NCBI RefSeq assembly: GCF_000737065.1 | Contig: NZ_AQRC01000001.1 | Coordinates: forward strand, 186,001 to 250,000 | From: Thioclava atlantica | GTDB taxonomy: Bacteria > Pseudomonadota > Alphaproteobacteria > Rhodobacterales > Rhodobacteraceae | Direction of reading: 5' to 3' | Length of the DNA stretch: 64,000 bases | Part shown: in pieces, positions 1 to 64,000 of the stretch | Position numbering within the stretch: position 1 is the stretch's first letter | How the letters are laid out: the number at the start of each line of letters is the position of its first letter | Notes under the pieces: model-generated | What the model was told of the DNA's origin: nothing | What the model saw: the letters and a program-made list of their open reading frames with translations, nothing else | The model's database searches: none | Made by a program: the position numbers and the translations under genes

Positions 1-1329
1 CTGCAAAACGGCCAGTTCAACGTGATCGCGGGCGCGGCATGGGACGATGAGGTGGTGAGTTCGCAGGCGACCTACTCGACCGCGCTCTCGATGCAGCTGA
101 CCAATGTGGCCAATATCGCCAATATCCCCGTGGGCGCGCGGGTCAGCGGAACTGGGGTCGGCCGCGAGGTCTATGTGAAATCGAAGAATGTGGGGGCGGG
201 GACGCTCTATCTTTCGCAGCCCCTTTACGGCGGCTCGGGCACCCGGACCTATACCTTCACCCGCAACCAGTACATCCTCGACTTTTCAGGGATGGAAAAG
301 CTCGACCGGTTCAATGTCGCCAATGTGGAGTTCCTCTGCAACGGCGCCGCGAGTTGCATCCTGCTCGCGCCCGAGGGCCAGATGTTCCAGATCCGCGACA
401 GCTATGTCGTACGCCCCAAGGACCGGGTGATCACCTCGATCGGGCGCGGCTGTCAGGATCTGCTGATCGACGGTTGCCAGTTCCTGTCGAACGAGATGCT
501 GGTGCCGGCGCAGGATCGCACGACGATGGTGCTCAACGTGAATGCCAATGACACGAAGATCCGCGACTCGCGTTTCGTGCGCTTCGGGACGACCTTCGTG
601 CTCAACGGTTCGGGGCACCTGATCGTCGGCAACCACTGGTTCCAGGGCGACGAGGAGATCAACGGGGTTCGGGTGGCGGGCCTCGTCTTCACCCAGACGA
701 ATGTGCAATCGGCGGTGACGGGCAACTACATCGACAATTCGGTGATCGAGTGGACGAACGAGCACGATGCCCATCCCGACTTCTCGAACGAATACAGCTT
801 TGGCGGGCTGACGATCACCGGCAATACCTGCGTGTGCATCAACGTCGCGCCGTGGTTCTCATGGCTGTCGATCAAACCCTACGGGGCGGGGCATTTCGTG
901 CAGGGCCTGAGCGTGGCGAACAATGTCTTCAAGTCATTGAACGGCAGCATCGACCGCATCGAGAAGGTCGATACGAGTTTCGCCGATCTCGACCGCGGGC
1001 GGATGCGCAATGTCGTCTTCGAGGGCAACATGTTCAACGCGGTGACCCAGATCACCCAGAACCCGGTGATGCTCGAGGTCAATCAGGGCACGGCGCAGAC
1101 GGTCTGGACGGTCGATCCGGCCGGGTATCTTCCGTTCGGCGGCTGGGCGCGCAATGTCCAGAGCCTGGTGGCCGAGGGGATGGTTCGGGATGCCGCCGGG
1201 GCGCAGGTCACCGCGATGCCCTATGTCGCCGTCGAGCAGGGGGCCGACAAGACGCTCGCGACGATCAACTGGCCCGAGGCCGCGAAGGGGCGCCTGCAGG
1301 TCACCTTGCGGATGGACAACCCCATCTGA
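1..1329 (+). CDS. Right-handed beta-helix (pectate-lyase-like) protein, 5' end cut off by the window
   Basis: The frame is open from base 1, so the start lies upstream of the window; about 442 residues are visible. The sequence is rich in short turns with repeated Asn/Gly/Val patterns (for example VTGNYIDNS, ITGNTCVC, VVFEGNMFN), spaced as in the coils of a right-handed parallel beta-helix. This fold is used by pectate lyases, GH28-like enzymes and polysaccharide-binding or tail-spike proteins. No catalytic signature could be assigned, so the substrate is unknown. Such genes often sit in exopolysaccharide clusters in Rhodobacteraceae, but the upstream neighbours are not visible here. The gene ends just before a strong bidirectional terminator. 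Confidence 0.7.
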   Translation: MQNGQFNVIAGAAWDDEVVSSQATYSTALSMQLTNVANIANIPVGARVSGTGVGREVYVKSKNVGAGTLYLSQPLYGGSGTRTYTFTRNQYILDFSGMEKLDRFNVANVEFLCNGAASCILLAPEGQMFQIRDSYVVRPKDRVITSIGRGCQDLLIDGCQFLSNEMLVPAQDRTTMVLNVNANDTKIRDSRFVRFGTTFVLNGSGHLIVGNHWFQGDEEINGVRVAGLVFTQTNVQSAVTGNYIDNSVIEWTNEHDAHPDFSNEYSFGGLTITGNTCVCINVAPWFSWLSIKPYGAGHFVQGLSVANNVFKSLNGSIDRIEKVDTSFADLDRGRMRNVVFEGNMFNAVTQITQNPVMLEVNQGTAQTVWTVDPAGYLPFGGWARNVQSLVAEGMVRDAAGAQVTAMPYVAVEQGADKTLATINWPEAAKGRLQVTLRMDNPI

Positions 1330-1353
1330 TCGGCTCGCATCGCGAGAAGCAAA

Positions 1354-1387
1354 AAACGGCGCGCGAAGGAGGTTTCGCGCGCCGTTT
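1354..1387. terminator. Bidirectional intrinsic terminator
   Basis: A perfect 14-bp stem (1354-1367 with 1374-1387) has a 6-nt loop and is flanked by A-rich and T-rich ends. It lies between the convergent beta-helix gene and the flavin-fold gene and can serve both. Confidence 0.8.
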
Positions 1388-1404
1388 CCGCATGAGGCCG
1401 GCGG

Positions 1405-1902
1405 TTATGTGAGGTCCTCGGGACCGAGACGCCAGGCGCGCCCGAAGCCGCCGTTGAGCGCGCCCGACAGCGGGCGCAGCTCGAAGAAGAGGAAATCCGG
1501 CAGGTCGATATAGAGAGCCGATTTCGGATGGTCCGCCAGCCAGCGATCGCGCATCGAAGGGAAGCGGAGCTCGTCGCGATGGACGGGCCGGGCCTCGATC
1601 TGCAGCGACAGGCGCGGGTGCGTGAGAGGATCGCCCCTGGGGCCCGGTTCACCGATCAGGAGCCCCGCGCGCGGGTCGGTCCTGAGTGCCGTCGTATGGG
1701 CCGCCAGTCCGGAGACGAGAGTGAGCAGTTCCCCCTGCGGGCCGGGGCCGAGGGCGATGCGGGTCACCGAAGGGTGCCCCGTCTCCGGATCGAGCACGCC
1801 GAGGCTTGCGAAGCGCGCCGCCGCGATGAGATCGCGGGCGAGCTTGCGCGCCTCCCGGTCAGCAGGGCGGAACGGGCTCGTTTTGGGGACGTCTTGCGGC
1901 AT
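1405..1902 (-). CDS. Pyridoxamine 5'-phosphate oxidase-fold (HugZ-like) flavin/heme-binding protein
   Basis: A 165-residue protein. The start at 1902 (sequence MPQDVPK) is chosen because AGGA lies about 8 nt upstream; the longer open frame to 2169 reads into AT-rich intergenic DNA. The N-terminal half has the split-barrel pattern of the PNPOx-like superfamily: ARFASLGVLDPETGHPSVTRI, then SGLAAHTTALRTDPRAGLL. This matches the single-domain relatives of heme-utilisation protein HugZ. Family members bind FMN or heme and act as cytoplasmic oxidoreductases or heme-degrading proteins. The C-terminal iron/heme domain of full-length HugZ is absent, so the exact activity is open. The gene is divergent from acs and separated from it by a 440-bp regulatory region. 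Confidence 0.7.
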   Translation of the reverse strand: MPQDVPKTSPFRPADREARKLARDLIAAARFASLGVLDPETGHPSVTRIALGPGPQGELLTLVSGLAAHTTALRTDPRAGLLIGEPGPRGDPLTHPRLSLQIEARPVHRDELRFPSMRDRWLADHPKSALYIDLPDFLFFELRPLSGALNGGFGRAWRLGPEDLT

Positions 1903-2345
1903 CTCTATGATCCTGCGAACCGCGCGTCGGGACAAACGGCGCGGGGGCCTTTGTGCTTCTGACAGTAGCTTGTCCCGCGGCTCCTGCAAGCCATCCGCGC
2001 CGGGACGCGTCGCCTGAGCCCAAGCTCGAATCGTGGAAGAGGCGAAGGCGTGGTCGGGCGTGCGACCGAGGTTTGACCACCGGGTAAATTCGACATTTCC
2101 GCTGTTTGGGCCTGCCCTCTGAACACGCAACCATTTGAATGTGCGTGTGAAATTTTCTCGGCTGCGCATAAAATTTACAGATTACGCGGCGAACCTGTCA
2201 AAATATTTACAGAAAAAATCAATTTATAAATGGGGTTACATGAATATTAACGAATGAGTTATGCTTCGGCGGGGTGAGCCGTCCGCGTGTGTCTGCGGGC
2301 TGTGTGCGGTTTGTTGCCGCGAGACGAATTGTTGGGAGGAAGCCA
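1903..2345. promoter_or_regulatory. Divergent intergenic region upstream of acs with a phased direct repeat
   Basis: The 440-bp gap between the flavin-fold gene and acs turns sharply AT-rich at about 2085-2265, unlike its surroundings. The 9-mer ATTTACAGA occurs twice in the same orientation (2173-2181 and 2205-2213), 32 bp apart, or about three helical turns; this suggests a DNA-binding protein site. A weak sigma70-like promoter could be TTACAT (2236-2241), 17 bp, then TTATGC (2259-2264), giving a leader of about 75 nt before the acs ATG. The activator is unknown. Confidence 0.4.
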
Positions 2346-4313
2346 ATGGCTGCTCAAGATCAGGTTTCTCAGGTTCCGGAAGTGAAGGAGGTGCCTCCGG
2401 GCTTCGAGAATGCCCATGCCGATTCCGCGAAGTATCGCGCGATGTATCAGGAATCGATCACCGACCCCGACAAGTTCTGGGGGCGTGAAGGCAAGCGGCT
2501 CGACTGGATCACTCCCTATACCAAGGTCAAGAACACCGATTTCACCTTTGGCCATGTGCAGATCAAATGGTTCGAGGACGGCGTCCTGAATGCCGCGGTG
2601 AACTGCGTCGACCGGCATCTGGAGACCCGCGGCGAGCAGACCGCGATCATCTTCGAGCCCGATGACCCGGAGACGCCCGCGCAGCACATCACCTATCGCG
2701 AGCTGTCGGAAAAGGTGAACCGCTTCGCCAACGTGCTGTTGAGCCAGGGCGTGATGCGCGGCGATCGCGTGGTGATCTACCTGCCGATGATCCCCGAGGC
2801 GGCCTATGCGATGCTGGCCTGCGCGCGGATCGGTGCGATCCACTCGATCGTCTTCGCAGGTTTCTCCCCCGATGCGCTGGCGAACCGGATCAACGATTGC
2901 GGCGCGAAGCTGGTGATCACCGCCGATACCGCCCCGCGGGGCGGGCGCCGCACGCCGCTCAAGGCGAATGCCGATGCGGCGCTGCTGCATTGTTCGGACA
3001 AGGTGCGCTGCCTCGTCGTGAAGCATACCGGCGACCAGATCACCTGGATCGACGGCCGCGACGTCGATGTGAAGGCGATGATGGAGAACGTCTCGCCCGA
3101 ATGCCCGCCGCGCCCGATGAATGCCGAGGACCCGCTTTTCATTCTCTATACCTCCGGCTCGACCGGGAAGCCGAAGGGCGTCGTGCATTCGACGGGCGGC
3201 TATCTCGTCTATGCCGCGATGACCCATCAATACACGTTCGACTACCATGACGGCGACGTGTTCTGGTGCACCGCGGATGTGGGCTGGGTGACTGGCCACA
3301 GCTACATCATCTACGGGCCGCTCGCGAACGGCGCGACCACGGTGATGTTCGAGGGCGTGCCGACCTATCCGGATGCGGGGCGGTTCTGGGCGGTGTGCGA
3401 AAAGCACAAGGTGAACCAGTTCTACACCGCACCGACCGCGATCCGCGCGCTGATGGGTCAGGGCTCGGAATGGGTCGAGAAATACGACCTGTCCGATCTG
3501 AAGGTTCTCGGCTCGGTCGGCGAGCCGATCAACCCCGAGGCCTGGGCCTGGTACGACAAATATGTCGGAAAGGGCAAATGCCCGATCGTCGACACGTTCT
3601 GGCAGACCGAGACCGGCGGGCACATGCTCACGCCGCTGCCGGGCGCGATCCCGACCAAGCCGGGCTCCGCGACGCGTCCGTTCTTCGGGGTGAAACCCGT
3701 CGTGCTCGACCCGCAGACCGCGGTGCGTCAGGACGAAACCGAGGCCGAGGGGGTGCTCTGCATCGCCGATAGCTGGCCGGGGCAGATGCGCACCGTCTGG
3801 GGCGATCACGAGCGGTTCCAGGAGACCTATTTCAGCCAGTACAAGGGCTATTACTTCACCGGCGACGGCTGCCGCCGCGATAAGGACGGATATTACTGGA
3901 TCACCGGCCGGGTCGACGACGTGATCAACGTTTCCGGCCACCGGATGGGCACCGCCGAGGTCGAAAGCGCGCTTGTTGCGCATCAGGCCGTGGCCGAGGC
4001 CGCCGTCGTGGGCTACCCGCACGAACTGAAGGGGCAGGGCATCTATGCCTATGTCACGCTGATGAACGATGTCGAACCCTCCGACGAGCTGCGCAAGGAG
4101 CTCGAGAAATGGGTCCGTACCGAGATCGGCCCGATCGCGAAGCCCGACATCATCCAATGGGCCCCCGGCTTGCCGAAGACCCGTTCGGGCAAGATCATGC
4201 GCCGCATCCTGCGCAAGATCGCCGAGAACGATTTCGGCGCGCTCGGGGATATCTCGACGCTGGCCGACCCGTCGGTGGTCGATGACCTGATCGCGAACCG
4301 CGGCAACGCGTGA
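2346..4313 (+). CDS. acs: Acetyl-CoA synthetase (AMP-forming)
   Basis: A 655-residue enzyme converting acetate, ATP and CoA to acetyl-CoA, AMP and PPi through acetyl-adenylate. The start at 2346 follows a strong GGGAGG site; a frame opening 72 nt earlier has no such site. Family motifs are complete: the phosphate-binding loop [11 protein letters not shown] at residues 268-278, the WQTETGG motif starting at residue 419, the hinge region [15 protein letters not shown], and the C-terminal PKTRSGK segment. Its Lys616 corresponds to the lysine acetylated by Pat-type enzymes in well-studied Acs proteins. The length is typical for the family. The stop codon overlaps the adk start, and a candidate acetate symporter follows, so this gene heads an acetate-uptake operon. 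Confidence 0.97.
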
Positions 4314-5011
4314 TGACGGACGGGACCGACATGATGACCGAGACCGAACCGGCCGTCCTGATCCTGCTCGGACCTCCGGGCGCGGGCAAGGGAACCCAGG
4401 CGCGCAAGCTCGAAGAGACCTACGGCCTCGTGCAGCTCTCGACCGGAGACCTGCTGCGCGCGGCAGTGGCTGCGGGCACGCCCGCGGGGCTTGCCGCGAA
4501 ATCGGTGATGGAGAGCGGCGGGCTCGTCTCGGACGAGATCGTGCTGGCGATCCTGAAAGACCGCATGGCCGAGCCGGACGTCGCGAAGGGCGTCATCCTC
4601 GACGGCTTCCCGCGCACCGCGGGGCAGGCGGCGGCGCTCGACGCGCTTCTGGCCGAGACCGGTCAGGGCGGCGTCACCGCGGCGATCAACCTCAAGGTGG
4701 ATGACGCGGCGATGATCGCGCGCGTCGCCGGTCGCTATACCTGCGCCAAATGCGGCGAAGGCTATCACGACGAGTTCAAGCAGCCCGCGATTGCCGGGGT
4801 CTGCGACAAATGCGGCGGCACGGAATTCAAGCGCCGGGCCGACGACAATGCCGAGACGGCGCGTGCGAGGCTCGACGCCTATCACGCGCAAACGGCGCCG
4901 CTGATCGCCCATTACCGGGCGCTCGGCGTACTCGAGGAGGTCGACGCGATGGGGTCCATCGATCAGATCGCCTCGGATCTCGGGTCGATCGTCAAACGCG
5001 TCTCGGCCTGA
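4313..5011 (+). CDS. adk: Adenylate kinase with zinc-binding LID
   Basis: Adenylate kinase converts AMP and ATP to two ADP. The ATG at 4313 overlaps the acs stop (TGATG), indicating translational coupling; internal ATGs at 4331 and 4334 are alternatives. The P-loop GPPGAGKGT lies at about residues 20-28, followed by STGDLLR and GFPRT. The LID carries four cysteines (about 144, 147, 164 and 167), the zinc-binding type known from Paracoccus and Gram-positive enzymes. At 232 residues it is slightly longer than usual. The context suggests it recycles the AMP made by acetyl-CoA synthetase. Whether a second, housekeeping adk exists outside this window cannot be seen. Confidence 0.93.
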   Translation: MTDGTDMMTETEPAVLILLGPPGAGKGTQARKLEETYGLVQLSTGDLLRAAVAAGTPAGLAAKSVMESGGLVSDEIVLAILKDRMAEPDVAKGVILDGFPRTAGQAAALDALLAETGQGGVTAAINLKVDDAAMIARVAGRYTCAKCGEGYHDEFKQPAIAGVCDKCGGTEFKRRADDNAETARARLDAYHAQTAPLIAHYRALGVLEEVDAMGSIDQIASDLGSIVKRVSA

Positions 5012-5076
5012 TTTTGGGGAGGGGCGGGCCCTGAGGAGGGGGCCCGTCTGGAGAAAATCGAAAGGGAGTTACGCTC

Positions 5077-5334
5077 ATGGCGGACAAATCTTCGTCCAAC
5101 GCCTATTGGAAGGCGAACATCAAGACCATCCAGCTGTTCCTGGTGATCTGGTTCGTCGTCTCCTTCGGCTTCGGGATCCTACTGCGCCCGATGCTGGCAG
5201 GCATCAAGATCGGGGGCACCGATCTTGGATTCTGGTTTGCCCAGCAGGGCTCGATCCTCGTGTTCCTCGTGCTCATCTTCGCCTATGCGGCGCGGATGAA
5301 TAAGCTCGATCGCGAACACGGCGTCGAAGAATAA
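5077..5334 (+). CDS. DUF4212 small subunit of a sodium/solute symporter
   Basis: An 85-residue integral membrane protein with two hydrophobic segments (about residues 16-37 and 48-68) and a charged C-terminus. This is the DUF4212 pattern. These proteins are encoded directly before a sodium:solute symporter of the VC_2705 subfamily and are thought to be its small subunit. Here the symporter starts 26 nt downstream, which fits exactly. A GGGAG ribosome site precedes the ATG. The 65-nt gap after adk contains a G/C-rich hairpin (GGGCCC arms near 5027-5048) that could tune expression between adk and the transporter pair. Confidence 0.88.
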   Translation: MADKSSSNAYWKANIKTIQLFLVIWFVVSFGFGILLRPMLAGIKIGGTDLGFWFAQQGSILVFLVLIFAYAARMNKLDREHGVEE

Positions 5335-5360
5335 GCACACACAGGGAGGAGCAGAGGGAC

Positions 5361-7100
5361 ATGGATCAGTTTACCCTCAACCTGCTGGTCGTGGGCGCGA
5401 CTTTCGTGCTCTATATCGGCATCGCGATCTGGGCCCGTGCCGGGACCACGTCGGAATTCTACGCCGCCGGCCGCGGCGTTCACCCGGTCGTCAACGGCAT
5501 GGCGACGGGCGCTGACTGGATGTCGGCGGCCTCGTTCATCTCGATGGCGGGCCTGATCGCCTTCGGCGGCTACGATACCTCGGTCTACCTGATGGGCTGG
5601 ACCGGCGGCTACGTGCTGCTGGCGATGCTGCTTGCGCCCTATCTGCGCAAGTTCGGCAAGTTCACGGTTCCGGAATTCATCGGCGACCGTTTCTATTCGC
5701 AGACCGCGCGCACCGTGGCCGTGGTCTGTCTCATCATCGCTTCGATCACCTACGTCATCGGCCAGATGACCGGCGTGGGCGTGGCCTTCTCGCGCTTCCT
5801 CGAAGTGAGCAACACCACCGGCCTCTTCATCGGCGCCGCGATCGTGTTCCTCTACGCGGTTCTGGGCGGCATGAAGGGCATCACCTACACCCAGGTGGCG
5901 CAATATGTGGTGCTGATCATCGCCTATACCATCCCGGCGATCTTCATCTCGCTGCAGCTGACCGGCAACCCGATCCCGGGCCTGGGCCTGTTCTCGACCG
6001 ATGTGAATTCCGGTGCGCCGATCCTGTCGACGCTCAACGACACGGTGGAGGCGCTCGGCTTCAAGTCCTACACGGGTCAGCATGACACGACGCTGAACAT
6101 GTTCCTGTTCACCATGACGCTGATGATCGGGACCGCTGGTCTGCCCCACGTCATCGTGCGCTTCTTCACCGTCCCGAGGGTCGCCGATGCGCGTTCCTCC
6201 GCGGGTTGGGCGCTCGTCTTCATCGCGCTGCTCTACCTGACCGCTCCGGCTGTGGGCGCGATGGCACGTCTGAACCTGGTCAAGACCTTCTACCCGAACG
6301 GTGTCGACCAGCCGGCCGTGGAGATGACCGCGATCGAGAACGACCAGAACCTCGCCTGGGTCCGCAACTGGGCCAAGACCGGGCTTCTGAGCTTCGACGA
6401 CAAGAATGGCGACGGCCGCATCGAATACAATGCGGGCGACGGCAACGAACTGAGTGTGAACCGCGACATCATCACGCTCGCCAACCCCGAGATCGCCAAC
6501 CTTCCGGGCTGGGTGATCGCGCTGGTGGCGGCCGGTGGTCTGGCGGCGGCGCTCTCGACCGCGGCGGGCCTGCTGATGGCGATTTCGTCGGCGGTGTCGC
6601 ATGACCTGATCAAGTCGCAGATCAACCCGAACATCTCGGAAAAAGGCGAGCTTCTGGCCGCCCGGATCTCGATGGCGGTGGCGATCGCGGTGGCGACATA
6701 TCTGGGTCTCAATCCGCCCGGCTTCGCGGCGCAGACGGTGGCACTGGCCTTCGGTCTGGCGGCAAGCTCGATCTTCCCGGCGCTGATGATGGGGATCTTC
6801 TCGAAGAAGATCAACAACACGGGCGCCGTGGCGGGCATGCTGGTCGGCCTGACGACCACCCTCGTCTACATCTTCCTGCACAAGGGCTGGTTCTTCATTC
6901 CGGACACCAACACCTTCACCGATGCGAACCCGATGATCCTCTCGATCAAGTCGACCTCGTTCGGCGTGATCGGTGCGGTCCTCAACTTCGCGACGGCCTT
7001 CCTGGTCTCGAACGCGACCAAGGAGACCCCGGAAGACATCCAGGAGCTCGTCGAGTCGATCCGCGTGCCGAAAGGCGCCGGTGCGGCGGTGGACCACTGA
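5361..7100 (+). CDS. Sodium:solute symporter, VC_2705 subfamily (probable acetate/monocarboxylate permease)
   Basis: A 579-residue inner-membrane transporter of the SSS family (ActP relatives). A GGGAGG site lies upstream. About 13-14 hydrophobic segments are visible. The N-terminal ATGADWMSAASFISMAG and GGYDTSVYLMGW motifs are the sodium-site and substrate regions of this family. A soluble loop around residues 330-375, with a DDKNGDGRIEYN stretch, resembles a Ca-binding EF-hand-like loop (DxNxDG). Pairing with the DUF4212 partner and linkage to acs argue for acetate or another short carboxylate as substrate. The substrate is inferred, not shown. Confidence 0.9.
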   Translation: MDQFTLNLLVVGATFVLYIGIAIWARAGTTSEFYAAGRGVHPVVNGMATGADWMSAASFISMAGLIAFGGYDTSVYLMGWTGGYVLLAMLLAPYLRKFGKFTVPEFIGDRFYSQTARTVAVVCLIIASITYVIGQMTGVGVAFSRFLEVSNTTGLFIGAAIVFLYAVLGGMKGITYTQVAQYVVLIIAYTIPAIFISLQLTGNPIPGLGLFSTDVNSGAPILSTLNDTVEALGFKSYTGQHDTTLNMFLFTMTLMIGTAGLPHVIVRFFTVPRVADARSSAGWALVFIALLYLTAPAVGAMARLNLVKTFYPNGVDQPAVEMTAIENDQNLAWVRNWAKTGLLSFDDKNGDGRIEYNAGDGNELSVNRDIITLANPEIANLPGWVIALVAAGGLAAALSTAAGLLMAISSAVSHDLIKSQINPNISEKGELLAARISMAVAIAVATYLGLNPPGFAAQTVALAFGLAASSIFPALMMGIFSKKINNTGAVAGMLVGLTTTLVYIFLHKGWFFIPDTNTFTDANPMILSIKSTSFGVIGAVLNFATAFLVSNATKETPEDIQELVESIRVPKGAGAAVDH

Positions 7101-7109
7101 GACACGGCT

Positions 7110-7134
7110 CGGGACGGGGTCTATCCTCGTCCCG
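7110..7134 (+). other. Intercistronic hairpin between symporter and DUF294 gene
   Basis: A perfect 7-bp stem (7110-7116 with 7128-7134) sits 10 nt after the symporter stop, in a 93-nt gap that also holds a second GC-rich palindrome. There is no T-run, so it is more likely an mRNA-stabilising or attenuating structure than a full terminator. Confidence 0.35.
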
Positions 7135-7193
7135 GCCCCTGAAATGCCGGCAGGCGCCCCCCGGGGCGCCGCCACCACCCAAAGGACGAGATC

Positions 7194-9023
7194 ATGGCCG
7201 CCGATCTGACCCCGATCCTCGCATTTCTCGAAGGCGTCCATCCCTATGACAACCTGCCGCGCAACGAGCTGGAACGTGTCGCCAGTTCCTTCCGCCGCAG
7301 GGAACTGCCCGAAGGATCCGTGGTCTATTCCTTCCGCGAGCCGCTCGAGGGAATCTACCTGATCAAGAGCGGATCGGTCGAGGTCACCGATCGGAACGGG
7401 GCGCTGGTCTCGATCCTGGGGCCGCGCAACACCTTCGGCGAACGCGGGTTGATGCGCGACGGGCTGGCCGCGACCACCGCGCGCACGAGCTCCCCAACCG
7501 TCCTTCTCGAATTGCCGGCCGAGGCGTTCCGCGAGCTCTCGAAGACCGTCCCCGCCTTCTCGCGTTTCTTCAACCGTGCCCGCAGCGGCGAGGCGCGCAA
7601 CCATTCGATCGCGACGATGAAGATCTCGGAGCTCTTCGCGCAAGCGCCGATCTCCTGCGCGCCGGACACCACCGTCGCCGAGGCCGCGCGGCAGATGCGT
7701 GACCGGCGGATCTCGTCGCTCGGGGTGACCGATCCCGAGAACCGTCTTCTGGGCATCGTCACGGTGCGCGATCTGTCGAACAAGGTGCTGGCCGAGGGGC
7801 GCGCGCCCGAGACGCCGGTGCGCGAGGTGATGACCGCCGATCCGGTCTCGCTCCCGCCAGACGGGCTCGGCTCGGACCTGCTCCATATCATGTTCGAGAA
7901 GCGGATCGGGCATCTGCCGGTCACCGATCGCGGACGCTTCGTGGGGATGGTCACCCAGACCGACCTCACGCGGTTCCAGGCGGTGTCCTCGGCGGTGCTG
8001 ATCCGCGATGTGGCGGCCGCCGAGAGCGTGGAGGACATGGCGGCGGTGACCGCGCAGATCCCGCAGCTTCTGGTGCAGCTGGTGGGCGGCCATCACGCCC
8101 ACGAGGTGGTCACGCGGCTGATCACCGATATCGCCGATGCGGTCACCCGGCGGCTTCTCGCGATGGCCGAGGATCGGCTCGGGCCGCCGCCCGTGCCCTA
8201 TCTGTGGATGGCCTGCGGCAGCCAGGGGCGGCAGGAGCAGACCGGGGTCAGCGATCAGGATAACTGCCTGATCCTGGACGACGCGGTGACGGATGCGGAC
8301 ATGGCCTATTTCCGGCAGCTCGCGAAGATCGTCTCGGACGGGCTCAACGCCTGCGGGTATGTCTATTGCCCGGGCGACATGATGGCGACCAATCCGCGCT
8401 GGTGCCAGCCGGTTCGGGTCTGGCGCGACTATTTCGACGGCTGGATCGCGACGCCCAATCCCGAGGCGCAGATGCTCGCCTCGGTGATGTTCGATCTGCG
8501 CGCGATCGGCGGCAACGGAGCGGGGCTGTTTGCAGATCTGCAGGCGCGGACCCTCGAGAAAGCCTCCAAGAACTCGATCTTCGTCGCCCATATGATCGCC
8601 AATTCGCTCAAGCACACGCCGCCTCTCGGGCTGATCCGCGGCTTCGCGACGATCCGCTCGGGCGAGTATCGCAACCATATCGACATGAAGCATAACGGCG
8701 TGGTGCCGGTCGCCGATCTGGCCCGGGTCTATGCGCTGCGCGGGCGTCTGCCCGAGGTGAATACCCGCGCGCGGCTGCTGGAGGCCGAGGAGGCGGGCGT
8801 GCTGTCGCATTCGGGCGCGCGCGATCTGACCGAGGCCTATGACCTGATCGCGTCGATGCGGCTGGAGAACCAAGCGAACCTCGCCCGCGCCGGCCGCAAG
8901 CCCGACAATTACCTCGCCCCTTCCGACCTGTCCGATTTCGAACGCTCGCATCTGCGCGACGCCTTCGTGGTGGTGCGCACGATGCAATCCGCGCTCGGGC
9001 ACGGCAAGGGCGTGATGAGCTAA
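7194..9023 (+). CDS. cNMP-binding / CBS-pair / DUF294 nucleotidyltransferase-like signalling protein
   Basis: A 609-residue cytoplasmic protein with four readable parts. A cyclic-nucleotide-binding domain (about 15-125) has the FGERGLMRD segment. Two CBS domains follow (about 145-270). Next is a DUF294 domain with a nucleotidyltransferase signature GSQGRQEQ...SDQDN (about 343-362), then a helical DUF294 C-terminal domain. The G-S and D-x-D residues of the polymerase-beta fold are intact, so catalysis is possible. The architecture resembles the GlnD-like regulators often encoded beside ActP-type symporters and DnaQ-like exonucleases in other proteobacteria. It probably senses a nucleotide and controls the transporter or the downstream proteins; the target is unknown. 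Confidence 0.88.
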   Translation: MAADLTPILAFLEGVHPYDNLPRNELERVASSFRRRELPEGSVVYSFREPLEGIYLIKSGSVEVTDRNGALVSILGPRNTFGERGLMRDGLAATTARTSSPTVLLELPAEAFRELSKTVPAFSRFFNRARSGEARNHSIATMKISELFAQAPISCAPDTTVAEAARQMRDRRISSLGVTDPENRLLGIVTVRDLSNKVLAEGRAPETPVREVMTADPVSLPPDGLGSDLLHIMFEKRIGHLPVTDRGRFVGMVTQTDLTRFQAVSSAVLIRDVAAAESVEDMAAVTAQIPQLLVQLVGGHHAHEVVTRLITDIADAVTRRLLAMAEDRLGPPPVPYLWMACGSQGRQEQTGVSDQDNCLILDDAVTDADMAYFRQLAKIVSDGLNACGYVYCPGDMMATNPRWCQPVRVWRDYFDGWIATPNPEAQMLASVMFDLRAIGGNGAGLFADLQARTLEKASKNSIFVAHMIANSLKHTPPLGLIRGFATIRSGEYRNHIDMKHNGVVPVADLARVYALRGRLPEVNTRARLLEAEEAGVLSHSGARDLTEAYDLIASMRLENQANLARAGRKPDNYLAPSDLSDFERSHLRDAFVVVRTMQSALGHGKGVMS

Positions 9024-9032
9024 GGAGAGCCA

Positions 9033-9569
9033 ATGACCAACGACTACATCGCCACCCTCGCTGCCGGAGCATTCGCCGCTCTCGTGGTCTTCCTGCTCAA
9101 CCATCTGAGCAAGAAGGTCCGCGGTGAGAAGCTGCCGAAATGGCTGATGCCCGCAGCGATCGGCGCGGCGCTGATCGGCTACACGGTCTGGAGCGAATAT
9201 AGCTGGTATCCGAAGATGCGCGCGGGCATGCCCGACTCGGTGGTGGTGCTGCAGACGATCGACGAGAGCGTGCCGTGGCGTCCCTGGTCCTATCTCGTGC
9301 CGATGGTCGTGCGGTTCATGGCGGTGGATGCGGACAAGGTCGTCCACCCCGTCGCCGACAAGCCGGAACTGGCCGAGACCGACCTTCTGCTGATCGAGCG
9401 CTGGCAGCCGCTGAGAACCGTGCCCACGGTCTATGACTGCGCCACGGGCAGCCGGGCCGATCTGGTGGGCGGGGCGGAGCTGTCGGATACGGGCGAGCTT
9501 GTCGGCGGCGGATGGTTGAAGCTCTCCGACCAGGATCCGGGCCTGAAGGCAGTTTGCGCAGGAGGATGA
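9033..9569 (+). CDS. Conserved hypothetical membrane-anchored protein
   Basis: A 178-residue protein starting 9 nt after the DUF294 gene (AGGAGAG site). It has two hydrophobic helices near the N-terminus (about 6-26 and 42-60) separated by a basic loop, then a soluble C-terminal part of about 115 residues. That part has two cysteines (YDCATG and KAVCAG), which would be periplasmic if the N-terminus is cytoplasmic. I do not recognise a named family. Its place between the DUF294 gene and the receiver gene suggests a structural or sensory partner of the symporter/sensor set. Confidence 0.75.
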   Translation: MTNDYIATLAAGAFAALVVFLLNHLSKKVRGEKLPKWLMPAAIGAALIGYTVWSEYSWYPKMRAGMPDSVVVLQTIDESVPWRPWSYLVPMVVRFMAVDADKVVHPVADKPELAETDLLLIERWQPLRTVPTVYDCATGSRADLVGGAELSDTGELVGGGWLKLSDQDPGLKAVCAGG

Positions 9570-9573
9570 GAAG

Positions 9574-9963
9574 ATGCCGGGGGGCAGGAAACATCGCGTC
9601 CTGATCGTCGAGGACGAAGACAATATCGCGATCGCGCTCGACTATCTGATGAGCCGCGAGGGCTATGATCACGACCGGATCGCCACGGGGCGCGGGGCGC
9701 TCGACAAGATCCGCGAGACCCATCCCGATCTCGTGCTGCTCGACGTGATGCTGCCCGAGGTTTCGGGCTACGAGATCTGTCAGGAGGTGCGCGCCGACAA
9801 GGGCCTGGGCGATGTGAAGATCCTGATGATGACCGCCCGCGGCTCGGCGATGGAGCGGCGCAAGGGCCTCGCGCTCGGCGCCGACGGTTTCATCGCCAAG
9901 CCCTTCGAGCTCAAGGAATTGCGCGACGAGGTGCGGCGCATTCTCGACCGGGGAACGGCCTGA
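9574..9963 (+). CDS. Single-domain response regulator (CheY-like)
   Basis: A 129-residue receiver domain with no output domain. The key residues are in place: acidic pocket E13/D14, phospho-acceptor D57 (in LVLLDVMLPE), T87 and K109 (in the AKP motif). It starts 4 nt after the preceding gene, and its TGA overlaps the ATG of the exonuclease gene (ATGA), so the two are translationally coupled. The neighbouring kinase-like protein lacks a phosphorylatable histidine, so the phosphodonor must be another kinase or a small phosphodonor such as acetyl phosphate. The latter would be fitting in an acetate operon but is speculation. Confidence 0.92.
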   Translation: MPGGRKHRVLIVEDEDNIAIALDYLMSREGYDHDRIATGRGALDKIRETHPDLVLLDVMLPEVSGYEICQEVRADKGLGDVKILMMTARGSAMERRKGLALGADGFIAKPFELKELRDEVRRILDRGTA

Positions 9964-12059
9964 TGACACCCGCCCGGCTCAGCCTGCGCATCCGGGTGTT
10001 CCTCTTCTTTGCCGCCCTCGCGCTCGGAAGCCTCGTGGCGATCGCGGGCGGGCTCTGGTTCGGATATCTGCGGCTCGATGACGCGAACCCGCTCGATGCG
10101 CTGGTGATCGGAGGGACGGTCGCGGGCTTCGTGACGCTGGGGCTGATCGCCTGGGTCTGGTTCCTGTTCGACGAGCATGTCGCGAAGCCGATCGAGCGGC
10201 TCTCGGGCCTCTTGCGCGCGCGCGGTGCGGCCGAGGTCGAGGGCGAGCTCGATGCCGGTATCGCGCGCCATCTCGGCGATCTCGCCCCGGCCGCCGCCGC
10301 CGTGGCGCGCAGCCTCGCCCAGACCCGCAACGCGCTCACCGAGGCCGTCCAGCGCGAAACCACCCGGCTTGCGCAGGAGAAGGAACGGCTCGAGACGCTC
10401 CTGTCGGACGTGCCGGTGGGCGTGCTTCTATGTACCCCCGATCACCAGCTCGCCTTCTATAACGGGCAGGCGGTGGCGCTTCTGGGCGGTGCGCACGGGC
10501 CCGGGCTCGACCGGCGCCTCTTCGACTACCTCCACCGCCCGCCGATCGCCCATGCCTATGACCGGCTGCGCGCGACCGACGATCCCGATGCCGCCTCCGA
10601 CCTGCTCTGCGCGACGGTGGCCGACGGGCGGGTGCTGGCTGCGCGCATGCGGCTTCTCGCGGAAGGGGAGGATCATCATCTGGGCGCGCGGCCCGGCTAT
10701 GTGCTCACCCTGCGCGACGTCTCGGCCGACATGGCCGAACATGCCCAGCGCGAGCAGTTCATGGACGAGCTCTTCGACCGGATCCGACGCCCCGCCGCGG
10801 CGCTGCAATCGCTGATCGGGGTGCTGGCCGCCGATGACGGGCCGGAGCCCGGGCCCGAGCGCGACCGGGTGCGCGAGGCCGCCCGGAGCGAGGCCGGCGC
10901 GCTTTCCGCCTCGATCCACGGCTTCTTCGAACGCCACGAGGCGCAACGGCTCGGCTGGTGGCCGCTCTCGATGATCCGGGCCTCCGATCTGGGCGAGGCG
11001 GTCGCGGCGCGGGTCGGCGCGGAAGGCGGCGAGATCGAACCGGTGACCGCGGCTCTGATGGTGCGCTGCGAGGGGTTCGAGATCGTCGCCCTGATCGCCG
11101 CGCTGGTGCGCAGGCTGGCCGGGCGCACCAAGTTTCGCCTCGAGATCACCGAGGATGGGCCGGGCGCGATGATCGCGCTTGGCTGGGAGGGGCCTCCGGT
11201 TTCCATCCCCGAGCTCGAGACCTGGCTCGACGCGCCGCTCGATATCGGGCTCGAGGATGTCACCGGGCGGCGCGTGCTGGCGATCCACGCCGCCGAGATC
11301 TGGCCCGAAACGCGCGCGGGCGGCCGCGCCCGGCTCTGCCTGCCGCTGCGCGAGGCGCGTCTGGTCACCTCCCGCCCCGCCCCGGTCCCGCGCGCCGTGG
11401 TGTATGATTTCGACCTGCTCTCGCGCGAGCGGGTGGAGGAATTCGCCCAGACACCGCTTGCCGAGCTGACCTATGTGGTCTTCGACACCGAAACCACCGG
11501 TCTCTTGCCGAGCGAGGGCGACGAGATCGTGCAGATCGCCGCGGTGCGCATCGTCAACGGCCGTCGCCTCGATGCGGAGGTCTTCGACACGCTCGTCGAT
11601 CCCGGCCGCCCGATCCCGCCATCCTCGACCGAGGTGCACGGGATCTCGAACGCGATGGTCGACGGCGCCCCCGGGATTGCCGAAGTGGGGCGGCGCTTTC
11701 ACAGATTCGCCGAGGGCGCGGTGCTCGTGGCCCATAACGCGCCCTTCGACATGGAATTCCTGCACCGCAAGGAGCCCGCGATCGGCGCGCGCTTCGACCA
11801 CCCGATCCTCGACACGGTGCTGCTCTCGGCGGTGGTCTTCGGCCAATCCGAGCGCCACACGCTCGACGCGCTCACCCATCGCCTCGGGATCACCATTCCC
11901 GAAGAGGCGCGCCACACCGCGATCGGGGACACGGTCGCGACGGCCGATGCCTTCCTGAAGCTGCTCCCCGCGCTTCAGGCCCGCGGCCTGACGACTTTCG
12001 GTGCGCTCGTGGCCGAGCTGCGCAAGCACGGGCGCCTGATCAAGGACATGAACGAATAG
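9963..12059 (+). CDS. Histidine-kinase-shaped membrane protein fused to a DnaQ-type 3'-5' exonuclease
   Basis: A 698-residue fusion. The N-terminus has two transmembrane helices (about 12-34 and 46-70), a HAMP-like and coiled-coil linker, and a PAS-like domain (about 145-260). Next is a segment aligning with a histidine-kinase dimerisation helix (QFMDELFDRIRRPAAAL), where the H-box histidine is replaced by Asp. A degenerate ATPase-like region follows (about 330-470). The last 185 residues are a DEDDh exonuclease with all motifs: FDTETTG, AHNAPFDMEF and HTAIGDTVATAD. It is therefore predicted to be a membrane-tethered nuclease under sensory control, not a kinase. The substrate (DNA, RNA or a signalling nucleotide) is unknown. 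Similar genes are often annotated simply as pol III epsilon. Confidence 0.88.
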   Translation: MTPARLSLRIRVFLFFAALALGSLVAIAGGLWFGYLRLDDANPLDALVIGGTVAGFVTLGLIAWVWFLFDEHVAKPIERLSGLLRARGAAEVEGELDAGIARHLGDLAPAAAAVARSLAQTRNALTEAVQRETTRLAQEKERLETLLSDVPVGVLLCTPDHQLAFYNGQAVALLGGAHGPGLDRRLFDYLHRPPIAHAYDRLRATDDPDAASDLLCATVADGRVLAARMRLLAEGEDHHLGARPGYVLTLRDVSADMAEHAQREQFMDELFDRIRRPAAALQSLIGVLAADDGPEPGPERDRVREAARSEAGALSASIHGFFERHEAQRLGWWPLSMIRASDLGEAVAARVGAEGGEIEPVTAALMVRCEGFEIVALIAALVRRLAGRTKFRLEITEDGPGAMIALGWEGPPVSIPELETWLDAPLDIGLEDVTGRRVLAIHAAEIWPETRAGGRARLCLPLREARLVTSRPAPVPRAVVYDFDLLSRERVEEFAQTPLAELTYVVFDTETTGLLPSEGDEIVQIAAVRIVNGRRLDAEVFDTLVDPGRPIPPSSTEVHGISNAMVDGAPGIAEVGRRFHRFAEGAVLVAHNAPFDMEFLHRKEPAIGARFDHPILDTVLLSAVVFGQSERHTLDALTHRLGITIPEEARHTAIGDTVATADAFLKLLPALQARGLTTFGALVAELRKHGRLIKDMNE

Positions 12060-12199
12060 GGGCTCCGCCCCCGCCCGCTTGCGCGGCCTCCCCCGGGATA
12101 TTTTCTCAAGAGGAAGCAGATCGCGTTTCGCTTCCTCTTGACCGAAATATCCCGGGGGTGAATTTGCGCAGCAAAGAGGGGGCAGCGCCCCCCGCGGCG
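12060..12199. repeat. GC-rich palindromic intergenic repeat, copy 1
   Basis: This 140-bp element lies between convergent genes. The outer arms are G/C runs. Inside, CCCCCGGGATATTTT (12090-12104) pairs with GAAATATCCCGGGGG (12144-12158), and the centre is a perfect 11-bp stem (12108-12118 with 12130-12140). The same layout recurs at 50358-50495 and 55199-55342. Here it can act as a bidirectional terminator. Confidence 0.75.
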
Positions 12200-12529
12200 T
12201 CACAGGATCTCGAGCACGGCCTCGGGGGGGCGGCCGATCCGGGCGGCGGAATCGGTGAGAACCAGCGGACGCTCGATCAGTTTCGGATTGGCCGCGAGAG
12301 CCGACAGGATCTCGTTCTCGTCGGCATCCTTCCCGAGGTCGGTATCCTTCCAGCGCATCAGCGCCGAGGCGGGGGAACCAAGCTTCATCAGCGCGTCTTG
12401 CAGCTCGACCATGGTCGGCGGCTCTTTCTGATAGTCGCGGATCACCGGCTCGAACCCGCGTTCGTGCAGCAGCGCCAGCGTCCGGCGCGATTTCGAGCAG
12501 CGCGGATTGTGCCAGATCGTCAGAGCCAT
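12200..12529 (-). CDS. ArsC/Spx/YffB-family thioredoxin-fold protein (arsenate-reductase-like)
   Basis: A 109-residue protein with the ArsC signature: the N-terminal strand [11 protein letters not shown] carries the catalytic-type Cys11, followed by the RRTLALL helix. The middle segment IRDYQKEPP and the SLTERPLVL-like end (here [19 protein letters not shown]) are typical of ArsC/YffB. Family members are glutathione- or thioredoxin-coupled reductases, with arsenate the classic substrate, but no arsenic genes are nearby. The ATG overlaps the 3' end of pyrD by 10 nt, so this gene is the last in the DUF952-pyrD-arsC operon. The specific substrate is not determinable. Confidence 0.85.
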
Positions 12530-13581
12530 CTCTCCCTCCCGGTGCTGACCGCCTCGCCAACGTTCGAAAATCCGTCGCGTTCCAGAAGAGCGTCGAGGCC
12601 GTGCGCGATCTCGGCGGCGAGCGAGAGCCCCGAGAAGACCATCGCGGTGTAGAGCTGGACCGCGGAGGCGCCGGCACGGATCTTCTCATAGGCCTGTTCG
12701 GCCGAGCCCACGCCGCCCACGCCGATCAGCGGCAGCCGCCCCTCGGTGAGCTGCGAGAGCCGGGCGAGGATGCGGGTGGATTTCTCGAAGAGCGGCGCGC
12801 CCGACAGCCCGCCCTGATCGGAGGGGCTGGGGGTGGAGAGCCCTTCGCGCGAAAGCGTGGTATTGGTCGCGATCACCCCGTCGATGCCGCTCTCGAGCGC
12901 CACTTCGGCGATTTCGGCCAGTTCGGCTTCGCCGAGATCCGGCGCGATCTTGAGAAAGACCGGGATCGGGCGCGCGAGGTCGTCGCGGGTCTCGATGACC
13001 CCCGCGAGCAGCGCCGAGAGCGCCGCCTTGCCCTGCAGATCGCGCAGCTTCTCGGTATTGGGCGAGGAGACGTTCACCGTCGCGAAGTCGATATGCGGGC
13101 CCGCATGGGCGAGCACGGTCGCAAAATCGCGCGCGCGGTCGGGGGCGTCCTTGTTGGCGCCGAGATTGAGGCCGACCGGGATGCCGCCGGGCCGCGCGGC
13201 GAGGCGGGCGGCGATCGGCTCCATGCCTTGGTTGTTGAAACCGAAGCGGTTGATCGCGGCGCGGTCGGCGGGCAGGCGCCACAGGCGCGGGCGCCGGTTG
13301 CCTTCCTGCGCGCGCGGCGTCGCGGCGCCGACCTCGATGAAGCCGAACCCCGCGCGCATCAGCTGCGGCACGGCTTCGGCATTCTTGTCGAACCCCGCGG
13401 CGAGGCCGACCGGGTTGGGCAGCGCGAGCCCGGCGAGATCGGTGGCGAGGCGCGGCGAGGTGACCGGGCCGGGCAGCGGCACGAGCCCTAGGCGCAACGC
13501 GCGCAACGAAAGGCCATGCGCGGTCTCGGGATCGAGGCGGTGCAGCAGCGCGAGCCCGGCGCGCTCGACGAGGGTGCTCAC
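12520..13581 (-). CDS. pyrD: Dihydroorotate dehydrogenase (quinone), class 2
   Basis: A 353-residue membrane-associated flavoenzyme oxidising dihydroorotate to orotate with quinone, step four of pyrimidine synthesis. The GTG start at 13581 overlaps the DUF952 stop (GTGA); the frame continues upstream, but only antisense to the DUF952 gene. Visible class-2 features are the N-terminal amphipathic helices ([19 protein letters not shown]), the [11 protein letters not shown] motif, the catalytic-serine region [12 protein letters not shown], the KIAPDL lysine and the late IGVGGV and [11 protein letters not shown] flavin phosphate motifs. It is co-transcribed with the flanking DUF952 and arsC-like genes. 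Confidence 0.96.
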
Positions 13582-13916
13582 GACATCTCCTTCGGGAAGA
13601 TATGGCCCGCCGCCCCGAGCGGCAGGGCGTGATCCCAGATCACCTCGCTCATCTGCAGCGGGCGGTAGAGATGCGGGAAGAGGGCGCCGCCGCGCGAGGG
13701 CTCCCATTTCAGCTCCGTCCCCATCCGCTCGGCCTCGAAGGCGACGAGGACGAGATCGGACTGCCCGTCGAAATGCTTGGCGGCGGTCTCGACCACCTGT
13801 TCGGCGGTCGAGAAATGGATATAGCCGTCCTGAAGGTCGATCGGCGCGCCGAGCGTGTGGCCGGCTTCGCGGAAGGCATCCCATTCGGGGCGGCGGAAAA
13901 TCTTGTAGATCAGCAT
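13578..13916 (-). CDS. DUF952 family protein
   Basis: A 112-residue protein with the DUF952 pattern: [43 protein letters not shown]. The ATG at 13916 is preferred because AAGGG lies just upstream; a TTG at 13934 would add six residues. DUF952 proteins are small cytosolic proteins with an ADP-ribosyl-transferase-like or glutathione-transferase-adjacent fold and no established reaction. It is the first gene of the operon with pyrD, overlapping it by 4 nt. Confidence 0.85.
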
Positions 13917-13995
13917 GGGTTTCCCTTGCCCCAAAGGCGCGGCCCGGTCAAGCGGCGGGGCTTGAGCCTGCCGCCGGGCCCTCTACCTTGAACCC

Positions 13996-14664
13996 ATGTG
14001 CGGACGCATGGCAAATATCCTTCCCGTCGATGCGATGGCGCGGCTCTTCAAGGCCGTGCCGGGCAACGATCTGCCCGAGGGGCCGCGCTACAATATCTGT
14101 CCGACCCAGCCGCTTGCGGTCTGCGTCTCGCTCGGGGGGCATCGGCAGTTGCGCGCGATGCGATGGGGCTTCGTGCCGCATTGGTACAAGAGCCCGACCG
14201 ACGGCCCGCTGCTGATCAATGCCCGTGCCGAGACGGTCGCCGAGAAACCGGCTTTCCGCGCCGCGATCCGGGACCGGCGCTGCCTGATCGCGGCGAACGG
14301 GTTCTACGAATGGCATCGCGAGGGCGAGGCGAAACTGCCCTGGTTCGTCTCGCGCCGCGATGGCGAGCCGATCGTCTTCGGCGCGCTCTGGCAGGACTGG
14401 GAACGGGGCGGGGAGTTGCTCACGACCTGTGCGATCGTGACCGTTTCGGCGGGGCCGACGCTCGCCCCGATCCATCACCGCGAGCCGTTGGTGATCGAGA
14501 AGAACGACTGGGCGAAATGGCTGGGCGAGGAGGGGCACGGCGCGGCGCGTCTGATGCAGCCGCGCCCCGAAGGCGTGTTGCAGGCCTGGCGCGTGGGGAT
14601 GGAGGTGAATTCGAACCGCGCTTCGGGACCCGAACTTTGCACGCCGCTGGCCGATCCCGCTTGA
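13996..14664 (+). CDS. SRAP (HMCES/YedK) family abasic-site DNA-protein crosslinking protein
   Basis: A 222-residue SOS-response-associated peptidase family protein. The Met is removed to expose Cys2 (MCGRMA), which in this family forms a stable thiazolidine crosslink with abasic sites in single-stranded DNA. Other motifs are present: YNICPTQ, MRWGFVPHW, the INARAETV segment with its catalytic Asn/Glu, CLIAANGFYEW and the histidine segment (PIHHREPLVI). The common HdRMP form is altered to HHREP here, but the histidine is kept. It acts in replication-associated DNA repair. It is monocistronic and diverges from the pyrD operon across 79 bp. Confidence 0.94.
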   Translation: MCGRMANILPVDAMARLFKAVPGNDLPEGPRYNICPTQPLAVCVSLGGHRQLRAMRWGFVPHWYKSPTDGPLLINARAETVAEKPAFRAAIRDRRCLIAANGFYEWHREGEAKLPWFVSRRDGEPIVFGALWQDWERGGELLTTCAIVTVSAGPTLAPIHHREPLVIEKNDWAKWLGEEGHGAARLMQPRPEGVLQAWRVGMEVNSNRASGPELCTPLADPA

Positions 14665-14699
14665 ACGCCGGCGCGCGGGAGGGTATGCACAAGCCCGAC

Positions 14700-14773
14700 G
14701 CGGGTGTAGCTCAATGGTAGAGCCGCAGCCTTCCAAGCTGAAGACGTGGGTTCGATTCCCATCACCCGCTCCA
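14700..14773 (+). tRNA. tRNA-Gly (anticodon TCC)
   Basis: A 74-nt cloverleaf including an encoded CCA. The acceptor stem GCGGGTG pairs with CACCCGC, the T-loop is GTTCGATTC and the anticodon loop CTTCCAA gives anticodon TCC, which reads GGA and GGG. It lies 35 nt after the SRAP gene. Confidence 0.96.
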
Positions 14774-14909
14774 CTTTCCCAGTATCAGGACTGATGCGAG
14801 TGACGCGCTGGCGGCGCGTCCGGCGCGCAGTGGTTCTCCTTGTTCTCCGGAAAAGGGGGAGGGAGGCGCGCGAACCGGGCAGGGCCGCTTCGAAACCTTC
14901 GCCGCCTCA

Positions 14910-15536
14910 CTAAATCGCGGGACGCCGCGCCTCCATGCGTTCGGCCATCTCCGCATGACCCGAGGCCTTGAGCCCCTCGATGGCACCGCGGTAATCGCCA
15001 GCCTCGCGCTTCTGACTGAGCTTCGATTTTGCGAATGTCCGGGTCGCTGCGATCCGGAACGCGACGATTCCGGCGAGCATCTGCTCCATATAGTCGGCGG
15101 GGGCATCCGCCATCCGCCATGCGTCCTTCCCGTTCAAGCGGCGTTCATGGTCGCGTGTCAGCAACCCGACGGCCGCGCGCTTCGAACGCTCGTCATGCTG
15201 GAAACTGATATCGCCATAGACGTGCACGACCTCGTAGTTCCATGTCGGCACGTGCCGATGATGGTCCTGCTTGGTCGGGTAGAAGTTGGGAGAGACATAG
15301 GCATCATCGCGACGGAAGACGGCGAGCACCTCCTGACCCTCTGCCACAAGGCGATGCATATCATTGGCCAGAGCGACGTGACCCAGAAGATCGCCGTTTG
15401 CCGCTCTGAGCAGCGGGAGGTGATTGGCGATCAGGCCGCTATCGGTCTGTGCGACGAGGCATGCCAGCGGCGCGGCTTCGATCGTCGCCGCAATCGCGTT
15501 CATGTCCGCTTCTTCGAAATGTGGAGGAAGATACAT
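14910..15536 (-). CDS. paiB: PaiB-family FMN-binding negative transcriptional regulator
   Basis: A 208-residue protein. The start MYLPPHFEE and the segments LVAQTDSGLIANHLPLL, VLAVFRRDDAYVSPNFYPTK, VPTWNYEVVHVYG and FAKSKLSQKRE are the hallmark blocks of PaiB. PaiB is a split-barrel FMN-binding protein first described as a repressor of sporulation and degradative-enzyme genes in Bacillus; its role in proteobacteria is unclear. The start at 15536 has GGGACAGG about 8 nt upstream. The IS element sits 120 bp upstream and does not interrupt the gene or its likely promoter (15571-15600). Confidence 0.9.
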   Translation of the reverse strand: MYLPPHFEEADMNAIAATIEAAPLACLVAQTDSGLIANHLPLLRAANGDLLGHVALANDMHRLVAEGQEVLAVFRRDDAYVSPNFYPTKQDHHRHVPTWNYEVVHVYGDISFQHDERSKRAAVGLLTRDHERRLNGKDAWRMADAPADYMEQMLAGIVAFRIAATRTFAKSKLSQKREAGDYRGAIEGLKASGHAEMAERMEARRPAI

Positions 15537-15570
15537 TTTCGCCTGTCCCGCCTGGTGCTGCATCGGAACA

Positions 15571-15600
15571 TCTATAGGGCGGTTCTTCCGGTGCTCGCAA
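15571..15600 (-). promoter_or_regulatory. Candidate sigma70 promoter of paiB
   Basis: On the minus strand TTGCGA (15600-15595), 18 bp and TATAGA (15576-15571) lie 35-65 nt before the paiB start. They sit between the IS element and the gene, so the insertion should leave paiB transcription intact. Confidence 0.4.
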
Positions 15601-15648
15601 TCTCCACTCTCCCCGATCGGTGGAGCGAGACACCTTGCGGCACGTCCA

Positions 15649-15656
15649 AAAAGAAA
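15649..15656. repeat. Left copy of the 8-bp target-site duplication of the IS1595 element
   Basis: AAAAGAAA directly abuts the left inverted repeat. The identical octamer is found directly after the right inverted repeat at 17885-17892. An 8-bp duplication is the size expected for the IS1595 family. Confidence 0.92.
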
Positions 15657-15734
15657 GGTGGTGTCCGCAAAGCGTGTTGGCTCGCTTCGTCTATTGAGGT
15701 TTCGGCCAATATGTATCCGCCTTTCAAGCGGAGA

Positions 15735-16730
15735 ATGCCATTGCGACACCAAGATTTTCGCCACTTTCTCGATGCCCTCAATGAGCTGAACCCAGCACAG
15801 ATCGAAGATGCTCAGACGAGAATTCGCGATCTCCGGAGAAAAACCGAAGCGATCTCGGAGATCGAAGCACGAACAAGCCGCGAAGCCAAGTGCCCGTTCT
15901 GCGGCGAGGAACGTCGTCAGAAGTGGGGACGAACGCGAACCAAGATCCAGCGCTATCGTTGCGGCGGCTGCCAGAAAACTTATTCGGGCCGAACGGGGAG
16001 CGCTGTCGGACACATCCATCGTCCTGACCTGTTCATGGTCGTCCTGCGAGATATGCTGATTGGCTCCACGCCTTTGTCGGTGCGTAAGCTCGCAAAGAAG
16101 CTTGGGCTCAACAAATACACGGTCTGGCGCTGGCGAATGCTGGTCTTCTCGATCATCGAAAACCGTGTGACGCCAGCCTTCTCCGGGATCATCGAGGCGG
16201 ATGAGACTTATCAACGCGAGTCCCGGAAGGGATCTCGTGAATGGGTGCGGCACGCTGCCGATCCGCTGAATGTCCCCGCGCCGCCGCGCCCCAGATGGGA
16301 GGATTTCACCTCCCAGGGGTTAAAGATGATGAGGGGGCTCTCGAGGTGGCAGCTTCCCATCCTCACAGTTGCCGACAGGGGCGGCGCGAAGCTCTTCCAG
16401 CGCCTGGCGAACCACGCAGGCGCGACGCTGCAAGATGCGATGACGCCCTTGGTGCCTCGAGATGCAGTGCTCTGCTCAGATGGGGCCGCTGGCTATTCCA
16501 AGATCGCGTCGGCAGGCGGTATCGAGCACGTTGTGCTGGGCAGCAAACCGGGAACGCGTGTCGCCGCAGGCTGCTATCACATCCAGAACGTGAACTCGCT
16601 CCATGCCCGCTACAAGAAGTTCATCAAGCCCTTCTGCGGACCGGCTTCAAAGAATCTCAACGGGTATATCCGTTGGCTGGAGCTGAGGTTGGCGGGCGCA
16701 AGGCCTGCAGACGTGATACGAGGTTCATAA
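15735..16730 (+). CDS. IS1595-family (ISXO2-like) transposase
   Basis: A 331-residue transposase. The N-terminal zinc ribbon has two Cys pairs (C53/C56 and C76/C79) and is followed by a helix-turn-helix (LSVRKLAKKLGLNKYTVWRWR). The ISXO2-like DDE core has the first Asp at 156 (IEADETY), the second at 249 (CSDGAAGY), and a conserved block after HIQNVNSLHARYKKF ending in NGYIRWLELR that supplies the last acidic or Asn residue. The ATG at 15735 has GGAG close upstream; an in-frame ATG at 15711 is an alternative. The open frame extends further upstream but crosses the inverted repeat, so that part is not coding. It appears full length. Confidence 0.93.
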   Translation: MPLRHQDFRHFLDALNELNPAQIEDAQTRIRDLRRKTEAISEIEARTSREAKCPFCGEERRQKWGRTRTKIQRYRCGGCQKTYSGRTGSAVGHIHRPDLFMVVLRDMLIGSTPLSVRKLAKKLGLNKYTVWRWRMLVFSIIENRVTPAFSGIIEADETYQRESRKGSREWVRHAADPLNVPAPPRPRWEDFTSQGLKMMRGLSRWQLPILTVADRGGAKLFQRLANHAGATLQDAMTPLVPRDAVLCSDGAAGYSKIASAGGIEHVVLGSKPGTRVAAGCYHIQNVNSLHARYKKFIKPFCGPASKNLNGYIRWLELRLAGARPADVIRGS

Positions 16731-16810
16731 AAAGATGCTGACGATGGCCTATGTCTCACCAAAATCCACTTTGCCTTTCAAAACGCACTCACGAGAGTTA
16801 GTTTTCACCA

Positions 16811-17275
16811 ATGACTGTAAGTTCTTACATCTCCACGTTGAGATCAAAGATTGGCAACGATCTTCTCTTGATTCCGAGTGTGGCAGCGCTCATTCACGAT
16901 CGGCACGGACGGCTGCTTCTTCAAAGAAAAGCTGGCCCGGAAGGTTGGAGACTCCCGCCTGGAGGCATTGAGCCTGGTGAAACCCCGAACGATGCCCTTC
17001 GGCGCGAAGTGCTCGAAGAAACTGGCGCGGAAGTCCTCAATGCTGACCTCGTATCAGTATTGGGAGGAGAAGCATTTCGTTACCGATATCCCAACGGGCA
17101 TTTGGTGGAATATACGGTGATCGTCTTCAAATGCGCGGTGGCACCGACGGATTCTCCCTGCATTGACACAGAGCCCCAGGAGCTTCGATACTTTTCGGCA
17201 GCTGACATGCCAAATCTTGCGCTTCCCTATCCCAAGGCGCTCCTGTTTTCAGGGCAACATCGATCCCCTGAATAG
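16811..17275 (+). CDS. Nudix hydrolase (IS passenger gene)
   Basis: A 154-residue protein with a complete Nudix box: GGIEPGETPNDALRREVLEETGA matches G-x5-E-x7-REVxEExGA. It is preceded by the usual strand LLLQRKAGPEGWRLP. Nudix enzymes hydrolyse nucleoside-diphosphate-linked compounds; the substrate cannot be told here. It lies 80 bp after the transposase, in the same direction and inside the element ends, so it moves with the element. Its codon use is lower in GC than that of chromosomal neighbours, pointing to an outside origin. Confidence 0.9.
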   Translation: MTVSSYISTLRSKIGNDLLLIPSVAALIHDRHGRLLLQRKAGPEGWRLPPGGIEPGETPNDALRREVLEETGAEVLNADLVSVLGGEAFRYRYPNGHLVEYTVIVFKCAVAPTDSPCIDTEPQELRYFSAADMPNLALPYPKALLFSGQHRSPE

Positions 17276-17334
17276 ACCGGAACGCGGTTGCGGGCGAACG
17301 CGGCGCCGGCAATCGACAGCTAGAGTGAGGTAAC

Positions 17335-17778
17335 ATGATTGAGATAAGGCAAGCGACGGATGCCGATGCTGATGAGGCCGTCAGCACCCTGCGCCGCTCA
17401 ATTATCGAACTCTGCGTTGCAGATCATCTGAAAGATCCGTCCGAAATCGAAGACTGGCTTGGCAACAAGACAGTCGAGACCTGGCACCATTGGATCGCGC
17501 GGGCTGACGCCGTCGTGCTGGTGGCCGAGCGGGACGGGAAGATCATCGGGGTTGGCATGACCACCTTGAGCGGCAATATCCTTTTGAACTATGTCCATCC
17601 GGACGCACGTTTTAACGGCGTCAGCAAAGCTATCCTCTCTGGCTTGGAGGACGTCTTGCGTGCGCGCGAGATCCGGCGCTGCCGTTTGGTAAGCACCGTG
17701 ACGGCCCGATCATTCTACGAAAGCTGCGGCTTCCAGTCCGAAGGCAGTGACGCGCTCTTGCTCTCGAAATCCCTTTAG
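17335..17778 (+). CDS. GNAT-family N-acetyltransferase (IS passenger gene)
   Basis: A 147-residue protein with GNAT layout: the N-terminal MIEIRQATDADADEA, the central strand VVLVAERDGKIIGVGM, the acetyl-CoA region (YVHPDARFNGVSKAILSGLEDVL; the usual RGxGxG loop is replaced by RFNGVS), and the C-terminal FYESCGFQ motif. The altered pyrophosphate loop is still common in this subgroup. The acceptor (small molecule, antibiotic or protein) is unknown. It sits between the Nudix gene and the right inverted repeat, so it is cargo of the element. Confidence 0.88.
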   Translation: MIEIRQATDADADEAVSTLRRSIIELCVADHLKDPSEIEDWLGNKTVETWHHWIARADAVVLVAERDGKIIGVGMTTLSGNILLNYVHPDARFNGVSKAILSGLEDVLRAREIRRCRLVSTVTARSFYESCGFQSEGSDALLLSKSL

Positions 17779-17884
17779 TTTCGGGGCCCGTAAAGGGCTC
17801 GGAGCGGCCAGATGACCTCGTCACATCATTAACGTAGGTTCGATCAATCCGGCGAGCAGACCAACACGCTTTGCGGACATGACC

Positions 17885-17892
17885 AAAAGAAA
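17885..17892. repeat. Right copy of the 8-bp target-site duplication
   Basis: AAAAGAAA immediately follows the right inverted repeat and matches 15649-15656 exactly. Read on the minus strand it is the U-rich tail of the hemP terminator, so the target site was that U-tract. Confidence 0.92.
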
Positions 17893-17922
17893 AGACCGCC
17901 CGGGTGCGTCCCGCGCGGTCTT
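17892..17922 (-). terminator. Intrinsic terminator of the hemP transcript
   Basis: A stem of 8 bp (17892-17899 with 17915-17922) is extended by a 4-bp inner stem across one mismatch, with a 5-nt loop. On the minus strand it is followed by a T-rich tract (17891-17885) formed by the target duplication. It lies 33 nt after the hemP stop. Confidence 0.8.
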
Positions 17923-17955
17923 GGCGATCAAGCCCCGATCGGGCAAGGCGCCGTG

Positions 17956-18105
17956 TCATTTCGTCAGGATCAGCTTGCCCGCACGGGTGATGCGCAGCGT
18001 GTAGACCTGCCCGTCGAGTAGGATATGCGCGAGGCCGGCCTCTCCGGTCAGCACCCGCGCGTCATGCACGGGAAGCGAGGCGGCGAAACTTTCCTTGATG
18101 CTCAT
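17956..18105 (-). CDS. hemP: Hemin uptake protein HemP
   Basis: A 49-residue protein with the HemP C-terminal signature: a YTLRITRAGKLILTK end, preceded by a short strand. HemP proteins are small iron-responsive proteins needed for heme uptake in several proteobacteria, where they help activate the heme receptor or transport genes. The ATG overlaps the stop of a 56-codon upstream ORF (ATGA). The hmu transport genes are not visible in this window. No clear iron-box was found, although a near match to TGA-N9-TCA occurs around 18333-18347 upstream of the pair. Confidence 0.88.
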   Translation of the reverse strand: MSIKESFAASLPVHDARVLTGEAGLAHILLDGQVYTLRITRAGKLILTK

Positions 18106-18272
18106 CGGCGGGCCCCCTCGATCCGGTCTAGCGCGATCTCGAAGGCGGTGGCGCCCGGCGCCATCGGGGCGCAGAGCGCCTCGACGATGTCGCGCAGGCT
18201 CAGGGGCGGGTCGGCCTCCTGGGTGGTCGGTTCGGCCCTCCAACGGGGGCCGGGGACAGCGGGTCTCTTCAT
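18102..18272 (-). CDS. Small hypothetical protein upstream of and overlapping hemP
   Basis: A 56-residue protein. The ATG at 18272 has a strong AGGAG site 7 nt upstream; the longer frame to 18326 has no good start. The sequence is basic and Pro-rich at the N-terminus, then has one amphipathic helix (LSLRDIVEALCAPMA). The stop overlaps the hemP start by 4 nt, so the two are probably translated as a coupled pair and share regulation. No family recognised. Confidence 0.6.
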   Translation of the reverse strand: MKRPAVPGPRWRAEPTTQEADPPLSLRDIVEALCAPMAPGATAFEIALDRIEGARR

Positions 18273-18418
18273 CTCCGGTCTCCTGCTCAAGTCGCTGGCT
18301 GGTCGGGAATCGACTGGCGGATGCATATATCCTGAGTGAAAAAGTCGGAATTGTAAAGACGGGTTTTCGCGCCCCGGTTTCCCGACTGGCCGGCGCGGCG
18401 GCGCAGGGGGTCAGGAGG

Positions 18419-19303
18419 TCAGAACCACTGTCCGGGCTCCATCAGGCCCAGATCCATCAGCTGCTGGCTCGACCATTCGAACCGGGCGGAATTGACCCAG
18501 GCGAAGCTGTGGATGTCGAAGGTGGAACCGGGATTGAACTTCAATGCCTTGGCGACGCGGAAGGAGGCGATCGCCGCGGTCAGATTGTGGTGCCACTGGC
18601 AGGCATAGGTGTTGTATTCCTCGTCGTTGAACGTGTGGTTCGCCCGCAGTTCCAGCCCCGGCTTGGCGCGGAAAAGGGCGATCCGGTCGATCTTGCGCCG
18701 AGTTTCGGGGATATGCTCCTCGAAGCGCCAGCGCAGCCCGCCGAAGAAATCGAGCTGCCGTTCCCGGGGATGGTTGTGCTTGGCGGGATCGGGGCGGGCG
18801 AGCGCGTAATAGCCCGCGCGATCGAAGAGCGGTCCTTCGGGATCGACGCCGTTGGGATGGGTGTCGAGATTGCCGGCATAGAGGTCGATCACATAGCTGA
18901 GCATCCCCGAGCGCCGTTCCTCGGCGTGGAAGGTCAGAAGCTCGCGGATCGAGCGCGTCTCGCAGAACGGGTAGAAGAGATACTCGGCATTGAAGCAGTA
19001 ATAGCCCCACACGCCCGCAGGCATCGCGGCGATGATCGGGTTGAGAGCACGCGGTGCGGCGTCGCGCTGATGCAGGTCGAAATCGATGCGATGGATCTGC
19101 GCGCGGCTTTCGGAAAACAGCCCCTCGGGCAGCTCCATCGCCGCGCGGCCGAGCACCAGCAGGACCGGAAAGCCAAGCCCCAGGTGATGGCGGATGGTCC
19201 CTTCGAGTTCGACCCCGTCCTCGGCGAGGATCACGCTCACCGGGCCCTTTGCCAGCGCGGCGCGGTCGCTCCTGAGAAAATCGGCGAGGGATGCGTGTTT
19301 CAT
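18419..19303 (-). CDS. Conserved hypothetical protein, possible GT-A-fold glycosyltransferase
   Basis: A 294-residue protein. The start at 19303 (MKHASLADF) fits the divergent gap with miaB. The N-terminal pattern, strand ([24 protein letters not shown]) then strand (PVLLVLGRA) then [10 protein letters not shown], resembles the first half of a GT2-like nucleotide-sugar-binding domain with a D-x-D-type motif. Later blocks ([15 protein letters not shown] and [15 protein letters not shown]) are conserved-looking but unassigned. The C-terminal part has a His/Trp-rich stretch ([10 protein letters not shown]). There is no signal peptide or membrane segment. The function call is tentative. Confidence 0.5.
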
Positions 19304-19382
19304 GCCTGTTGCGGCCCTTTCGCGGGTCTTGGAGCGCAGGATCGGGGAAGCCCCGCGCGAAATCAAGCGCTTAAGGGCGGCC

Positions 19383-19410
19383 TTGCGGGAAAGGGGCTTT
19401 TGGCTGTATC
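19383..19410 (+). promoter_or_regulatory. Candidate promoter of miaB
   Basis: TTGCGG (19383-19388), 16 bp and TGTATC (19405-19410) lie 33 nt before the miaB ATG in the divergent gap. Confidence 0.3.
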
Positions 19411-19442
19411 AGGCCCGCTCAGGAAAAGCGCGCGAGGATGCC

Positions 19443-20768
19443 ATGACCGAGGCCCCCAAGAAGCTGCACATCAAGACCTATGGCTGTCAGATGAACGTCT
19501 ATGACAGCGAGCGCATGGCCGAGGCGATGAGCGCGCAGGGCTATGAGTTGACCGATGATGTGGCGGCGGCCGACATGGTGCTTCTCAACACCTGCCATAT
19601 CCGCGAGAAGGCCGCCGAGAAGGTCTATTCCGATCTGGGCCGGCTGCGTCCCTTCAAGGAGGCCAAGCCCGATCTGAAGATCGGCGTCGCGGGCTGCGTG
19701 GCGCAGGCCGAGGGCGACGAGATCCTGCGCCGCTCGGATCTGGTGGATCTGGTCGTGGGCTCGCAGAGCTATCACAAGCTGCCCGATCTGGTCGCCCGCG
19801 CGGGCAATGGCGCGCGCCCGGTCGAGACCGAGTTTCCCGCCGAGGACAAGTTCGACCATCTGCCCGCCCGGCCCCGGCAGGCGCGCCCGACCGCGTTCCT
19901 GACCGTGCAGGAGGGCTGCGACAAGTTCTGCGCCTTCTGCGTCGTTCCCTATACCCGCGGCGCGGAAGTGTCGCGCCCGGCCGAGAAGATCCTGCGCGAG
20001 GCGCGGGGACTGGTCGAGAAGGGCGTGAAGGAAATCACCCTGCTCGGTCAGAACGTCAACGCCTATCACGGGGCAGGGGAAGGCGGCGACTGGAGCCTCG
20101 CGCGGTTGGTCCGCGCTCTGGCCAAGGTCGACGGGCTGGAGCGGATCCGCTACACGACCTCGCATCCCAATGACATGGAAGACGACCTGATCGCGGCGCA
20201 TGGCGAGGAGCCCAAGCTGATGCCCTACCTGCATCTGCCGGTGCAGTCGGGCTCGGACCGCATCCTCAAGGCGATGAACCGCAAGCACACGGCCGAGGAA
20301 TATATCCGCCTGATCGAGCGCATCCGCGCGGCGCGCCCGGACATGATGATGTCGGGCGACTTCATCGTCGGCTTCCCCGGCGAGAGCGATCAGGATTTCG
20401 CCGACACGATGACGCTGATCCGCGAGATCAATTACGGGATGGCCTATTCCTTCAAGTATTCGCCCCGACCGGGCACGCCGGCAGCCAATGCGAAGGGCGC
20501 GGTTCCCGCCGAGATCGCGGATGCGCGGTTGCAGGAATTGCAGGCGCTTCTGACCGAACAGCAACGCGCGGCCCAGAGCGCGATGGTCGGGCGCGAGGTC
20601 GGGGTGCTGTTCGAGAAGCCCGGGCGGATGGAAGGCCAGTGGGTCGGCAAGTCCGACTATCTCCAGGCCGTCCATGTGAAGGGCGAGGGCCTCGCCCCGG
20701 GCGTGCTGGCGCGCGTGCGGGTCACCGCCTCGGCGCCGAATTCGCTGGCGGGCGAGCTCATCGGCTGA
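19443..20768 (+). CDS. miaB: tRNA-2-methylthio-N6-dimethylallyladenosine synthase MiaB
   Basis: A 441-residue radical-SAM methylthiotransferase that adds a methylthio group to i6A37 of tRNAs reading UNN codons. The start at 19443 follows GAGGA; the frame opens earlier but runs antisense to the divergent gene. The N-terminal UPF0004 domain has its three cysteines ([25 protein letters not shown]). The radical-SAM core has CxxxCxxC (CDKFCAFC) in the [17 protein letters not shown] block. A C-terminal TRAM domain follows. MiaB is usually next to phoH and ybeY; here a small secreted-protein gene separates it from phoH. Confidence 0.96.
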
Positions 20769-20790
20769 ACCCGCCAGTCGTCATCTCAAA

Positions 20791-21165
20791 TCAGTGGCCG
20801 GGCGGCGTCTGGGCGATCGCGCGCAGAAGCGCGGTCTTCTGAGCTTCGGCGTCGCCGACGAGGTTCTCGTCCTTGCAGATGCGCGTCGCGATCGCTTCGG
20901 CATTGGCATAGTCGTAGCCGAAGGTGACGAGATCATCGACGAAGCTGCCCTGGGGATGATCCCAGATCGTTTCGCGCCACGGGCCGCGGTAGCAGTTGAT
21001 GCGGATCGGCTGTTTGCGCACCGGCGTGCCGCAATGGGCATGGGCGCGGGAGGTGACATGCGAATGCGCTTGCGGGACGTTGGTGCAGGCCGAGCGGTCA
21101 TCCGCAGCGGCTGCGCCGGCAGTGAACACGCCGGCGAGGATGATGGCGATGGCGCTGGTCTTCAT
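20791..21165 (-). CDS. Hypothetical secreted protein
   Basis: A 124-residue protein. The start at 21165 gives a clear signal peptide (KTSAIAIILAGVFTAGAAAA, then ADD). The mature part has four cysteines and several histidines (VPQAHSHVTSRAHAHCG), which could bind metal or form disulfides, and an aromatic GPWRETIWDHP stretch. No known family recognised. It is convergent with miaB, ending 22 nt after it. Upstream frames to 21231 lack a good ribosome site. Confidence 0.6.
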   Translation of the reverse strand: MKTSAIAIILAGVFTAGAAAADDRSACTNVPQAHSHVTSRAHAHCGTPVRKQPIRINCYRGPWRETIWDHPQGSFVDDLVTFGYDYANAEAIATRICKDENLVGDAEAQKTALLRAIAQTPPGH

Positions 21166-21676
21166 CGGGTTGAAGCCTCCTGATCGGGCAGCAGAAAACA
21201 TGGACGACGGAAGCAGAATCAACACACCCACCCGCCGGCTAGAACCTCATCTTCTGTCGTGATTCGTTGAGTTAGTGAAGAAAACTCCGCACTTGCCCTC
21301 AGTTCCGCAAACAATGTGACAAATCATTCCCGTGCGTTTCCAAGGGGATGACAAACAACCCGGCCTCTCCCGTCTTGCGGGCCGGAATGCGCGCGGCGCC
21401 AGGGCGCGCGCGGCGGGTCTGTCGCGGGGGGCAGAGGCCTTGATCCTCCGGCGGCTTGCCCCCATATCTCGCGCGTCGCGAAAGGCGTTCCCCCCAGGCC
21501 GAACACGGGGTGCCCAAAATTCGTGCAGCCGCCGCGAGGCGGGTTGCGCGGGCGCTGTTTCGTTTCGATTTTGTGAAATCTTGCCCCGGCGGAGCGGGTG
21601 AGAAAAACCAGTGCTTGCGAGAATCCCCATAGGCAGGCACCATATCTTTACCATATCAGCTAGGGAGACACTCTTC
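21166..21676. other. Long non-coding interval between the secreted-protein gene and phoH
   Basis: About 510 bp with no convincing gene. It contains a small hairpin (21360-21365 with 21380-21385), alternating G/C runs around 21390-21420 and an AT-richer stretch at 21630-21665 just before phoH, which probably holds the phoH promoter (for example TTGCGA at 21615). No known RNA family could be recognised. Confidence 0.4.
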
Positions 21677-22684
21677 TTGGGCTTTAGCGCGATCACATCC
21701 CCGCCCCGCTCTCAGGACTCTCACGAGACGCTCCTCGAGTTCCCCGACAACCGGCTGCTGATCGACCTGTGCGGCGAATTCGACCGCAACCTGGCCCAGA
21801 TAGAGCACAAGCTTCAGGTTCATATCCTGCGACGCGGCAACCAGCTCGCCGTGGTCGGCGGCGTCGAGTCGCAGCTTCAGGCGGCTGCGGTGCTGCATCA
21901 GCTTTACCAGCGCCTGGAACAGGGCAAGCCGATCGACGCCGAAGAGGTGGACGCGGCGCTGCGCATGGCCGATCTGGGCGGCGCGGGCACCACGATGGAC
22001 GAGCAGCTCGAGATGTTCGAGGCGGGCAAATACGAGATCCGCACCCGCAAGAAGCATGTCGAGCCGCGCACCGAGGCGCAGAAGGCCTATGTGAAGCACC
22101 TCTTCGAGAACGAGCTGGCCTTCGGGATCGGCCCGGCGGGCACCGGCAAGACCTATCTCGCCGTCGCCGTCGGCGTGACGATGCTGATCGGCGGCCATGT
22201 CGACAAGATCATCCTGAGCCGCCCTGCCGTCGAGGCAGGCGAGCGTCTGGGCTTCCTGCCCGGCGACATGAAGGAGAAGGTCGATCCCTACATGCAGCCG
22301 CTCTATGACGCGCTGAACGACTTCCTGCCCGCCAAGCAGCTCGCCAAGCTGATGGAGGAAAAGCGCATCGAGATCGCGCCGCTGGCCTTCATGCGCGGTC
22401 GCACGCTGTCGAATGCCTTCGTGGTGCTCGACGAGGCGCAGAACGCCTCGACCATGCAGATGAAGATGTTCCTTACTCGTCTGGGGCAGGGCTCGCGCAT
22501 GGTGATCACCGGCGACCGCAGCCAGATCGACCTGCCGCGCGGGATGCCCTCGGGGCTCGCCGATGCGGAGACGATCCTGGGCGGCGTGGACGGAATCTCG
22601 TTCAACTACTTCACGGCGAAGGATGTCGTGCGCCACCCGCTGGTCGCGAAGATCATCGACGCCTATGACAAGGCCGATGGCTGA
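21677..22684 (+). CDS. PhoH-like ATPase (YbeZ/PhoL type)
   Basis: About 335 residues. The N-terminal half has the KH-like region typical of YbeZ (NRLLIDLCGEFDRNLAQIEHKL). The PhoH P-loop ATPase follows, with Walker A GPAGTGKTYLA, the SRPAVEAGERLGFLPGDMKEK block, Walker B FVVLDEAQNA and the TGDRSQIDLP motif. YbeZ partners YbeY in rRNA maturation. The TTG at 21677 is favoured because AGGGAGA precedes it; a GTG at 21611 is an alternative. Unlike the usual miaB-phoH-ybeY-corC-lnt order, phoH is followed at once by a terminator and a convergent gene. Confidence 0.9.
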   Translation: MGFSAITSPPRSQDSHETLLEFPDNRLLIDLCGEFDRNLAQIEHKLQVHILRRGNQLAVVGGVESQLQAAAVLHQLYQRLEQGKPIDAEEVDAALRMADLGGAGTTMDEQLEMFEAGKYEIRTRKKHVEPRTEAQKAYVKHLFENELAFGIGPAGTGKTYLAVAVGVTMLIGGHVDKIILSRPAVEAGERLGFLPGDMKEKVDPYMQPLYDALNDFLPAKQLAKLMEEKRIEIAPLAFMRGRTLSNAFVVLDEAQNASTMQMKMFLTRLGQGSRMVITGDRSQIDLPRGMPSGLADAETILGGVDGISFNYFTAKDVVRHPLVAKIIDAYDKADG

Positions 22685-22719
22685 GCGGCGCGCGGCGGCC
22701 GGTCAGAGACATTAGAAAA

Positions 22720-22747
22720 AACGGGGCAGCGCCCGCGCTGCCCCGTT
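22720..22747 (-). terminator. Intrinsic terminator, ubiK side (also usable for phoH)
   Basis: A perfect 12-bp GC-rich stem (22720-22731 with 22736-22747) has a 4-nt loop. On the minus strand a run of six T follows, giving a strong terminator for the small gene at 22755. On the plus strand it has only a weak T-tract. Confidence 0.85.
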
Positions 22748-22754
22748 CTCATGT

Positions 22755-23015
22755 TCAGGCGTCGGTCTTGCCCTTGGAGGCGGCCTCGAGCGCCTCGATG
22801 CGCGCCTTGAGGGCTTCGTTCTCCTCGCGGGCCTTCTGCGCCATTGCGCGCACCGCGTCGAACTCCTCGCGCGTCACGAGGTCGCGGTCGGCCAGCCAGC
22901 GGTCCATCCAGGACTTCATCGCGGTCTCGGCCTCGTCCTTGGCGCCCTGAGCAACGCCCATCGCGTTGGTCATCAGCTTGGACATCTCGTCGAAGAATTT
23001 GTTGGGCGGCTGCAT
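22755..23015 (-). CDS. ubiK: UbiK-type accessory factor (BMFP domain)
   Basis: An 86-residue protein. ATG 23015 lies 6 nt after GAGGGG; the in-frame ATG at 23021 is too close to that site. The N-terminal NKFFDEMSKLMTNAMG and the C-terminal coiled coil (REEFDAVRAMAQKAREENEALKARIEALE) match the BMFP/UbiK family. These proteins form coiled-coil trimers and assist the ubiquinone-biosynthesis metabolon. The spacing to the divergent lgt gene is 125 bp. Confidence 0.88.
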   Translation of the reverse strand: MQPPNKFFDEMSKLMTNAMGVAQGAKDEAETAMKSWMDRWLADRDLVTREEFDAVRAMAQKAREENEALKARIEALEAASKGKTDA

Positions 23016-23140
23016 GTCCATCCCCTCGCGGTCAAAATGCGGAAATCCCACCCTATATGGAACCTGCGCGACGCGGTGGCAAGGTTGACTTCCCGTTCCT
23101 TGCGGGGCTTTCTCGCCGCGGCCAATGACAGGAGACCGCC

Positions 23141-24046
23141 TTGCTTCCCCTTGCCATTCCCTATCCCCAATTCGACCCGGTCGCGATCATGATCCCGGGC
23201 CTCGGTCTGCCGATCCGCTGGTATGCGCTCGCCTATATCGCGGGTCTCGTCGCGGGCTGGCGGATCATCGTCGCGCTGATGAAGCGCCCCGGACTGTGGC
23301 CCGGCGACCGCGCGCCGATGGAGGCCGGCAAGGTCGAGGATCTGCTGACGGCGGTCATCCTCGGCGTGGTGCTCGGCGGACGCCTCGGATTCGTGCTGTT
23401 CTACGAGGCTGACTGGTACCTTTCGCATCCTCTCGACATCTTGAAGGTCTGGGAGGGCGGGATGTCCTTCCATGGCGGCTTCCTCGGCACGCTGATCGCG
23501 GGCTGGTGGTTCGCGCGCAGACATGAGGTGCCGAAGCTGCAGCTCGCCGACGCGATGGCGCTGGTGGCCCCGATCGGGCTGTTCCTCGGCCGGATCGCGA
23601 ATTTCATCAAGCCCGAGCTCTGGGGCCGCCCCACCGATGCGCCCTGGGGGGTGATCTTTCCCGGCGAGGCGGCGCAGACCTGTCTGGGCATCGCGGGGCA
23701 GGTGGACGGCGCCTGTGCGCGTCATCCCTCGCAGCTCTACGAGGCCGGGCTCGAGGGGCTGCTTCTGGGGGCGATCCTCTGGGGGATGGTCTGGTTCGCC
23801 CGATCGCTCAAGCGCCCCGGTCTCAGCCTCGGCATCTTCCTCACCGGCTACGGCGCGGCGCGTGCCTTCGTCGAGCTGTTCCGGCAGGGCGATCCGCAAT
23901 TCGTCACGCCGGGCAATCCGTTCGGCCATGTGATCCGCTTCACCGAGGGCTGGGGGCTCACGATGGGGCAGGTGCTGTCGCTGCCGATGATCGCGGTGGG
24001 TCTGTTCTTCGTGATCCGGGCGCTGCGCGCGGCAAGGGCGCAATGA
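23141..24046 (+). CDS. lgt: Prolipoprotein diacylglyceryl transferase
   Basis: A 301-residue inner-membrane enzyme that adds diacylglycerol from phosphatidylglycerol to the lipobox cysteine of prolipoproteins. It starts with TTG at 23141, 7 nt after AGGAGA. Seven membrane helices are visible. Hallmark motifs are RWYALAYI near the start, the DLLTAVILGVVLGGRLGFVLFY block, the Lgt signature GRIANFIKPELWG, and HPSQLYEA near the C-terminus. Its stop overlaps the next ATG (ATGA), so it is coupled to the MidA-like gene. Confidence 0.95.
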   Translation: MLPLAIPYPQFDPVAIMIPGLGLPIRWYALAYIAGLVAGWRIIVALMKRPGLWPGDRAPMEAGKVEDLLTAVILGVVLGGRLGFVLFYEADWYLSHPLDILKVWEGGMSFHGGFLGTLIAGWWFARRHEVPKLQLADAMALVAPIGLFLGRIANFIKPELWGRPTDAPWGVIFPGEAAQTCLGIAGQVDGACARHPSQLYEAGLEGLLLGAILWGMVWFARSLKRPGLSLGIFLTGYGAARAFVELFRQGDPQFVTPGNPFGHVIRFTEGWGLTMGQVLSLPMIAVGLFFVIRALRAARAQ

Positions 24047-25125
24047 CGCCGCTCGGCCGCAAGATCGCCGCGCAGATCGCGGCGGAGGGGCCGATGCGGC
24101 TCGATCGCTACATGGCGCAATGCCTGCTCGATCCCGAGCACGGATATTATGCCACGCGTGATCCGTTCGGCGGGCAGGGGGATTTCACCACCGCCCCCGA
24201 AATTTCCCAGATGTTCGGTGAAATGCTGGGCCTGTGTCTGGCGCAGGTCTGGCTCGATCAGGGACAGCCCGCCCCTTTCGCGCTGGCCGAAGCCGGGCCC
24301 GGGCGGGGCACCTTGATGGCCGATATGCTGCGCGCGATGGCGGCGGTGCCGGGGATGGTCGATGCGGCGCAGCTCCACCTGATCGAGGCCTCGCCAACGC
24401 TGCGCGAGAGCCAGCGGGGGACCTTGAAGGGGCATCAGGTGAGGTGGCATGACAGCCTCGACACCTTGCCCGACCTGCCGCTCTTCCTCGTGGCGAATGA
24501 ATTTCTCGACGCGCTGCCGATCCGGCAGTTTCAGCGGGTCGAAAACGGCTGGTCCGAGCGGCAGGTGGGGCTGGCGCCCGATGGCTCGCTCTGTCCCGGT
24601 CTTGCGCCTGCGTCCCGGCTCGAGGCGTTGGAGCCGAGGATCGCCGACACCGTTCCCGGCGACGTGGTCGAAACCTGTACCCCGGCCGCGGCCTTCGTTG
24701 AGGGCGTGGCCGCCCGGATCGCCGTGCAGGGCGGGGCGGCGCTGCTCATCGATTACGGGAACTGGCATTCGCTGGGCGATACGTTCCAGGCCCTGCGCGC
24801 CCATCGGTCCGTCGATCCCTTCGCGACGCCCGGCGAGGCCGACCTGACCGCGCATGTCGATTTCGAACCGCTCGCAAGCGCGGCGGAGGCGGCGGGCGCA
24901 CAGGTTTCCGCCATGACCGCGCAGGGCGTTTTGCTGGAGCGTCTCGGGATCACCGCGCGGGCGCAGGCGCTGGCGAAACGGTTGTCGGGGGCCGCGCTCG
25001 AGAGCCATATCGCCGCGCATCGCCGCTTGACCCACCCGGAAGAAATGGGTCAGTTGTTCCAGACTCTGGCGATCGTGCCGCCGCGCGCGGCGTTGCCGCC
25101 AGGTTTCGACCCCGCCCGAGCCTGA
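24043..25125 (+). CDS. SAM-dependent methyltransferase, NDUFAF7/MidA family
   Basis: A 360-residue class-I methyltransferase of the COG1565 family. Visible blocks are the N-terminal MRLDRYMAQCLLDPEHGYYATRDPFG, GDFTTAPEISQMFGE, the SAM-binding LAEAGPGRGTLMADMLR and FLVANEFLDALPIRQF. The mitochondrial homologue NDUFAF7 dimethylates an arginine of a complex I subunit (NDUFS2). A similar role on NuoD is plausible in alphaproteobacteria but is an inference. It is translationally coupled to lgt and followed 14 nt later by pgeF, forming a compact three-gene unit. Confidence 0.9.
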   Translation: MTPLGRKIAAQIAAEGPMRLDRYMAQCLLDPEHGYYATRDPFGGQGDFTTAPEISQMFGEMLGLCLAQVWLDQGQPAPFALAEAGPGRGTLMADMLRAMAAVPGMVDAAQLHLIEASPTLRESQRGTLKGHQVRWHDSLDTLPDLPLFLVANEFLDALPIRQFQRVENGWSERQVGLAPDGSLCPGLAPASRLEALEPRIADTVPGDVVETCTPAAAFVEGVAARIAVQGGAALLIDYGNWHSLGDTFQALRAHRSVDPFATPGEADLTAHVDFEPLASAAEAAGAQVSAMTAQGVLLERLGITARAQALAKRLSGAALESHIAAHRRLTHPEEMGQLFQTLAIVPPRAALPPGFDPARA

Positions 25126-25139
25126 GCAAGGAGGACGCC

Positions 25140-25901
25140 ATGGCGACCACGCTCGAAATCCTGACCTCTCCCGCCCTCAAGGACGTGCGGCACGGGTTCT
25201 TCACCCGGCGCGGCGGAGCGTCTTCGGGCATCTTCTCGGGTCTCAATTGCGGGCCGGGTTCGTCCGATCAGGCCGAGGCCGTGCGGACCAACCGGACGCG
25301 GGCTGCCGACGCGATGGGCGTGGCCCCCGAGGCGCTGCTCGGCGTCAAACAGGTTCACTCGCCCGATGTCGCGACAGTGGACGGCGTGCCGGACAGGCCG
25401 GTCCAGGCCGATGCGATCGTCACCGCGACGCCGGGGCTCGCGATCTCGGTCCTGACCGCGGATTGCCAGCCGGTGCTTTTCGCCGACACCAAGGCGGGCG
25501 TGATCGGCGCGGCCCATGCGGGCTGGCGCGGCGCGCTCGACGGCGTCCTCGAAAACACCCTCGAGGCGATGGAGGCGCTTGGCGCGCACCGGGAAGACAC
25601 GGTCGCCGTGATCGGCCCCTGCATCTCGATCCACGCTTACGAGGTGGGCGAGGAATTCCTCGAGCGGTTCATCGTCGAGGATCCCTCCTACGGTCGGTTC
25701 TTCTCGGGCGGGCCGAACGGCAAGCCGCATTTCGATCTGCCGAGCTTCTCGCTGCACCGGCTGCGCGAGGCCGGGATCGGCGAGGCGGAATGGGTGCGGC
25801 GCTGTACCTATGGCGAGCCGGAGAACTTCTATTCCTATCGCCGAACCACCCATGCCGGCGAGGCCGATTACGGCCGCCTGCTCTCCGCGATTCGTCTCTG
25901 A
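25140..25901 (+). CDS. pgeF: Peptidoglycan editing factor PgeF / laccase-domain purine-nucleoside enzyme
   Basis: A 253-residue YfiH-family protein. Typical elements are present: HGFFTRRGGASSGIFSGLNCG, LLGVKQVHSPDV, the metal-ligand region ADCQPVLFAD, AAHAGWRGALDGVL, and GPCISIHAYEVG. The family shows multicopper-like ligands and has been shown in different members to act on purine nucleosides and to prevent L-Ser misincorporation into peptidoglycan. It is the last gene of the lgt-midA-pgeF unit, with a ribosome site (AAGGAGG) 7 nt before the ATG. Confidence 0.93.
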   Translation: MATTLEILTSPALKDVRHGFFTRRGGASSGIFSGLNCGPGSSDQAEAVRTNRTRAADAMGVAPEALLGVKQVHSPDVATVDGVPDRPVQADAIVTATPGLAISVLTADCQPVLFADTKAGVIGAAHAGWRGALDGVLENTLEAMEALGAHREDTVAVIGPCISIHAYEVGEEFLERFIVEDPSYGRFFSGGPNGKPHFDLPSFSLHRLREAGIGEAEWVRRCTYGEPENFYSYRRTTHAGEADYGRLLSAIRL

Positions 25902-26133
25902 TTGCGGCGCGATTGAGCGGGTGGCGGTCAGATTGCCGCCCGATTTATGGCGCTGCGGCACGCGACATCCGTTCCCGGACCTGATTTCTCTGGCGGGCGA
26001 ACCGTTACAGGTTTGCCATATTCGGGCCCCCGTCGCGGCGGAAAAAATTTCGCGCACGCCTCACGCTGGCCCAATTGGCCGGCGATAAAGATCTCAAGCG
26101 GATCGGGGAGATCCCAAGACGAGGTGAAAGAAA

Positions 26134-26295
26134 ATGTCTGCCAAAAAACCAATGCGTCGCTGGATGAAAACCGCCATGGCCGAGGCCAAGCGTTGTGATG
26201 TGGAAATGCCCTGGGCGCGCACGAACCGCCGCTCTCCGGAAATGCGCCGCGGTCTGATCCGGGTCGAGGCGCCGCGCCTCGTCGCGGCTCGCTGA
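26134..26295 (+). CDS. Small basic hypothetical protein (53 residues)
   Basis: A short ORF easily missed by annotation. The ATG at 26134 has a GAGGTGA site 6 nt upstream, and the ORF ends before a perfect hairpin (26301-26328). The product is strongly basic, starting MSAKKPMRRWMKTAMAEAKR and containing a VEMPWARTNRR segment. The codon pattern (G/C third positions) matches real genes here. Function unknown; similar short MPWAR-containing proteins may exist in other Rhodobacteraceae, but this was not checked. Confidence 0.65.
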   Translation: MSAKKPMRRWMKTAMAEAKRCDVEMPWARTNRRSPEMRRGLIRVEAPRLVAAR

Positions 26296-26300
26296 GCGCC

Positions 26301-26328
26301 CCGGGCAGACGCTGCCACGGCTGCCCGG
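26301..26328 (+). terminator. Hairpin after the 53-residue ORF
   Basis: A perfect 8-bp stem, CCGGGCAG (26301-26308) with CTGCCCGG (26321-26328), has a 12-nt loop and begins 5 nt after the stop codon. There is no T-tract, so termination would be weak or Rho-assisted. Confidence 0.45.
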
Positions 26329-26563
26329 ACCGCACAGGGACCGCCCGTTCGGACCCGCGCGAAATCATTCATCAGGAAGACCCACGGGCGTCGGAGACGG
26401 ATGAAGCCAGAGGCGTGAAACGCCTGCCGCTGTGCTCGTCTCCCGTCCCGCTCGCGGTAACCCTTTGTAAATTTTAACTCGCTACCAACAGTACAGATCG
26501 GACATGTCTCTCTGCCACAGGTGGGGGCCAGTGCAGACGTGACGAGACCGAAAGGTTGATCGC

Positions 26564-27361
26564 ATGAATATGACACGCCGCATGGCGGCCGGGCCTCGCT
26601 CGGCCGGCCTGGTTTCTGATATCCCGACGACCCGCGCCCTGCGGGCGACACCCTACGCGCCGAAACGCCCGTTGCGCGCTTCGGGGATGACCCGTCGCTA
26701 TTCCACGATGTGGCTCGAACCCAATGGCGATATCGCGGAAGAGACCCGGATCGCCCCGGCCGTCCCGCTCTTCGAGGAGGCGTTCAGCGCCATTGCCCGC
26801 GGCGCGATCGTCGCGACCGAAGACGGTCCCGTCGCGATCGAGGATCTGGTGCCTGGCCAGCGCGTGATCACCGCCGACGAACGGGTGGAGCTTGTCACCT
26901 GGATCGGTTCGATGACGGTGTTCCCGAGCGCGGGGGAGGATACGGGCCGGATGATCCGCGTCACCGCCGAAGCTTTCGGGCATGGGCGGCCGCAAAACGA
27001 CGTCGTGCTGGGCCCGCATGCCCGGTTCTGTCTGCGCGACGCGCGTCTGCGCAACCGTCTCGGGCTCGATCAGGCCTATGCGCCGATCGCGGGCTTCGTC
27101 GATGGGGTGAGCGTGGTGGAGGTCAAGCCGATCTCGGCGATCACCGCCTATCACGTCGCGCTCGAACATCACGGCACGCTGAAGGTCGGCGGGTTCGAGA
27201 TCGAGAGCTATCACCCGGGCGAGGGGATCGAGCGCATGATCGACCCGCGGCTGGCCGAACTGTTCCTCGCGCTCTTCCCGCATGTCGACCGGCTGCGCGA
27301 TTTCGGCCCGCTCGCAATCCCGCGCCTGACCCGCTTCGAGGTCGAACAGCTCCAGGGCTGA
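26564..27361 (+). CDS. Hint-domain protein
   Basis: A 265-residue protein. From about residue 80 it has the Hint (Hedgehog/intein) pattern used in Rhodobacteraceae Hint_2 proteins: ARGAIVATEDGPVAIEDLVPGQRVITADE, then VLGPHARFCLRD and a late YHVALEHHGTL. The N-terminal 50 residues are basic and unordered. There is no RTX or haemolysin repeat and no signal peptide. The autoprocessing residues of true inteins (Cys/Ser at the splice start, terminal Asn) are not evident, so self-cleavage is doubtful. Its 270-bp upstream region is AT-rich near 26465-26500, a likely promoter. Confidence 0.75.
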   Translation: MNMTRRMAAGPRSAGLVSDIPTTRALRATPYAPKRPLRASGMTRRYSTMWLEPNGDIAEETRIAPAVPLFEEAFSAIARGAIVATEDGPVAIEDLVPGQRVITADERVELVTWIGSMTVFPSAGEDTGRMIRVTAEAFGHGRPQNDVVLGPHARFCLRDARLRNRLGLDQAYAPIAGFVDGVSVVEVKPISAITAYHVALEHHGTLKVGGFEIESYHPGEGIERMIDPRLAELFLALFPHVDRLRDFGPLAIPRLTRFEVEQLQG

Positions 27362-27384
27362 GGCGCTCCGGCCAAGCCACAGCA

Positions 27385-27415
27385 AAACGCCGCGCGAGAG
27401 GATCGCGCGGCGTTT
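27385..27415. terminator. Bidirectional intrinsic terminator
   Basis: A perfect 13-bp stem (27385-27397 with 27403-27415) has a 5-nt loop and lies between the convergent Hint and pepF genes. The T-tract is better on the minus strand, serving pepF. Confidence 0.8.
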
Positions 27416-27437
27416 GCAGTTTCGGCGGAGTCAGAGA

Positions 27438-29255
27438 TCAGTCTTCCATCGCCTCGAGCTCGTCGATGAAGCCTTCGATCATCGACAGGCCCTTGTCCCA
27501 GAAGGCCGGGTCGGATGCGTCGAGGCCGAACGGCGCGAGCAGTTTCTTGTGGTGCATCGAGCCGCCCGCCTCCAGCATCGCGAAATACTTGTCCTGGAAC
27601 CCCTCGGGCTCGGCCTCGTAGGCGGCATAGAGCGCGTTCACCAGCCCGTCGCCGAAGGCATAGGCGTAGACGTAGAAGGGCGAGTGGACGAAATGCGGGA
27701 TATAGGACCAGAAGCTTTCATACCCGTCCATGAACTCGAAGGCCGGGCCGAGGCTCTCGCCCTGCACCGACATCCACAGCGCGTTGATATCCTCGGGGGT
27801 GAGCTCGCCTTGCGCGCGGGCCGCATGCAGCTTGCACTCGAAATCGTAAAACGCGATCTGGCGGACGACCGTGTTGATCATGTCCTCCACCTTGCCGGCC
27901 AGAAGCGTCTTGCGCTCTTCCTTGGTCTTCGCCGCGGCGAGCAGCTTGCGGAAGGTCAGCATCTCGCCGAACACGCTCGCCGTCTCCGCCAGGGTGAGCG
28001 GGGTCGAGGCGAGCATCTCGCCCTGTTTCGCGGCCAGCACCTGGTGGACGCCGTGACCGAGTTCGTGGGCGAGCGTCATCACGTCGCGCGGTTTGCCCAG
28101 GTAGTTGAGCATCACATAGGGGTGCACCGTGGTGACGGTCGGATGCGCGAAGGCGCCCGGCGCCTTGCCCGGTTTCACGCCCGCGTCGATCCAGCCTTTC
28201 TCGAAGAAGGGCTGCGCGATCTCGGCCATGCGCGGATCGAAGCCGGAATAGGCGTCCAGCACCGTCTCTTTCGCCTCGTTCCACATGATGTCGCGCGGTG
28301 CTTCGGTCGGCAGCGGCGCGTTGCGGTCCCAGACCTGCAGCTTGTCTAGGCCGAGCCATTTCGCTTTCAGCGCGTAATAGCGGTGCGACAGGCGCGGATA
28401 GGCGGCGACCACGGCGTCGCGCAGGGCCTGCACCACCTCGGGTTCGACATCGTTCGACAGGTGCCGCCCGGTCTGCGGGGTCGGCATCTTGCGCCAGCGA
28501 TCCTCGATTTCCTTTTCCTTCGCCAGCGTGTTGTGGATGCGCGAGAAGGTGCGGATGTTCTCGCCGAAGACGCGGGCAAGTTCGCGCGCGGCGGCCTCGC
28601 GTTTGGTGCGGTCATGATCCGAGAGCAGGGTGGTCGTCGCCTCAAGGCTCAGTTTTTCTCCCTGCACCTCGAATTCGAGCGCCGCGGTGGTCTCGTCGAA
28701 GAGCCGGTTCCAGGCTGCGGCGCCCACGACCGACTGATCGTGGAGGAATTTCTCCAGCTCGTCGGAAAGTTGATAGGGCTTCATCGCGCGCATCCGGTCG
28801 AAGACGGGCTTGTAGCGCGCCACCTTCGGATCGGCGAAGACGGCCTCGTATTTGTCATCCGGGATGCGGTTGAACTCGAGGCTGAAGAAAACCAGCGGCG
28901 TGGTGAAGGTGGTGATCCTGTCCTGCGCGTCGGAGAGCTGCTTCACGCGGCCCGCATCCACGGTGTTCTGATAATAGCGCAGCCCGACATAGGACATCAC
29001 GCGCCCGGCCTTCTCGTCGATCTTCTCGTAGCGCGCGATGCATTCGGCCATGCCGGCGGCGTCGAGATCGGCGAGCTTGCCCTCGTAATCGGCGGCGAAG
29101 GCGGCGCAGTGTTCTTCGAGCCATGCCATGTCGGCGGCAAGTTCGGGCGCATCGGGCGCGGCATAGAGATCGGTCAGATCCCATTCGGGCAACGCGCCGA
29201 AGGCGCCTCCGCTTGCATTGGCATCGAAGACGGGGCGGCGATGGGTCAGCGTCAT
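27438..29255 (-). CDS. pepF: Oligoendopeptidase F (M3 family)
   Basis: A 605-residue cytosolic zinc metallopeptidase cleaving short peptides. The ATG at 29255 has AGAGGA 6 nt upstream; the open frame continues to 29432 but reads through the promoter. The catalytic motif HELGHGVHQ lies in the C-terminal half, with the downstream acidic ligand in the ETASVFGEML block, typical of M3B. The N-terminal domain (WDLTDLYAAPDAPEL) and the YGPPFYVYAYAFG-like block (HSPFYVYAYAFGDGL) also match the family. Monocistronic with its own promoter at 29288-29316. Confidence 0.95.
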   Translation of the reverse strand: MTLTHRRPVFDANASGGAFGALPEWDLTDLYAAPDAPELAADMAWLEEHCAAFAADYEGKLADLDAAGMAECIARYEKIDEKAGRVMSYVGLRYYQNTVDAGRVKQLSDAQDRITTFTTPLVFFSLEFNRIPDDKYEAVFADPKVARYKPVFDRMRAMKPYQLSDELEKFLHDQSVVGAAAWNRLFDETTAALEFEVQGEKLSLEATTTLLSDHDRTKREAAARELARVFGENIRTFSRIHNTLAKEKEIEDRWRKMPTPQTGRHLSNDVEPEVVQALRDAVVAAYPRLSHRYYALKAKWLGLDKLQVWDRNAPLPTEAPRDIMWNEAKETVLDAYSGFDPRMAEIAQPFFEKGWIDAGVKPGKAPGAFAHPTVTTVHPYVMLNYLGKPRDVMTLAHELGHGVHQVLAAKQGEMLASTPLTLAETASVFGEMLTFRKLLAAAKTKEERKTLLAGKVEDMINTVVRQIAFYDFECKLHAARAQGELTPEDINALWMSVQGESLGPAFEFMDGYESFWSYIPHFVHSPFYVYAYAFGDGLVNALYAAYEAEPEGFQDKYFAMLEAGGSMHHKKLLAPFGLDASDPAFWDKGLSMIEGFIDELEAMED

Positions 29256-29287
29256 GGTATCCTCTCGGGTCAGAATGCTTGCTCCCC

Positions 29288-29316
29288 AGATAGGGGCAGC
29301 AGGGCACCACTGACAA
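29288..29316 (-). promoter_or_regulatory. Sigma70-type promoter of pepF
   Basis: On the minus strand TTGTCA (29316-29311), 17 bp and CTATCT (29293-29288) give optimal spacing. They lie 33 nt before the pepF ATG. Confidence 0.55.
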
Positions 29317-29474
29317 GGGCGATGCCCGACGCGCCGATTGCCTGATTTTTGGGCAGAGCGGGCGAAATTTTGTTTCGCCACCGGCGCTGGTGCGCCTATC
29401 GTGGGTCTCTGCCTTCCCCTCGGAAAGCCCACGTCCTACGAATTGAGAAAGAGCAGGGGGTGACGACAAGCGAC

Positions 29475-30887
29475 ATGACCGAATATTTCAACGAGATGTT
29501 CGAGGGCCGCGAGGTTCGCCCGCCATATGCCGGGCTCGATGGCTGGATGCGCGAGATGCCCGCGCAGCTGCGGGCGATGAAACAGGCCGAGGCGGAGGCG
29601 CTGTTCCGGCGGATCGGCATCACCTTCGCGGTCTATGGAGAGGGCGGCGATCCGGACCGGCTCATCCCCTTCGACATGTTCCCGCGGGTCTTCACGCAAA
29701 AGGAATGGCGCCGGCTCGAGCGCGGCATCAAGCAGCGTGCGCGTGCCCTCAACGCCTTTCTCAACGATGTCTACGGGCGCGGCGAGATCGTGCGGGCCGG
29801 GCGGATCCCGGCGCGGCTCGTCTATCAGAACGCGGCCTATGAACGCGCGGTTGCGGGGTTCGTGCCGCCGCGCGGGATCTATTCGCATATCGTGGGCGTC
29901 GACCTCGTGCGCACCGGCCCCGATCAGTTCTTCGTGCTCGAGGATAATTGCCGCACGCCTTCCGGGGTCTCCTACATGCTGGAGAACCGCGAGATCATGA
30001 TGCGGATGTTCCCGAAGCTTTTCCGCGAGAACCGGATCGAGCCGGTCGACGGCTATCCGGAGGCGCTGCGCCGCACGCTGGCATCGGTCGCGCCCGCGAA
30101 ATGCGAGAGCGAGCCGTCGATCGCGATCCTCACCCCGGGTCATTTCAACTCGGCCTATTACGAACATTCCTTCCTTGCCGACCTGATGGGGGTCGAACTG
30201 GTCGAGGGGGCGGATCTCTTCGTCGAGGGCGGGTTCTGCTGGATGCGCACCACCGAGGGGCCGAAGAAACTGGACGTGATCTATCGCCGGATCGACGACG
30301 CCTTCCTCGATCCGCTCTGCTTCCGCCCGGATTCGATGCTGGGCGTGCCGGGGCTGATGGATGTCTACCGCTCGGGCGGGGTGACGATCTGCTCGGCGCC
30401 GGGGGCGGGCGTGGCCGATGACAAGGCGATCTATACCTTCGTGCCCGAGATGGTGCGGTTCTATCTGGGCGAGGAGCCGCTTCTGGAAAACGTGCCCACC
30501 TGGCAATGCGCGAAGCCCGATGATCTGAAATATGTACTGGATCATCTGCCGGAGCTGGTCGTCAAGGAGGTGCACGGGTCGGGCGGCTACGGGATGCTCG
30601 TCGGTCCGAAAGCCACCCGGGAGCAGATCGAGACCTTCCGCATCAAGATCGAGGACAACCCCCACAATTACATCGCCCAGCCGACGCTCGCGCTCTCGAC
30701 GACGCCGACCTTCGTCGAGGAGGGCGTCGCGCCGCGCCATGTCGATCTGCGGCCCTATTGCCTCGTGGGCGAGAAGATCGAGCTGGTGCCGGGCGGGCTG
30801 ACGCGGGTCGCGCTCACCGAAGGGTCGCTCGTGGTGAACTCGTCGCAGGGTGGCGGCGTGAAGGATACCTGGGTTCTGGCGGAGTGA
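29475..30887 (+). CDS. Circularly permuted ATP-grasp protein of the Anbu operon
   Basis: A 470-residue member of the circularly permuted ATP-grasp family (COG2308). Typical features are the N-terminal EMFEGREVRPPYAGL block, FPRVFTQKEWRRLERG, the ATP-grasp core VLEDNCRTPSGVSYMLENR and the DLRPYC segment close to the end. These proteins are predicted ATP-dependent peptide or amide ligases. It starts a four-gene unit with alpha-E, transglutaminase and Anbu, a set conserved across many bacteria and thought to make and process a peptide tag; no substrate is proven. ATG 29475 is chosen; a GTG at 29460 is an alternative with a less clear ribosome site. Confidence 0.92.
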   Translation: MTEYFNEMFEGREVRPPYAGLDGWMREMPAQLRAMKQAEAEALFRRIGITFAVYGEGGDPDRLIPFDMFPRVFTQKEWRRLERGIKQRARALNAFLNDVYGRGEIVRAGRIPARLVYQNAAYERAVAGFVPPRGIYSHIVGVDLVRTGPDQFFVLEDNCRTPSGVSYMLENREIMMRMFPKLFRENRIEPVDGYPEALRRTLASVAPAKCESEPSIAILTPGHFNSAYYEHSFLADLMGVELVEGADLFVEGGFCWMRTTEGPKKLDVIYRRIDDAFLDPLCFRPDSMLGVPGLMDVYRSGGVTICSAPGAGVADDKAIYTFVPEMVRFYLGEEPLLENVPTWQCAKPDDLKYVLDHLPELVVKEVHGSGGYGMLVGPKATREQIETFRIKIEDNPHNYIAQPTLALSTTPTFVEEGVAPRHVDLRPYCLVGEKIELVPGGLTRVALTEGSLVVNSSQGGGVKDTWVLAE

Positions 30888-30894
30888 GTAGGAC

Positions 30895-31857
30895 ATGCTG
30901 AGCCGGACGGCGGAAAATCTCTACTGGATCGCGCGCTACATGGAGCGCGCCGAAACGATGGGGCGGTTGCTCGAGGTCGGGGCGCGGATCTCGCTGATCC
31001 CCTCTGCGGGGCATGGCTACCGGTCGGAATGGGAAAGCCTGTTGCAGGCCTCGGGCACGGCGGAAGGGTTCGCCGAGAAATACGGTGACCCGGTGCAGCG
31101 CAACATCGAGAGCTACCTGTTCTTCGATCGCGACAACCCGTCCTCGGTGGTCTCCTGCATCGAGCGGGCGCGGGAAAACGCCCGGATCGTTCGCACGGCG
31201 ATCTCCGGGCAGGTCTGGGACGCGCTCAACACCGCTTATCAGGAGATCCTCCAGATCGAGCGTCAGCCGCGCTCGGAATGGGAGCTGACCGAGCTGTGCG
31301 AATGGGTGGCGCGCCAGTCGGCCCTGCTGCGCGGCGCGATGGATGCGACGATGCTGCGCAATGACGGGTTCTTCTTCATGAACCTCGGCTATGCGCTCGA
31401 GCGGGCGGACAATTCGGCGCGGCTCGTGGACGTGAAATATTTCGTCCTGCTGCCTTCGGTGGAACTCGTCGGATCGGGCCTCGACAATTACCAGTGGCAG
31501 GTGCTGCTGCGCGCGCTCAAGGCGCTGCGGGCGTTTCACTGGGCCTATGGCGGCGAGGTGACGGCCTCGAAGATCATCGATTTCCTGATCCTAAACCCCG
31601 CCAGCCCGCGCTCGCTGATGTCGGCGACACGCAAGGCGATGCACCACCTCGACAATCTCGCGCGGTTCTATGGCGATGCTCCGGGGGCAGACCTCGCGCT
31701 GTTGCATGCGCGGGCGCTGGTGAAGGAGCTCGAGCAGACCGAAGTGGCCGAGATCGTGGACGAGGGGCTGCACGAGTTCCTGACCCGGTTCATCGGCGAG
31801 ATCGGTCAGGTCGCGGCGCTGGTCCAACGCAGTTACCTGTCCGGAGAGGCGCGATGA
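30895..31857 (+). CDS. Alpha-E domain protein
   Basis: A 320-residue, mostly helical protein of the Alpha-E family (COG2307). It begins with MLSRTAENLYWIARYMERAE, the family signature, and its sequence is rich in Arg/Glu helices throughout. It is always found beside the circularly permuted ATP-grasp protein and is assumed to be its partner. It starts 7 nt after that gene, and its stop overlaps the transglutaminase ATG (ATGA). No catalytic function is established. Confidence 0.92.
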   Translation: MLSRTAENLYWIARYMERAETMGRLLEVGARISLIPSAGHGYRSEWESLLQASGTAEGFAEKYGDPVQRNIESYLFFDRDNPSSVVSCIERARENARIVRTAISGQVWDALNTAYQEILQIERQPRSEWELTELCEWVARQSALLRGAMDATMLRNDGFFFMNLGYALERADNSARLVDVKYFVLLPSVELVGSGLDNYQWQVLLRALKALRAFHWAYGGEVTASKIIDFLILNPASPRSLMSATRKAMHHLDNLARFYGDAPGADLALLHARALVKELEQTEVAEIVDEGLHEFLTRFIGEIGQVAALVQRSYLSGEAR

Positions 31858-32666
31858 TCCTGACCGTGAACCATGTGACCACCTATGGCTATGGCGAGCC
31901 GATGGGAACGGCGGTGCAGTCGCTGCGCCTCTTTCCGTCGCGGTTCGAAGGGCAGCGCGTGATCGACTGGCAGGTCTCGGTCGAGGGCGGCGTGCGCGGC
32001 GGTGCCTTCCGCGACGGGGCGGGCGACCGCGTGGAGGGATGGTCGATCCGCCCCCCCGTCGAGGAGGTCGCGATCACCGTGAGCGGCCAGGTCGAGACCT
32101 TCGACACCTCGGGCGTGCTGCGCGGTCATCGCGAGAGCGTTCACCCAATGGCCTATTTGCGCGAGACGGTCGCGACATGGATCGACGACGCGCTGGCCGA
32201 TCTGGGGGCGGAGGCCGTGGCGGGGGCGTCCGACGAACTCGACCGCGCGCATCGTCTGAGCCGCGCGGTGGCCGAGGCGATCGCCTACAGGCCGGGTGCG
32301 ACCCATGCGCACACCACCGCGGCGGAGGCGCTCGCACAGGGGGAGGGGGTCTGTCAGGATCACGCCCATGCGCTGATCGCGGCGGCGCGTTCGGTGGATC
32401 TGCCCGCGCGCTACGTCTCGGGTTATCTCTTCGCCTCCGAGGACGGCAGCCCGCATGAAGCCGCGCATGCCTGGGCGGAGATCTGGGTCAAGCCGGTCGG
32501 CTGGATCGGGTTCGACCCGGCCAATCGCTGCTGTCCGGACGAGCGCTATATCCGTCTCGGATCGGGGCTCGATGCGCGCGAGGCGGCGCCGGTGCGCGGT
32601 GTGACGCAGGGCGCGGGCGAGGAGCGGATGAAGGTCACTGTTGCCTTGCACGAAGTCCAGCAATAG
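31854..32666 (+). CDS. Transglutaminase-like cysteine protease of the Anbu operon
   Basis: A 270-residue protein. The start at 31854 overlaps the alpha-E stop; a longer frame from 31494 is an antisense-like artefact within alpha-E. The N-terminal domain has the Bact_transglu_N pattern (VTTYGYGEPMGTAVQSLRLFPS). The transglutaminase core shows the catalytic triad: Cys in GEGVCQDHAHALIAAAR, His in EAAHAWAEIWV and Asp in GFDPANRC. It is predicted to cut or form isopeptide bonds in the pathway that includes the ATP-grasp ligase and Anbu. Confidence 0.92.
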   Translation: MILTVNHVTTYGYGEPMGTAVQSLRLFPSRFEGQRVIDWQVSVEGGVRGGAFRDGAGDRVEGWSIRPPVEEVAITVSGQVETFDTSGVLRGHRESVHPMAYLRETVATWIDDALADLGAEAVAGASDELDRAHRLSRAVAEAIAYRPGATHAHTTAAEALAQGEGVCQDHAHALIAAARSVDLPARYVSGYLFASEDGSPHEAAHAWAEIWVKPVGWIGFDPANRCCPDERYIRLGSGLDAREAAPVRGVTQGAGEERMKVTVALHEVQQ

Positions 32667-32699
32667 ATTGCGCGCTGCTCCCGGCATCGAGGAAATATC

Positions 32700-33425
32700 A
32701 TGACCTATTGCGTTGGCCTTCTCCTGAACGAGGGCATGGTTCTGCTGTCCGACACGCGGACCAATGGCGGCTTCGACAATATCGCCACCTATCGCAAGAT
32801 GTTCACCTTCGAGGAGCCGGGCGAACGGGTGGTCGCGGTGATGACGGCGGGGTCGCTCTCGGTCACCCAGACGACGCTCGCGCGGTTGCAGGAGGCGATC
32901 GACGCGTCGGATGCGACGGGCGAGACCTCGATCATGCTCGCGCCCACGATGCTCAAGGTGGCCGAGATCATCGGCAACACGATGGCGGGCGTGCGCAAGG
33001 ATATCGTGAGCCGGATGGATGCCGAGCGGATCTCGACCTCGGCCTCGGTCATCGTCGCCGGGCAGCGCGCGGGCGGCGAGATGCGGATGTTCCTGATCTA
33101 TCCGGAGGGGAATTTCATCGAGGCGACCGAGGACACGCCCTTCCTCCAGATCGGCGAGCACAAATACGGCAAACCGATCCTAGACCGGGTGGTGACGCCA
33201 CAGACCAGCCTCGAGGACGCGCAGAAGGCAGTGCTGCTGTCGATGGATTCGACGCTGCGCTCGAACCTCTCGGTGGGGATGCCGCTCGATCTCGCGGTGA
33301 TCCGCAAGGATGACTGCAAGATCTCGCTCCGGCGCCGGATCGAGGCGGGAGACGCCGATTTCGCGCGCATGTCCGAAGCCTGGTCGAACGCGCTGCGCGA
33401 CAGCTTCACGCAGATTCAGCTTTGA
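32700..33425 (+). CDS. Anbu / bacterial proteasome-homologue peptidase
   Basis: A 241-residue Ntn-hydrolase of the Anbu (BPH) family, related to HslV and 20S beta subunits. After removal of Met1, the nucleophile is Thr1. The active-site Asp17 (LLSDTRT) and Lys32 (YRKMF) match the proteasome layout. The downstream GQRAGGEMRMFLIYPEGNFI strand pair and the SMDSTLRSNLSVG motif are family features. Anbu forms open-ring or spiral assemblies in studied species. It is the last gene of the operon. Its 3' end overlaps by 20 nt the 3' end of the convergent hydrolase gene. Confidence 0.94.
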   Translation: MTYCVGLLLNEGMVLLSDTRTNGGFDNIATYRKMFTFEEPGERVVAVMTAGSLSVTQTTLARLQEAIDASDATGETSIMLAPTMLKVAEIIGNTMAGVRKDIVSRMDAERISTSASVIVAGQRAGGEMRMFLIYPEGNFIEATEDTPFLQIGEHKYGKPILDRVVTPQTSLEDAQKAVLLSMDSTLRSNLSVGMPLDLAVIRKDDCKISLRRRIEAGDADFARMSEAWSNALRDSFTQIQL

Positions 33426-34389
33426 GCGTGTCGCGCGCCGCGAGCGCGCCGGCCGCATCGAAAAGCGCCGCGCAGCGGTCGTAGAACCGGGCGCGGGTCT
33501 GCGGGATCTCCATCATGATCTCGTGCTCGGCGCCCGGGATCACGTCGAGTTCGCCTTTCGGCCAGCGCGCCATCCGGTCATGGACCGAGGCGGTATGCAC
33601 GATCTTCTCCGCCCCGCCGAGCCCGCAATAGCAGGGCAGGTCGGGCGAGGGCAGCGAGGCCAGCGCCTCGCATTCGAGAAGGCTTTCGGCCACCCAATGG
33701 ATCGTCGGACCCGCAAGCGTGAGTTCGGGCGCCTTCGATGCCTGCTCGATCAGCCAGGCCCACATCTCGGGGTCCCGGGTGAGCCGGTTGTCCTCGAAAC
33801 TGTCGCGATAGACATAGGTGGTCGCGTTCATGCCGGGCGGATAGGCCTCGGCCAGGAAAGAATCGCCGAAGAGATTGGCCAGGACGATCCGGAGCGGGTG
33901 TAGCAGCGGCGAGACCTTGATCCCCCACATCGGCGCCGAGAAGGCGGCGGCCGAGAACCGGTGATGTTCGTGCGCGATCGCGCGCAGCCCGATCGCGCCA
34001 CCCATCGAATGGCCGAGCAGGAAATAGGGTTTCGGCAGGCCGAGCTCGTCGGCCGCGTCGATCACCGCATGCAGATCCCACTGATAGTCCTGAAGGCCGC
34101 CGACATGGCCCTTTTCGGGCGCGCCGGGCAGGAGGCGGTCCGCCAGCCCCTGTCCGCGCCAGTCGATGGCGAGCATCGCGTAGCCCCGCGCGGCGAAATC
34201 CGCCGCGGCAGGGCCGTATTTCTCGATATATTCGGTGCGCCCGCAAAGCAGGAAGACGGTCCCGCGCGGTTCGGGGGGGCTTGGCCAGTGACCGAAGCGG
34301 ATGCGCACGTCATCCTGCGTCTTCAGCCAGTAGGCCGCGCCACCCTCGGGGCCGCGCGCGATCTGGTCGTACAGGGGCGCGCGATCCAT
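33406..34389 (-). CDS. Alpha/beta hydrolase, lysophospholipase/monoacylglycerol-lipase type
   Basis: A 327-residue cytosolic hydrolase. The nucleophile elbow GHSMGG is present (LLGHSMGGAIGLRA), with the oxyanion region LLCGRTEYIEKYG near the N-terminus and a late acidic/His region (PGAEHEIMMEI) giving the catalytic His. This is the PldB/COG2267 pattern; substrates are lysophospholipids or monoacylglycerols. The start overlaps the SCP2 stop by one base (TGATG on the minus strand), so the two genes form an operon, and their products may share a lipid substrate. Confidence 0.88.
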   Translation of the reverse strand: MDRAPLYDQIARGPEGGAAYWLKTQDDVRIRFGHWPSPPEPRGTVFLLCGRTEYIEKYGPAAADFAARGYAMLAIDWRGQGLADRLLPGAPEKGHVGGLQDYQWDLHAVIDAADELGLPKPYFLLGHSMGGAIGLRAIAHEHHRFSAAAFSAPMWGIKVSPLLHPLRIVLANLFGDSFLAEAYPPGMNATTYVYRDSFEDNRLTRDPEMWAWLIEQASKAPELTLAGPTIHWVAESLLECEALASLPSPDLPCYCGLGGAEKIVHTASVHDRMARWPKGELDVIPGAEHEIMMEIPQTRARFYDRCAALFDAAGALAARDTLKAESA

Positions 34390-34676
34390 CAGGCGAGCGC
34401 CGCGCCCAGTTGCATCGCCAGCCCCATCGAACCGTCGACCTTGAGCTTGCCGGACATGAAGGCCGCCGTCGGGTTGACGTCGCCGTTGAGCATGCCCTCG
34501 AAGGTCTCGCGATCCGCGGTCAGGACGACCTCGGCCTCATCGTCGCCCGCGCGCACGCCGTTCTCGTCGGCGATGATCGAGCCCTCGTCCTCGATCACGA
34601 ATTTCGCGGTGGACGAAAACCCGTCGGGCAGCTTCGCCCGAAGCGCCTCGACCGCCTTGTCGATAACCTCGCTCAT
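34389..34676 (-). CDS. SCP2 sterol/lipid-carrier domain protein
   Basis: A 95-residue single-domain SCP2 protein: the N-terminal helix (VIDKAVEALRAKLP), then FVIEDEGSIIADENGV and the C-terminal GDVNPTAAFMSGKLKVDGSMGLAMQLG signature. SCP2 domains bind acyl chains, acyl-CoA or sterol-like lipids. GGAGG lies 6 nt before the second of two tandem ATGs (34676), which is favoured over 34679. It is upstream of and coupled to the lipase-like gene. Confidence 0.9.
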   Translation of the reverse strand: MSEVIDKAVEALRAKLPDGFSSTAKFVIEDEGSIIADENGVRAGDDEAEVVLTADRETFEGMLNGDVNPTAAFMSGKLKVDGSMGLAMQLGAALA

Positions 34677-34740
34677 CATGTTCCTCCAGTTTTGATGGCC
34701 GGGCTCTCGCTTTCTCCGGCGTATGGGTTACAGTTCGTTT

Positions 34741-35313
34741 ATGTGGCAGCGAATTCACAGATACAAATGTGCCGTCACGGCATTTTGTGCGGTGGGCCTT
34801 TTTGCAACTTTTGCAGCCTTTCCGGTCCATGCCGAGACGGAGGGGCTCGATTCGTATTTCAAGGAACTCGCCGATCCCGACGATGCGAACTGGGCGCGCG
34901 CCGAGGCCGATATCCGGCGGGCCTGGTCGCGGTCGGGTTCGGCGGTGATGGATCTGTTGTTCCAGCGGGGCGAGCGGGCGCTCGATCAGGGCGATGCGGA
35001 GGCCGCGATCGAGCATTTCACCGCGCTCACCGATCACGCACCGGATTTCGCCGCCGGCTGGAACGGTCGGGCGACCGCCTATTTCATGGCGGGGCTCTAC
35101 GGGCCGGCGGCGTCCGATATCGCCCATACGCTCAAGCTCGAACCGCGCCATTGGGGGGCATTGGCGGGACTTGGCGCAATTCTCGAGGAAATGGGCGACA
35201 ACAAGCGCGCCCTCGAGGCCTATCGCGCCTCTTTCGCCTTGAACCCGCATCAACAGGATGTGAAAGACGCCATTGCGCGTCTGGACAAGGCGCATCAGGG
35301 CACGGCTCTCTGA
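34741..35313 (+). CDS. Secreted TPR-repeat protein
   Basis: A 190-residue protein (an in-frame ATG at 34723 would add six residues). The signal peptide (residues 8-31, ending FPVHA) precedes a mature part with tetratricopeptide repeats: AEAAIEHFTALTDHAPDFAAGWNGRATAYF, SDIAHTLKLEPRHWGALAGLGAIL and RALEAYRASFALNPHQ. A periplasmic scaffold or adaptor role is likely; the partner is unknown. It lies 19 nt before the helicase gene and may be co-transcribed with it. Confidence 0.85.
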   Translation: MWQRIHRYKCAVTAFCAVGLFATFAAFPVHAETEGLDSYFKELADPDDANWARAEADIRRAWSRSGSAVMDLLFQRGERALDQGDAEAAIEHFTALTDHAPDFAAGWNGRATAYFMAGLYGPAASDIAHTLKLEPRHWGALAGLGAILEEMGDNKRALEAYRASFALNPHQQDVKDAIARLDKAHQGTAL

Positions 35314-35331
35314 GGCCGCAACGGAGCTGCG

Positions 35332-38157
35332 ATGCAAAGCGGGCGGATCACGGCCGTTCTCGGGCCGACCAATACCGGCAAGACCCATTATGCCATCGAG
35401 CGGATGCTCGCCCACCGCACCGGCGTCATCGGATTGCCGCTGCGGCTGCTCGCGCGCGAGGTCTATGACCGGATCGTCGCGCAGCGCGGGCCGAGCGTGG
35501 TGGCGCTGGTCACCGGCGAGGAGCGGATCGTTCCCGAACGCACCCAATACTGGGTCTGCACGGTCGAGGCGATGCCTACGGGCATCGGCGCGGATTTCCT
35601 CGCCATCGACGAGATCCAGCTCTGCGGCGATCCCGAGCGCGGCCATGTCTTCACCGATCGGCTTCTGAACGCGCGCGGTTTGCACGAGACGCTGTTTCTG
35701 GGCTCGGAAACCATGCGCGGCGCGATCGCGGCCCTGGTGCCGAAGGTTCAGTTCACCAAGCGCGAGCGGTTCTCCGAACTGAGCTATGCGGGCTCGAAGA
35801 AGATCTCCCGGATGAAGCCGCGCTCGGCCATCGTCGGCTTCTCGGTCGAGAATACCTATGCGATCGCCGAACTGATCCGCCGCCAGAAGGGCGGCTGCGC
35901 GGTGGTGATGGGGGCGCTCAGCCCGCGCACCCGCAACGCGCAGGTGGCGATGTATCAGAACGGCGACGTGGATTACCTCGTGGCGACCGATGCGATCGGT
36001 ATGGGGCTGAACCTCGATATCGACCATGTGGCCTTTTCCGCGACCTCGAAATTCGACGGGCGGCGGATGCGCCCGCTCTTCCCGCATGAGCTGGCGCAGA
36101 TCGCGGGCCGGGCCGGGCGGCATACCTCGGACGGCACGTTCGGGGTGACCGGCGAGGCGCGCCCCTTGCAGCCCGAGGTGATCGAGGCGATCGAGGAGCA
36201 TCGCTTCGCGCCGCTGCAGCGGCTGCAATGGCGCAACGCACGGCTCGAATTCGGAACGCTCGACCGGCTGATTGGCTCGCTTGAGGTGCGGCCCGAGGGC
36301 GAGTGGCTCACCAAGGGGCGCGACGCGGACGACCTGCGCGCGCTCAAGGTGCTGGCCGACGATCCCGCGATCCGCGACCGGGTCATCAGCCCGAAGGATG
36401 TGCAGCTGCTCTGGGATGTCTGCCGAATCCCCGATTTCCGCTCGATATCGGAGGCCGAACATGCGACCCTTTTGGCGCGCATCTTCGAGTTCCTGCAGAC
36501 GGGCAAGGGCGTGCCCTCGGACTGGCTCGCACGCCAGATCGAGCGGATCGACCGCACCGGGGGCGATATCGATATGCTCTCGCGCCGTCTGGCCTTTATC
36601 CGGACCTGGACCTATGTCGCGCAACGCAAGGGCTGGGTCGATGACGAAAGCCATTGGCGCGAGGCGACCCGCGCTGTAGAAGACCGTCTGTCGGATGCGC
36701 TCCATGGCGCGCTGACGCAAAGATTTGTGGACCGGCGCACATCCGTGTTGCTGCGCCGGCTCAAGCAGAAGGAGACCCTCGTGGCCGAGGTGAATGACAA
36801 GGGCGAAGTGACGGTGGAAGGCGAATTCGCCGGCCGTCTTGAAGGATTCCGGTTCCGGCAGGACGAGACCGGATCGCCGGATGAGGCGAAGATGCTTGCC
36901 CGTGCGGCCTATGAGGCGCTTGCTCCCGAATTCAGTCTGCGCGCTGACCGCTTCTACAACGCGCCCGATACCGAGATGGATTTCACCGAGCAGGGCGGCC
37001 TGATGTGGGGCGACACCGCGGTGGGCAAGCTCGTGAAGGGCGCCGACGTGCTGCGGCCGACGGTGCAGGCTTTCGTCGATGACGAGGCCGGCGCGGATGT
37101 GGCCGAGAAGGTGACGCGCCGTCTGCAGCATTTCATCGATCGCAAGGTGGCCGCGCTGTTCGAGCCGCTTCTCAACATGAGCCGCGACGAGGAGCTCACC
37201 GGGCTCGCGCGCGGTTTCGCCTTCCGGCTGGTCGAGGCGCTCGGCATCATCCCGCGCGAGCAGGTGGCGGCCGAGGTGAAGGATCTCGAGCAGGACGCAC
37301 GCGGCGCGCTGCGCAAGCACGGCGTGCGCTTCGGCCAGTACACGATTTTCATGCCCGCGCTTCTCAAGCCCGCGCCGACCCGGCTGCGGCTGGTGCTGGC
37401 CTCGCTCTGGGATGGCCGTGACGAATTCCCCGAGAGCCCGCCTCCGGGCCTCGTGACGATCCCCAATATCGACGGGTTCGAGGCCGAGACCTACCGGCTT
37501 TCGGGCTACCGGCCCGCCGGCGCGCGCGCGATCCGGATCGACATGCTCGAACGGCTCGCCGACCTGTTGCGCGGTCAGGACAGCCGCGGCGGTTTCGAAG
37601 CCAATCCCGACATGCTGTCGATCACCGGCATGACGCTGGAGCAGTTCGCGGACCTGATGCAGGGCCTGGGCTACAAGGCCGAGCAGGGTGAGCGGACGAA
37701 GGTGAAACCCGCCGGACTCGAGAAGGCCGAGGAGGCCGCTGGCGCCGAGGCGCTCTCGCAGGAGCAGGCAGACGAGGCGAAAGCCGAGGCCGGCGGCGGT
37801 GAGGCGGCGGCGGAAACCCATCCCGAGGCGGAGGCCGCGGCCGAGGCCGGCGGCGACATGCTGGCCGCCTCCGAAGTCGAGGGCGACGAGACCGAGCTGT
37901 TCTACACCTTCACCTGGGCGCCGCGTCCGCGCGGCGGCAATCGCCCGCGTCGCGACGCCAAGCCCGGCGGCGACCGGGGCGACCGGGGCGAGCGGGGAGA
38001 ACGCAAGGGCGGCGGCAAGCCGCAGGGCAAGAAGGGCAAGAAGGGCGGCAAGCCGCAGGGGCCGCGCAATTTCGAAGCGCGCCCGCCCCGCAAGGAAAAG
38101 CCGGTCGATCCCGACAACCCCTTCGCGGTGCTCGCCGCGCTCAAGGACAAGAAGTAG
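35332..38157 (+). CDS. SUV3-type superfamily 2 RNA/DNA helicase with long charged tail
   Basis: A 941-residue helicase. Walker A is GPTNTGKTHYA at about residues 9-19. Motif II is DEIQ (about 93-96), the form typical of mitochondrial SUV3 helicases rather than DEAD or DEAH. Motif V/VI are VATDAIGMGLNLD and QIAGRAGRH. SUV3 works with exoribonucleases in RNA decay; alphaproteobacterial homologues are presumed RNA helicases. The last 160 residues are low-complexity: first Ala/Glu-rich, then a basic Gly/Lys/Arg tail that could bind RNA. It is followed 9 nt later by an S4 RNA-binding gene. Confidence 0.92.
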   Translation: MQSGRITAVLGPTNTGKTHYAIERMLAHRTGVIGLPLRLLAREVYDRIVAQRGPSVVALVTGEERIVPERTQYWVCTVEAMPTGIGADFLAIDEIQLCGDPERGHVFTDRLLNARGLHETLFLGSETMRGAIAALVPKVQFTKRERFSELSYAGSKKISRMKPRSAIVGFSVENTYAIAELIRRQKGGCAVVMGALSPRTRNAQVAMYQNGDVDYLVATDAIGMGLNLDIDHVAFSATSKFDGRRMRPLFPHELAQIAGRAGRHTSDGTFGVTGEARPLQPEVIEAIEEHRFAPLQRLQWRNARLEFGTLDRLIGSLEVRPEGEWLTKGRDADDLRALKVLADDPAIRDRVISPKDVQLLWDVCRIPDFRSISEAEHATLLARIFEFLQTGKGVPSDWLARQIERIDRTGGDIDMLSRRLAFIRTWTYVAQRKGWVDDESHWREATRAVEDRLSDALHGALTQRFVDRRTSVLLRRLKQKETLVAEVNDKGEVTVEGEFAGRLEGFRFRQDETGSPDEAKMLARAAYEALAPEFSLRADRFYNAPDTEMDFTEQGGLMWGDTAVGKLVKGADVLRPTVQAFVDDEAGADVAEKVTRRLQHFIDRKVAALFEPLLNMSRDEELTGLARGFAFRLVEALGIIPREQVAAEVKDLEQDARGALRKHGVRFGQYTIFMPALLKPAPTRLRLVLASLWDGRDEFPESPPPGLVTIPNIDGFEAETYRLSGYRPAGARAIRIDMLERLADLLRGQDSRGGFEANPDMLSITGMTLEQFADLMQGLGYKAEQGERTKVKPAGLEKAEEAAGAEALSQEQADEAKAEAGGGEAAAETHPEAEAAAEAGGDMLAASEVEGDETELFYTFTWAPRPRGGNRPRRDAKPGGDRGDRGERGERKGGGKPQGKKGKKGGKPQGPRNFEARPPRKEKPVDPDNPFAVLAALKDKK

Positions 38158-38166
38158 TCTGCGGCG

Positions 38167-38457
38167 ATGGAGCGCGCGTCCGAGCGCCTGCGCATCGACA
38201 AATGGCTGTGGCATGCGCGGTTCTGCAAGACCCGCGCGCTGGCCCAGCAGGTGGTGCAGGGCGGACGGGTGCGCGTGAACGGGCAGCGGATCGACAAGCC
38301 GGGCCGCGCCGTCGGCCCGGGCGACGTGCTCACGCTGCGGATCGGCGCTCAGGTTCAGGTCCTGCGCATTCTCGATTGCGGAACGCGGCGCGGCCCGGCG
38401 AGCGAGGCGCAGGGGCTCTACGAGCGGATCGAGCCCGGGGCCGACCCCGAGCGTTGA
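38167..38457 (+). CDS. S4-domain RNA-binding protein (Hsp15-like)
   Basis: A 96-residue protein consisting of a single S4 domain: LRIDKWLWHARFCKTRALAQQVV, then GGRVRVNGQRIDKPGRAVGPGDVLTL. This matches Hsp15 (HslR), which in E. coli rescues stalled 50S subunits carrying nascent chains. It starts 9 nt after the SUV3-type helicase, so they are probably co-transcribed, in keeping with a shared RNA role. The basic C-terminal tail of longer Hsp15 homologues is reduced here. Confidence 0.92.
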   Translation: MERASERLRIDKWLWHARFCKTRALAQQVVQGGRVRVNGQRIDKPGRAVGPGDVLTLRIGAQVQVLRILDCGTRRGPASEAQGLYERIEPGADPER

Positions 38458-38541
38458 CGCGGGAAAAGCGGTGCGCTCCCTTGAATCGCGGCGACAGCCT
38501 CGCTAGGAGGTTGCAGGAATCCGAGAAGCCGGGGTGTCACC

Positions 38542-38883
38542 ATGACCTATGTCGTCACCGATAACTGTATCAAGTGCAAATACACCGACTGTGTCGAAGT
38601 CTGCCCGGTGGACTGTTTCTACGAGGGTGAGAACACGCTCGTCATCCATCCCGACGAGTGCATCGACTGCGGCGTATGCGAACCCGAGTGCCCCGCCGAC
38701 GCGATCCGCCCCGATACCGAGCCGGGCATGGAGAGCTGGGTCGAGCTCAACCGCAAATATTCGGAAATCTGGCCGGTGATCACCCAGAAGAAGGATCCGA
38801 TGCCGGAGGCCGAGAAATATGACGGCGAGCCGGGCAAGCTGGAGAAATACTTCTCCGAGAAGCCGGGCGAGGGCGATCAGTAA
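38542..38883 (+). CDS. fdxA: 7Fe ferredoxin FdxA
   Basis: A 113-residue ferredoxin carrying one [3Fe-4S] and one [4Fe-4S] cluster. The cysteine spacing fits Azotobacter-type ferredoxin I: C9, C17 and C50 for the 3Fe cluster, C21, C40, C43 and C46 for the 4Fe cluster, and C25 free. The long C-terminal extension ([20 protein letters not shown]) is typical. It is a low-potential electron carrier whose partner is unknown. An 84-bp gap before it may hold a promoter (TTGAAT near 38481), but the -10 box is poor. The S4-fdxA-carD order is common in alphaproteobacteria. Confidence 0.95.
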
Positions 38884-39204
38884 GGGCAGGGGGGCTGACC
38901 CTTCGGCGCCCGATTCGAGCCTGAAATCCGCGCGTGACGCAGCGGAAGAGAGAGCAGAAACGGGATGTAACTCCTTGATGTTCCAAGGAGGTATCAGGGC
39001 GTGGAGAGATCACGCTTTGAAATACATGCGATTCCTGCTATATAAATGTCATAAAAGAGTTTCGACCCCACCTTCTGTAGCGACCCCATCGCCTTCAGAA
39101 GACAGAAATCAGGTGACCGACGAACGCGGAGCCATCGTGCGCCGTGGGCGTCTTTTGCTCGCTTGATACCGGGGTTCGGGGCTGGCTGCAAGGAAGCGAA
39201 CCGC
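38884..39204 (+). promoter_or_regulatory. carD leader region with a strong candidate promoter
   Basis: A 320-bp gap without a gene. At 39017-39022 is TTGAAA, followed after 16 bp by TATATA (39039-39044), or after 18 bp by TATAAA (39041-39046). This is one of the best sigma70 matches in the window and lies in an unusually AT-rich patch. It leaves a leader of about 150 nt before carD. An AAGGAGG at 38985-38991 points to no ORF of useful length. Confidence 0.5.
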
Positions 39205-39714
39205 ATGACCAAAACCAAGAAGACCGAATTCCGCCCCAACGACTTCGTCGTCTATCCGGCGCATGGGGTGGGGAAGATCATGTCCATCGAAGAACAGGAA
39301 ATCGCGGGGCTCAAGCTGGAGCTCTTCGTGATCTCGTTCGAGAAGGACAAGATGACCCTGCGCGTTCCGACCCACAAGGCGACGGAGGTGGGCATGCGTA
39401 GCCTGTCCTCGCCCGACATCGTGTCCAAGGCGCTCGAGACCCTCAAGGGCAAGGCCAAGGTCAAGCGCGCGATGTGGTCGCGCCGCGCCCAGGAATACGA
39501 ACAGAAGATCAATTCCGGCGACCTGCTGTCGATCGCCGAGGTGGTGCGCGACCTGCACCGCAACGACGACCAGCGCGAGCAGAGCTATTCCGAGCGTCAG
39601 CTCTACGAAGCGGCTCTCGAGCGTCTGACCCGTGAGGTCGCCGCCGTTTCGGGCACCGACGAGGCCCGGGCCGCGCAGACCGTGGACGAGGTTCTGGTCG
39701 GCCGCGCGGCCTGA
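39205..39714 (+). CDS. carD: CarD-family transcriptional regulator
   Basis: A 169-residue protein. The ATG at 39205 has AAGGAAG 8 nt upstream; an in-frame start at 39163 is possible but less likely. The N-terminal CarD/TRCF domain (FRPNDFVVYPAHGVGKIMSIEEQEIAGLKLELFVI) binds the RNA polymerase beta subunit. The C-terminal helical domain (RAMWSRRAQEYEQKINSGDLLSIAEVVRDL) contacts promoter DNA near the -10 element. In Rhodobacteraceae, which often lack the -7 T of the -10 box, CarD is known to activate many promoters. The gene is followed by a strong terminator. Confidence 0.95.
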   Translation: MTKTKKTEFRPNDFVVYPAHGVGKIMSIEEQEIAGLKLELFVISFEKDKMTLRVPTHKATEVGMRSLSSPDIVSKALETLKGKAKVKRAMWSRRAQEYEQKINSGDLLSIAEVVRDLHRNDDQREQSYSERQLYEAALERLTREVAAVSGTDEARAAQTVDEVLVGRAA

Positions 39715-39738
39715 TCGGACCACCGATACAAGACCAAG

Positions 39739-39767
39739 ACGCGAGACCTCCGGGTCTCGCGTTTTTT
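39739..39767 (+). terminator. Intrinsic terminator of carD
   Basis: A perfect 10-bp stem (39739-39748 with 39753-39762) has a 4-nt loop and is followed by six T, 24 nt after the carD stop. Confidence 0.92.
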
Positions 39768-39837
39768 GTTGCGCCGGGCGCAATCGCGCAGGCGAGGGGC
39801 ATGCGCCTTGCGCGGGGTCAGACGTGGGGGCGCGGGA

Positions 39838-41730
39838 TCAGGCTTCGGGGCCGCGGTCGGTGGCGCCGGAGGGCTCGCGCTCGGTTTCCACCTTGTCCCC
39901 GCGGCGGCGGTACTGCTCCATCATCGCGGCCTCGAGCTCCGCGTTCAGTTCCTTCGTGCGCGCGATGTAATCGGGGTTCTGCTCGACCGGCAGTCCCGGT
40001 TTCCAGAGTTTCGCGAGATCGCGCACCGCGGCCCGGTCGAGCTTGAAGAACAGCTTCTCGAGCTCGGCGGCCTCGAATTCCGACAGTCCCGCATTCTCGA
40101 GCACGTAACGCCCTGCGCGCAGGCTCGAATCGAACATCTCGCGCACGATGTCGTTCGCCCCGGCGCGGTAGAGGTCGAAGACATGGGTGCGGTCGCGGGC
40201 GCGCGCCACGATATGCAGGTCGGGGCGGATGCGCCGCGCATATTCCACCAGTTTCGTGGTCTGCTCACGTCCGTCGAGCGCCACCACGAGGACCCGCGCC
40301 TGCGCGATCCCGGCAGCGGCGAGAAGATCGGGCCGGGTCGGGTCGCCGAAATAGCCCTTGAAGCCGAAGGTCCGCATCAGCTGGATCGTGCGCAGGTCGT
40401 TGTCGAGAACCGTGGTGCGCAGCCCCGACATCGTGACCAGCCGGTTGACCACCTGCCCGAAGCGTCCCACGCCCGCGATGATGATCGGCTGCTGTTCCTC
40501 GATCGCATCCGGGTCGGGGCCGTCGGCCGTGCGCAGGCGCGAGACGATCTGGTCATGCAGGATGAAGAGGAGCGGGGTGATCAGCATCGAGAGCGCGATC
40601 ACCACGAGGAGCTTCTCGGCGAGCGGGGCGGGCAGGATCCTCTGGCCCACGGCGAAGGAGACGAGCACGAAGCCGAATTCCCCGGCCTGCGCGAGCGAGA
40701 GCGTGAACAGGGACCGGTCCGAGCCCTGCAGCTTGAAGAGCCGCGAGAGACCATAGAGCACGGCCGATTTCAGCGCGACCAGAAGCGCCACCAGCGCGAA
40801 GATATTCGCCGGCTGGGCGAGGATCACGTCAAAGTTGATGCCCGCCCCGACGGTGATGAAGAAGAGCCCCATCAGAAGCCCCTTGAAGGGCTCGATGTCG
40901 GATTCCATCTCGTGCTTGAATTCGCTGTCGGCGAGAACCACGCCCGCGAGGAAGGTGCCAAGCGCGGGCGAGAGCCCGACGAGGTTCATCAGGCTCGCGA
41001 TGCCGACGACGATCAGGAGCGCCATCGCCGTGTTGATCTCGCGCAGCCGGGCGCTCTCGACGAAGCGGAAGAGCGGCCGCACGAGGTAATGCCCCATCAA
41101 AACGGTGAAGACGACCGCGGCCAGCGTGATCAGGGTGACGCCCCAGGCCGGCAGCGAATCGATCAGGCGCGCCACGACGTGATCGCCATGCTCTGCCTTG
41201 GCGACCGCCCGCGCGCCGGGCAGCGCCAGAAGCGGCATCAGCGCGAGCATCGGGATCACCGCGATGTCCTGCGTCAGCAGAACCGCGAAGGTCGAACGCC
41301 CGCCCGCGGTCTGCATGAGCCTCTTTTCGTTGAGCGTCTGCAGAACGATTGCGGTCGAAGACAGTGACAGCACCATCCCGATCGCCAGCGCGACGCGGAA
41401 ATCCTCGCCCATCGCGGCGACGATCGCGGTCACGAGGACCATCGTGATCACCACTTGCAGCCCGCCGAGCCCGACAAGCTTGTCGCGCATCGCCCAGAGC
41501 GCCCGAGGCTCGAGTTCCAGACCGATCAGGAAGAGCATCATCACCACGCCGAACTCGGCGAAATGCTGAAGATCGCTCATCTCGGCGCCCGAGATGCCCG
41601 TCAGCGGGCCGATCAGGATGCCTGCGAGGAGATAGCCCAGAACCGAGCCCAGACCCGCGCGCGTCGCCAGCGGGACCGCGACGACCATCGCGACCAGGTA
41701 GAGCGTGGCTTGGAACAGGAAGCTTTCCAT
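39838..41730 (-). CDS. Kef-type monovalent cation:proton antiporter (CPA2) with RCK domain
   Basis: A 630-residue protein. The first 385 residues form about 12 membrane helices of the CPA2 fold, with GSVLGYLLAGILIGP and FLIGLELEPRALW in the N-terminal part and LSLSSTAIVLQTL and LLTQDIAVIPML in the ion-binding core. From about residue 405 there is an RCK-N (TrkA-N) NAD-binding domain, IIIAGVGRFGQVVNRL. This is the KefB/KefC architecture, exporting K+ in exchange for H+. Whether glutathione gating applies is unclear, and no kefF/kefG ancillary gene is adjacent. The C-terminus is acidic and variable. Confidence 0.93.
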   Translation of the reverse strand: MESFLFQATLYLVAMVVAVPLATRAGLGSVLGYLLAGILIGPLTGISGAEMSDLQHFAEFGVVMMLFLIGLELEPRALWAMRDKLVGLGGLQVVITMVLVTAIVAAMGEDFRVALAIGMVLSLSSTAIVLQTLNEKRLMQTAGGRSTFAVLLTQDIAVIPMLALMPLLALPGARAVAKAEHGDHVVARLIDSLPAWGVTLITLAAVVFTVLMGHYLVRPLFRFVESARLREINTAMALLIVVGIASLMNLVGLSPALGTFLAGVVLADSEFKHEMESDIEPFKGLLMGLFFITVGAGINFDVILAQPANIFALVALLVALKSAVLYGLSRLFKLQGSDRSLFTLSLAQAGEFGFVLVSFAVGQRILPAPLAEKLLVVIALSMLITPLLFILHDQIVSRLRTADGPDPDAIEEQQPIIIAGVGRFGQVVNRLVTMSGLRTTVLDNDLRTIQLMRTFGFKGYFGDPTRPDLLAAAGIAQARVLVVALDGREQTTKLVEYARRIRPDLHIVARARDRTHVFDLYRAGANDIVREMFDSSLRAGRYVLENAGLSEFEAAELEKLFFKLDRAAVRDLAKLWKPGLPVEQNPDYIARTKELNAELEAAMMEQYRRRGDKVETEREPSGATDRGPEA

Positions 41731-41861
41731 CTCGGGCGGGCATCCTCGCGGGTGGAACGAGCGGGCAGGGCCCGGCTCTCGGGGTGGTCAGATCAGCGTA
41801 GCTGCGGTGCGGCGGGGTGCAAGAGGCCGCCTGTGCGATCCCTCGACCGGCCGCCTCGCCC

Positions 41862-44552
41862 TCAGCCCTCGCCCAGCAGCTTGAGCGTGTAATCGCGCCG
41901 GTTCTTGCGATAGGTGAGCTGGCTCGAGCCGATCGCGGTCACGGTCCCGCCGTCGAGCCTGTCGCCCACACCGACCTTGATGAAGCGGCCGGTGGGCAGG
42001 CGAACCAGGGCGCGCCGGTTGGCTGAGGAGCCATAGAGGCCGATCAGGTTGAGTTTGCGCAGGTTAATCGCGTTCTTCTCGGTCGCCTGTTTCGCCACCG
42101 AGGCCGAGGTCGGCAATTTCGGGGCCGGGGCGACGGGTTCGGGTTCGTCGATATCCTCGGGCTTCGCGGGCGCGGCGGCCGCGACGTTCGCGCTCGGGGC
42201 AGGTTCCGCGGCTATTGCGGCGGCCAGCGCGGTTTCCACGGAGCGCGAGAAATTCCGGGGCTTCTCGGGCGGCTCCGGAGAACGGGCGACGGCAAGCGGC
42301 GTCGCGCCAACGAAGGGCGCGCGGTTTTCCTCGGCGGCGGCATCCTGCGCGGCCACCGCGGCGCGAACCGCGTCCTGGATGGTCTGGGGCCGCGCGGGCG
42401 GGTGCGGTATGTCGCCCTGCGCGACAGATGCGGGCGTTTCGGCGGGCGTCGCCGCCCCGCTCTGGCCCGAGATGGTGTCGGGGCGCGGCCGGGGACGGGT
42501 GTCGCGGAGTTCGGGATGGGGCTGCGCCTTGGGATCGGGGCCCTGCGCAGCGGTCGCGGCTTGCGCCGCCGCGGCAGAGGCCTGCGTGACGCTTTCGGGG
42601 CGCCCGCGCGGCAGCCGTGCGGGTTTCCCGGCAAAGAGCGTGAACCCGCCCGGCATCTCCACACCTTCCGGCGTGGGGGGGGGCGGCGGCGTCTCGGGCG
42701 GGGGCAGGGGGGCTGCGGTGAAGGGCGGGAGCGAGGGCTCCGGCGCGGCCTGTGCGACCGTGTCCTCGGCGGGGGCGGTGGTGGCAGGGGCTGTGTCGGC
42801 CGACGCATCAGGCGCAGGCGCGGCGTCGCTCTCCGCGGCGGTTGGGGGCGCGGCGGTCTCGGTCTGCGGTGGCGTCGTCGAGGCGGGAGGGGCGAGGGCG
42901 ATCTCCGGGAGAGCGGGCATTGGTGCGGGCATCTGCGCGGGCGGCGGCTCGGCCGTGGCAGTGGCTTGCGGCTCTTCCGGGGCCGTCGGGGCGGGCTCTT
43001 CCGCAGCGGTGTCAGTTCCGGCGGCGGCGGGTTCGGATGAAGGTTCCGCGGCCTCGGCAACCTGCTCGCTCGCGGGCGCCTGCGCCTCGCTTGCGGCAGG
43101 GGCCGCGGCGGTGGTCTGAACGCTCGCCTCAGGGGGGGCGGGGTTGGTCAGCAGTTGCGACCACAGCGCGACGAGCGCGAGGAGCAAGGCCGCCCCCCCT
43201 GCGGCGAGCAGCCCGAGATGACGCGGTTTACGCGAGCTCGACAGGGATTTCTGCGCGCCGAAGACGGTGAGGTCCGTTTCGGTCCGTGGTGGTGTGGTCC
43301 CGCCGGAGGTTTTCGTGGATGCAGGCCGGAGCGCCTCGGTCTTGAGGGTGGGGACGGATGGCGCCTGCCCGGGCATGTCCTTGGCGGTGACGGCCACGCG
43401 CTTGTTCGCGGCGGGATCGTCTTTCGCCTTCGAAGTGGAACGCTCGCGCTCGGTGAGGCCGGGGAGTTTCAGCGAGGGCGCGGTGATATCCGCCTGTTCG
43501 AGGTTGGCTTGCTCGCCTGCCTCTCTTGCCGGCGAGAAGCGGGCCATGCCCGCCAGTCGGGGCGGGGCCTCGTCTGCGGGCGTCAGGCCGCTCACGGCGC
43601 GTCGCGTGGCGAAGCTCACCGCGGCGGCGGTTTCGGCCGCGGGTTCCGAGGCGGGTTCGCTCTCTTCTTCGTCGGCTTCGGAGGCGGTGGTCGCCGTCTC
43701 CTCTGTCGCCGGTTCGGCGGCGCGGGGCGTCTCGTCGTTTTGAGTGGCCGCGGGCTCCGGCGTCTCGTCACCGGTCTCGATATCCTGCGGTTCTCCCTCC
43801 GGTGCCGGTTCGTCGCCGGAGGATTGCGAGTCGGTCTTCGCCTCCTCCGTGAGAGGCGTCTCGTCGGTCGCCTCCGTGCCATCCGGAGAACGTGTCTCGA
43901 CGGTAGCGTCTTCCCTCGCCTCGGCGGCACTTGCGGGGAGCGCGTCCGGCGATGGCGCCGACTCGGCCGGGGCAACCTCGGCCACCTCTTCGACCACGGC
44001 AGTATCGGCGCTCAGAAGCCTGACGGGGGCTGTATCGGGATCCACGCGCGCCCCTTCGGGCAGGTAGCGCGCGACGACCGAGGTGAGCCCGAAATGCGGC
44101 TCGCTCGGATAGTCGGCGGGATCGGGGGCGGCGACGAAGCTGACCGGGCAGAAACCGTATTCCTCGGCAAAGCGCTCGGCCTCCGCAAGCGTCTCGCGGG
44201 CGATCACGGCGACCTGCACGGTCTGTCCGCCACCGGTGAAATCATAGACAAGATCGGGCACGGCATAGGGCGTCATGCCCTCGAGCGCGACCTCGATCTG
44301 CTTGCGCCGCTGGGCGGGGGAGGGCCCGGGCGCATAGATCGCCGTGTAGAGGATTTGCGTGTCCGGCAGGACAAGCTTGGAGGCGAAGCCCCGCGACGCC
44401 ACCTGCCGCGCCTTGTCGTGCAGCGCGACGATGGCCGCTTGCGGCTCTTCCGCCTCGAGCGAGGCGTCGCCCATCAGGGCCCATCCCTCTTTCGCACGAC
44501 GCGCCAGAGCGATGCCGTCATGCGAGAGGATCAATGCGAATTCGGGTTTCAT
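41862..44552 (-). CDS. Large Pro/Ala-rich membrane protein with GspL/PilM-like start and GspC/PilP-like end
   Basis: An 896-residue protein. Residues 1-160 resemble the actin-fold cytoplasmic part of GspL/PilM (ILSHDGIALARRAKEGW, QRRKQIEVALEGMTPYAV). Residues 160-440 are acidic and low-complexity (Thr/Ala/Glu/Pro). One transmembrane helix follows at about 446-470. Next is a long Ala/Pro/Glu stretch (470-820). A short C-terminal beta domain (about 828-896) reads LIGLYGSSANRRALVRLPTGRFIKV then VGDRLDGGTVTAIG, as in the GspC/PilP homology region. So it joins, in one chain, pieces usually found in separate type II secretion or type IV pilus proteins. Its role is unknown. Confidence 0.7.
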   Translation of the reverse strand: MKPEFALILSHDGIALARRAKEGWALMGDASLEAEEPQAAIVALHDKARQVASRGFASKLVLPDTQILYTAIYAPGPSPAQRRKQIEVALEGMTPYAVPDLVYDFTGGGQTVQVAVIARETLAEAERFAEEYGFCPVSFVAAPDPADYPSEPHFGLTSVVARYLPEGARVDPDTAPVRLLSADTAVVEEVAEVAPAESAPSPDALPASAAEAREDATVETRSPDGTEATDETPLTEEAKTDSQSSGDEPAPEGEPQDIETGDETPEPAATQNDETPRAAEPATEETATTASEADEEESEPASEPAAETAAAVSFATRRAVSGLTPADEAPPRLAGMARFSPAREAGEQANLEQADITAPSLKLPGLTERERSTSKAKDDPAANKRVAVTAKDMPGQAPSVPTLKTEALRPASTKTSGGTTPPRTETDLTVFGAQKSLSSSRKPRHLGLLAAGGAALLLALVALWSQLLTNPAPPEASVQTTAAAPAASEAQAPASEQVAEAAEPSSEPAAAGTDTAAEEPAPTAPEEPQATATAEPPPAQMPAPMPALPEIALAPPASTTPPQTETAAPPTAAESDAAPAPDASADTAPATTAPAEDTVAQAAPEPSLPPFTAAPLPPPETPPPPPTPEGVEMPGGFTLFAGKPARLPRGRPESVTQASAAAAQAATAAQGPDPKAQPHPELRDTRPRPRPDTISGQSGAATPAETPASVAQGDIPHPPARPQTIQDAVRAAVAAQDAAAEENRAPFVGATPLAVARSPEPPEKPRNFSRSVETALAAAIAAEPAPSANVAAAAPAKPEDIDEPEPVAPAPKLPTSASVAKQATEKNAINLRKLNLIGLYGSSANRRALVRLPTGRFIKVGVGDRLDGGTVTAIGSSQLTYRKNRRDYTLKLLGEG

Positions 44553-44766
44553 GGGTCGCTGGGGCGGGGCTCGGAGCCGTCCATTTCAAAGGGCATTCAC
44601 TTCTTCGTAAAGCAGTTTGGAGCCCCTGAAAAGCGCCGCGACACGCGCTGGCGGGCGTTTGCCGGTTTTCGACATGCCCGCGCGCCCGTCCTGCAAAAAG
44701 CGGGGGTGAAGTTTCGAAAATGCGATGCGCGCGAGCCGTTCTGCCCGGCCCGCGCGCGGCCGGGTC

Positions 44767-46050
44767 TCACGCGGTCGCGATGGCCAGCGCCTGGTCGAGA
44801 TCGGCGATCAGGTCGCCCGCATCCTCGATCCCGATCGAGAGCCGGACGACGTTGGGCGCGGCGCCCGCCGCGATCTGCTGGGCCTCGGTCAGCTGCCGGT
44901 GCGTGGTCGAGGCGGAATGGATGATGAGCGAGCGCGCATCCCCGAGATTGGCGACATGGCTGAAAAGCGCGAGGCTGTCTACGAGCTTCACGCAGGCCTC
45001 GTAGCCCCCCTTCACCGCGACGGTGAAAAGCCCGCCCGCGCCCCTCGGGCAGACGGACTTCATCCGGTCATGCCAGGGCGAGCTCTCGAGCCCCGCATAG
45101 GTCACGAAGTCGATCCGCGGATCGGCCTCGAGCCAGTCCGCGACCGCCTTGGCGTTGGCGACATGCTTGGCCATGCGCAGGCTCAGCGTCTCGATGCCCA
45201 GCAGCGTGTAATGCGCGCCCTGCGGGTTCATCGTCATCCCGAGATCGCGCAGCCCGACCGCAATCGAATGGAAGGTGAAGGCCATCGGCCCGAGCGCCTC
45301 GTGAAAGCGCAGCCCGTGATAGGCGGGCTCGGGCTCCGAGAGCGAGGGGAACTTGCCCGAGGCCGACCAGTCGAACTTGCCCGAATCCACCACGCAGCCG
45401 CCCGTCACCGTGCCGTTGCCGGTCATGTATTTGGTGAGCGAATGGACGACGAGCGTCGCGCCCATCTCGATCGGGCGGCACAGGTAGGGAGTGGCCAGCG
45501 TGTTGTCGACGATCAGCGGCAGGCCGAGCTTGTCGGTCAGTTTCGCGACCGCCGGTATGTCGGTGATATAGCCGCCGGGGTTCGAGATCGACTCGCAGAA
45601 GATTGCGCGGGTGTTCTCGTCCACCGCCGCTTCGAGCGCCTCGAGATCGTCGAAATCGACAAAGGTGCAGGACCAGCCGAAGCGTTTGATCGTCTGGCTG
45701 AACTGGGTGATCGTGCCGCCATAAAGCCGGGTCGAGGCGATGATGTTGCAGCCCGGCGCCATCAGCGGGAAGAGCGCCATGATCTGAGCCGCGTGGCCCG
45801 AGGAGCAGCACACCGCCCCCGCGCCGCCTTCGAGGGCCGCCACCCGCTCGGCGAGCTTCATCACCGTCGGATTGGTGAGGCGCGAATAGATGAAGCCCAC
45901 CTCCTCGAGGTTGAACAGCCGCGCCGCATGCTCGGCGTCTTTGAACGCATAGGCCGTGGTCTGGTAGATCGGGGTCTGCAACGCGCCCGTCGCCGGGTCG
46001 GGCACCGCGCCGGCATGGATCTGAAGCGTGTCGAATTTGTAGTCGGACAT
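44767..46050 (-). CDS. metY: O-acetylhomoserine (thiol)-lyase / sulfhydrylase
   Basis: A 427-residue PLP enzyme of the Cys/Met metabolism family, making homocysteine from O-acetylhomoserine and sulfide. The ATG at 46050 has AGGAG 9 nt upstream. Features are the N-terminal FDTLQIHAG, PIYQTTAYAF, the PLP-lysine motif HSLTKYMTGNG (Lys207), and the length, which is that of MetY rather than the shorter MetB/MetZ. A G/C hairpin (44744-44764) directly follows the stop and may help termination. It is monocistronic, next to the Lrp-family regulator gene, which may or may not control it. Confidence 0.93.
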   Translation of the reverse strand: MSDYKFDTLQIHAGAVPDPATGALQTPIYQTTAYAFKDAEHAARLFNLEEVGFIYSRLTNPTVMKLAERVAALEGGAGAVCCSSGHAAQIMALFPLMAPGCNIIASTRLYGGTITQFSQTIKRFGWSCTFVDFDDLEALEAAVDENTRAIFCESISNPGGYITDIPAVAKLTDKLGLPLIVDNTLATPYLCRPIEMGATLVVHSLTKYMTGNGTVTGGCVVDSGKFDWSASGKFPSLSEPEPAYHGLRFHEALGPMAFTFHSIAVGLRDLGMTMNPQGAHYTLLGIETLSLRMAKHVANAKAVADWLEADPRIDFVTYAGLESSPWHDRMKSVCPRGAGGLFTVAVKGGYEACVKLVDSLALFSHVANLGDARSLIIHSASTTHRQLTEAQQIAAGAAPNVVRLSIGIEDAGDLIADLDQALAIATA

Positions 46051-46097
46051 CTCGGGGCTCCTCTCGTTTGTCGCGACGTTAGCCGCGCACCGGGAGC

Positions 46098-46126
46098 CCA
46101 TCAAACACATTCATTTTCGATGATGG
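46098..46126. promoter_or_regulatory. Spaced inverted repeat upstream of metY
   Basis: CCATCA (46098-46103) and TGATGG (46121-46126) form an inverted repeat with a 17-bp AT-rich spacer, in the 81-bp gap between the Lrp-type gene and metY. It is a possible operator; the binding protein is unknown. Confidence 0.35.
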
Positions 46127-46131
46127 ATCGC

Positions 46132-46584
46132 TCAGGCGCGCAGATCCTTGGGGCTGTCCATCACGACATATGTGGTGATCGAGCCGACCTGGGGCAGCAC
46201 GCCCAGGATCTCGGTATGCCAATGTTTGTAACTGGCCAGATCCGCCGCCTCGACGCGCAGTAGATATTCCACCGTCCCGGTGACGTTGTGGCATTCCACG
46301 ACCTGTGGCGCGCGCGCGATGGCCTGTTCGAAGGCCTCCAGGGCGCTCTTGGTGTGGGTGTTGAGCCCGACCGTGACATAGGCCACGAAACCGATCCCGA
46401 GCTTCTCGGGCGCGAGCACCGCGCGATAGCCGCGGATCACCCCGGAGCGCTCAAGCTCCTGCACCCGGCGCAGGCAGGCCGAGGGCGACAGCCCGACCCG
46501 CTGGGCGAGGTCGAGATTCGACAGCCGGCCGTCGCGCGACAGTTCGTGCAATATCTTTTCGTTTATCGCGTCCAGTTTCGTCAT
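46132..46584 (-). CDS. Lrp/AsnC-family transcriptional regulator
   Basis: A 150-residue regulator. The N-terminal helix-turn-helix reads LDAINEKILHELSRDGRLSNLDLAQRVGLSPSACLRRVQELE. The C-terminal RAM (ACT-like) ligand domain includes VVECHNVTGTVEYLLRVEAADL. Lrp-type proteins form octamers and sense amino acids. It diverges from a LysE exporter gene across a 72-bp gap holding a clear palindrome (46607-46623). This is the classic layout for a local regulator controlling an amino-acid exporter. Confidence 0.93.
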   Translation of the reverse strand: MTKLDAINEKILHELSRDGRLSNLDLAQRVGLSPSACLRRVQELERSGVIRGYRAVLAPEKLGIGFVAYVTVGLNTHTKSALEAFEQAIARAPQVVECHNVTGTVEYLLRVEAADLASYKHWHTEILGVLPQVGSITTYVVMDSPKDLRA

Positions 46585-46593
46585 GGGTTGTGA

Positions 46594-46651
46594 ATTTATG
46601 CTTCCGATTGCGGAAATCGCAATTCAATTCGGTGAAAGTTGCGCCATAAAT
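46594..46651. promoter_or_regulatory. Divergent lrp-lysE control region with nested inverted repeats
   Basis: The inner palindrome ATTGCG-GAAAT-CGCAAT (46607-46623) is perfect. An outer pair, ATTTATG (46594-46600) and CATAAAT (46645-46651), is also perfect. Lrp proteins bind 15-17-bp palindromes, so these are strong candidates for the regulator's own operator. Confidence 0.55.
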
Positions 46652-46656
46652 TGCGC

Positions 46657-47250
46657 ATGACGCTGAACCTGCTTCTCTCCCTGATGGGCTTCGCCTTCGT
46701 CACCTCGGTCACGCCGGGGCCGAACAACATGATGCTGCTCGCGTCGGGGGCGAATTTCGGATTGCGCCGCACCGTGCCGCATCTTCTCGGCGTCGCGCTC
46801 GGCTTCGGCGCGATGGCCTTCGTGATGGGGCTGGGGCTGGCGCAGCTCTTTCGCAGCTGGCCCCCGATCGAGCTCGGCTTCAAGATCGTCGCGGCGCTCT
46901 ACATGCTCTGGCTGGCGTCGAAGATCGCCCGCGCCGCGGCGCCGAAGGCGGAGATGGATGCCGAGGCGCGCCCGATCAGTTTCCTTCAGGCCGCCGCGTT
47001 TCAATGGGTGAACCCGAAAGCCTGGGCGATGGCGCTGACCGCGGTGACCGTCTATGCCAGCTCGCCCGCGCCCTGGGCGATCGCATCGGTGGCGGCGGTG
47101 TTCACGGTGGTCAACCTGCCCTCCGTCACGCTCTGGGCCTGGGCGGGGCAAGCTCTGCGGCGCTGGCTCACGACGCCGTCGCGGCTGCGGGTCTTCAACT
47201 GGACGATGGCGGTGCTGCTGATCGCCTCGCTCTGGCCGGTTCTGGCCTAG
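46657..47250 (+). CDS. LysE-family amino-acid exporter
   Basis: A 197-residue inner-membrane protein with six hydrophobic helices. The N-terminal signature SVTPGPNNMMLLASGANFG is that of LysE/RhtB exporters. A second motif, FQWVNPKAWAMALTAV, is also typical. It exports an amino acid or derivative; which one cannot be told. ATG 46657 is chosen; a TTG at 46639 would add six residues. It lies divergent from the Lrp-type gene. Its stop shares a palindromic CTAG with the convergent glycosyltransferase gene. Confidence 0.92.
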   Translation: MTLNLLLSLMGFAFVTSVTPGPNNMMLLASGANFGLRRTVPHLLGVALGFGAMAFVMGLGLAQLFRSWPPIELGFKIVAALYMLWLASKIARAAAPKAEMDAEARPISFLQAAAFQWVNPKAWAMALTAVTVYASSPAPWAIASVAAVFTVVNLPSVTLWAWAGQALRRWLTTPSRLRVFNWTMAVLLIASLWPVLA

Positions 47251-48251
47251 CGCAGCCACAGACCCGCGCGCTTGATCCGGTTGCGCAGGGCCTTCTCGGT
47301 GCGGGGCATGCCTTCCTCGGCGATCCGGGCCCGGAGCTTGCGGCCCTTGCCCTGATAGATCAGCTTTTTCGCCGGGTCGTGCAGCTTGAGAACCTTCTTG
47401 ACCGGGTTCGGCGCAGCGAGCCTTTCGACGGTGTCGACGACCGCGTCGCTCTCGCGCGCATACATCAGGGGCAGGGCGCGGTAATGGCAGCTCACATCAC
47501 CGTCGAGCCCGTCGAGCTCGGGACCCGGTCTCCCGCCGCCGAAGCTGTGGATCACCAGCGGCAGCGCGACCTGATCGAGCCACGGCTCGAGCGACTGGCA
47601 GGCCAGCGCATCGGGGGGATCGTCGCGGATCTCGCGGGCATAGCGCAGGAAACGTCGGCCGAATTCCCCCGGATCGGCCCCGAAGAACCAGCCCGCGTTG
47701 AAATACATGTAGCGGCGCCAGTATTCGTCGGGCTGGCTCAGATCGAGCGTGTCCTCGAACCCCTCGAGGCCGAACTTGTCGTAGAGCGATTTCCAGATGC
47801 CGGTGAAGCCGGGCCCGTAAAGCGGCGGCTCCGGCCAGGTCCCGATGCGCCGCATCGACGCCGAGGGGCGGTCGAAATCGAATCCCACGGCGGAGAGCGG
47901 CCCGGTGAAGATCGTGTCGGTGTCGAAGAAGACGAAAGGCGTGGCCTCGGGCATCGCGATCAGCGCCTCGATCTTGTTGCCCTGCGGATAGCTCTGGCCG
48001 AAGACGCGGGCCTCGAAGGGCAAGATCTCGGACCCCGCCGCCTCGAGAAGGCCGCGCACCGGGCCCGAGATCCGGGTCTCGCCCGACCAGAGCGGACCGG
48101 GCTGCGGCTCGGCCACGATCAGGCGACCGTCGAAGGCGGGATTGGCGTCGTGGAAGCTGAGGGCGAAAAGCAGGGCCTCGTATTCCAGCCGACCGCTCTG
48201 TGCGATGCAGATGACGTTGAAGGGTTGAGATTTCAGCACGTTCACCTTCAT
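47247..48251 (-). CDS. Putative GT-A-fold glycosyltransferase
   Basis: A 334-residue cytosolic protein. The nucleotide-sugar motif DTD (FVFFDTDTIFTGP) is at about residue 115, following a Rossmann-like start (FNVICIAQSGRLEYEALLFALSFHD). A later FNAGWFFG block matches acceptor regions of family GT8-like or galactosyl-type enzymes. The basic C-terminus (KKVLKLHDPAKKLIYQGKGRKLRARI) may contact the membrane or a polymer. The family number is uncertain. The start at 48251 is the first Met with conserved sequence after it, although its ribosome site is weak. Confidence 0.6.
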   Translation of the reverse strand: MKVNVLKSQPFNVICIAQSGRLEYEALLFALSFHDANPAFDGRLIVAEPQPGPLWSGETRISGPVRGLLEAAGSEILPFEARVFGQSYPQGNKIEALIAMPEATPFVFFDTDTIFTGPLSAVGFDFDRPSASMRRIGTWPEPPLYGPGFTGIWKSLYDKFGLEGFEDTLDLSQPDEYWRRYMYFNAGWFFGADPGEFGRRFLRYAREIRDDPPDALACQSLEPWLDQVALPLVIHSFGGGRPGPELDGLDGDVSCHYRALPLMYARESDAVVDTVERLAAPNPVKKVLKLHDPAKKLIYQGKGRKLRARIAEEGMPRTEKALRNRIKRAGLWLR

Positions 48252-48313
48252 ACTGCACAGCGCAATGATGAGGCGCAGTATAGCGGCAACGCTCGGGGGT
48301 AAAAGTGGCGCGG

Positions 48314-48724
48314 ATGAAGTTCGCAACGGCAGCAGCGATGCTCGCGGCAGTTCTGGGAAGTCCTGTCGCGGCGCAGAATTTCACCTCTGCGGCCGAGGTG
48401 CGCCCGATCCTCGACATGACGCGCGGCTCCTGGGTCGCGATCCGGGAATATGGCGGCAAGGACCTGGTCTATTTCACCCATCTGCTGGCCTGGCGCTGCG
48501 GCTTGCGCGAGATTCGCTACGGCTTCAACGGCGCGGCCCCGAACACGCCCTTCAAGATGGAGCAATGCCATGACGGCGCCGCCCAGCCCAACGCGATCTC
48601 GGGCGACGGCGTCTTCGTCTCCCAGCCCGGAGGCTCGGTGAAAGAGGTGCGGGTGAAGCTGATCTATGATGATGGCACCACCGACGAGGCGCGGTTCACA
48701 CGCGACCAGATCCTGATGCGCTGA
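48314..48724 (+). CDS. Hypothetical secreted protein
   Basis: A 136-residue protein. Residues 1-20 are a signal peptide (KFATAAAMLAAVLGSPVAA, then QNF). The mature domain starts FTSAAEVRPILDMTRGSWVAIREYGGKDLVYFTHLLAWRCGL and has two cysteines that could pair. It ends with a TTDEARFTRDQILMR segment. It looks like a small periplasmic domain seen in other Rhodobacteraceae, but I do not recognise a named family. A GTG at 48305 could add three residues. Confidence 0.65.
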   Translation: MKFATAAAMLAAVLGSPVAAQNFTSAAEVRPILDMTRGSWVAIREYGGKDLVYFTHLLAWRCGLREIRYGFNGAAPNTPFKMEQCHDGAAQPNAISGDGVFVSQPGGSVKEVRVKLIYDDGTTDEARFTRDQILMR

Positions 48725-48761
48725 GGCATCGTCCGGTCACCAGTTCCTGAAGAGGGGGAAG

Positions 48762-48845
48762 TGGTGGGTGACCCTGGAATCGAACCAGGCATGGGTCTCC
48801 CCGGCGGAGTTACAGTCCGCTGCCGCACCTTGCAGCACGTCACCC
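48762..48845 (-). tRNA. tRNA-Tyr (anticodon GTA)
   Basis: An 84-nt class II tRNA with a long variable arm and an encoded CCA (48764-48762). The acceptor stem GGGTGAC pairs with GTCACCC. The anticodon loop reads ACTGTAACT, giving GTA. The T-arm is CCTGGTTCGATTCCAGG. Confidence 0.95.
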
Positions 48846-48974
48846 GACGCTGGGCGGGAGATACAAAAGGGGGCGGGGGGCGTCAAGAGCCGGATTTGCG
48901 AAAAATCCCCGCTCCGCGATGACGGCTTGCCAAACGGGCGTCGAGCGCGCAGTTAGAGGCCAAAGGAGAGCGCG

Positions 48975-49748
48975 ATGAAGAAACCGGCCTGGGTAATCGA
49001 GAAGGAACGTTCCAAGCGTGCCGCCGCCGCCGAGACGGTCTGGCTGTTCGGCCTGCATGCGGTGCGCGACGCGCTGCAGAACCCTGCCCGCGAGAAGCTT
49101 CGCCTGGTCTGCTCGAAGAACGCCGCCGACCGGCTCGCCGATGCGATCCCCGCAGGCGGGATCGAGCCCGAGATCGTCGATGTGCGCAAATTCGACAAGC
49201 ATGTGCCGCTCTCGGCGGATTCGGTGCATCAGGGCGCCGCGCTCGAGGTGAAGCCGCTCGACTGGGGTGCGCTCAAGGATGTCTGCTACGATGCGCGGCT
49301 CGTGGTGCTCCTCGACCGGGTGACCGATCCCCATAATGTCGGCGCGGTACTGCGCTCGGCCGAGGTGTTCGGGGCGGCCGCGGTGATCGCGCCGCATCGC
49401 CATTCCGCACCCGAGACCGGGGCACTTGCGAAAACCGCGAGCGGCGCGCTCGAACGCCAGCCCTATCTGCGGGTGAAGAACCTCTCGGATGCGATGGAGG
49501 AGCTGCGCGCGATGGGCTTCCGGCTACTGGGCCTTGCGGGGGAGGCGAAGATGCCGCTGCGCGACGCATTGGCAGAGGCGGGTGCGGAACCGGTCGCGCT
49601 GGTGCTCGGGGCCGAGGGGCCCGGGCTGCGCGAAAAGACCCGCGAGACCTGCGACCGGCTCACGCGGATCCCCTTCGCGGGCGAATTCGGCTCGCTGAAC
49701 GTCTCGAACGCGGCCGCGGTGGCGCTCTACGCGGCGTCCAGCCGCTGA
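48975..49748 (+). CDS. rlmB: 23S rRNA (guanosine-2'-O-)-methyltransferase RlmB (TrmH family)
   Basis: A 257-residue SPOUT methyltransferase that methylates G2251 in the 23S rRNA P-loop. It has the N-terminal substrate-binding domain (VWLFGLHAVRDALQNPAREK). The three SPOUT motifs are LDRVTDPHNVGAVLRSA, LVLGAEGPGLR and IPFAGEFGSLNVSNAAAVALY, the last being the SAM knot. AAGGAGAG precedes the ATG. It lies opposite and close to tRNA-Tyr. Confidence 0.92.
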   Translation: MKKPAWVIEKERSKRAAAAETVWLFGLHAVRDALQNPAREKLRLVCSKNAADRLADAIPAGGIEPEIVDVRKFDKHVPLSADSVHQGAALEVKPLDWGALKDVCYDARLVVLLDRVTDPHNVGAVLRSAEVFGAAAVIAPHRHSAPETGALAKTASGALERQPYLRVKNLSDAMEELRAMGFRLLGLAGEAKMPLRDALAEAGAEPVALVLGAEGPGLREKTRETCDRLTRIPFAGEFGSLNVSNAAAVALYAASSR

Positions 49749-49816
49749 CGGGTCACAAAAGCGCGAGCCCGGGGCCGGGGGGTTTAAATGCCGATTGCGG
49801 TCCCCATCTAGATAGG

Positions 49817-49904
49817 GAGGCGCGGCGACGGAACCTTCGCGCCTCAGTTCACTGTCCCTCGTTCCGCACTTTGCGCCCGGCCTTTTGGTTTGGGCGCATT
49901 TTTT
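49817..49904 (+). ncRNA. Candidate small RNA or structured 3' UTR ending in an intrinsic terminator
   Basis: After rlmB, an 8-bp stem (49817-49824 with 49838-49845) and a single-stranded spacer lead into a terminator hairpin (49872-49878 with 49892-49898) followed by six T. The layout resembles a bacterial sRNA of about 90-100 nt. No clear promoter is visible, so a processed rlmB 3' UTR is also possible. Confidence 0.4.
49872..49904 (+). terminator. Intrinsic terminator after rlmB
   Basis: A 7-bp stem (49872-49878 with 49892-49898) is followed by a run of six T, 124 nt after the rlmB stop and shortly before the next gene. Confidence 0.85.
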
Positions 49905-49937
49905 GTGATATCAGGCCAGTTGAGAGCGGAGAGAACG

Positions 49938-50357
49938 ATGCAAGACGAGTTTCGTGACATTCTGCGCGAGACCAGGGTGATCGCGGTCGTGGGGATCTCC
50001 CACAAGCCCGAGCGCCCGTCGAACGACGTCGCGCATTTCCTGCAATCGAAGGGCTACCGGGTGATCCCCGTCAATCCGGGCCTCGCGGGGCAGGAGCTCC
50101 TGGGCGAGACGGTCTATCCCGATCTAGCCTCGATCCCGGCCTCGATCGCGGTGGACATGGTCGACATCTTCCGCCGCTCGGAAGCCGTGCCCGAAGTGGT
50201 GGAGGAGGCGCTCGCGCATCTGCCGCATCTGCGCACGATCTGGATGCAACTGGGCGTCGTCCATGAAGAGGCGGCGCAAAAGGCGCGCGACCGGGGCGTG
50301 CGCGTGGTGATGAACCGCTGCCCCAAGATCGACTACCCGCGCCTGATGGCGGGCTGA
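49938..50357 (+). CDS. CoA-binding domain protein (YccU-like)
   Basis: A 139-residue protein with the CoA_binding Rossmann fold: the start VIAVVGISHKPERPSNDVAHFLQSKGY, then VIPVNPGLAGQELLGETVY and a late VVMNRCPKIDYPRL. It matches the stand-alone YccU family; the ligand is believed to be CoA but no reaction is known. ATG 49938 has GGAGAG 5 nt upstream. The upstream frame from 49890 crosses the terminator and is not coding. It ends at repeat copy 2. Confidence 0.9.
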   Translation: MQDEFRDILRETRVIAVVGISHKPERPSNDVAHFLQSKGYRVIPVNPGLAGQELLGETVYPDLASIPASIAVDMVDIFRRSEAVPEVVEEALAHLPHLRTIWMQLGVVHEEAAQKARDRGVRVVMNRCPKIDYPRLMAG

Positions 50358-50495
50358 AACGGGGCGCTGCCCCCGCCCGCTGCGCGGGCTCCCCCGGGGT
50401 ATTTCACTCTAGGTGAAGCGGCTGTGCTTCCTCTTGATCCAAATATCCCGGGGGTGAATTTCCGCCAGGAAAGAGGGGGCAGCGCCCCCTTCGCC
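50358..50495. repeat. GC-rich palindromic intergenic repeat, copy 2
   Basis: Same design as at 12060-12199: G/C outer arms, CCCCCGGGGTATTT (50391-50404) pairing with AAATATCCCGGGGG (50441-50454), and an imperfect inner stem. It again lies between convergent genes. Confidence 0.75.
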
Positions 50496-51680
50496 TCAGC
50501 CTTTCACCACGGCGACCGCGTCGAGGATCGCCTCGGCGATATAATCGAGATCGGGTTGCTTGAGCCGCGCGGGCAGGCGGGTGTCGCAGGCGCGCATCAG
50601 CATCGCGCGGGTCTTGGGCAGTTCGGGCACTTCGCCGAGGAACTGCCAGTTCCAGAAGGCGCGGGCATTGTCCTGGCTCAGGCCGAAGACCTGCACGCTC
50701 ACGCCGCGGGCCTTCGTCTCGCTCTGCAGCCGGCGGGCCTCCTCGTCGCTCCAGTCGCCCGCGAGATTGAATTGCAGGGAATCCGGTGCGCGGGTCTCGG
50801 GGGCGAGGGCGGGCGGCACGTCGAGCCACTCGCTCGTGTTCAGGCGCTCGGCGACGTAATCGTGGTTCGCGCGGCCGTCATTCACGCGGCGCTCCACCTC
50901 GGCGATCTGCGGCCGGATCACCGCCGCCGAGAGGTTCTGCATCCGGCAATTGTAGAGCGGGAGCTCGTTCTGCCATTGCAGATAGGAGTTCTGCAGGCCG
51001 GGATGTTTCTTCCAGTTGTGCTCGTAGGCGCCCGACATGATCACGGCGCGGGCCGCGATTTCCGGATCGTCGGTCAGGAGAATGCCGCCTTCGCCCGCAT
51101 TGATGAGCTTGTAGGACTGGAAGGAGAGGCAGCCGATCTTGCCGATCGTGCCGATCTTGCGCCCGTGCCAGAGCGTGCCCAGCGAATGGGCCGCATCCTC
51201 GATCACCGGAACGCCGCGTTCCTCGGCAAGCGCCATGATCGCATCCATGTCCGAGGTATGGCCGCGCATGTGGCTGATCATCACCGCCGCGATGCTGTCG
51301 TCGAACTTGGCGCGGAAATCTTCCAGATCGATGCGGAAATTCGCACCCACCTCGACGAGGACGGGGGTGCAATCGGCATGGACGATCGCGGAGGGGACGG
51401 CCGCGAAGGTGAAGGCGGGCACCAGCACCCGCGCGCCGCGCGGCAGGTCGAGCGCCTTCATCGAAAGAAACAGCGCCTGGCTGCACGACGACACCGCGAC
51501 CGCATATTTCACCCCCATGAAGGCGGCGAATTCGGCCTCGAGACGCGCGACGGGGGCGTTCTCGGAGGTGTAGCGGAAGAGGTCTCCGGAGGCGAGCAGC
51601 CGGTCGATCTCGGCGCGCGCGGCCTCGGGGATCGGCTCTGCGTCGTAGCAGTTCGGGGCGGGCTGTCCGTCACGCGGCAT
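50496..51680 (-). CDS. DegT/DnrJ/EryC1/StrS-family PLP aminotransferase
   Basis: A 394-residue sugar-aminotransferase-fold protein. The catalytic Lys191 lies in SFQSYKLINAGEGG. Upstream are VAVSSCSQALFLSMKAL (PLP phosphate region), VLVPAFTFAAVPSAI and VIEDAAHSLGT, which gives the PLP-ring Asp. These enzymes usually aminate nucleotide-linked keto-sugars, but no sugar-pathway genes are adjacent. The next gene upstream in the same direction is a polyamine-type FAD oxidase. A related role (for example on an amino-aldehyde or keto acid) or an independent one is possible. It has its own candidate promoter at 51715-51742. Confidence 0.88.
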   Translation of the reverse strand: MPRDGQPAPNCYDAEPIPEAARAEIDRLLASGDLFRYTSENAPVARLEAEFAAFMGVKYAVAVSSCSQALFLSMKALDLPRGARVLVPAFTFAAVPSAIVHADCTPVLVEVGANFRIDLEDFRAKFDDSIAAVMISHMRGHTSDMDAIMALAEERGVPVIEDAAHSLGTLWHGRKIGTIGKIGCLSFQSYKLINAGEGGILLTDDPEIAARAVIMSGAYEHNWKKHPGLQNSYLQWQNELPLYNCRMQNLSAAVIRPQIAEVERRVNDGRANHDYVAERLNTSEWLDVPPALAPETRAPDSLQFNLAGDWSDEEARRLQSETKARGVSVQVFGLSQDNARAFWNWQFLGEVPELPKTRAMLMRACDTRLPARLKQPDLDYIAEAILDAVAVVKG

Positions 51681-51714
51681 GGCGGGTTTTCCTTAAACTG
51701 ACATTTCGGAAAAC

Positions 51715-51742
51715 TTTATATCGCGGGGGCGCACCTTGCCAG
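51715..51742 (-). promoter_or_regulatory. Candidate promoter of the DegT-type aminotransferase
   Basis: On the minus strand CTGGCA (51742-51737), 16 bp and TATAAA (51720-51715) lie 35 nt before the ATG, in a small AT-rich patch. Confidence 0.45.
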
Positions 51743-51772
51743 TGACGTTTTGATGACCGGGCGGTCTCCCGC

Positions 51773-53074
51773 CTAGATGCCGAGCCGGTCGCGCATCGAG
51801 AACCAGGTCATCGCCGCGACGAGCAGGGGGCTGCGCAGCAGCGCGCCGCCGGGGAAGCGTGGCGGCGCGATCCCCGCCATCAGGTCGAAGCGCTCGGCCT
51901 GGCCCGCCACCGCCTCGGCCATGATCTTGCCCGCCATCGTGCCCATCGCCACGCCATGGCCGGAGAAACCGCTGGCCGAGAACGCGTTTTTCAGCGGCCG
52001 CGCGAAACAGGGCATGCGCGAGCGGGTGATCGCGAGCGTGCCGCCCCAGGCGTAGTCGATCTTCACATCGGCGAGGCTGGGATAGACCTCGAGCATCGGC
52101 TTGCGCACGGTCGCGACGATATCGGGAAACTTGTAGCCGTAGCTCTCGCCGCCGCCGAAGAGCAGCCGGTTATCCTCGGACAGGCGCCAGTAATTGACCA
52201 CGAACTTGGTATCGGCCACCGCGACGTTCTCGCGCAGGACCTCGGCCACGCGCGGGCCGAGAGGTTCGGTCGCGACAATGAAATTGTTGATCGGCATGAC
52301 CCGCGCCGCGACCGGTGGGGCCAGATCGCCCAGATAGCCGTTCGCGGCGAAGATCAGCTGGTCGGCCTCGACATGACCGTGCCGGGTCTGCACCCGCACC
52401 GGCGCGCCGGGGCGGATGTGATGGACGAGCGAGCCCTCATGGATCGTCACCCCGGCCTTGGCGCAGGCGAGCGCCAGGCCTTGCGCGAAATTGAGCGGGT
52501 GCAGATGGCCTGCGCCGCGGTCGATATCGCCGCCCAGATAGGCCTCCGAGGGCAGGATCGCGCGGAGCGCGTCGCGGTCGAGCGGCGTGACCTGGTCATA
52601 GCCGTAGTCGCGCGCGAGTTTCTCGGCCATCCGGTGCGAATGGGCGAGTTCGGCCTTGGTCCGGCAGGCATGTGCGATGCCGGGATGGAAGGTGACCGGG
52701 ATCTCGTGGCGCGCGATCAGATCGCGCACGAGCGCCTTCGCCTCCTCGCCGATATCCCAGAGCCTGCGCGCCATCTCGCGGCCATGCGCGGCCTCGAGGT
52801 CGTCCTGTTCGAGCCGCTGGCCCGAACCGACCTGACCGCCATTGCGCCCCGAGGCGCCGAAGCCCACCCGATGCGCCTCGAGCAGCGTCACCGAGAACCC
52901 GCGCTCGGCCAGATGGAGGGCGGCGGAAAGCCCGGTGAAGCCGCCGCCGATCACGCAGACATCCGCACGGTGACGGCCCTCGAGCTCGGGCCAGCGGCGG
53001 TCGGTCAGCGCGGTTGCCGCATAGTAGCTCGGCGCGTGTTCGCCCTTCCGGTCATTGGCGAAAAGCAGGTTCAT
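51773..53074 (-). CDS. puuB: FAD-dependent oxidoreductase, gamma-glutamylputrescine oxidase type
   Basis: A 433-residue DAO-family flavoprotein. The FAD-binding GxGxxG (VCVIGGGFTGLSAALHL) is at about residues 39-55, followed by ERGFSVTLLEAHRVGFGASGRNGG, the family's second dinucleotide block. The C-terminal GFSGHGVAMGTMAGK motif is typical. The nearest E. coli relative is PuuB, which oxidises gamma-glutamylputrescine to an aldehyde. This is supported by the gene directly upstream, a PuuA-like ligase, 4 nt away. The exact amine (putrescine, ethanolamine or another polyamine) is unproven. Confidence 0.88.
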   Translation of the reverse strand: MNLLFANDRKGEHAPSYYAATALTDRRWPELEGRHRADVCVIGGGFTGLSAALHLAERGFSVTLLEAHRVGFGASGRNGGQVGSGQRLEQDDLEAAHGREMARRLWDIGEEAKALVRDLIARHEIPVTFHPGIAHACRTKAELAHSHRMAEKLARDYGYDQVTPLDRDALRAILPSEAYLGGDIDRGAGHLHPLNFAQGLALACAKAGVTIHEGSLVHHIRPGAPVRVQTRHGHVEADQLIFAANGYLGDLAPPVAARVMPINNFIVATEPLGPRVAEVLRENVAVADTKFVVNYWRLSEDNRLLFGGGESYGYKFPDIVATVRKPMLEVYPSLADVKIDYAWGGTLAITRSRMPCFARPLKNAFSASGFSGHGVAMGTMAGKIMAEAVAGQAERFDLMAGIAPPRFPGGALLRSPLLVAAMTWFSMRDRLGI

Positions 53075-53078
53075 CGGC

Positions 53079-54443
53079 TCAGACGTTCAACAGGAGATGT
53101 TCGCGTTCCCACGGGCTGATGACCTGCAGGAATTCCTTGTATTCGTTACGCTTCACGGCCTCGTAGACGGCGCAGAACTCGTGACCCAGCACGTCGCGGA
53201 TCTTCGCGCTTTCGGAGAGGAGATCGAGCGCGTCGCCCAGATTCACCGGGACATCCTCGGCGGACATATAGGCATCGCCCAGGCATTCGGCCTTCGGCAT
53301 CCGCTTCTCCTTGAGCCCGAGATAGGCGCAGGCGAGCGAGGCGGCGAGCCCGAGATAGGGGTTGCAGTCCATCCCGGCGAGCCGGTTCTCGATCCGCCGC
53401 GCCGCGGGGCCCGAGATCGGCACCCGCAGCCCGGTGGTGCGGTTGTCGCGACCCCATTCGAGATTGATCGGCGCGGCGAAATCCGGAACGTAGCGGCGAT
53501 AGGAATTCACGTAAGGCGCGAGCAGCGCGATCACCGCGGGCAGGTGGGTCTGAAGCCCCGCGATGCAGTGCAGGAAGGCTTCCGTCTCGCCTCCCTTCTC
53601 GTCCGAGAAAATGTTCTCGCCGGTCTCGATATCGATTACCGACTGGTGGATATGCATCGCCGAACCCGGTTCGCCCTCGATCGGCTTGGCCATGAAGGTG
53701 GCAAAGCAGTCATGCCGCAGGGCCGCCTCGCGGATCAGCCGTTTGAAGAAGAAGATCTGGTCGGCCAGCTCCACCGGATCGCCATGGGCGAGGTTGATCT
53801 CGACCTGACCCGCACCGCCTTCCTGCAAGATTCCGTCGATCTCGAAGCCCTGCAATTCGGCGAAATCGTAGATGTCGTCGATCACCTTGCCGTATTCGTC
53901 CACTGCGCTCATCGAATAGGCCTGCTTCGCGGCCGCACGCCGGCCCGAGCGCCCCATCGGCGGGATGATCGGCTGGTTCGGATCGGTGTTGCGCGCGACG
54001 AGGAAAAACTCCATCTCGGGGGCGACAACCGGCTTCCAGCCCTCCGCCTCGTAGAGCTGGACCACCCGCTTGAGCACGTTGCGCGGCGCGATCGGGACCG
54101 GGTTGCCCTGCTGATCCTCCACATCGTGGATGATCTGCAGCGTCCAGTCCGCGGTCCAGGGCGCGGCGGTCGCGGTCGAGAAATCGGGCACGAGGATCAT
54201 GTCGGGCTCGGTGAAGGCGCCCATCGGATTGTCGGTCCACTCGCCGGTGATCGTCTGCAGGAAGATCGAGTTGGGCAGGAAGAACCGGTCCTGGAAGCGG
54301 AATTTCGAGGCCGGCATCGCCTTTCCGCGCGCGACCCCGGCGATATCGGCGACGATGCATTCCACCTCGTCGAGGCGACGCCCCTCGAGATAGTCGCGCG
54401 CGGCCTGCGGAATGCGGTCGGTCCAGTCCGTCATGGTGTTCAT
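53079..54443 (-). CDS. puuA: Glutamine-synthetase-family gamma-glutamyl-polyamine ligase
   Basis: A 454-residue type-III-like glutamine synthetase relative. The catalytic barrel shows PEMEFFLVARN (metal-ligand Glu), QEGGAGQVEINLAHGDPV, FMAKPIEGEPGSAMHIHQS, and LEWGRDNRTTGLRVP. These fit gamma-glutamylputrescine synthetase (PuuA) better than GlnA, and no adenylylation-site Tyr motif is seen. It attaches glutamate to an amine in an ATP-dependent way, the first step of the Puu pathway. It is sandwiched between the amidotransferase (3 nt upstream) and PuuB, so the three are one operon. MTDW at 54434 is an alternative start. Confidence 0.9.
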   Translation of the reverse strand: MNTMTDWTDRIPQAARDYLEGRRLDEVECIVADIAGVARGKAMPASKFRFQDRFFLPNSIFLQTITGEWTDNPMGAFTEPDMILVPDFSTATAAPWTADWTLQIIHDVEDQQGNPVPIAPRNVLKRVVQLYEAEGWKPVVAPEMEFFLVARNTDPNQPIIPPMGRSGRRAAAKQAYSMSAVDEYGKVIDDIYDFAELQGFEIDGILQEGGAGQVEINLAHGDPVELADQIFFFKRLIREAALRHDCFATFMAKPIEGEPGSAMHIHQSVIDIETGENIFSDEKGGETEAFLHCIAGLQTHLPAVIALLAPYVNSYRRYVPDFAAPINLEWGRDNRTTGLRVPISGPAARRIENRLAGMDCNPYLGLAASLACAYLGLKEKRMPKAECLGDAYMSAEDVPVNLGDALDLLSESAKIRDVLGHEFCAVYEAVKRNEYKEFLQVISPWEREHLLLNV

Positions 54444-54446
54444 CGG

Positions 54447-55145
54447 TCAGCTTTCCGGGTGCTCGGGCACCCTCGTCCTGAGAAAGAATTCGGCAATCCG
54501 GTCGGCGATGCGCGCCGATCCGCCGGGCTGGCCGAGCTTCGCGCGCGCGGCCGCCATCAGATCGTCGGGCACGACGCCGCGCCCGCGCGTGTCCATCAGC
54601 CCCGCGACGAAATCGTCGCGAAACTCGGGATGGGGCTGCACGGTGAAGATCGTGTCGCCATAGGCAAGCGCGGGATAGGCGCAAAAGGCGTTCTGCGCGA
54701 TCGGCGTCGCGCCGGGGGGCGGCTCGGTCACCTGATCCTGGTGCCAGGCATTGAGGGCGATCCGCTCTCCGCCGAAATCGTAATCCTGCGGACCGACCGC
54801 CCAGCCGCCCGCGAATTTCTCGACCTTTCCGCCCAGGGCCTGCGCGATGATCTGGTGGCCGAAGCAGATCCCGACCATCGGCACCTTGGCGGCGTGGGCC
54901 TTGCGGATGAAGGCTTCGAGCGGCGGGATGAAGGGGTGATCCTCGTAGGCGCCGTGGCGCGAGCCGGTGATCAGCCAGCCCTCGCAGTCATGCACATCCG
55001 CGGGAAACTCCATATGCTCGACATCGTAACGCGCGAATTCGAGCCCGCGCCCGGCCAGGAGCTGTTCGAACATGTCCGGGTAATCGCCGGCCTGCTCGCG
55101 CAAGACGTCAGGGGATTGTCCGGTCTGAAGGATGCCGATGCGCAT
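54447..55145 (-). CDS. Class-I glutamine amidotransferase-like hydrolase
   Basis: A 232-residue stand-alone GATase1 domain of the GMP-synthase-like type. The nucleophile is Cys94 (MVGICFGHQ), and the His172/Glu174 pair is in VQPHPEF. It is the first gene of the operon with PuuA- and PuuB-type genes. The natural reaction in that context is hydrolysis of a gamma-glutamyl bond, as PuuD does on gamma-glutamyl-GABA, though it is not a PuuD-family (C26 type) protein. This functional substitution is an inference. No aldehyde dehydrogenase (PuuC) is present. Confidence 0.85.
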   Translation of the reverse strand: MRIGILQTGQSPDVLREQAGDYPDMFEQLLAGRGLEFARYDVEHMEFPADVHDCEGWLITGSRHGAYEDHPFIPPLEAFIRKAHAAKVPMVGICFGHQIIAQALGGKVEKFAGGWAVGPQDYDFGGERIALNAWHQDQVTEPPPGATPIAQNAFCAYPALAYGDTIFTVQPHPEFRDDFVAGLMDTRGRGVVPDDLMAAARAKLGQPGGSARIADRIAEFFLRTRVPEHPES

Positions 55146-55198
55146 GAATGGGTCCGCCCGTGAGCTCTTTTCGCCAGAGCCTAGTGCGGGGCGGGAAT

Positions 55199-55342
55199 GG
55201 CGGCAAGGGGGCGCTGCCCCCCGCGGCTGCGCCGCGCCCCCGGGGTATCTGGATCCAGGTGAAGAGATTGGCTTTCACCTAGAGGGAAATACCCCGGGGG
55301 AGGCCGCGCAGCGGGCGGGGGCGGAGCCCCCCTCCTTCCGGC
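55199..55342. repeat. GC-rich palindromic intergenic repeat, copy 3
   Basis: Outer arms GGGGGCGCTGCCCCC and GGGGGCGGAGCCCCCC enclose CCCCCGGGGTAT (55237-55248), pairing with ATACCCCGGGGG (55289-55300), and a central imperfect stem. Here it lies between two minus-strand genes (trpS upstream, amidotransferase downstream), so it would end the trpS transcript. Confidence 0.75.
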
Positions 55343-56383
55343 TCAGCGCGAGCGGATCATCCCCATGATCTCGAGCGTTCTTCCCAGGATCGGCTGGGCG
55401 ATCTCGGCGGCGCGCGCCGCGCCCTCGCCGAGGATCCGGTCGATCTCGGCGGGGTCGTCCATCAGGCGGGTCATCTCGGCGCTGATCGGCGAAAGCTTCT
55501 CGACCGCAAGCTCGGCCAGGGCCGGCTTGAACTTGCCGAAGCCCTCGCCGCCGAATTCCCCCAGCACCTGCGTAGGCGTCATGTCGGCCAGCGCGGCATA
55601 GATGTTGACGAGGTTGCGGGCCTCGGCGCGGCCCTCCAGACCCGCGATCTCCGAGGGCAGCGCCTCGGGATCGGTGGTGGCCTTGCGGATCTTCTTGGCG
55701 ATCGTGTCGGCATCGTCGGTGAGATTGATCCGGCTCGCATCCGAAGGGTCGGATTTCGACATCTTCTTCGAGCCGTCGCGCAAGGACATCACGCGGGTCG
55801 CGGCGCCCTCGATCAGCGGTTCGGGGGAGGGGAAGAACTCGGTCTTGAAGTCATGGTTGAACTTGGCCGCGATGTCGCGGGTCAGTTCCACATGTTGTTT
55901 CTGGTCCTCGCCCACCGGCACCATCGTCGCGTGATAAAGGAGGATATCGGCCGCCATCAGCGCAGGGTAGGCATAGAGGCCCAGCGAGGCCTTCTCGGCA
56001 TTCTTGCCCGCCTTGTCCTTGAACTGGGTCATCCGGTTCATCCAGCCCAGCCGCGTCACGCAGTTCAGCAGCCAGGCCAGTTCGGCATGGGCCGAGACCT
56101 GCGACTGGTTGAACAGGATCGAGCGCTTCGGATCGACGCCCGAGGCGATGAAGGCGGCCGCGGCCTCGCGGGTGTTGCGGCGCAGCGCCTCGGGGTCTTG
56201 CCAGACGGTGATCGCGTGCAGGTCGACGAGGCAGTAGATCGTCTCGATCCCCTCATCCTGCTTCTGGGCGAAGCGCTTGAGCGCGCCCAGGTAATTGCCC
56301 AGCGTCAGCCCGCCCGAGGGCTGGATGCCGGAAAAGATCCGCGGTTTGAAATTGGCGTTGAGGGGCTGCGCGTCGTCGCTCAT
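55343..56383 (-). CDS. trpS: Tryptophanyl-tRNA synthetase
   Basis: A 346-residue class-Ic aminoacyl-tRNA synthetase charging tRNA-Trp. The HIGH-like motif is TLGNYLG, in the block [19 protein letters not shown]. The KMSKS motif is [10 protein letters not shown]. Other family blocks are [16 protein letters not shown] and the MPVGEDQ-type segment ([18 protein letters not shown]). Standard length. The repeat element at 55199 follows the stop. Confidence 0.97.
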
Positions 56384-56503
56384 GAGATGCTCCTGTGTCG
56401 CGCGGGGGTTGGAGGCCCGCGCCGGGGGTGGAATTCCGCTGGCTGCTCGCTTATCGCTAAAGCGCGCGGGGCGTCAACCGAACCCCGCCAGAGCGGAGGT
56501 GCC

Positions 56504-57190
56504 ATGCGCGACGGATATGACGAACACCCGGTGAACCCGCTGCCCTCGGTGGTCTGGCTGCTCTCGCTGCCGATCATCGCGACGGAGCTGTTCTTCGCGA
56601 TGGGGCAGAGCGGGCTGATCGGTGGTCCCGGGGCCGCAGGCTGGCGGCTCGACGCGCTGCAGAAATTCGCCTTCTCGCCGCAGGTGATGCGCGCGATGAT
56701 CGAGACCGGGCAATATCCGCCCGCGCAGATGATGCGGGTGCTCACCTATCCCTTCGTCCATGCGAGCGTGACGCAGGCGATCTTCGTGCTCGTTTTCCTG
56801 CTGGCGCTCGGCAAGATGGTGGGCGAGCTGTTTTCCGGGCTCGCCGTGGCGGTGGTCTTTCTCGGCGCGAGCGTGGCGGGGGCGCTGGTATACGGTCTGC
56901 TGCCCTTTACCCAGGTCGGGCTCTATGGCGGCTTTCCGGGCGATTACGGCCTGATCGGGGCCTTCACCTGGATCTTGTGGACCCGCCTCGGCCAGGAGAA
57001 CGCGAACCGGTTGCGGGCCTTCTCGCTGATCGGGGCGCTGATGGGGATCCAGCTGGTCTTCGCGATGATCTTCGGTGCGCGGCCCGACTGGATCGCCGAT
57101 ATCGTGGGCTTCATTGCCGGGTTCGGGCTCAGCTTCTTCGTCGCACCGGGCGGCATGCGCCGGACGCTCGAGCGGCTGCGCCGGCGCTGA
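56504..57190 (+). CDS. Rhomboid-like membrane protein lacking catalytic residues
   Basis: A 228-residue protein with six or so membrane helices in rhomboid arrangement (VVWLLSLPIIATELFF, LTYPFVHASVTQAIFVLVFL, YGLIGAFTWILW, DIVGFIAGFGLSFF). In active rhomboids the serine is in GxSG and the partner histidine in AHxxG. Here the equivalents are Tyr148 (GDYG) and Asp199 (ADIVG). Of the N-terminal HxxxN-type residues only His86 is kept. It is thus a predicted pseudoprotease, perhaps a client-binding or chaperone-like membrane protein. The ATG at 56504 follows a GGAGG site. It is flanked by trpS and murJ on the opposite strand. Confidence 0.8.
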   Translation: MRDGYDEHPVNPLPSVVWLLSLPIIATELFFAMGQSGLIGGPGAAGWRLDALQKFAFSPQVMRAMIETGQYPPAQMMRVLTYPFVHASVTQAIFVLVFLLALGKMVGELFSGLAVAVVFLGASVAGALVYGLLPFTQVGLYGGFPGDYGLIGAFTWILWTRLGQENANRLRAFSLIGALMGIQLVFAMIFGARPDWIADIVGFIAGFGLSFFVAPGGMRRTLERLRRR

Positions 57191-57194
57191 TCGG

Positions 57195-58748
57195 TCACAT
57201 TCCGCCGGGGCCGCGCCGCATCGCCGCGCGCAGGTCGCCCGCGCTCATCGCGCCCGTTGCGATGGCGGTGCCGAAATAGGCGACCATCCCGAAGAGCACG
57301 AGGCCGAGCAGGGCGAAGCCGCGCAGGCCGGGCAGGGTGAAGGCCCAGGGGAAGGCCCAGATCACGGCGCGCACCGCCACGCCCATCACGATCGCCGAGA
57401 CGATGATCCGGGGCAGGCGCCGGTGGAACCGCACGTCGAAGCGCGCCGCATTGCCCATCGGCCGGGCGCCGAGCCAGAGCTGCACCACCATCGCCCAGCC
57501 CGCCAGCGTCGTGCCGATGGCGGCGGCGAGGAAGCCGATGAAGGGCGAGAGGCCGATCGCGAGCACGGCATTCACCACCATCGCGACAAGCGCGTAATAG
57601 AACGGCGTGCGGGTGTTCTCGCGTGCGAAATAGAGCGGCTGGAGCACCTTTTGCAGCACGAAGGCGGGCAGGCCGAGCCCGTAGATCGCCACGGCGAGTG
57701 CGGTGGCGACGGTGTCCTCATGGGTGAAGCGCCCGCGCTCGAAGAGGACCGAGACGATCGGCTCGGCCGCGACCAGCAGGGCCACCGCGGGACCGACGGT
57801 GAGCAGGAGCGCGAATTCGCCCGCGCGCGAGAAGGAATAGCGCCCGCCCTCGCCATCGCCCGCACGCAGGCGCCGCGACAGGTCCGGAAGCAGCACAACG
57901 CCGATCGCGATCCCGACGACCCCGAGCGGCAACTGGTAGAGCCGGTCGGCATAGTTCAGCCATGCGATCGCGCCGTCGAAATGGGAGGCGACCTGACGGC
58001 CGACGAGGAGGTTGATCTGCACCACGCCGCCCGCGAGCATCGCCGGGATCGCGATCCGGATCAGGCGCCTCATGTCGGGCGAGAGGCGTGGGCGCGTGGG
58101 GTAGATCTTGAAACCCGCGCGTTTCGCCGCCACCCAGACGAGGGCGAGCTGTGCCACGCCCGCCACCGGCACGGCCCAGGCGAGCGCGTCGCCCACCGGC
58201 CAGCCGAGCGTATCGGCCAGCACCATCGCCGCGACGAAGGTCACGTTGAGCAGCACCGGCGCGGCGGCGGCGGCGGCGAAGTGGCCGGCCGCGTTGAGCA
58301 CCCCCGACAGCAGCGCGCCGAGCGAGATGAAGAGGATATAGGGGAAGGCGATGCGGCCATAGGTGGTCGCGATCGCGAAGCGCTCGTCGGCGGCGAAGCC
58401 CGAGGCCATCGCGAGCACGAGCCAGGGCATCGCTGCCGAGGCGATCAGCGTCAGCGCGATCAGCACGGTGATGAGCCCGCCCATCGCCTCGCGCGCGAAG
58501 CTCTGCGCATCCTGCCCGCCTTCGAGCTTCTTCGAGAAGATCGGGATGAAGGCGGTGTTGAACGCGCCTTCCGCGAAGAAGCGCCGGAACAGGTTCGGCA
58601 GCGAGAAGGCGATGAGGAAAGCCTCGGCCACCGGGCCCGCCCCCAGATAGGCGGCGATCATCATGTCGCGGACGAAGCCGAGGATTCGGCTCGCCATCGT
58701 CCAGCCGCCTACCGTGAGGAAGCCGCGCACCAGTCGGATCGGTTTCAT
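57195..58748 (-). CDS. murJ: Lipid II flippase MurJ (MviN)
   Basis: A 517-residue MOP-superfamily protein with about 14 membrane helices that flips lipid-linked peptidoglycan precursors across the inner membrane. Family blocks are RLVRGFLTVGGWTMASRILGFVRDMMIAAYLG at the start, AFLIAFSLPNLFRRFFAEGAFNTAFIP and the central LPLGVVGIAIGVVLLPDLSR. The ATG at 58748 follows the glnD stop at once (1 nt gap), so it is translated from the same message. Essential gene; length is as in the family. Confidence 0.96.
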   Translation of the reverse strand: MKPIRLVRGFLTVGGWTMASRILGFVRDMMIAAYLGAGPVAEAFLIAFSLPNLFRRFFAEGAFNTAFIPIFSKKLEGGQDAQSFAREAMGGLITVLIALTLIASAAMPWLVLAMASGFAADERFAIATTYGRIAFPYILFISLGALLSGVLNAAGHFAAAAAAPVLLNVTFVAAMVLADTLGWPVGDALAWAVPVAGVAQLALVWVAAKRAGFKIYPTRPRLSPDMRRLIRIAIPAMLAGGVVQINLLVGRQVASHFDGAIAWLNYADRLYQLPLGVVGIAIGVVLLPDLSRRLRAGDGEGGRYSFSRAGEFALLLTVGPAVALLVAAEPIVSVLFERGRFTHEDTVATALAVAIYGLGLPAFVLQKVLQPLYFARENTRTPFYYALVAMVVNAVLAIGLSPFIGFLAAAIGTTLAGWAMVVQLWLGARPMGNAARFDVRFHRRLPRIIVSAIVMGVAVRAVIWAFPWAFTLPGLRGFALLGLVLFGMVAYFGTAIATGAMSAGDLRAAMRRGPGGM

Positions 58749-58749
58749 G

Positions 58750-61521
58750 TCAGTTTCCTGCCCGCCTCGCGCCGGAGACGATCGCCTCGCGCAGCTTCTT
58801 CTCGAGCGATTCCTGGCGCGCCGGCGAATGCAGTTTCAGGCCGAACATGTCCTTCACGTAGAAGCTGTCCACCACCTGCGCCCCATAGGTTGCGATCACC
58901 GCGCTGGAGATCGAGATATTGTTCGACGCGAGCGCGCGCGTGAGGTCATAGAGCAGACCGGGCCGGTCGCGCGTGTCCACCTCGACGATCGTATAGATAT
59001 CCGACCCTTCGTTGTCGAAGGTAATATGGGTCGGGAAGCGGAATTCCCGCTCGCGCTTCTTGATCTTGTCGCGGTCCTTGAGCGCGTCGCGCGCGACCAC
59101 TTCGCCCTTGAGCGTCTTGTCGATCATCCCGCGCAGGCGCGAGAGTTTCGACGCCTCGTAGGGATGGCCCTCGGCATCCTGAACCCAGAACACCGCGGTC
59201 GCGTAACCGTCCTTCGAGGTATAGGTGCGCGCATCGACGACATTCGCCCCCACGAGCGCGAGCGCGCCCGCCAGCCGCGAGAAGATGCCGGGGTGATCGG
59301 CCAGCGCGAAAGAGGCGCGGGTGGCGTCGTGATCCTCGTCGGGATGCAGGTCGATGCGGATCTCGTCATCGCCGAGGCCGCGCAGCATCCGGGCGAAGAC
59401 CTCGTGATTGGCGGTCGAGAGAGACTGCCAATAGGCGGCGTAATGGCGTCCGAGCTCGGCGCGGATCTCGGTCTTGTCCCATTCGGCATCCGCTTCGAGC
59501 ACCTCGCGCAGCGCGCGCTTGGCCTCGTCGGTGCGCTGTTCGCGATTGATCGCCTCGAGCCCGTGTTCGAGGGCCCGTGCGGTCTCGGAATGCAGCTTGC
59601 GCAGGAGCGTGGCCTTCCAGTTGTTCCAGACATTCGGGCCGACGCCGCGAATGTCGCACACGGTCAGGACGGTCAGCAGATCGAGCCGTTTGCGCGATTT
59701 CACCTGCCGCGCGAAATCGCGGATCGTGCGGGGATCGGAGAGGTCGCGTTTCTGCGCCACGTCCGACATCAGCAGGTGATGGCGGACCAGCCATTCGACG
59801 GTCTCGCTTTCCTCGGCATTGAGCCCCAGGCGCGGAGCGACGCGCCGCGCGATCCGGGCGCCGAGGATCGAATGGTCCTCCGGCCGGCCCTTGCCGATAT
59901 CGTGCAGAAGCAGGGCGACGTAGAGAACCTTGCGGTTCACCCCCTCCTCGAGGATATGCGAGGAGAGCGGAAGATCCTCGACCAGCTCGTTCCGCTCGAT
60001 CTGCGCGAGGGTCGAGATGCACTGGATGGTGTGCTCGTCCACCGTGTAGCTGTGATACATGTTGAACTGCATCATCGCCACGATCGGCTCGAATTCGGGG
60101 ATGAAGGCGGCCAGCACCCCGAGCTCGTTCATCCGCCGCAATGCGCGTTCGGGATTGCCGTGCTTCAGGAGCAGGTCGAGGAAGATCCGCTGCGCCTCGC
60201 GATCCTTGCGCACGGTCTTGTCGATCAGCTTCAGATTGGCCGAGACGAGCCGCATCGCGTCGGGATGGAGCAGCATCCCCGAGCGCAGCCCCTCCTCGAA
60301 GAGCCGCAGCAGGTTGACCGGATCGGCGAGGAAGGCCGCTTCGTCGGCCACGTTGATGCGGCCGTTATCCTCCCGGTAGGGGGCCTTGAGCTTGCGCCGC
60401 CGCCGGAAGATCCGCGTGAGCATCGGGGCCGTCTTCACGTGCTGGGCCTCGAGCTTCGACAGGAAGATCCGGGTGACGTCGCCCACCGCCGTCGCGTGGC
60501 GGAAATAGTCCTGCATGAAGACCTCGACCGCGCGTCGTCCGGCCAGATCGCGATAGCCCATCCGCTCGGCCACCTCGACCTGCATGTCGAAGGTGAGCTG
60601 ATCGGCGGCACGCCCCGCGATCAGGTGCAGATGGCAGCGCACGGCCCAGAGGTAACTCTCGGCCTCGTGGAAGGTCTGGTATTCCTCGGGCGAGAAGGCC
60701 CCGATCTCCATCAACTCGCGGGCGCGATCGACGTGATGGATATATTTCCCGATCCAGTAGAGGGTCTGCAGGTCGCGCAAGCCGCCCTTGCCCTCTTTCA
60801 CGTTGGGTTCGAGAACGTAGCGCTGCCCGCCCTGCCGGCGGTGGCGCTGGGCCCGTTCCGCCAGCTTGGCTTCGATGAATTCGGCCTCGGTGCCCTCGAA
60901 GAGCTCGTGCAGGAGCCGGGTCGCGAGCGTCTCGGCCAGCTTCTCGTCCCCGCCCACGCAGCGATGTTCGAGCAGCGCGGTGCGGATGGTGATATCCTCG
61001 CGCCCGAGCCGGATGCAGTCGTCGAGCGTGCGTGAGGAATGGCCGACCTTCAGCTTCAGGTCCCACAGGATATAGAGCATGGATTCGATCACGCTCTCGG
61101 CCCAGGCGGTGACCTTGTAGGGCGTCAGGAACAGCAGGTCGACATCCGAGTGGGGCGCCATCTCGGCCCGGCCGTAGCCGCCCACCGCGAGCACCGCGAA
61201 ACGCTCGGCCTCGGTCGGCGTGCCGATGCGGTGCAGCCGTGTCGTGGCGACGCGCAGCACCGAGCGCACGATCCCGTCGGTCATCCGGGCATAGGCCTCG
61301 ACCGTCTCGCGCGCCGCACGCGGGTGGGTGAGGAACTCCGCCTCGATCCAGGCCTGCGCCTTGCTGCGCTCGGCGGCGAGAAAGGCGACCGTGGCGTTTC
61401 GGATCTCGCGCGGCTCGCCCGCCTCGGCGAGGGCGCCATCGAGCGCATCGAAAAGCTGCGCCTCGTCGAGGAGAAGGGGCGCCCCGGTCCGGTCCGGGGC
61501 GATATCGGTCGCGGTGCTCAC
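58750..61521 (-). CDS. glnD: [Protein-PII] uridylyltransferase / uridylyl-removing enzyme GlnD
   Basis: A 923-residue bifunctional nitrogen sensor that adds UMP to PII when glutamine is low and removes it when high. The nucleotidyltransferase signature GGYGRAEMAPHSDVDLLFL lies at about residues 113-131. The HD domain has LLHDIGKGRPEDHS. Two ACT domains occupy the C-terminus (about 735-920, for example DHPGIFSRLAGALALVGANV and DTRDRPGLLYDLTRALASN), where glutamine binds. It starts with GTG at 61521. A four-codon ORF (ATG at 61532 to TGA at 61518) with its own AAGGGA overlaps this start and may couple translation. Confidence 0.96.
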   Translation of the reverse strand: MSTATDIAPDRTGAPLLLDEAQLFDALDGALAEAGEPREIRNATVAFLAAERSKAQAWIEAEFLTHPRAARETVEAYARMTDGIVRSVLRVATTRLHRIGTPTEAERFAVLAVGGYGRAEMAPHSDVDLLFLTPYKVTAWAESVIESMLYILWDLKLKVGHSSRTLDDCIRLGREDITIRTALLEHRCVGGDEKLAETLATRLLHELFEGTEAEFIEAKLAERAQRHRRQGGQRYVLEPNVKEGKGGLRDLQTLYWIGKYIHHVDRARELMEIGAFSPEEYQTFHEAESYLWAVRCHLHLIAGRAADQLTFDMQVEVAERMGYRDLAGRRAVEVFMQDYFRHATAVGDVTRIFLSKLEAQHVKTAPMLTRIFRRRRKLKAPYREDNGRINVADEAAFLADPVNLLRLFEEGLRSGMLLHPDAMRLVSANLKLIDKTVRKDREAQRIFLDLLLKHGNPERALRRMNELGVLAAFIPEFEPIVAMMQFNMYHSYTVDEHTIQCISTLAQIERNELVEDLPLSSHILEEGVNRKVLYVALLLHDIGKGRPEDHSILGARIARRVAPRLGLNAEESETVEWLVRHHLLMSDVAQKRDLSDPRTIRDFARQVKSRKRLDLLTVLTVCDIRGVGPNVWNNWKATLLRKLHSETARALEHGLEAINREQRTDEAKRALREVLEADAEWDKTEIRAELGRHYAAYWQSLSTANHEVFARMLRGLGDDEIRIDLHPDEDHDATRASFALADHPGIFSRLAGALALVGANVVDARTYTSKDGYATAVFWVQDAEGHPYEASKLSRLRGMIDKTLKGEVVARDALKDRDKIKKREREFRFPTHITFDNEGSDIYTIVEVDTRDRPGLLYDLTRALASNNISISSAVIATYGAQVVDSFYVKDMFGLKLHSPARQESLEKKLREAIVSGARRAGN

Positions 61522-61572
61522 GTCTCGGTCATGTCCCTTGGCGGGCCTTGTGGCGGAGAGGGGAGGCCGGGA

Positions 61573-62748
61573 TCAGAACCCGGCCCCGGCGAAGCTGCGC
61601 GGCGCGGGATCGACCACGACCGCCTGGCCGTTCTGGACCTGAGCGACGGCAAGGCCGCGCTCGTTGCTGCCGTCGGGCAGCAGGCGGAACACGCCGTTGA
61701 CGCCCACGAAGCCCGAGGGCTGGGTCAGCCCCTGCTTGGTCAGCGCATTCGGGTTGCCCGATTTCACCAGCGCGCCGATCGCCGCGATGCCGTCATAGGC
61801 GAGCCCCGCGATCGGATGCGGCGCCGAGCCGTAGGCGGCCTGGTAGCGCGCGACGAATTGCGCCTGAAGGCCGGGATCGGGTTCGGCGAACCAGCCGCCC
61901 TGGACCCCGGGCAGCGCCAGCGTCGCGGGCGGAATGTCCCAGCGGGTGAGGCCAAGATATTGGGTGGTGGCCGGGCTCACCCCCTGCTCCGAGAGCAGCT
62001 GGGTCAGGAGCGGCAGCGCGCCCGCGGTATCCGCGGTCAGGAACAGCGCGTCCACATTGCCCGATTTGACCTGCGTCGCGATCTGCGGCGTCGCATCGAC
62101 CACGCCCTGCTGCGAGAACGGGTAGGACGAGACGCCCGCGAGCGAGGCGCCGTTGCGCGCGATCGCGGACTGGATCGCCTGGGCGCCAACCTCGCCGGCG
62201 GTGGTCTGCTCGTGCACGACCATGATCCGGCGCTTGCCCTGGCGCGCGGCATAGCTCACGAGCCGGTTCGCGGTATTGGGGAAGGTCGGGCCGAGCACGA
62301 AGACGTTGCCGCCCGCGATATCGGTGTTGTTCGAGAAGGAGAGCACGTTGACATTGCGCGAGGCCACTGCGAGCCCCACCGCATTCGCCGATTGGGCGTA
62401 GACCGGGCCGAGGATGATCTTGGCGCCGTTATCGACCGCCTTGGTAGCCATTGCGGCCGCCTGCGCGGGCTGCCCGGCCGTGTTGTAGATCTGCAGGTCG
62501 ATGCGCACGCCCTGAAGATCCGCGATCGCCATGTTCGCGGCGTTCTGGAGTGCGCGCGCAAGGGTTTCGTCGCCGGAATTGCCCGACCCTGCGGGCACCA
62601 GAAGCGCCACTTTCACGGGGGCGCTGGTATCGATGCGCTGGCCGGTATTGCCCATGCCGCCGGGCTGACAGGCGGCGAGCCAGAGCAGGGCGAAAACGGC
62701 AATCACGCGAGACGCGAGGGCACGGGGGTTACGCAGGAAGTCAAACAT
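61573..62748 (-). CDS. Penicillin-binding-protein activator LpoA-like lipoprotein
   Basis: A 391-residue lipoprotein. The lipobox LLWLAAC gives a mature N-terminal Cys27. The rest is a periplasmic-binding-protein type I fold (LLVPAGSGNSGDETLARALQNAANMAI, ILGPVYAQSANAV), as in the C-terminal domain of LpoA and in Leu/Ile-binding proteins. The N-terminal TPR domain of E. coli LpoA is missing. The divergent gene is rsmI and yraN follows it, the same neighbourhood as in E. coli, which supports the LpoA assignment. Role: outer-membrane activator of a class A PBP, or an orphan ligand-binding lipoprotein. Confidence 0.85.
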   Translation of the reverse strand: MFDFLRNPRALASRVIAVFALLWLAACQPGGMGNTGQRIDTSAPVKVALLVPAGSGNSGDETLARALQNAANMAIADLQGVRIDLQIYNTAGQPAQAAAMATKAVDNGAKIILGPVYAQSANAVGLAVASRNVNVLSFSNNTDIAGGNVFVLGPTFPNTANRLVSYAARQGKRRIMVVHEQTTAGEVGAQAIQSAIARNGASLAGVSSYPFSQQGVVDATPQIATQVKSGNVDALFLTADTAGALPLLTQLLSEQGVSPATTQYLGLTRWDIPPATLALPGVQGGWFAEPDPGLQAQFVARYQAAYGSAPHPIAGLAYDGIAAIGALVKSGNPNALTKQGLTQPSGFVGVNGVFRLLPDGSNERGLAVAQVQNGQAVVVDPAPRSFAGAGF

Positions 62749-62864
62749 GTTACGTCCTTCATGGGCGTTCGGGGAAGACAGGTTCGCGGCGCGCGTGGCG
62801 CGAGGCCGAGCCTATGCGCAACGGGGCGCGAAGTAAACGGCGCAGGCAGCAGGTGAGAGAGACG

Positions 62865-63767
62865 ATGCAGGACGGGTCCAAGACAGGACGAGATCGGGAA
62901 ACGGGCCCCGCCGAACGCGAGGGAGGGCGGGCGCTCGAGCCCGGGCTCCATTTCATCGCGACCCCGATCGGGTCAGCGCGCGACATCACCTTGCGCGCGC
63001 TCGATATTCTCAAATCCGCCGATGTGCTCGCCGCCGAGGACACGCGCAGCCTTCGCCATCTCATGGAGATCCACGGGGTCGCGCTCGCGGGTCGGCCGCT
63101 TGTCGCCTATCACGACCATAACGGCGCCGCGGTGCGGCCGAAGCTGCTGCGTGCGCTCGAAGAGGGCAAGACGGTGGTCTATGCCTCAGAGGCGGGCACG
63201 CCCCTTGTCGCGGATCCGGGCTATCAGCTCGCCCGCGCGGTGATCGAGGCGGGCCTGCCGCTTCACAGCGCGCCGGGGCCCTCGGCGGTGCTGACCGCGC
63301 TCACCCTCTCGGGGCTCCCGAGCGACCGGTTCCTGTTTGCGGGGTTTCCGCCCAATACGAGGGGCGCGAGGCTGAACTGGCTGGCCGAGTTCAAGACGAT
63401 CCCGGCGACACTCGTTTTCTACGAAAGCCCCAAGCGCATTCGCGAAATGTTAAGGGACAGCGTGCAAACCTTCGGAGCAGGAAGACAGGCTGCGCTGTGC
63501 CGCGAATTGACAAAACGCTTCGAGGAGGTTCGCCGGGGAAATCTGGAAGACCTGCTCGAAGGGCTCGAAGCCGCGCAGGTGAAGGGTGAACTCGTGCTGG
63601 TGATCGATCGCGTTCCCGCGGTCGAGATCGACGAAGAGGAGCTCGCGGCGCTGCTGAAAGCCGCGTTGTCGCAGGGCAGCCTGCGCGACGCGGTGGATCA
63701 GGTGGCGGCGGATACCGGGCTTGCGCGCAGGAAGGTTTATCAGGCCGCTCTGGCCCTGGAGAAATGA
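62865..63767 (+). CDS. rsmI: 16S rRNA (cytidine-1402-2'-O)-methyltransferase RsmI
   Basis: A 300-residue tetrapyrrole-methylase-fold enzyme methylating C1402 of 16S rRNA. Blocks are FIATPIGSARDITLRALDIL, ADVLAAEDTRSLRHLM, VVYASEAGTPLVADPGYQL, SAPGPSAVLTALTLSGLP and FYESPKRI. The ATG at 62865 lies after an AGGTGAG site; the open frame upstream is antisense to the LpoA-like gene. The C-terminal SLRDAVDQVAADTGLARRKVYQ is the helical RsmI tail. It diverges from the LpoA-like gene over 116 bp. Confidence 0.95.
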   Translation: MQDGSKTGRDRETGPAEREGGRALEPGLHFIATPIGSARDITLRALDILKSADVLAAEDTRSLRHLMEIHGVALAGRPLVAYHDHNGAAVRPKLLRALEEGKTVVYASEAGTPLVADPGYQLARAVIEAGLPLHSAPGPSAVLTALTLSGLPSDRFLFAGFPPNTRGARLNWLAEFKTIPATLVFYESPKRIREMLRDSVQTFGAGRQAALCRELTKRFEEVRRGNLEDLLEGLEAAQVKGELVLVIDRVPAVEIDEEELAALLKAALSQGSLRDAVDQVAADTGLARRKVYQAALALEK

Positions 63768-63788
63768 CGCTGACCTTGGAGAGATGAG

Positions 63789-64000
63789 ATGAGCGGATCG
63801 CTATCCTACCATTCGGGCCTGGCCGCCGAAGAGCAGGTGGCGCGCCATTACGCGCGTTCGGGGCGCGAGGTGTCCGCCCATCGCTGGCGCGGACGCTATG
63901 GCGGCGAGATCGACCTCATCGCGTGCGAAGGCGATACGCTGATCTTCGTCGAGGTGAAGAAATCGCGCAGCCATGCCCGGGCCGCCGACCGGCTCTCGCA
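63789..64000 (+). CDS. yraN: YraN-family (UPF0102) endonuclease-fold protein, 3' end beyond the window
   Basis: The first 70 residues of a YraN-type protein; the gene runs off the window. The start at 63789 has GGAGAG 9 nt upstream. Visible motifs: GLAAEEQVARHYARSGREVSAHRWR, GEIDLIACEGDTLIFVEVKKS, the latter being the PD-(D/E)XK-like nuclease signature (E-x-D, EVK). It follows rsmI by 21 nt and is co-transcribed with it. The family's function is unresolved; a Holliday-junction-resolvase-like fold is predicted. Confidence 0.92.
   Translation, partial: MSGSLSYHSGLAAEEQVARHYARSGREVSAHRWRGRYGGEIDLIACEGDTLIFVEVKKSRSHARAADRLS

Follow-up and report, generated by a model that had tools for sequence, protein, structure and literature searches.

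The window, that is, the whole 64-kb stretch of DNA that was analysed, contains a complete IS1595-family element of 2,228 bp (15657-17884), whose three genes, for a transposase, a Nudix hydrolase and a GNAT acetyltransferase, all lie on the plus strand with open frames (Table 1). The terminal inverted repeats of 24 nt match at 22/24 positions (92% complementary) and are flanked on both sides by the identical octamer AAAAGAAA, a perfect 8-bp duplication, which is a trait of the IS1595 family. When the 20-nt repeat core was searched for with up to 3 mismatches, only two places were found in the 64-kb window, namely the ends of the element, and 0.01 were expected in shuffles. The whole element is present as one copy in its own 3.93-Mb genome. 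The exact ends, the perfect duplication and the location of both passenger genes within the ends with intact frames were already proposed in the first-pass annotation and are confirmed here. On another contig of the same genome (C7), there is a mini-element of this kind, 774 bp long (L003, 1436-2209), with an exact 8-bp duplication, AAAAAGAA, and 51% identity over transposase residues 6-109; the strong hairpin adjoining it (-22.8 kcal/mol) fails the strict stem test described below.

Table 1. Features of the element and of its insertion site, in window coordinates.
Feature	Position	Strand	Details
Left copy of the 8-bp target duplication	15649-15656	.	AAAAGAAA
Left inverted repeat, 24 nt	15657-15680	+	Repeat comparison and core scan
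IS1595-family transposase, 339 aa	15711-16730	+	NCBIfam and alignment of relatives
Passenger 1, Nudix hydrolase, 154 aa	16811-17275	+	PF00293, 4.3e-22
Junction	17276-17295	+	Aligns by eye with the start of the L006 right repeat, then GNAT-homologue leader; putative remnant
Passenger 2, GNAT acetyltransferase, 147 aa	17335-17778	+	PF13673, 2.1e-12
Right inverted repeat, 24 nt	17861-17884	-	22 positions match the left repeat; repeat comparison and core scan
Right copy of the duplication	17885-17892	.	AAAAGAAA; minus strand is the T-tract of the adjoining terminator
Terminator hairpin	17893-17921	-	12-pair stem, one mismatch, 0 nt from T-tract, -21.9 kcal/mol
hemP, gene preceding the terminator, outside the element	17956-18105	-	

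The transposase scores 124 bits against the NCBIfam model NF033547 (cut-off 75), which places it, as initially proposed, in the IS1595 family, where seven groups are distinguished (ISPna2, ISH4, IS1016, IS1595, ISSod11, ISNwi1 and ISNha5); against the Pfam IS1595 transposase model PF12762, it scores 20.9 bits, under the cut-off of 27. Residues D164, D257 and N295 are invariant across 18 aligned relatives and may constitute a catalytic triad of the DDN type that part of the IS1595 family uses. Residues 61-92 match an N-terminal zinc-binding domain just above the cut-off (NF050000, 29 bits; cut-off 28), a domain that is ascribed to all IS1595-family groups except IS1016 in the accessible part of one account (PMC8101967).

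Residues 51-73 of the Nudix protein fit a complete Nudix box, the pattern of which is Gx5Ex7REUxEExGU, and its best solved relative is 3smd, a MutT/NUDIX family protein. The sole solved relative of the GNAT protein at E ≤ 0.001 is a predicted acetyltransferase, and the protein reaches no NCBIfam cut-off, which leaves the earlier suggestion of a cargo modifying antibiotics without backing. Both passengers resemble ordinary self-contained enzymes with predicted activities. Homologues of the Nudix protein (E ≤ 1e-40) occur in 2/394 genomes of the family, and those of the GNAT protein in 4/16 genomes of the genus (E ≤ 1e-20) and 7/394 genomes of the family (E ≤ 1e-30), the own genome being included in each count. 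A Nudix homologue with 53.5% identity is encoded on a 44,420-bp plasmid in records of Agrobacterium radiobacter/Rhizobium rhizogenes K84, so this Nudix family occurs on other mobile DNA too. Two GNAT homologues without recognisable repeats (L008 and L009) also adjoin terminator-like hairpins, as judged by eye. The passengers were also considered as defence genes; PADLOC matched the Nudix protein once (PDC-S07, 1.3e-11) and the GNAT protein not at all, and no defence function is claimed. In the same analysis of eight sibling cargo proteins, only the helix-turn-helix protein of L103 matched, weakly.

Relatives of the element and their cargo

Six peptide patterns, scanned against bacterial genomes, yielded 36 loci, which by their titles belong mostly to Rhodobacterales. 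Transposase relatives occur in 18/394 genomes of the family (E ≤ 1e-60) and 2/16 genomes of the genus (E ≤ 1e-20), own included in both cases. Plasmid records contain four relatives at E ≤ 1e-60; none was found in phage records at E ≤ 1e-20 or in viral contigs. An order-wide search of 361 genomes returned mostly genomes already met under other names. The relatives share the repeats and the 8-bp duplications, and their ends could therefore be set. The branch considered below comprises 23 elements for which both ends were found and whose transposases are 71-80% identical to that of the window in the best segments, with the window element itself (W) counted (W, L007, L025, L026, L028-L036, L038-L041, L046, L047, L049, L052, L053 and L084). 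Several of them have broken transposase frames, and their duplications are exact in 18, with one mismatch in four and with two mismatches in one.

Passengers are the rule in this branch. Measured from position 1100 to the right repeat, the cargo reaches 400 bp or more in 22 of the 23 elements, the exception being L025, and the initial view that small transposons with enzyme cargo are uncommon thus does not apply to this branch. Compared as DNA and as six-frame translations, the cargo stretches match only within L007, L028 and L029, leaving 20 mutually unrelated kinds. Their contents include Nudix with GNAT, AHSA1 with DUF4440, DUF4440, an Imm11-type immunity protein, a GST fragment with LysR, ArsR with MFS, MFS, LysR with DUF1963, and glyoxalase; those of the remaining cargoes that were scanned, a set without the 324-aa frame of L035, gave no Pfam match above cut-off. 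Cargo was also recognised in elements beyond the 23, namely a lipocalin-like gene in L055a, glyoxalase and LysR in L055b, an F420-type oxidoreductase in L045 and a helix-turn-helix protein in L103. More remotely, L089 and L103 (58-59% transposase identity) carry some cargo, and the distant relatives L095, L098, L100 and L104 are 1,134-1,151 bp long with no room for cargo, L098 being without a matching duplication. Relatives with the same ends exist in other genomes, but nearly all of them contain different cargo. As the relatives carry unrelated cargo, the Nudix and GNAT genes presumably have no role in transposition and would be passengers between the ends, the arrangement that defines a transporter IS (tIS).

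The transposase module and the cargo have separate histories, as indicated by shared modules with unrelated cargo and by one recurring cargo. L032, L034 and L041 are 92-96% identical up to position 1108-1109, approximately 34 bp past the transposase stop, and then continue into three unrelated cargoes; similarly, L007 and L026 are 90% identical up to position 1043 and differ thereafter. The 1.9-kb cargo of L032 recurs in inverted orientation, with 80-81% identity, in L057 and L058, which retain only a transposase remnant. In a transposase tree of 18 of the 20 chosen rows (L089 and L098 were left out because the motif filter found no frame), most of the branch is unresolved, and no order of cargo changes is therefore read from it. 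Direct repeats as boundaries of the cargo were also considered, given that several relatives have the motif GTCYGCTTCG just 3' of the transposase and that some have it close to the right end; the idea was rejected, as both edges match well in few elements and the window element is without the motif.

The units L057 320-2714 and L058 4982-7376 are non-autonomous, nearly identical (98.5%) and have matching flanks; the record titles name Enemella and Rhodobacter, and the actinobacterial record may be contaminated. The cargo shared by L007, L028 and L029 shows 85-99% DNA identity in records of a congener (G012), Sagittula and a Geminicoccaceae MAG, respectively, and consists of one 335-aa frame in L007 and L028, which is broken in L029. 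This common cargo is a sign of inter-genus transfer. In another congener (G001), a 497-bp unit (L118, 1028-1524) has the repeats, the duplication ATTTTTTA and one 87-aa frame, with no transposase.

Regarding the origin of the window's cargo, a mini-element of 725 bp (L006, from congener G003) is informative. It has the repeats and an octamer duplication with one mismatch, holds the terminal part of a transposase gene and the Nudix gene, and is 89% identical to the window over 699 bp; its right repeat starts approximately 20 nt past the Nudix stop. At the corresponding place, the window reads ACCGGAACGC, which aligns by eye with the start of the L006 repeat, and then continues into the leader that precedes the GNAT homologues of other genomes. 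Growth in two steps is the most likely history of this cargo, as suggested by these approximately 20 nt compared by eye. The ancestral element would have ended directly after the Nudix gene, and the GNAT gene with a new right end would then have been added by a joint inside the old right repeat at the shared TTGCGG. By this putative route of cargo capture, GNAT would have come straight from a chromosome; that it was instead delivered by a sibling element, having perhaps been cargo before, is the rather less probable source. A repeat-like 24-mer (4/20 core mismatches), itself located behind a terminator hairpin, lies directly upstream of the GNAT copy of G012 in L021/L114 and speaks for a sibling element, but it is the only one at nine other GNAT loci scanned, since at the remaining eight (G002, G010 and six of the family) no adjoining repeat was found at ≤6 mismatches.

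Insertion into terminator T-tracts

The window element lies within the T-tract of the intrinsic terminator of hemP, the strong hairpin of which is missed by a simpler scan without tolerance for stem mismatches. Sequence on the hemP side of the insertion is matched in 15/15 congeners, and none of the 14 congener hemP loci read has the element repeat at ≤5 mismatches. In at least six of the congener loci (L010-L013, L022 and L023), a hairpin with an A-tract was recognised by eye at the same place, that is, the orthologous terminator is unoccupied. These loci are not exact empty sites because the DNA farther out differs among species. The two passenger genes without the repeats were not seen at this place in the congener loci, and the GNAT homologues of three congeners are located away from the hemP site. 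In the proposed mechanism, the transposase would act on both 24-bp ends, moving all the DNA between them into an A/T-rich octamer that becomes the 8-bp duplication, here the hemP terminator T-tract. Duplication of the octamer leaves the hairpin with an adjoining T-tract; no gene is broken, and termination behind the host gene would be expected to survive the insertion.

The same arrangement was sought at the other insertion sites with a strict test, which requires a stem of at least 7 pairs with at most one mismatch, separated by 0-2 nt from an octamer that contains five or more T on the right strand. The test was passed by 10/32 distinct insertion sites, or 10 of the 23 testable by octamer, the idea of terminators having been drawn from the same flanks. 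Control octamers from the same loci (at least six A/T and at least five A or five T) passed in 100/3,184 cases (3.1%), or 28/658 (4.3%) outside long ORFs. At nine of the ten sites that passed, 0 nt separate the octamer from the start of the hairpin. An energy-based test at -15 kcal/mol gave 12/32 sites versus 29/308 controls, and the loose threshold of -6 kcal/mol gave 21/32 versus 159/308, a small contrast; the contrast therefore lies in strong compact hairpins. Among 22 further sites or single ends, seven were testable and two passed (L154 and L021); the hairpin of L021 had been seen by eye beforehand, and the strictly fresh count is 1/6. Two element pairs, L033/L033b and L055a/L055b, lie 9 nt apart at one terminator each. 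Fifteen of the 32 sites are outside ORFs of at least 100 aa, a count affected by long spurious ORFs that cover GC-rich DNA, with the window's own site counted inside.

Whether the transposase recognises the hairpin itself is evenly balanced against a mere taste for A/T-rich octamers, by which GC-rich genomes would offer few such places besides the T-tracts of terminators, and insertions within genes would be lost to selection. Such a taste would account for the 31/32 insertion octamers with at least six A/T in loci averaging 62% GC and for the 22/32 sites that fail the strict test, and tISCpe8 and MTnSag1 are described, in the accessible part of the source, as preferring AT-rich regions (PMC5704250). 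It accounts less readily for the position of the hairpin immediately at the octamer and for the low frequency of such hairpins at the matched A/T-rich controls. A separate question is whether the window element still works. It may be mobile at present, and the one observation that speaks for a past move is the exact duplication; the first-pass annotation had taken this duplication to suggest recent movement, of which the perfect duplication stands but the recency lacks support, as one genome per species was compared. The opposite reading, in which the element is dead and the passengers are host genes fixed between two old ends with a transposase no longer working, is unlikely: the single copy in the genome and the two differing repeat positions in 24 are compatible with it, whereas it is opposed by the perfect duplication, by a transposase frame that is open and retains the residues found invariant among relatives, and by the 14 congener hemP loci read, in which no element is present. 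In a joint reading, the window element is probably a tIS of the IS1595 family whose ends are used by its transposase, with an AT-rich octamer as target, Nudix and GNAT as passengers and a cargo grown in two steps.

Comparison with known transporter elements

Such elements without a full transposase are named mobile insertion cassettes (MICs). L006, L118 and L003 resemble MICs, as each has the repeats and a duplication and lacks a full transposase, and L006 and L118 hold a small gene; unlike MICs, the window element has its own transposase. Closer precedents are tISCpe8 from Clostridium perfringens and MTnSag1 (tISSag10) from Streptococcus agalactiae, which are described in the accessible part of the source as IS1595-family elements of 1.7-2.0 kb with a passenger, 25-bp terminal repeats, 8-bp duplications and AT-rich targets (PMC5704250). 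The window element likewise combines an IS1595-family transposase and passengers with an 8-bp duplication and an AT-rich target. The known elements differ in belonging to Firmicutes and in carrying one lincosamide-resistance gene, with mobilisation by Tn916 and an oriT inside the resistance gene, according to the same partial source (PMC5704250); the window element has two predicted enzyme genes instead. ISNha5, an IS1595-family tIS whose passenger is named as a transcription regulator in the excerpted account (PMC11891212), is also similar, the likeness being one of description only. In Pseudomonas, ISPa75 and other tIS66 of the IS66 family have a conserved transposition module with the passenger downstream of the DDE transposase, and 7/25 Pseudomonas IS66 members are reported with passengers; these belong to another transposase family and have three transposition ORFs, as far as the available text describes (PMC12888890).

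The tIS kind is thus already known, IS1595-family precedents included, and the window element is a further member. The open-licence literature searched gave no account of this branch, no mention of its near-universal and unrelated cargo, and none of terminators as insertion sites of this branch or of IS1595 elements. The present analysis contributes cargo as the rule of a branch, the terminator sites and the apparent stepwise assembly of the cargo. Tentatively, and as a possibility short of being probable, this Rhodobacterales IS1595 branch might be a cargo-swapping gene shuttle, in which a conserved module and ends surround a freely replaced slot, and insertion into terminator T-tracts spares host genes and places elements next to one another, whereby outer ends can pick up new cargo. 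Real pairs of near-identical transposase modules with unrelated cargo make it possible to test by what route an IS gains its passenger. If this picture is true, very small transposons with a free slot would, somewhat like integron cassettes, shuttle single genes for metabolism, transport, regulation and immunity among alphaproteobacteria and would mostly spare host genes in doing so.
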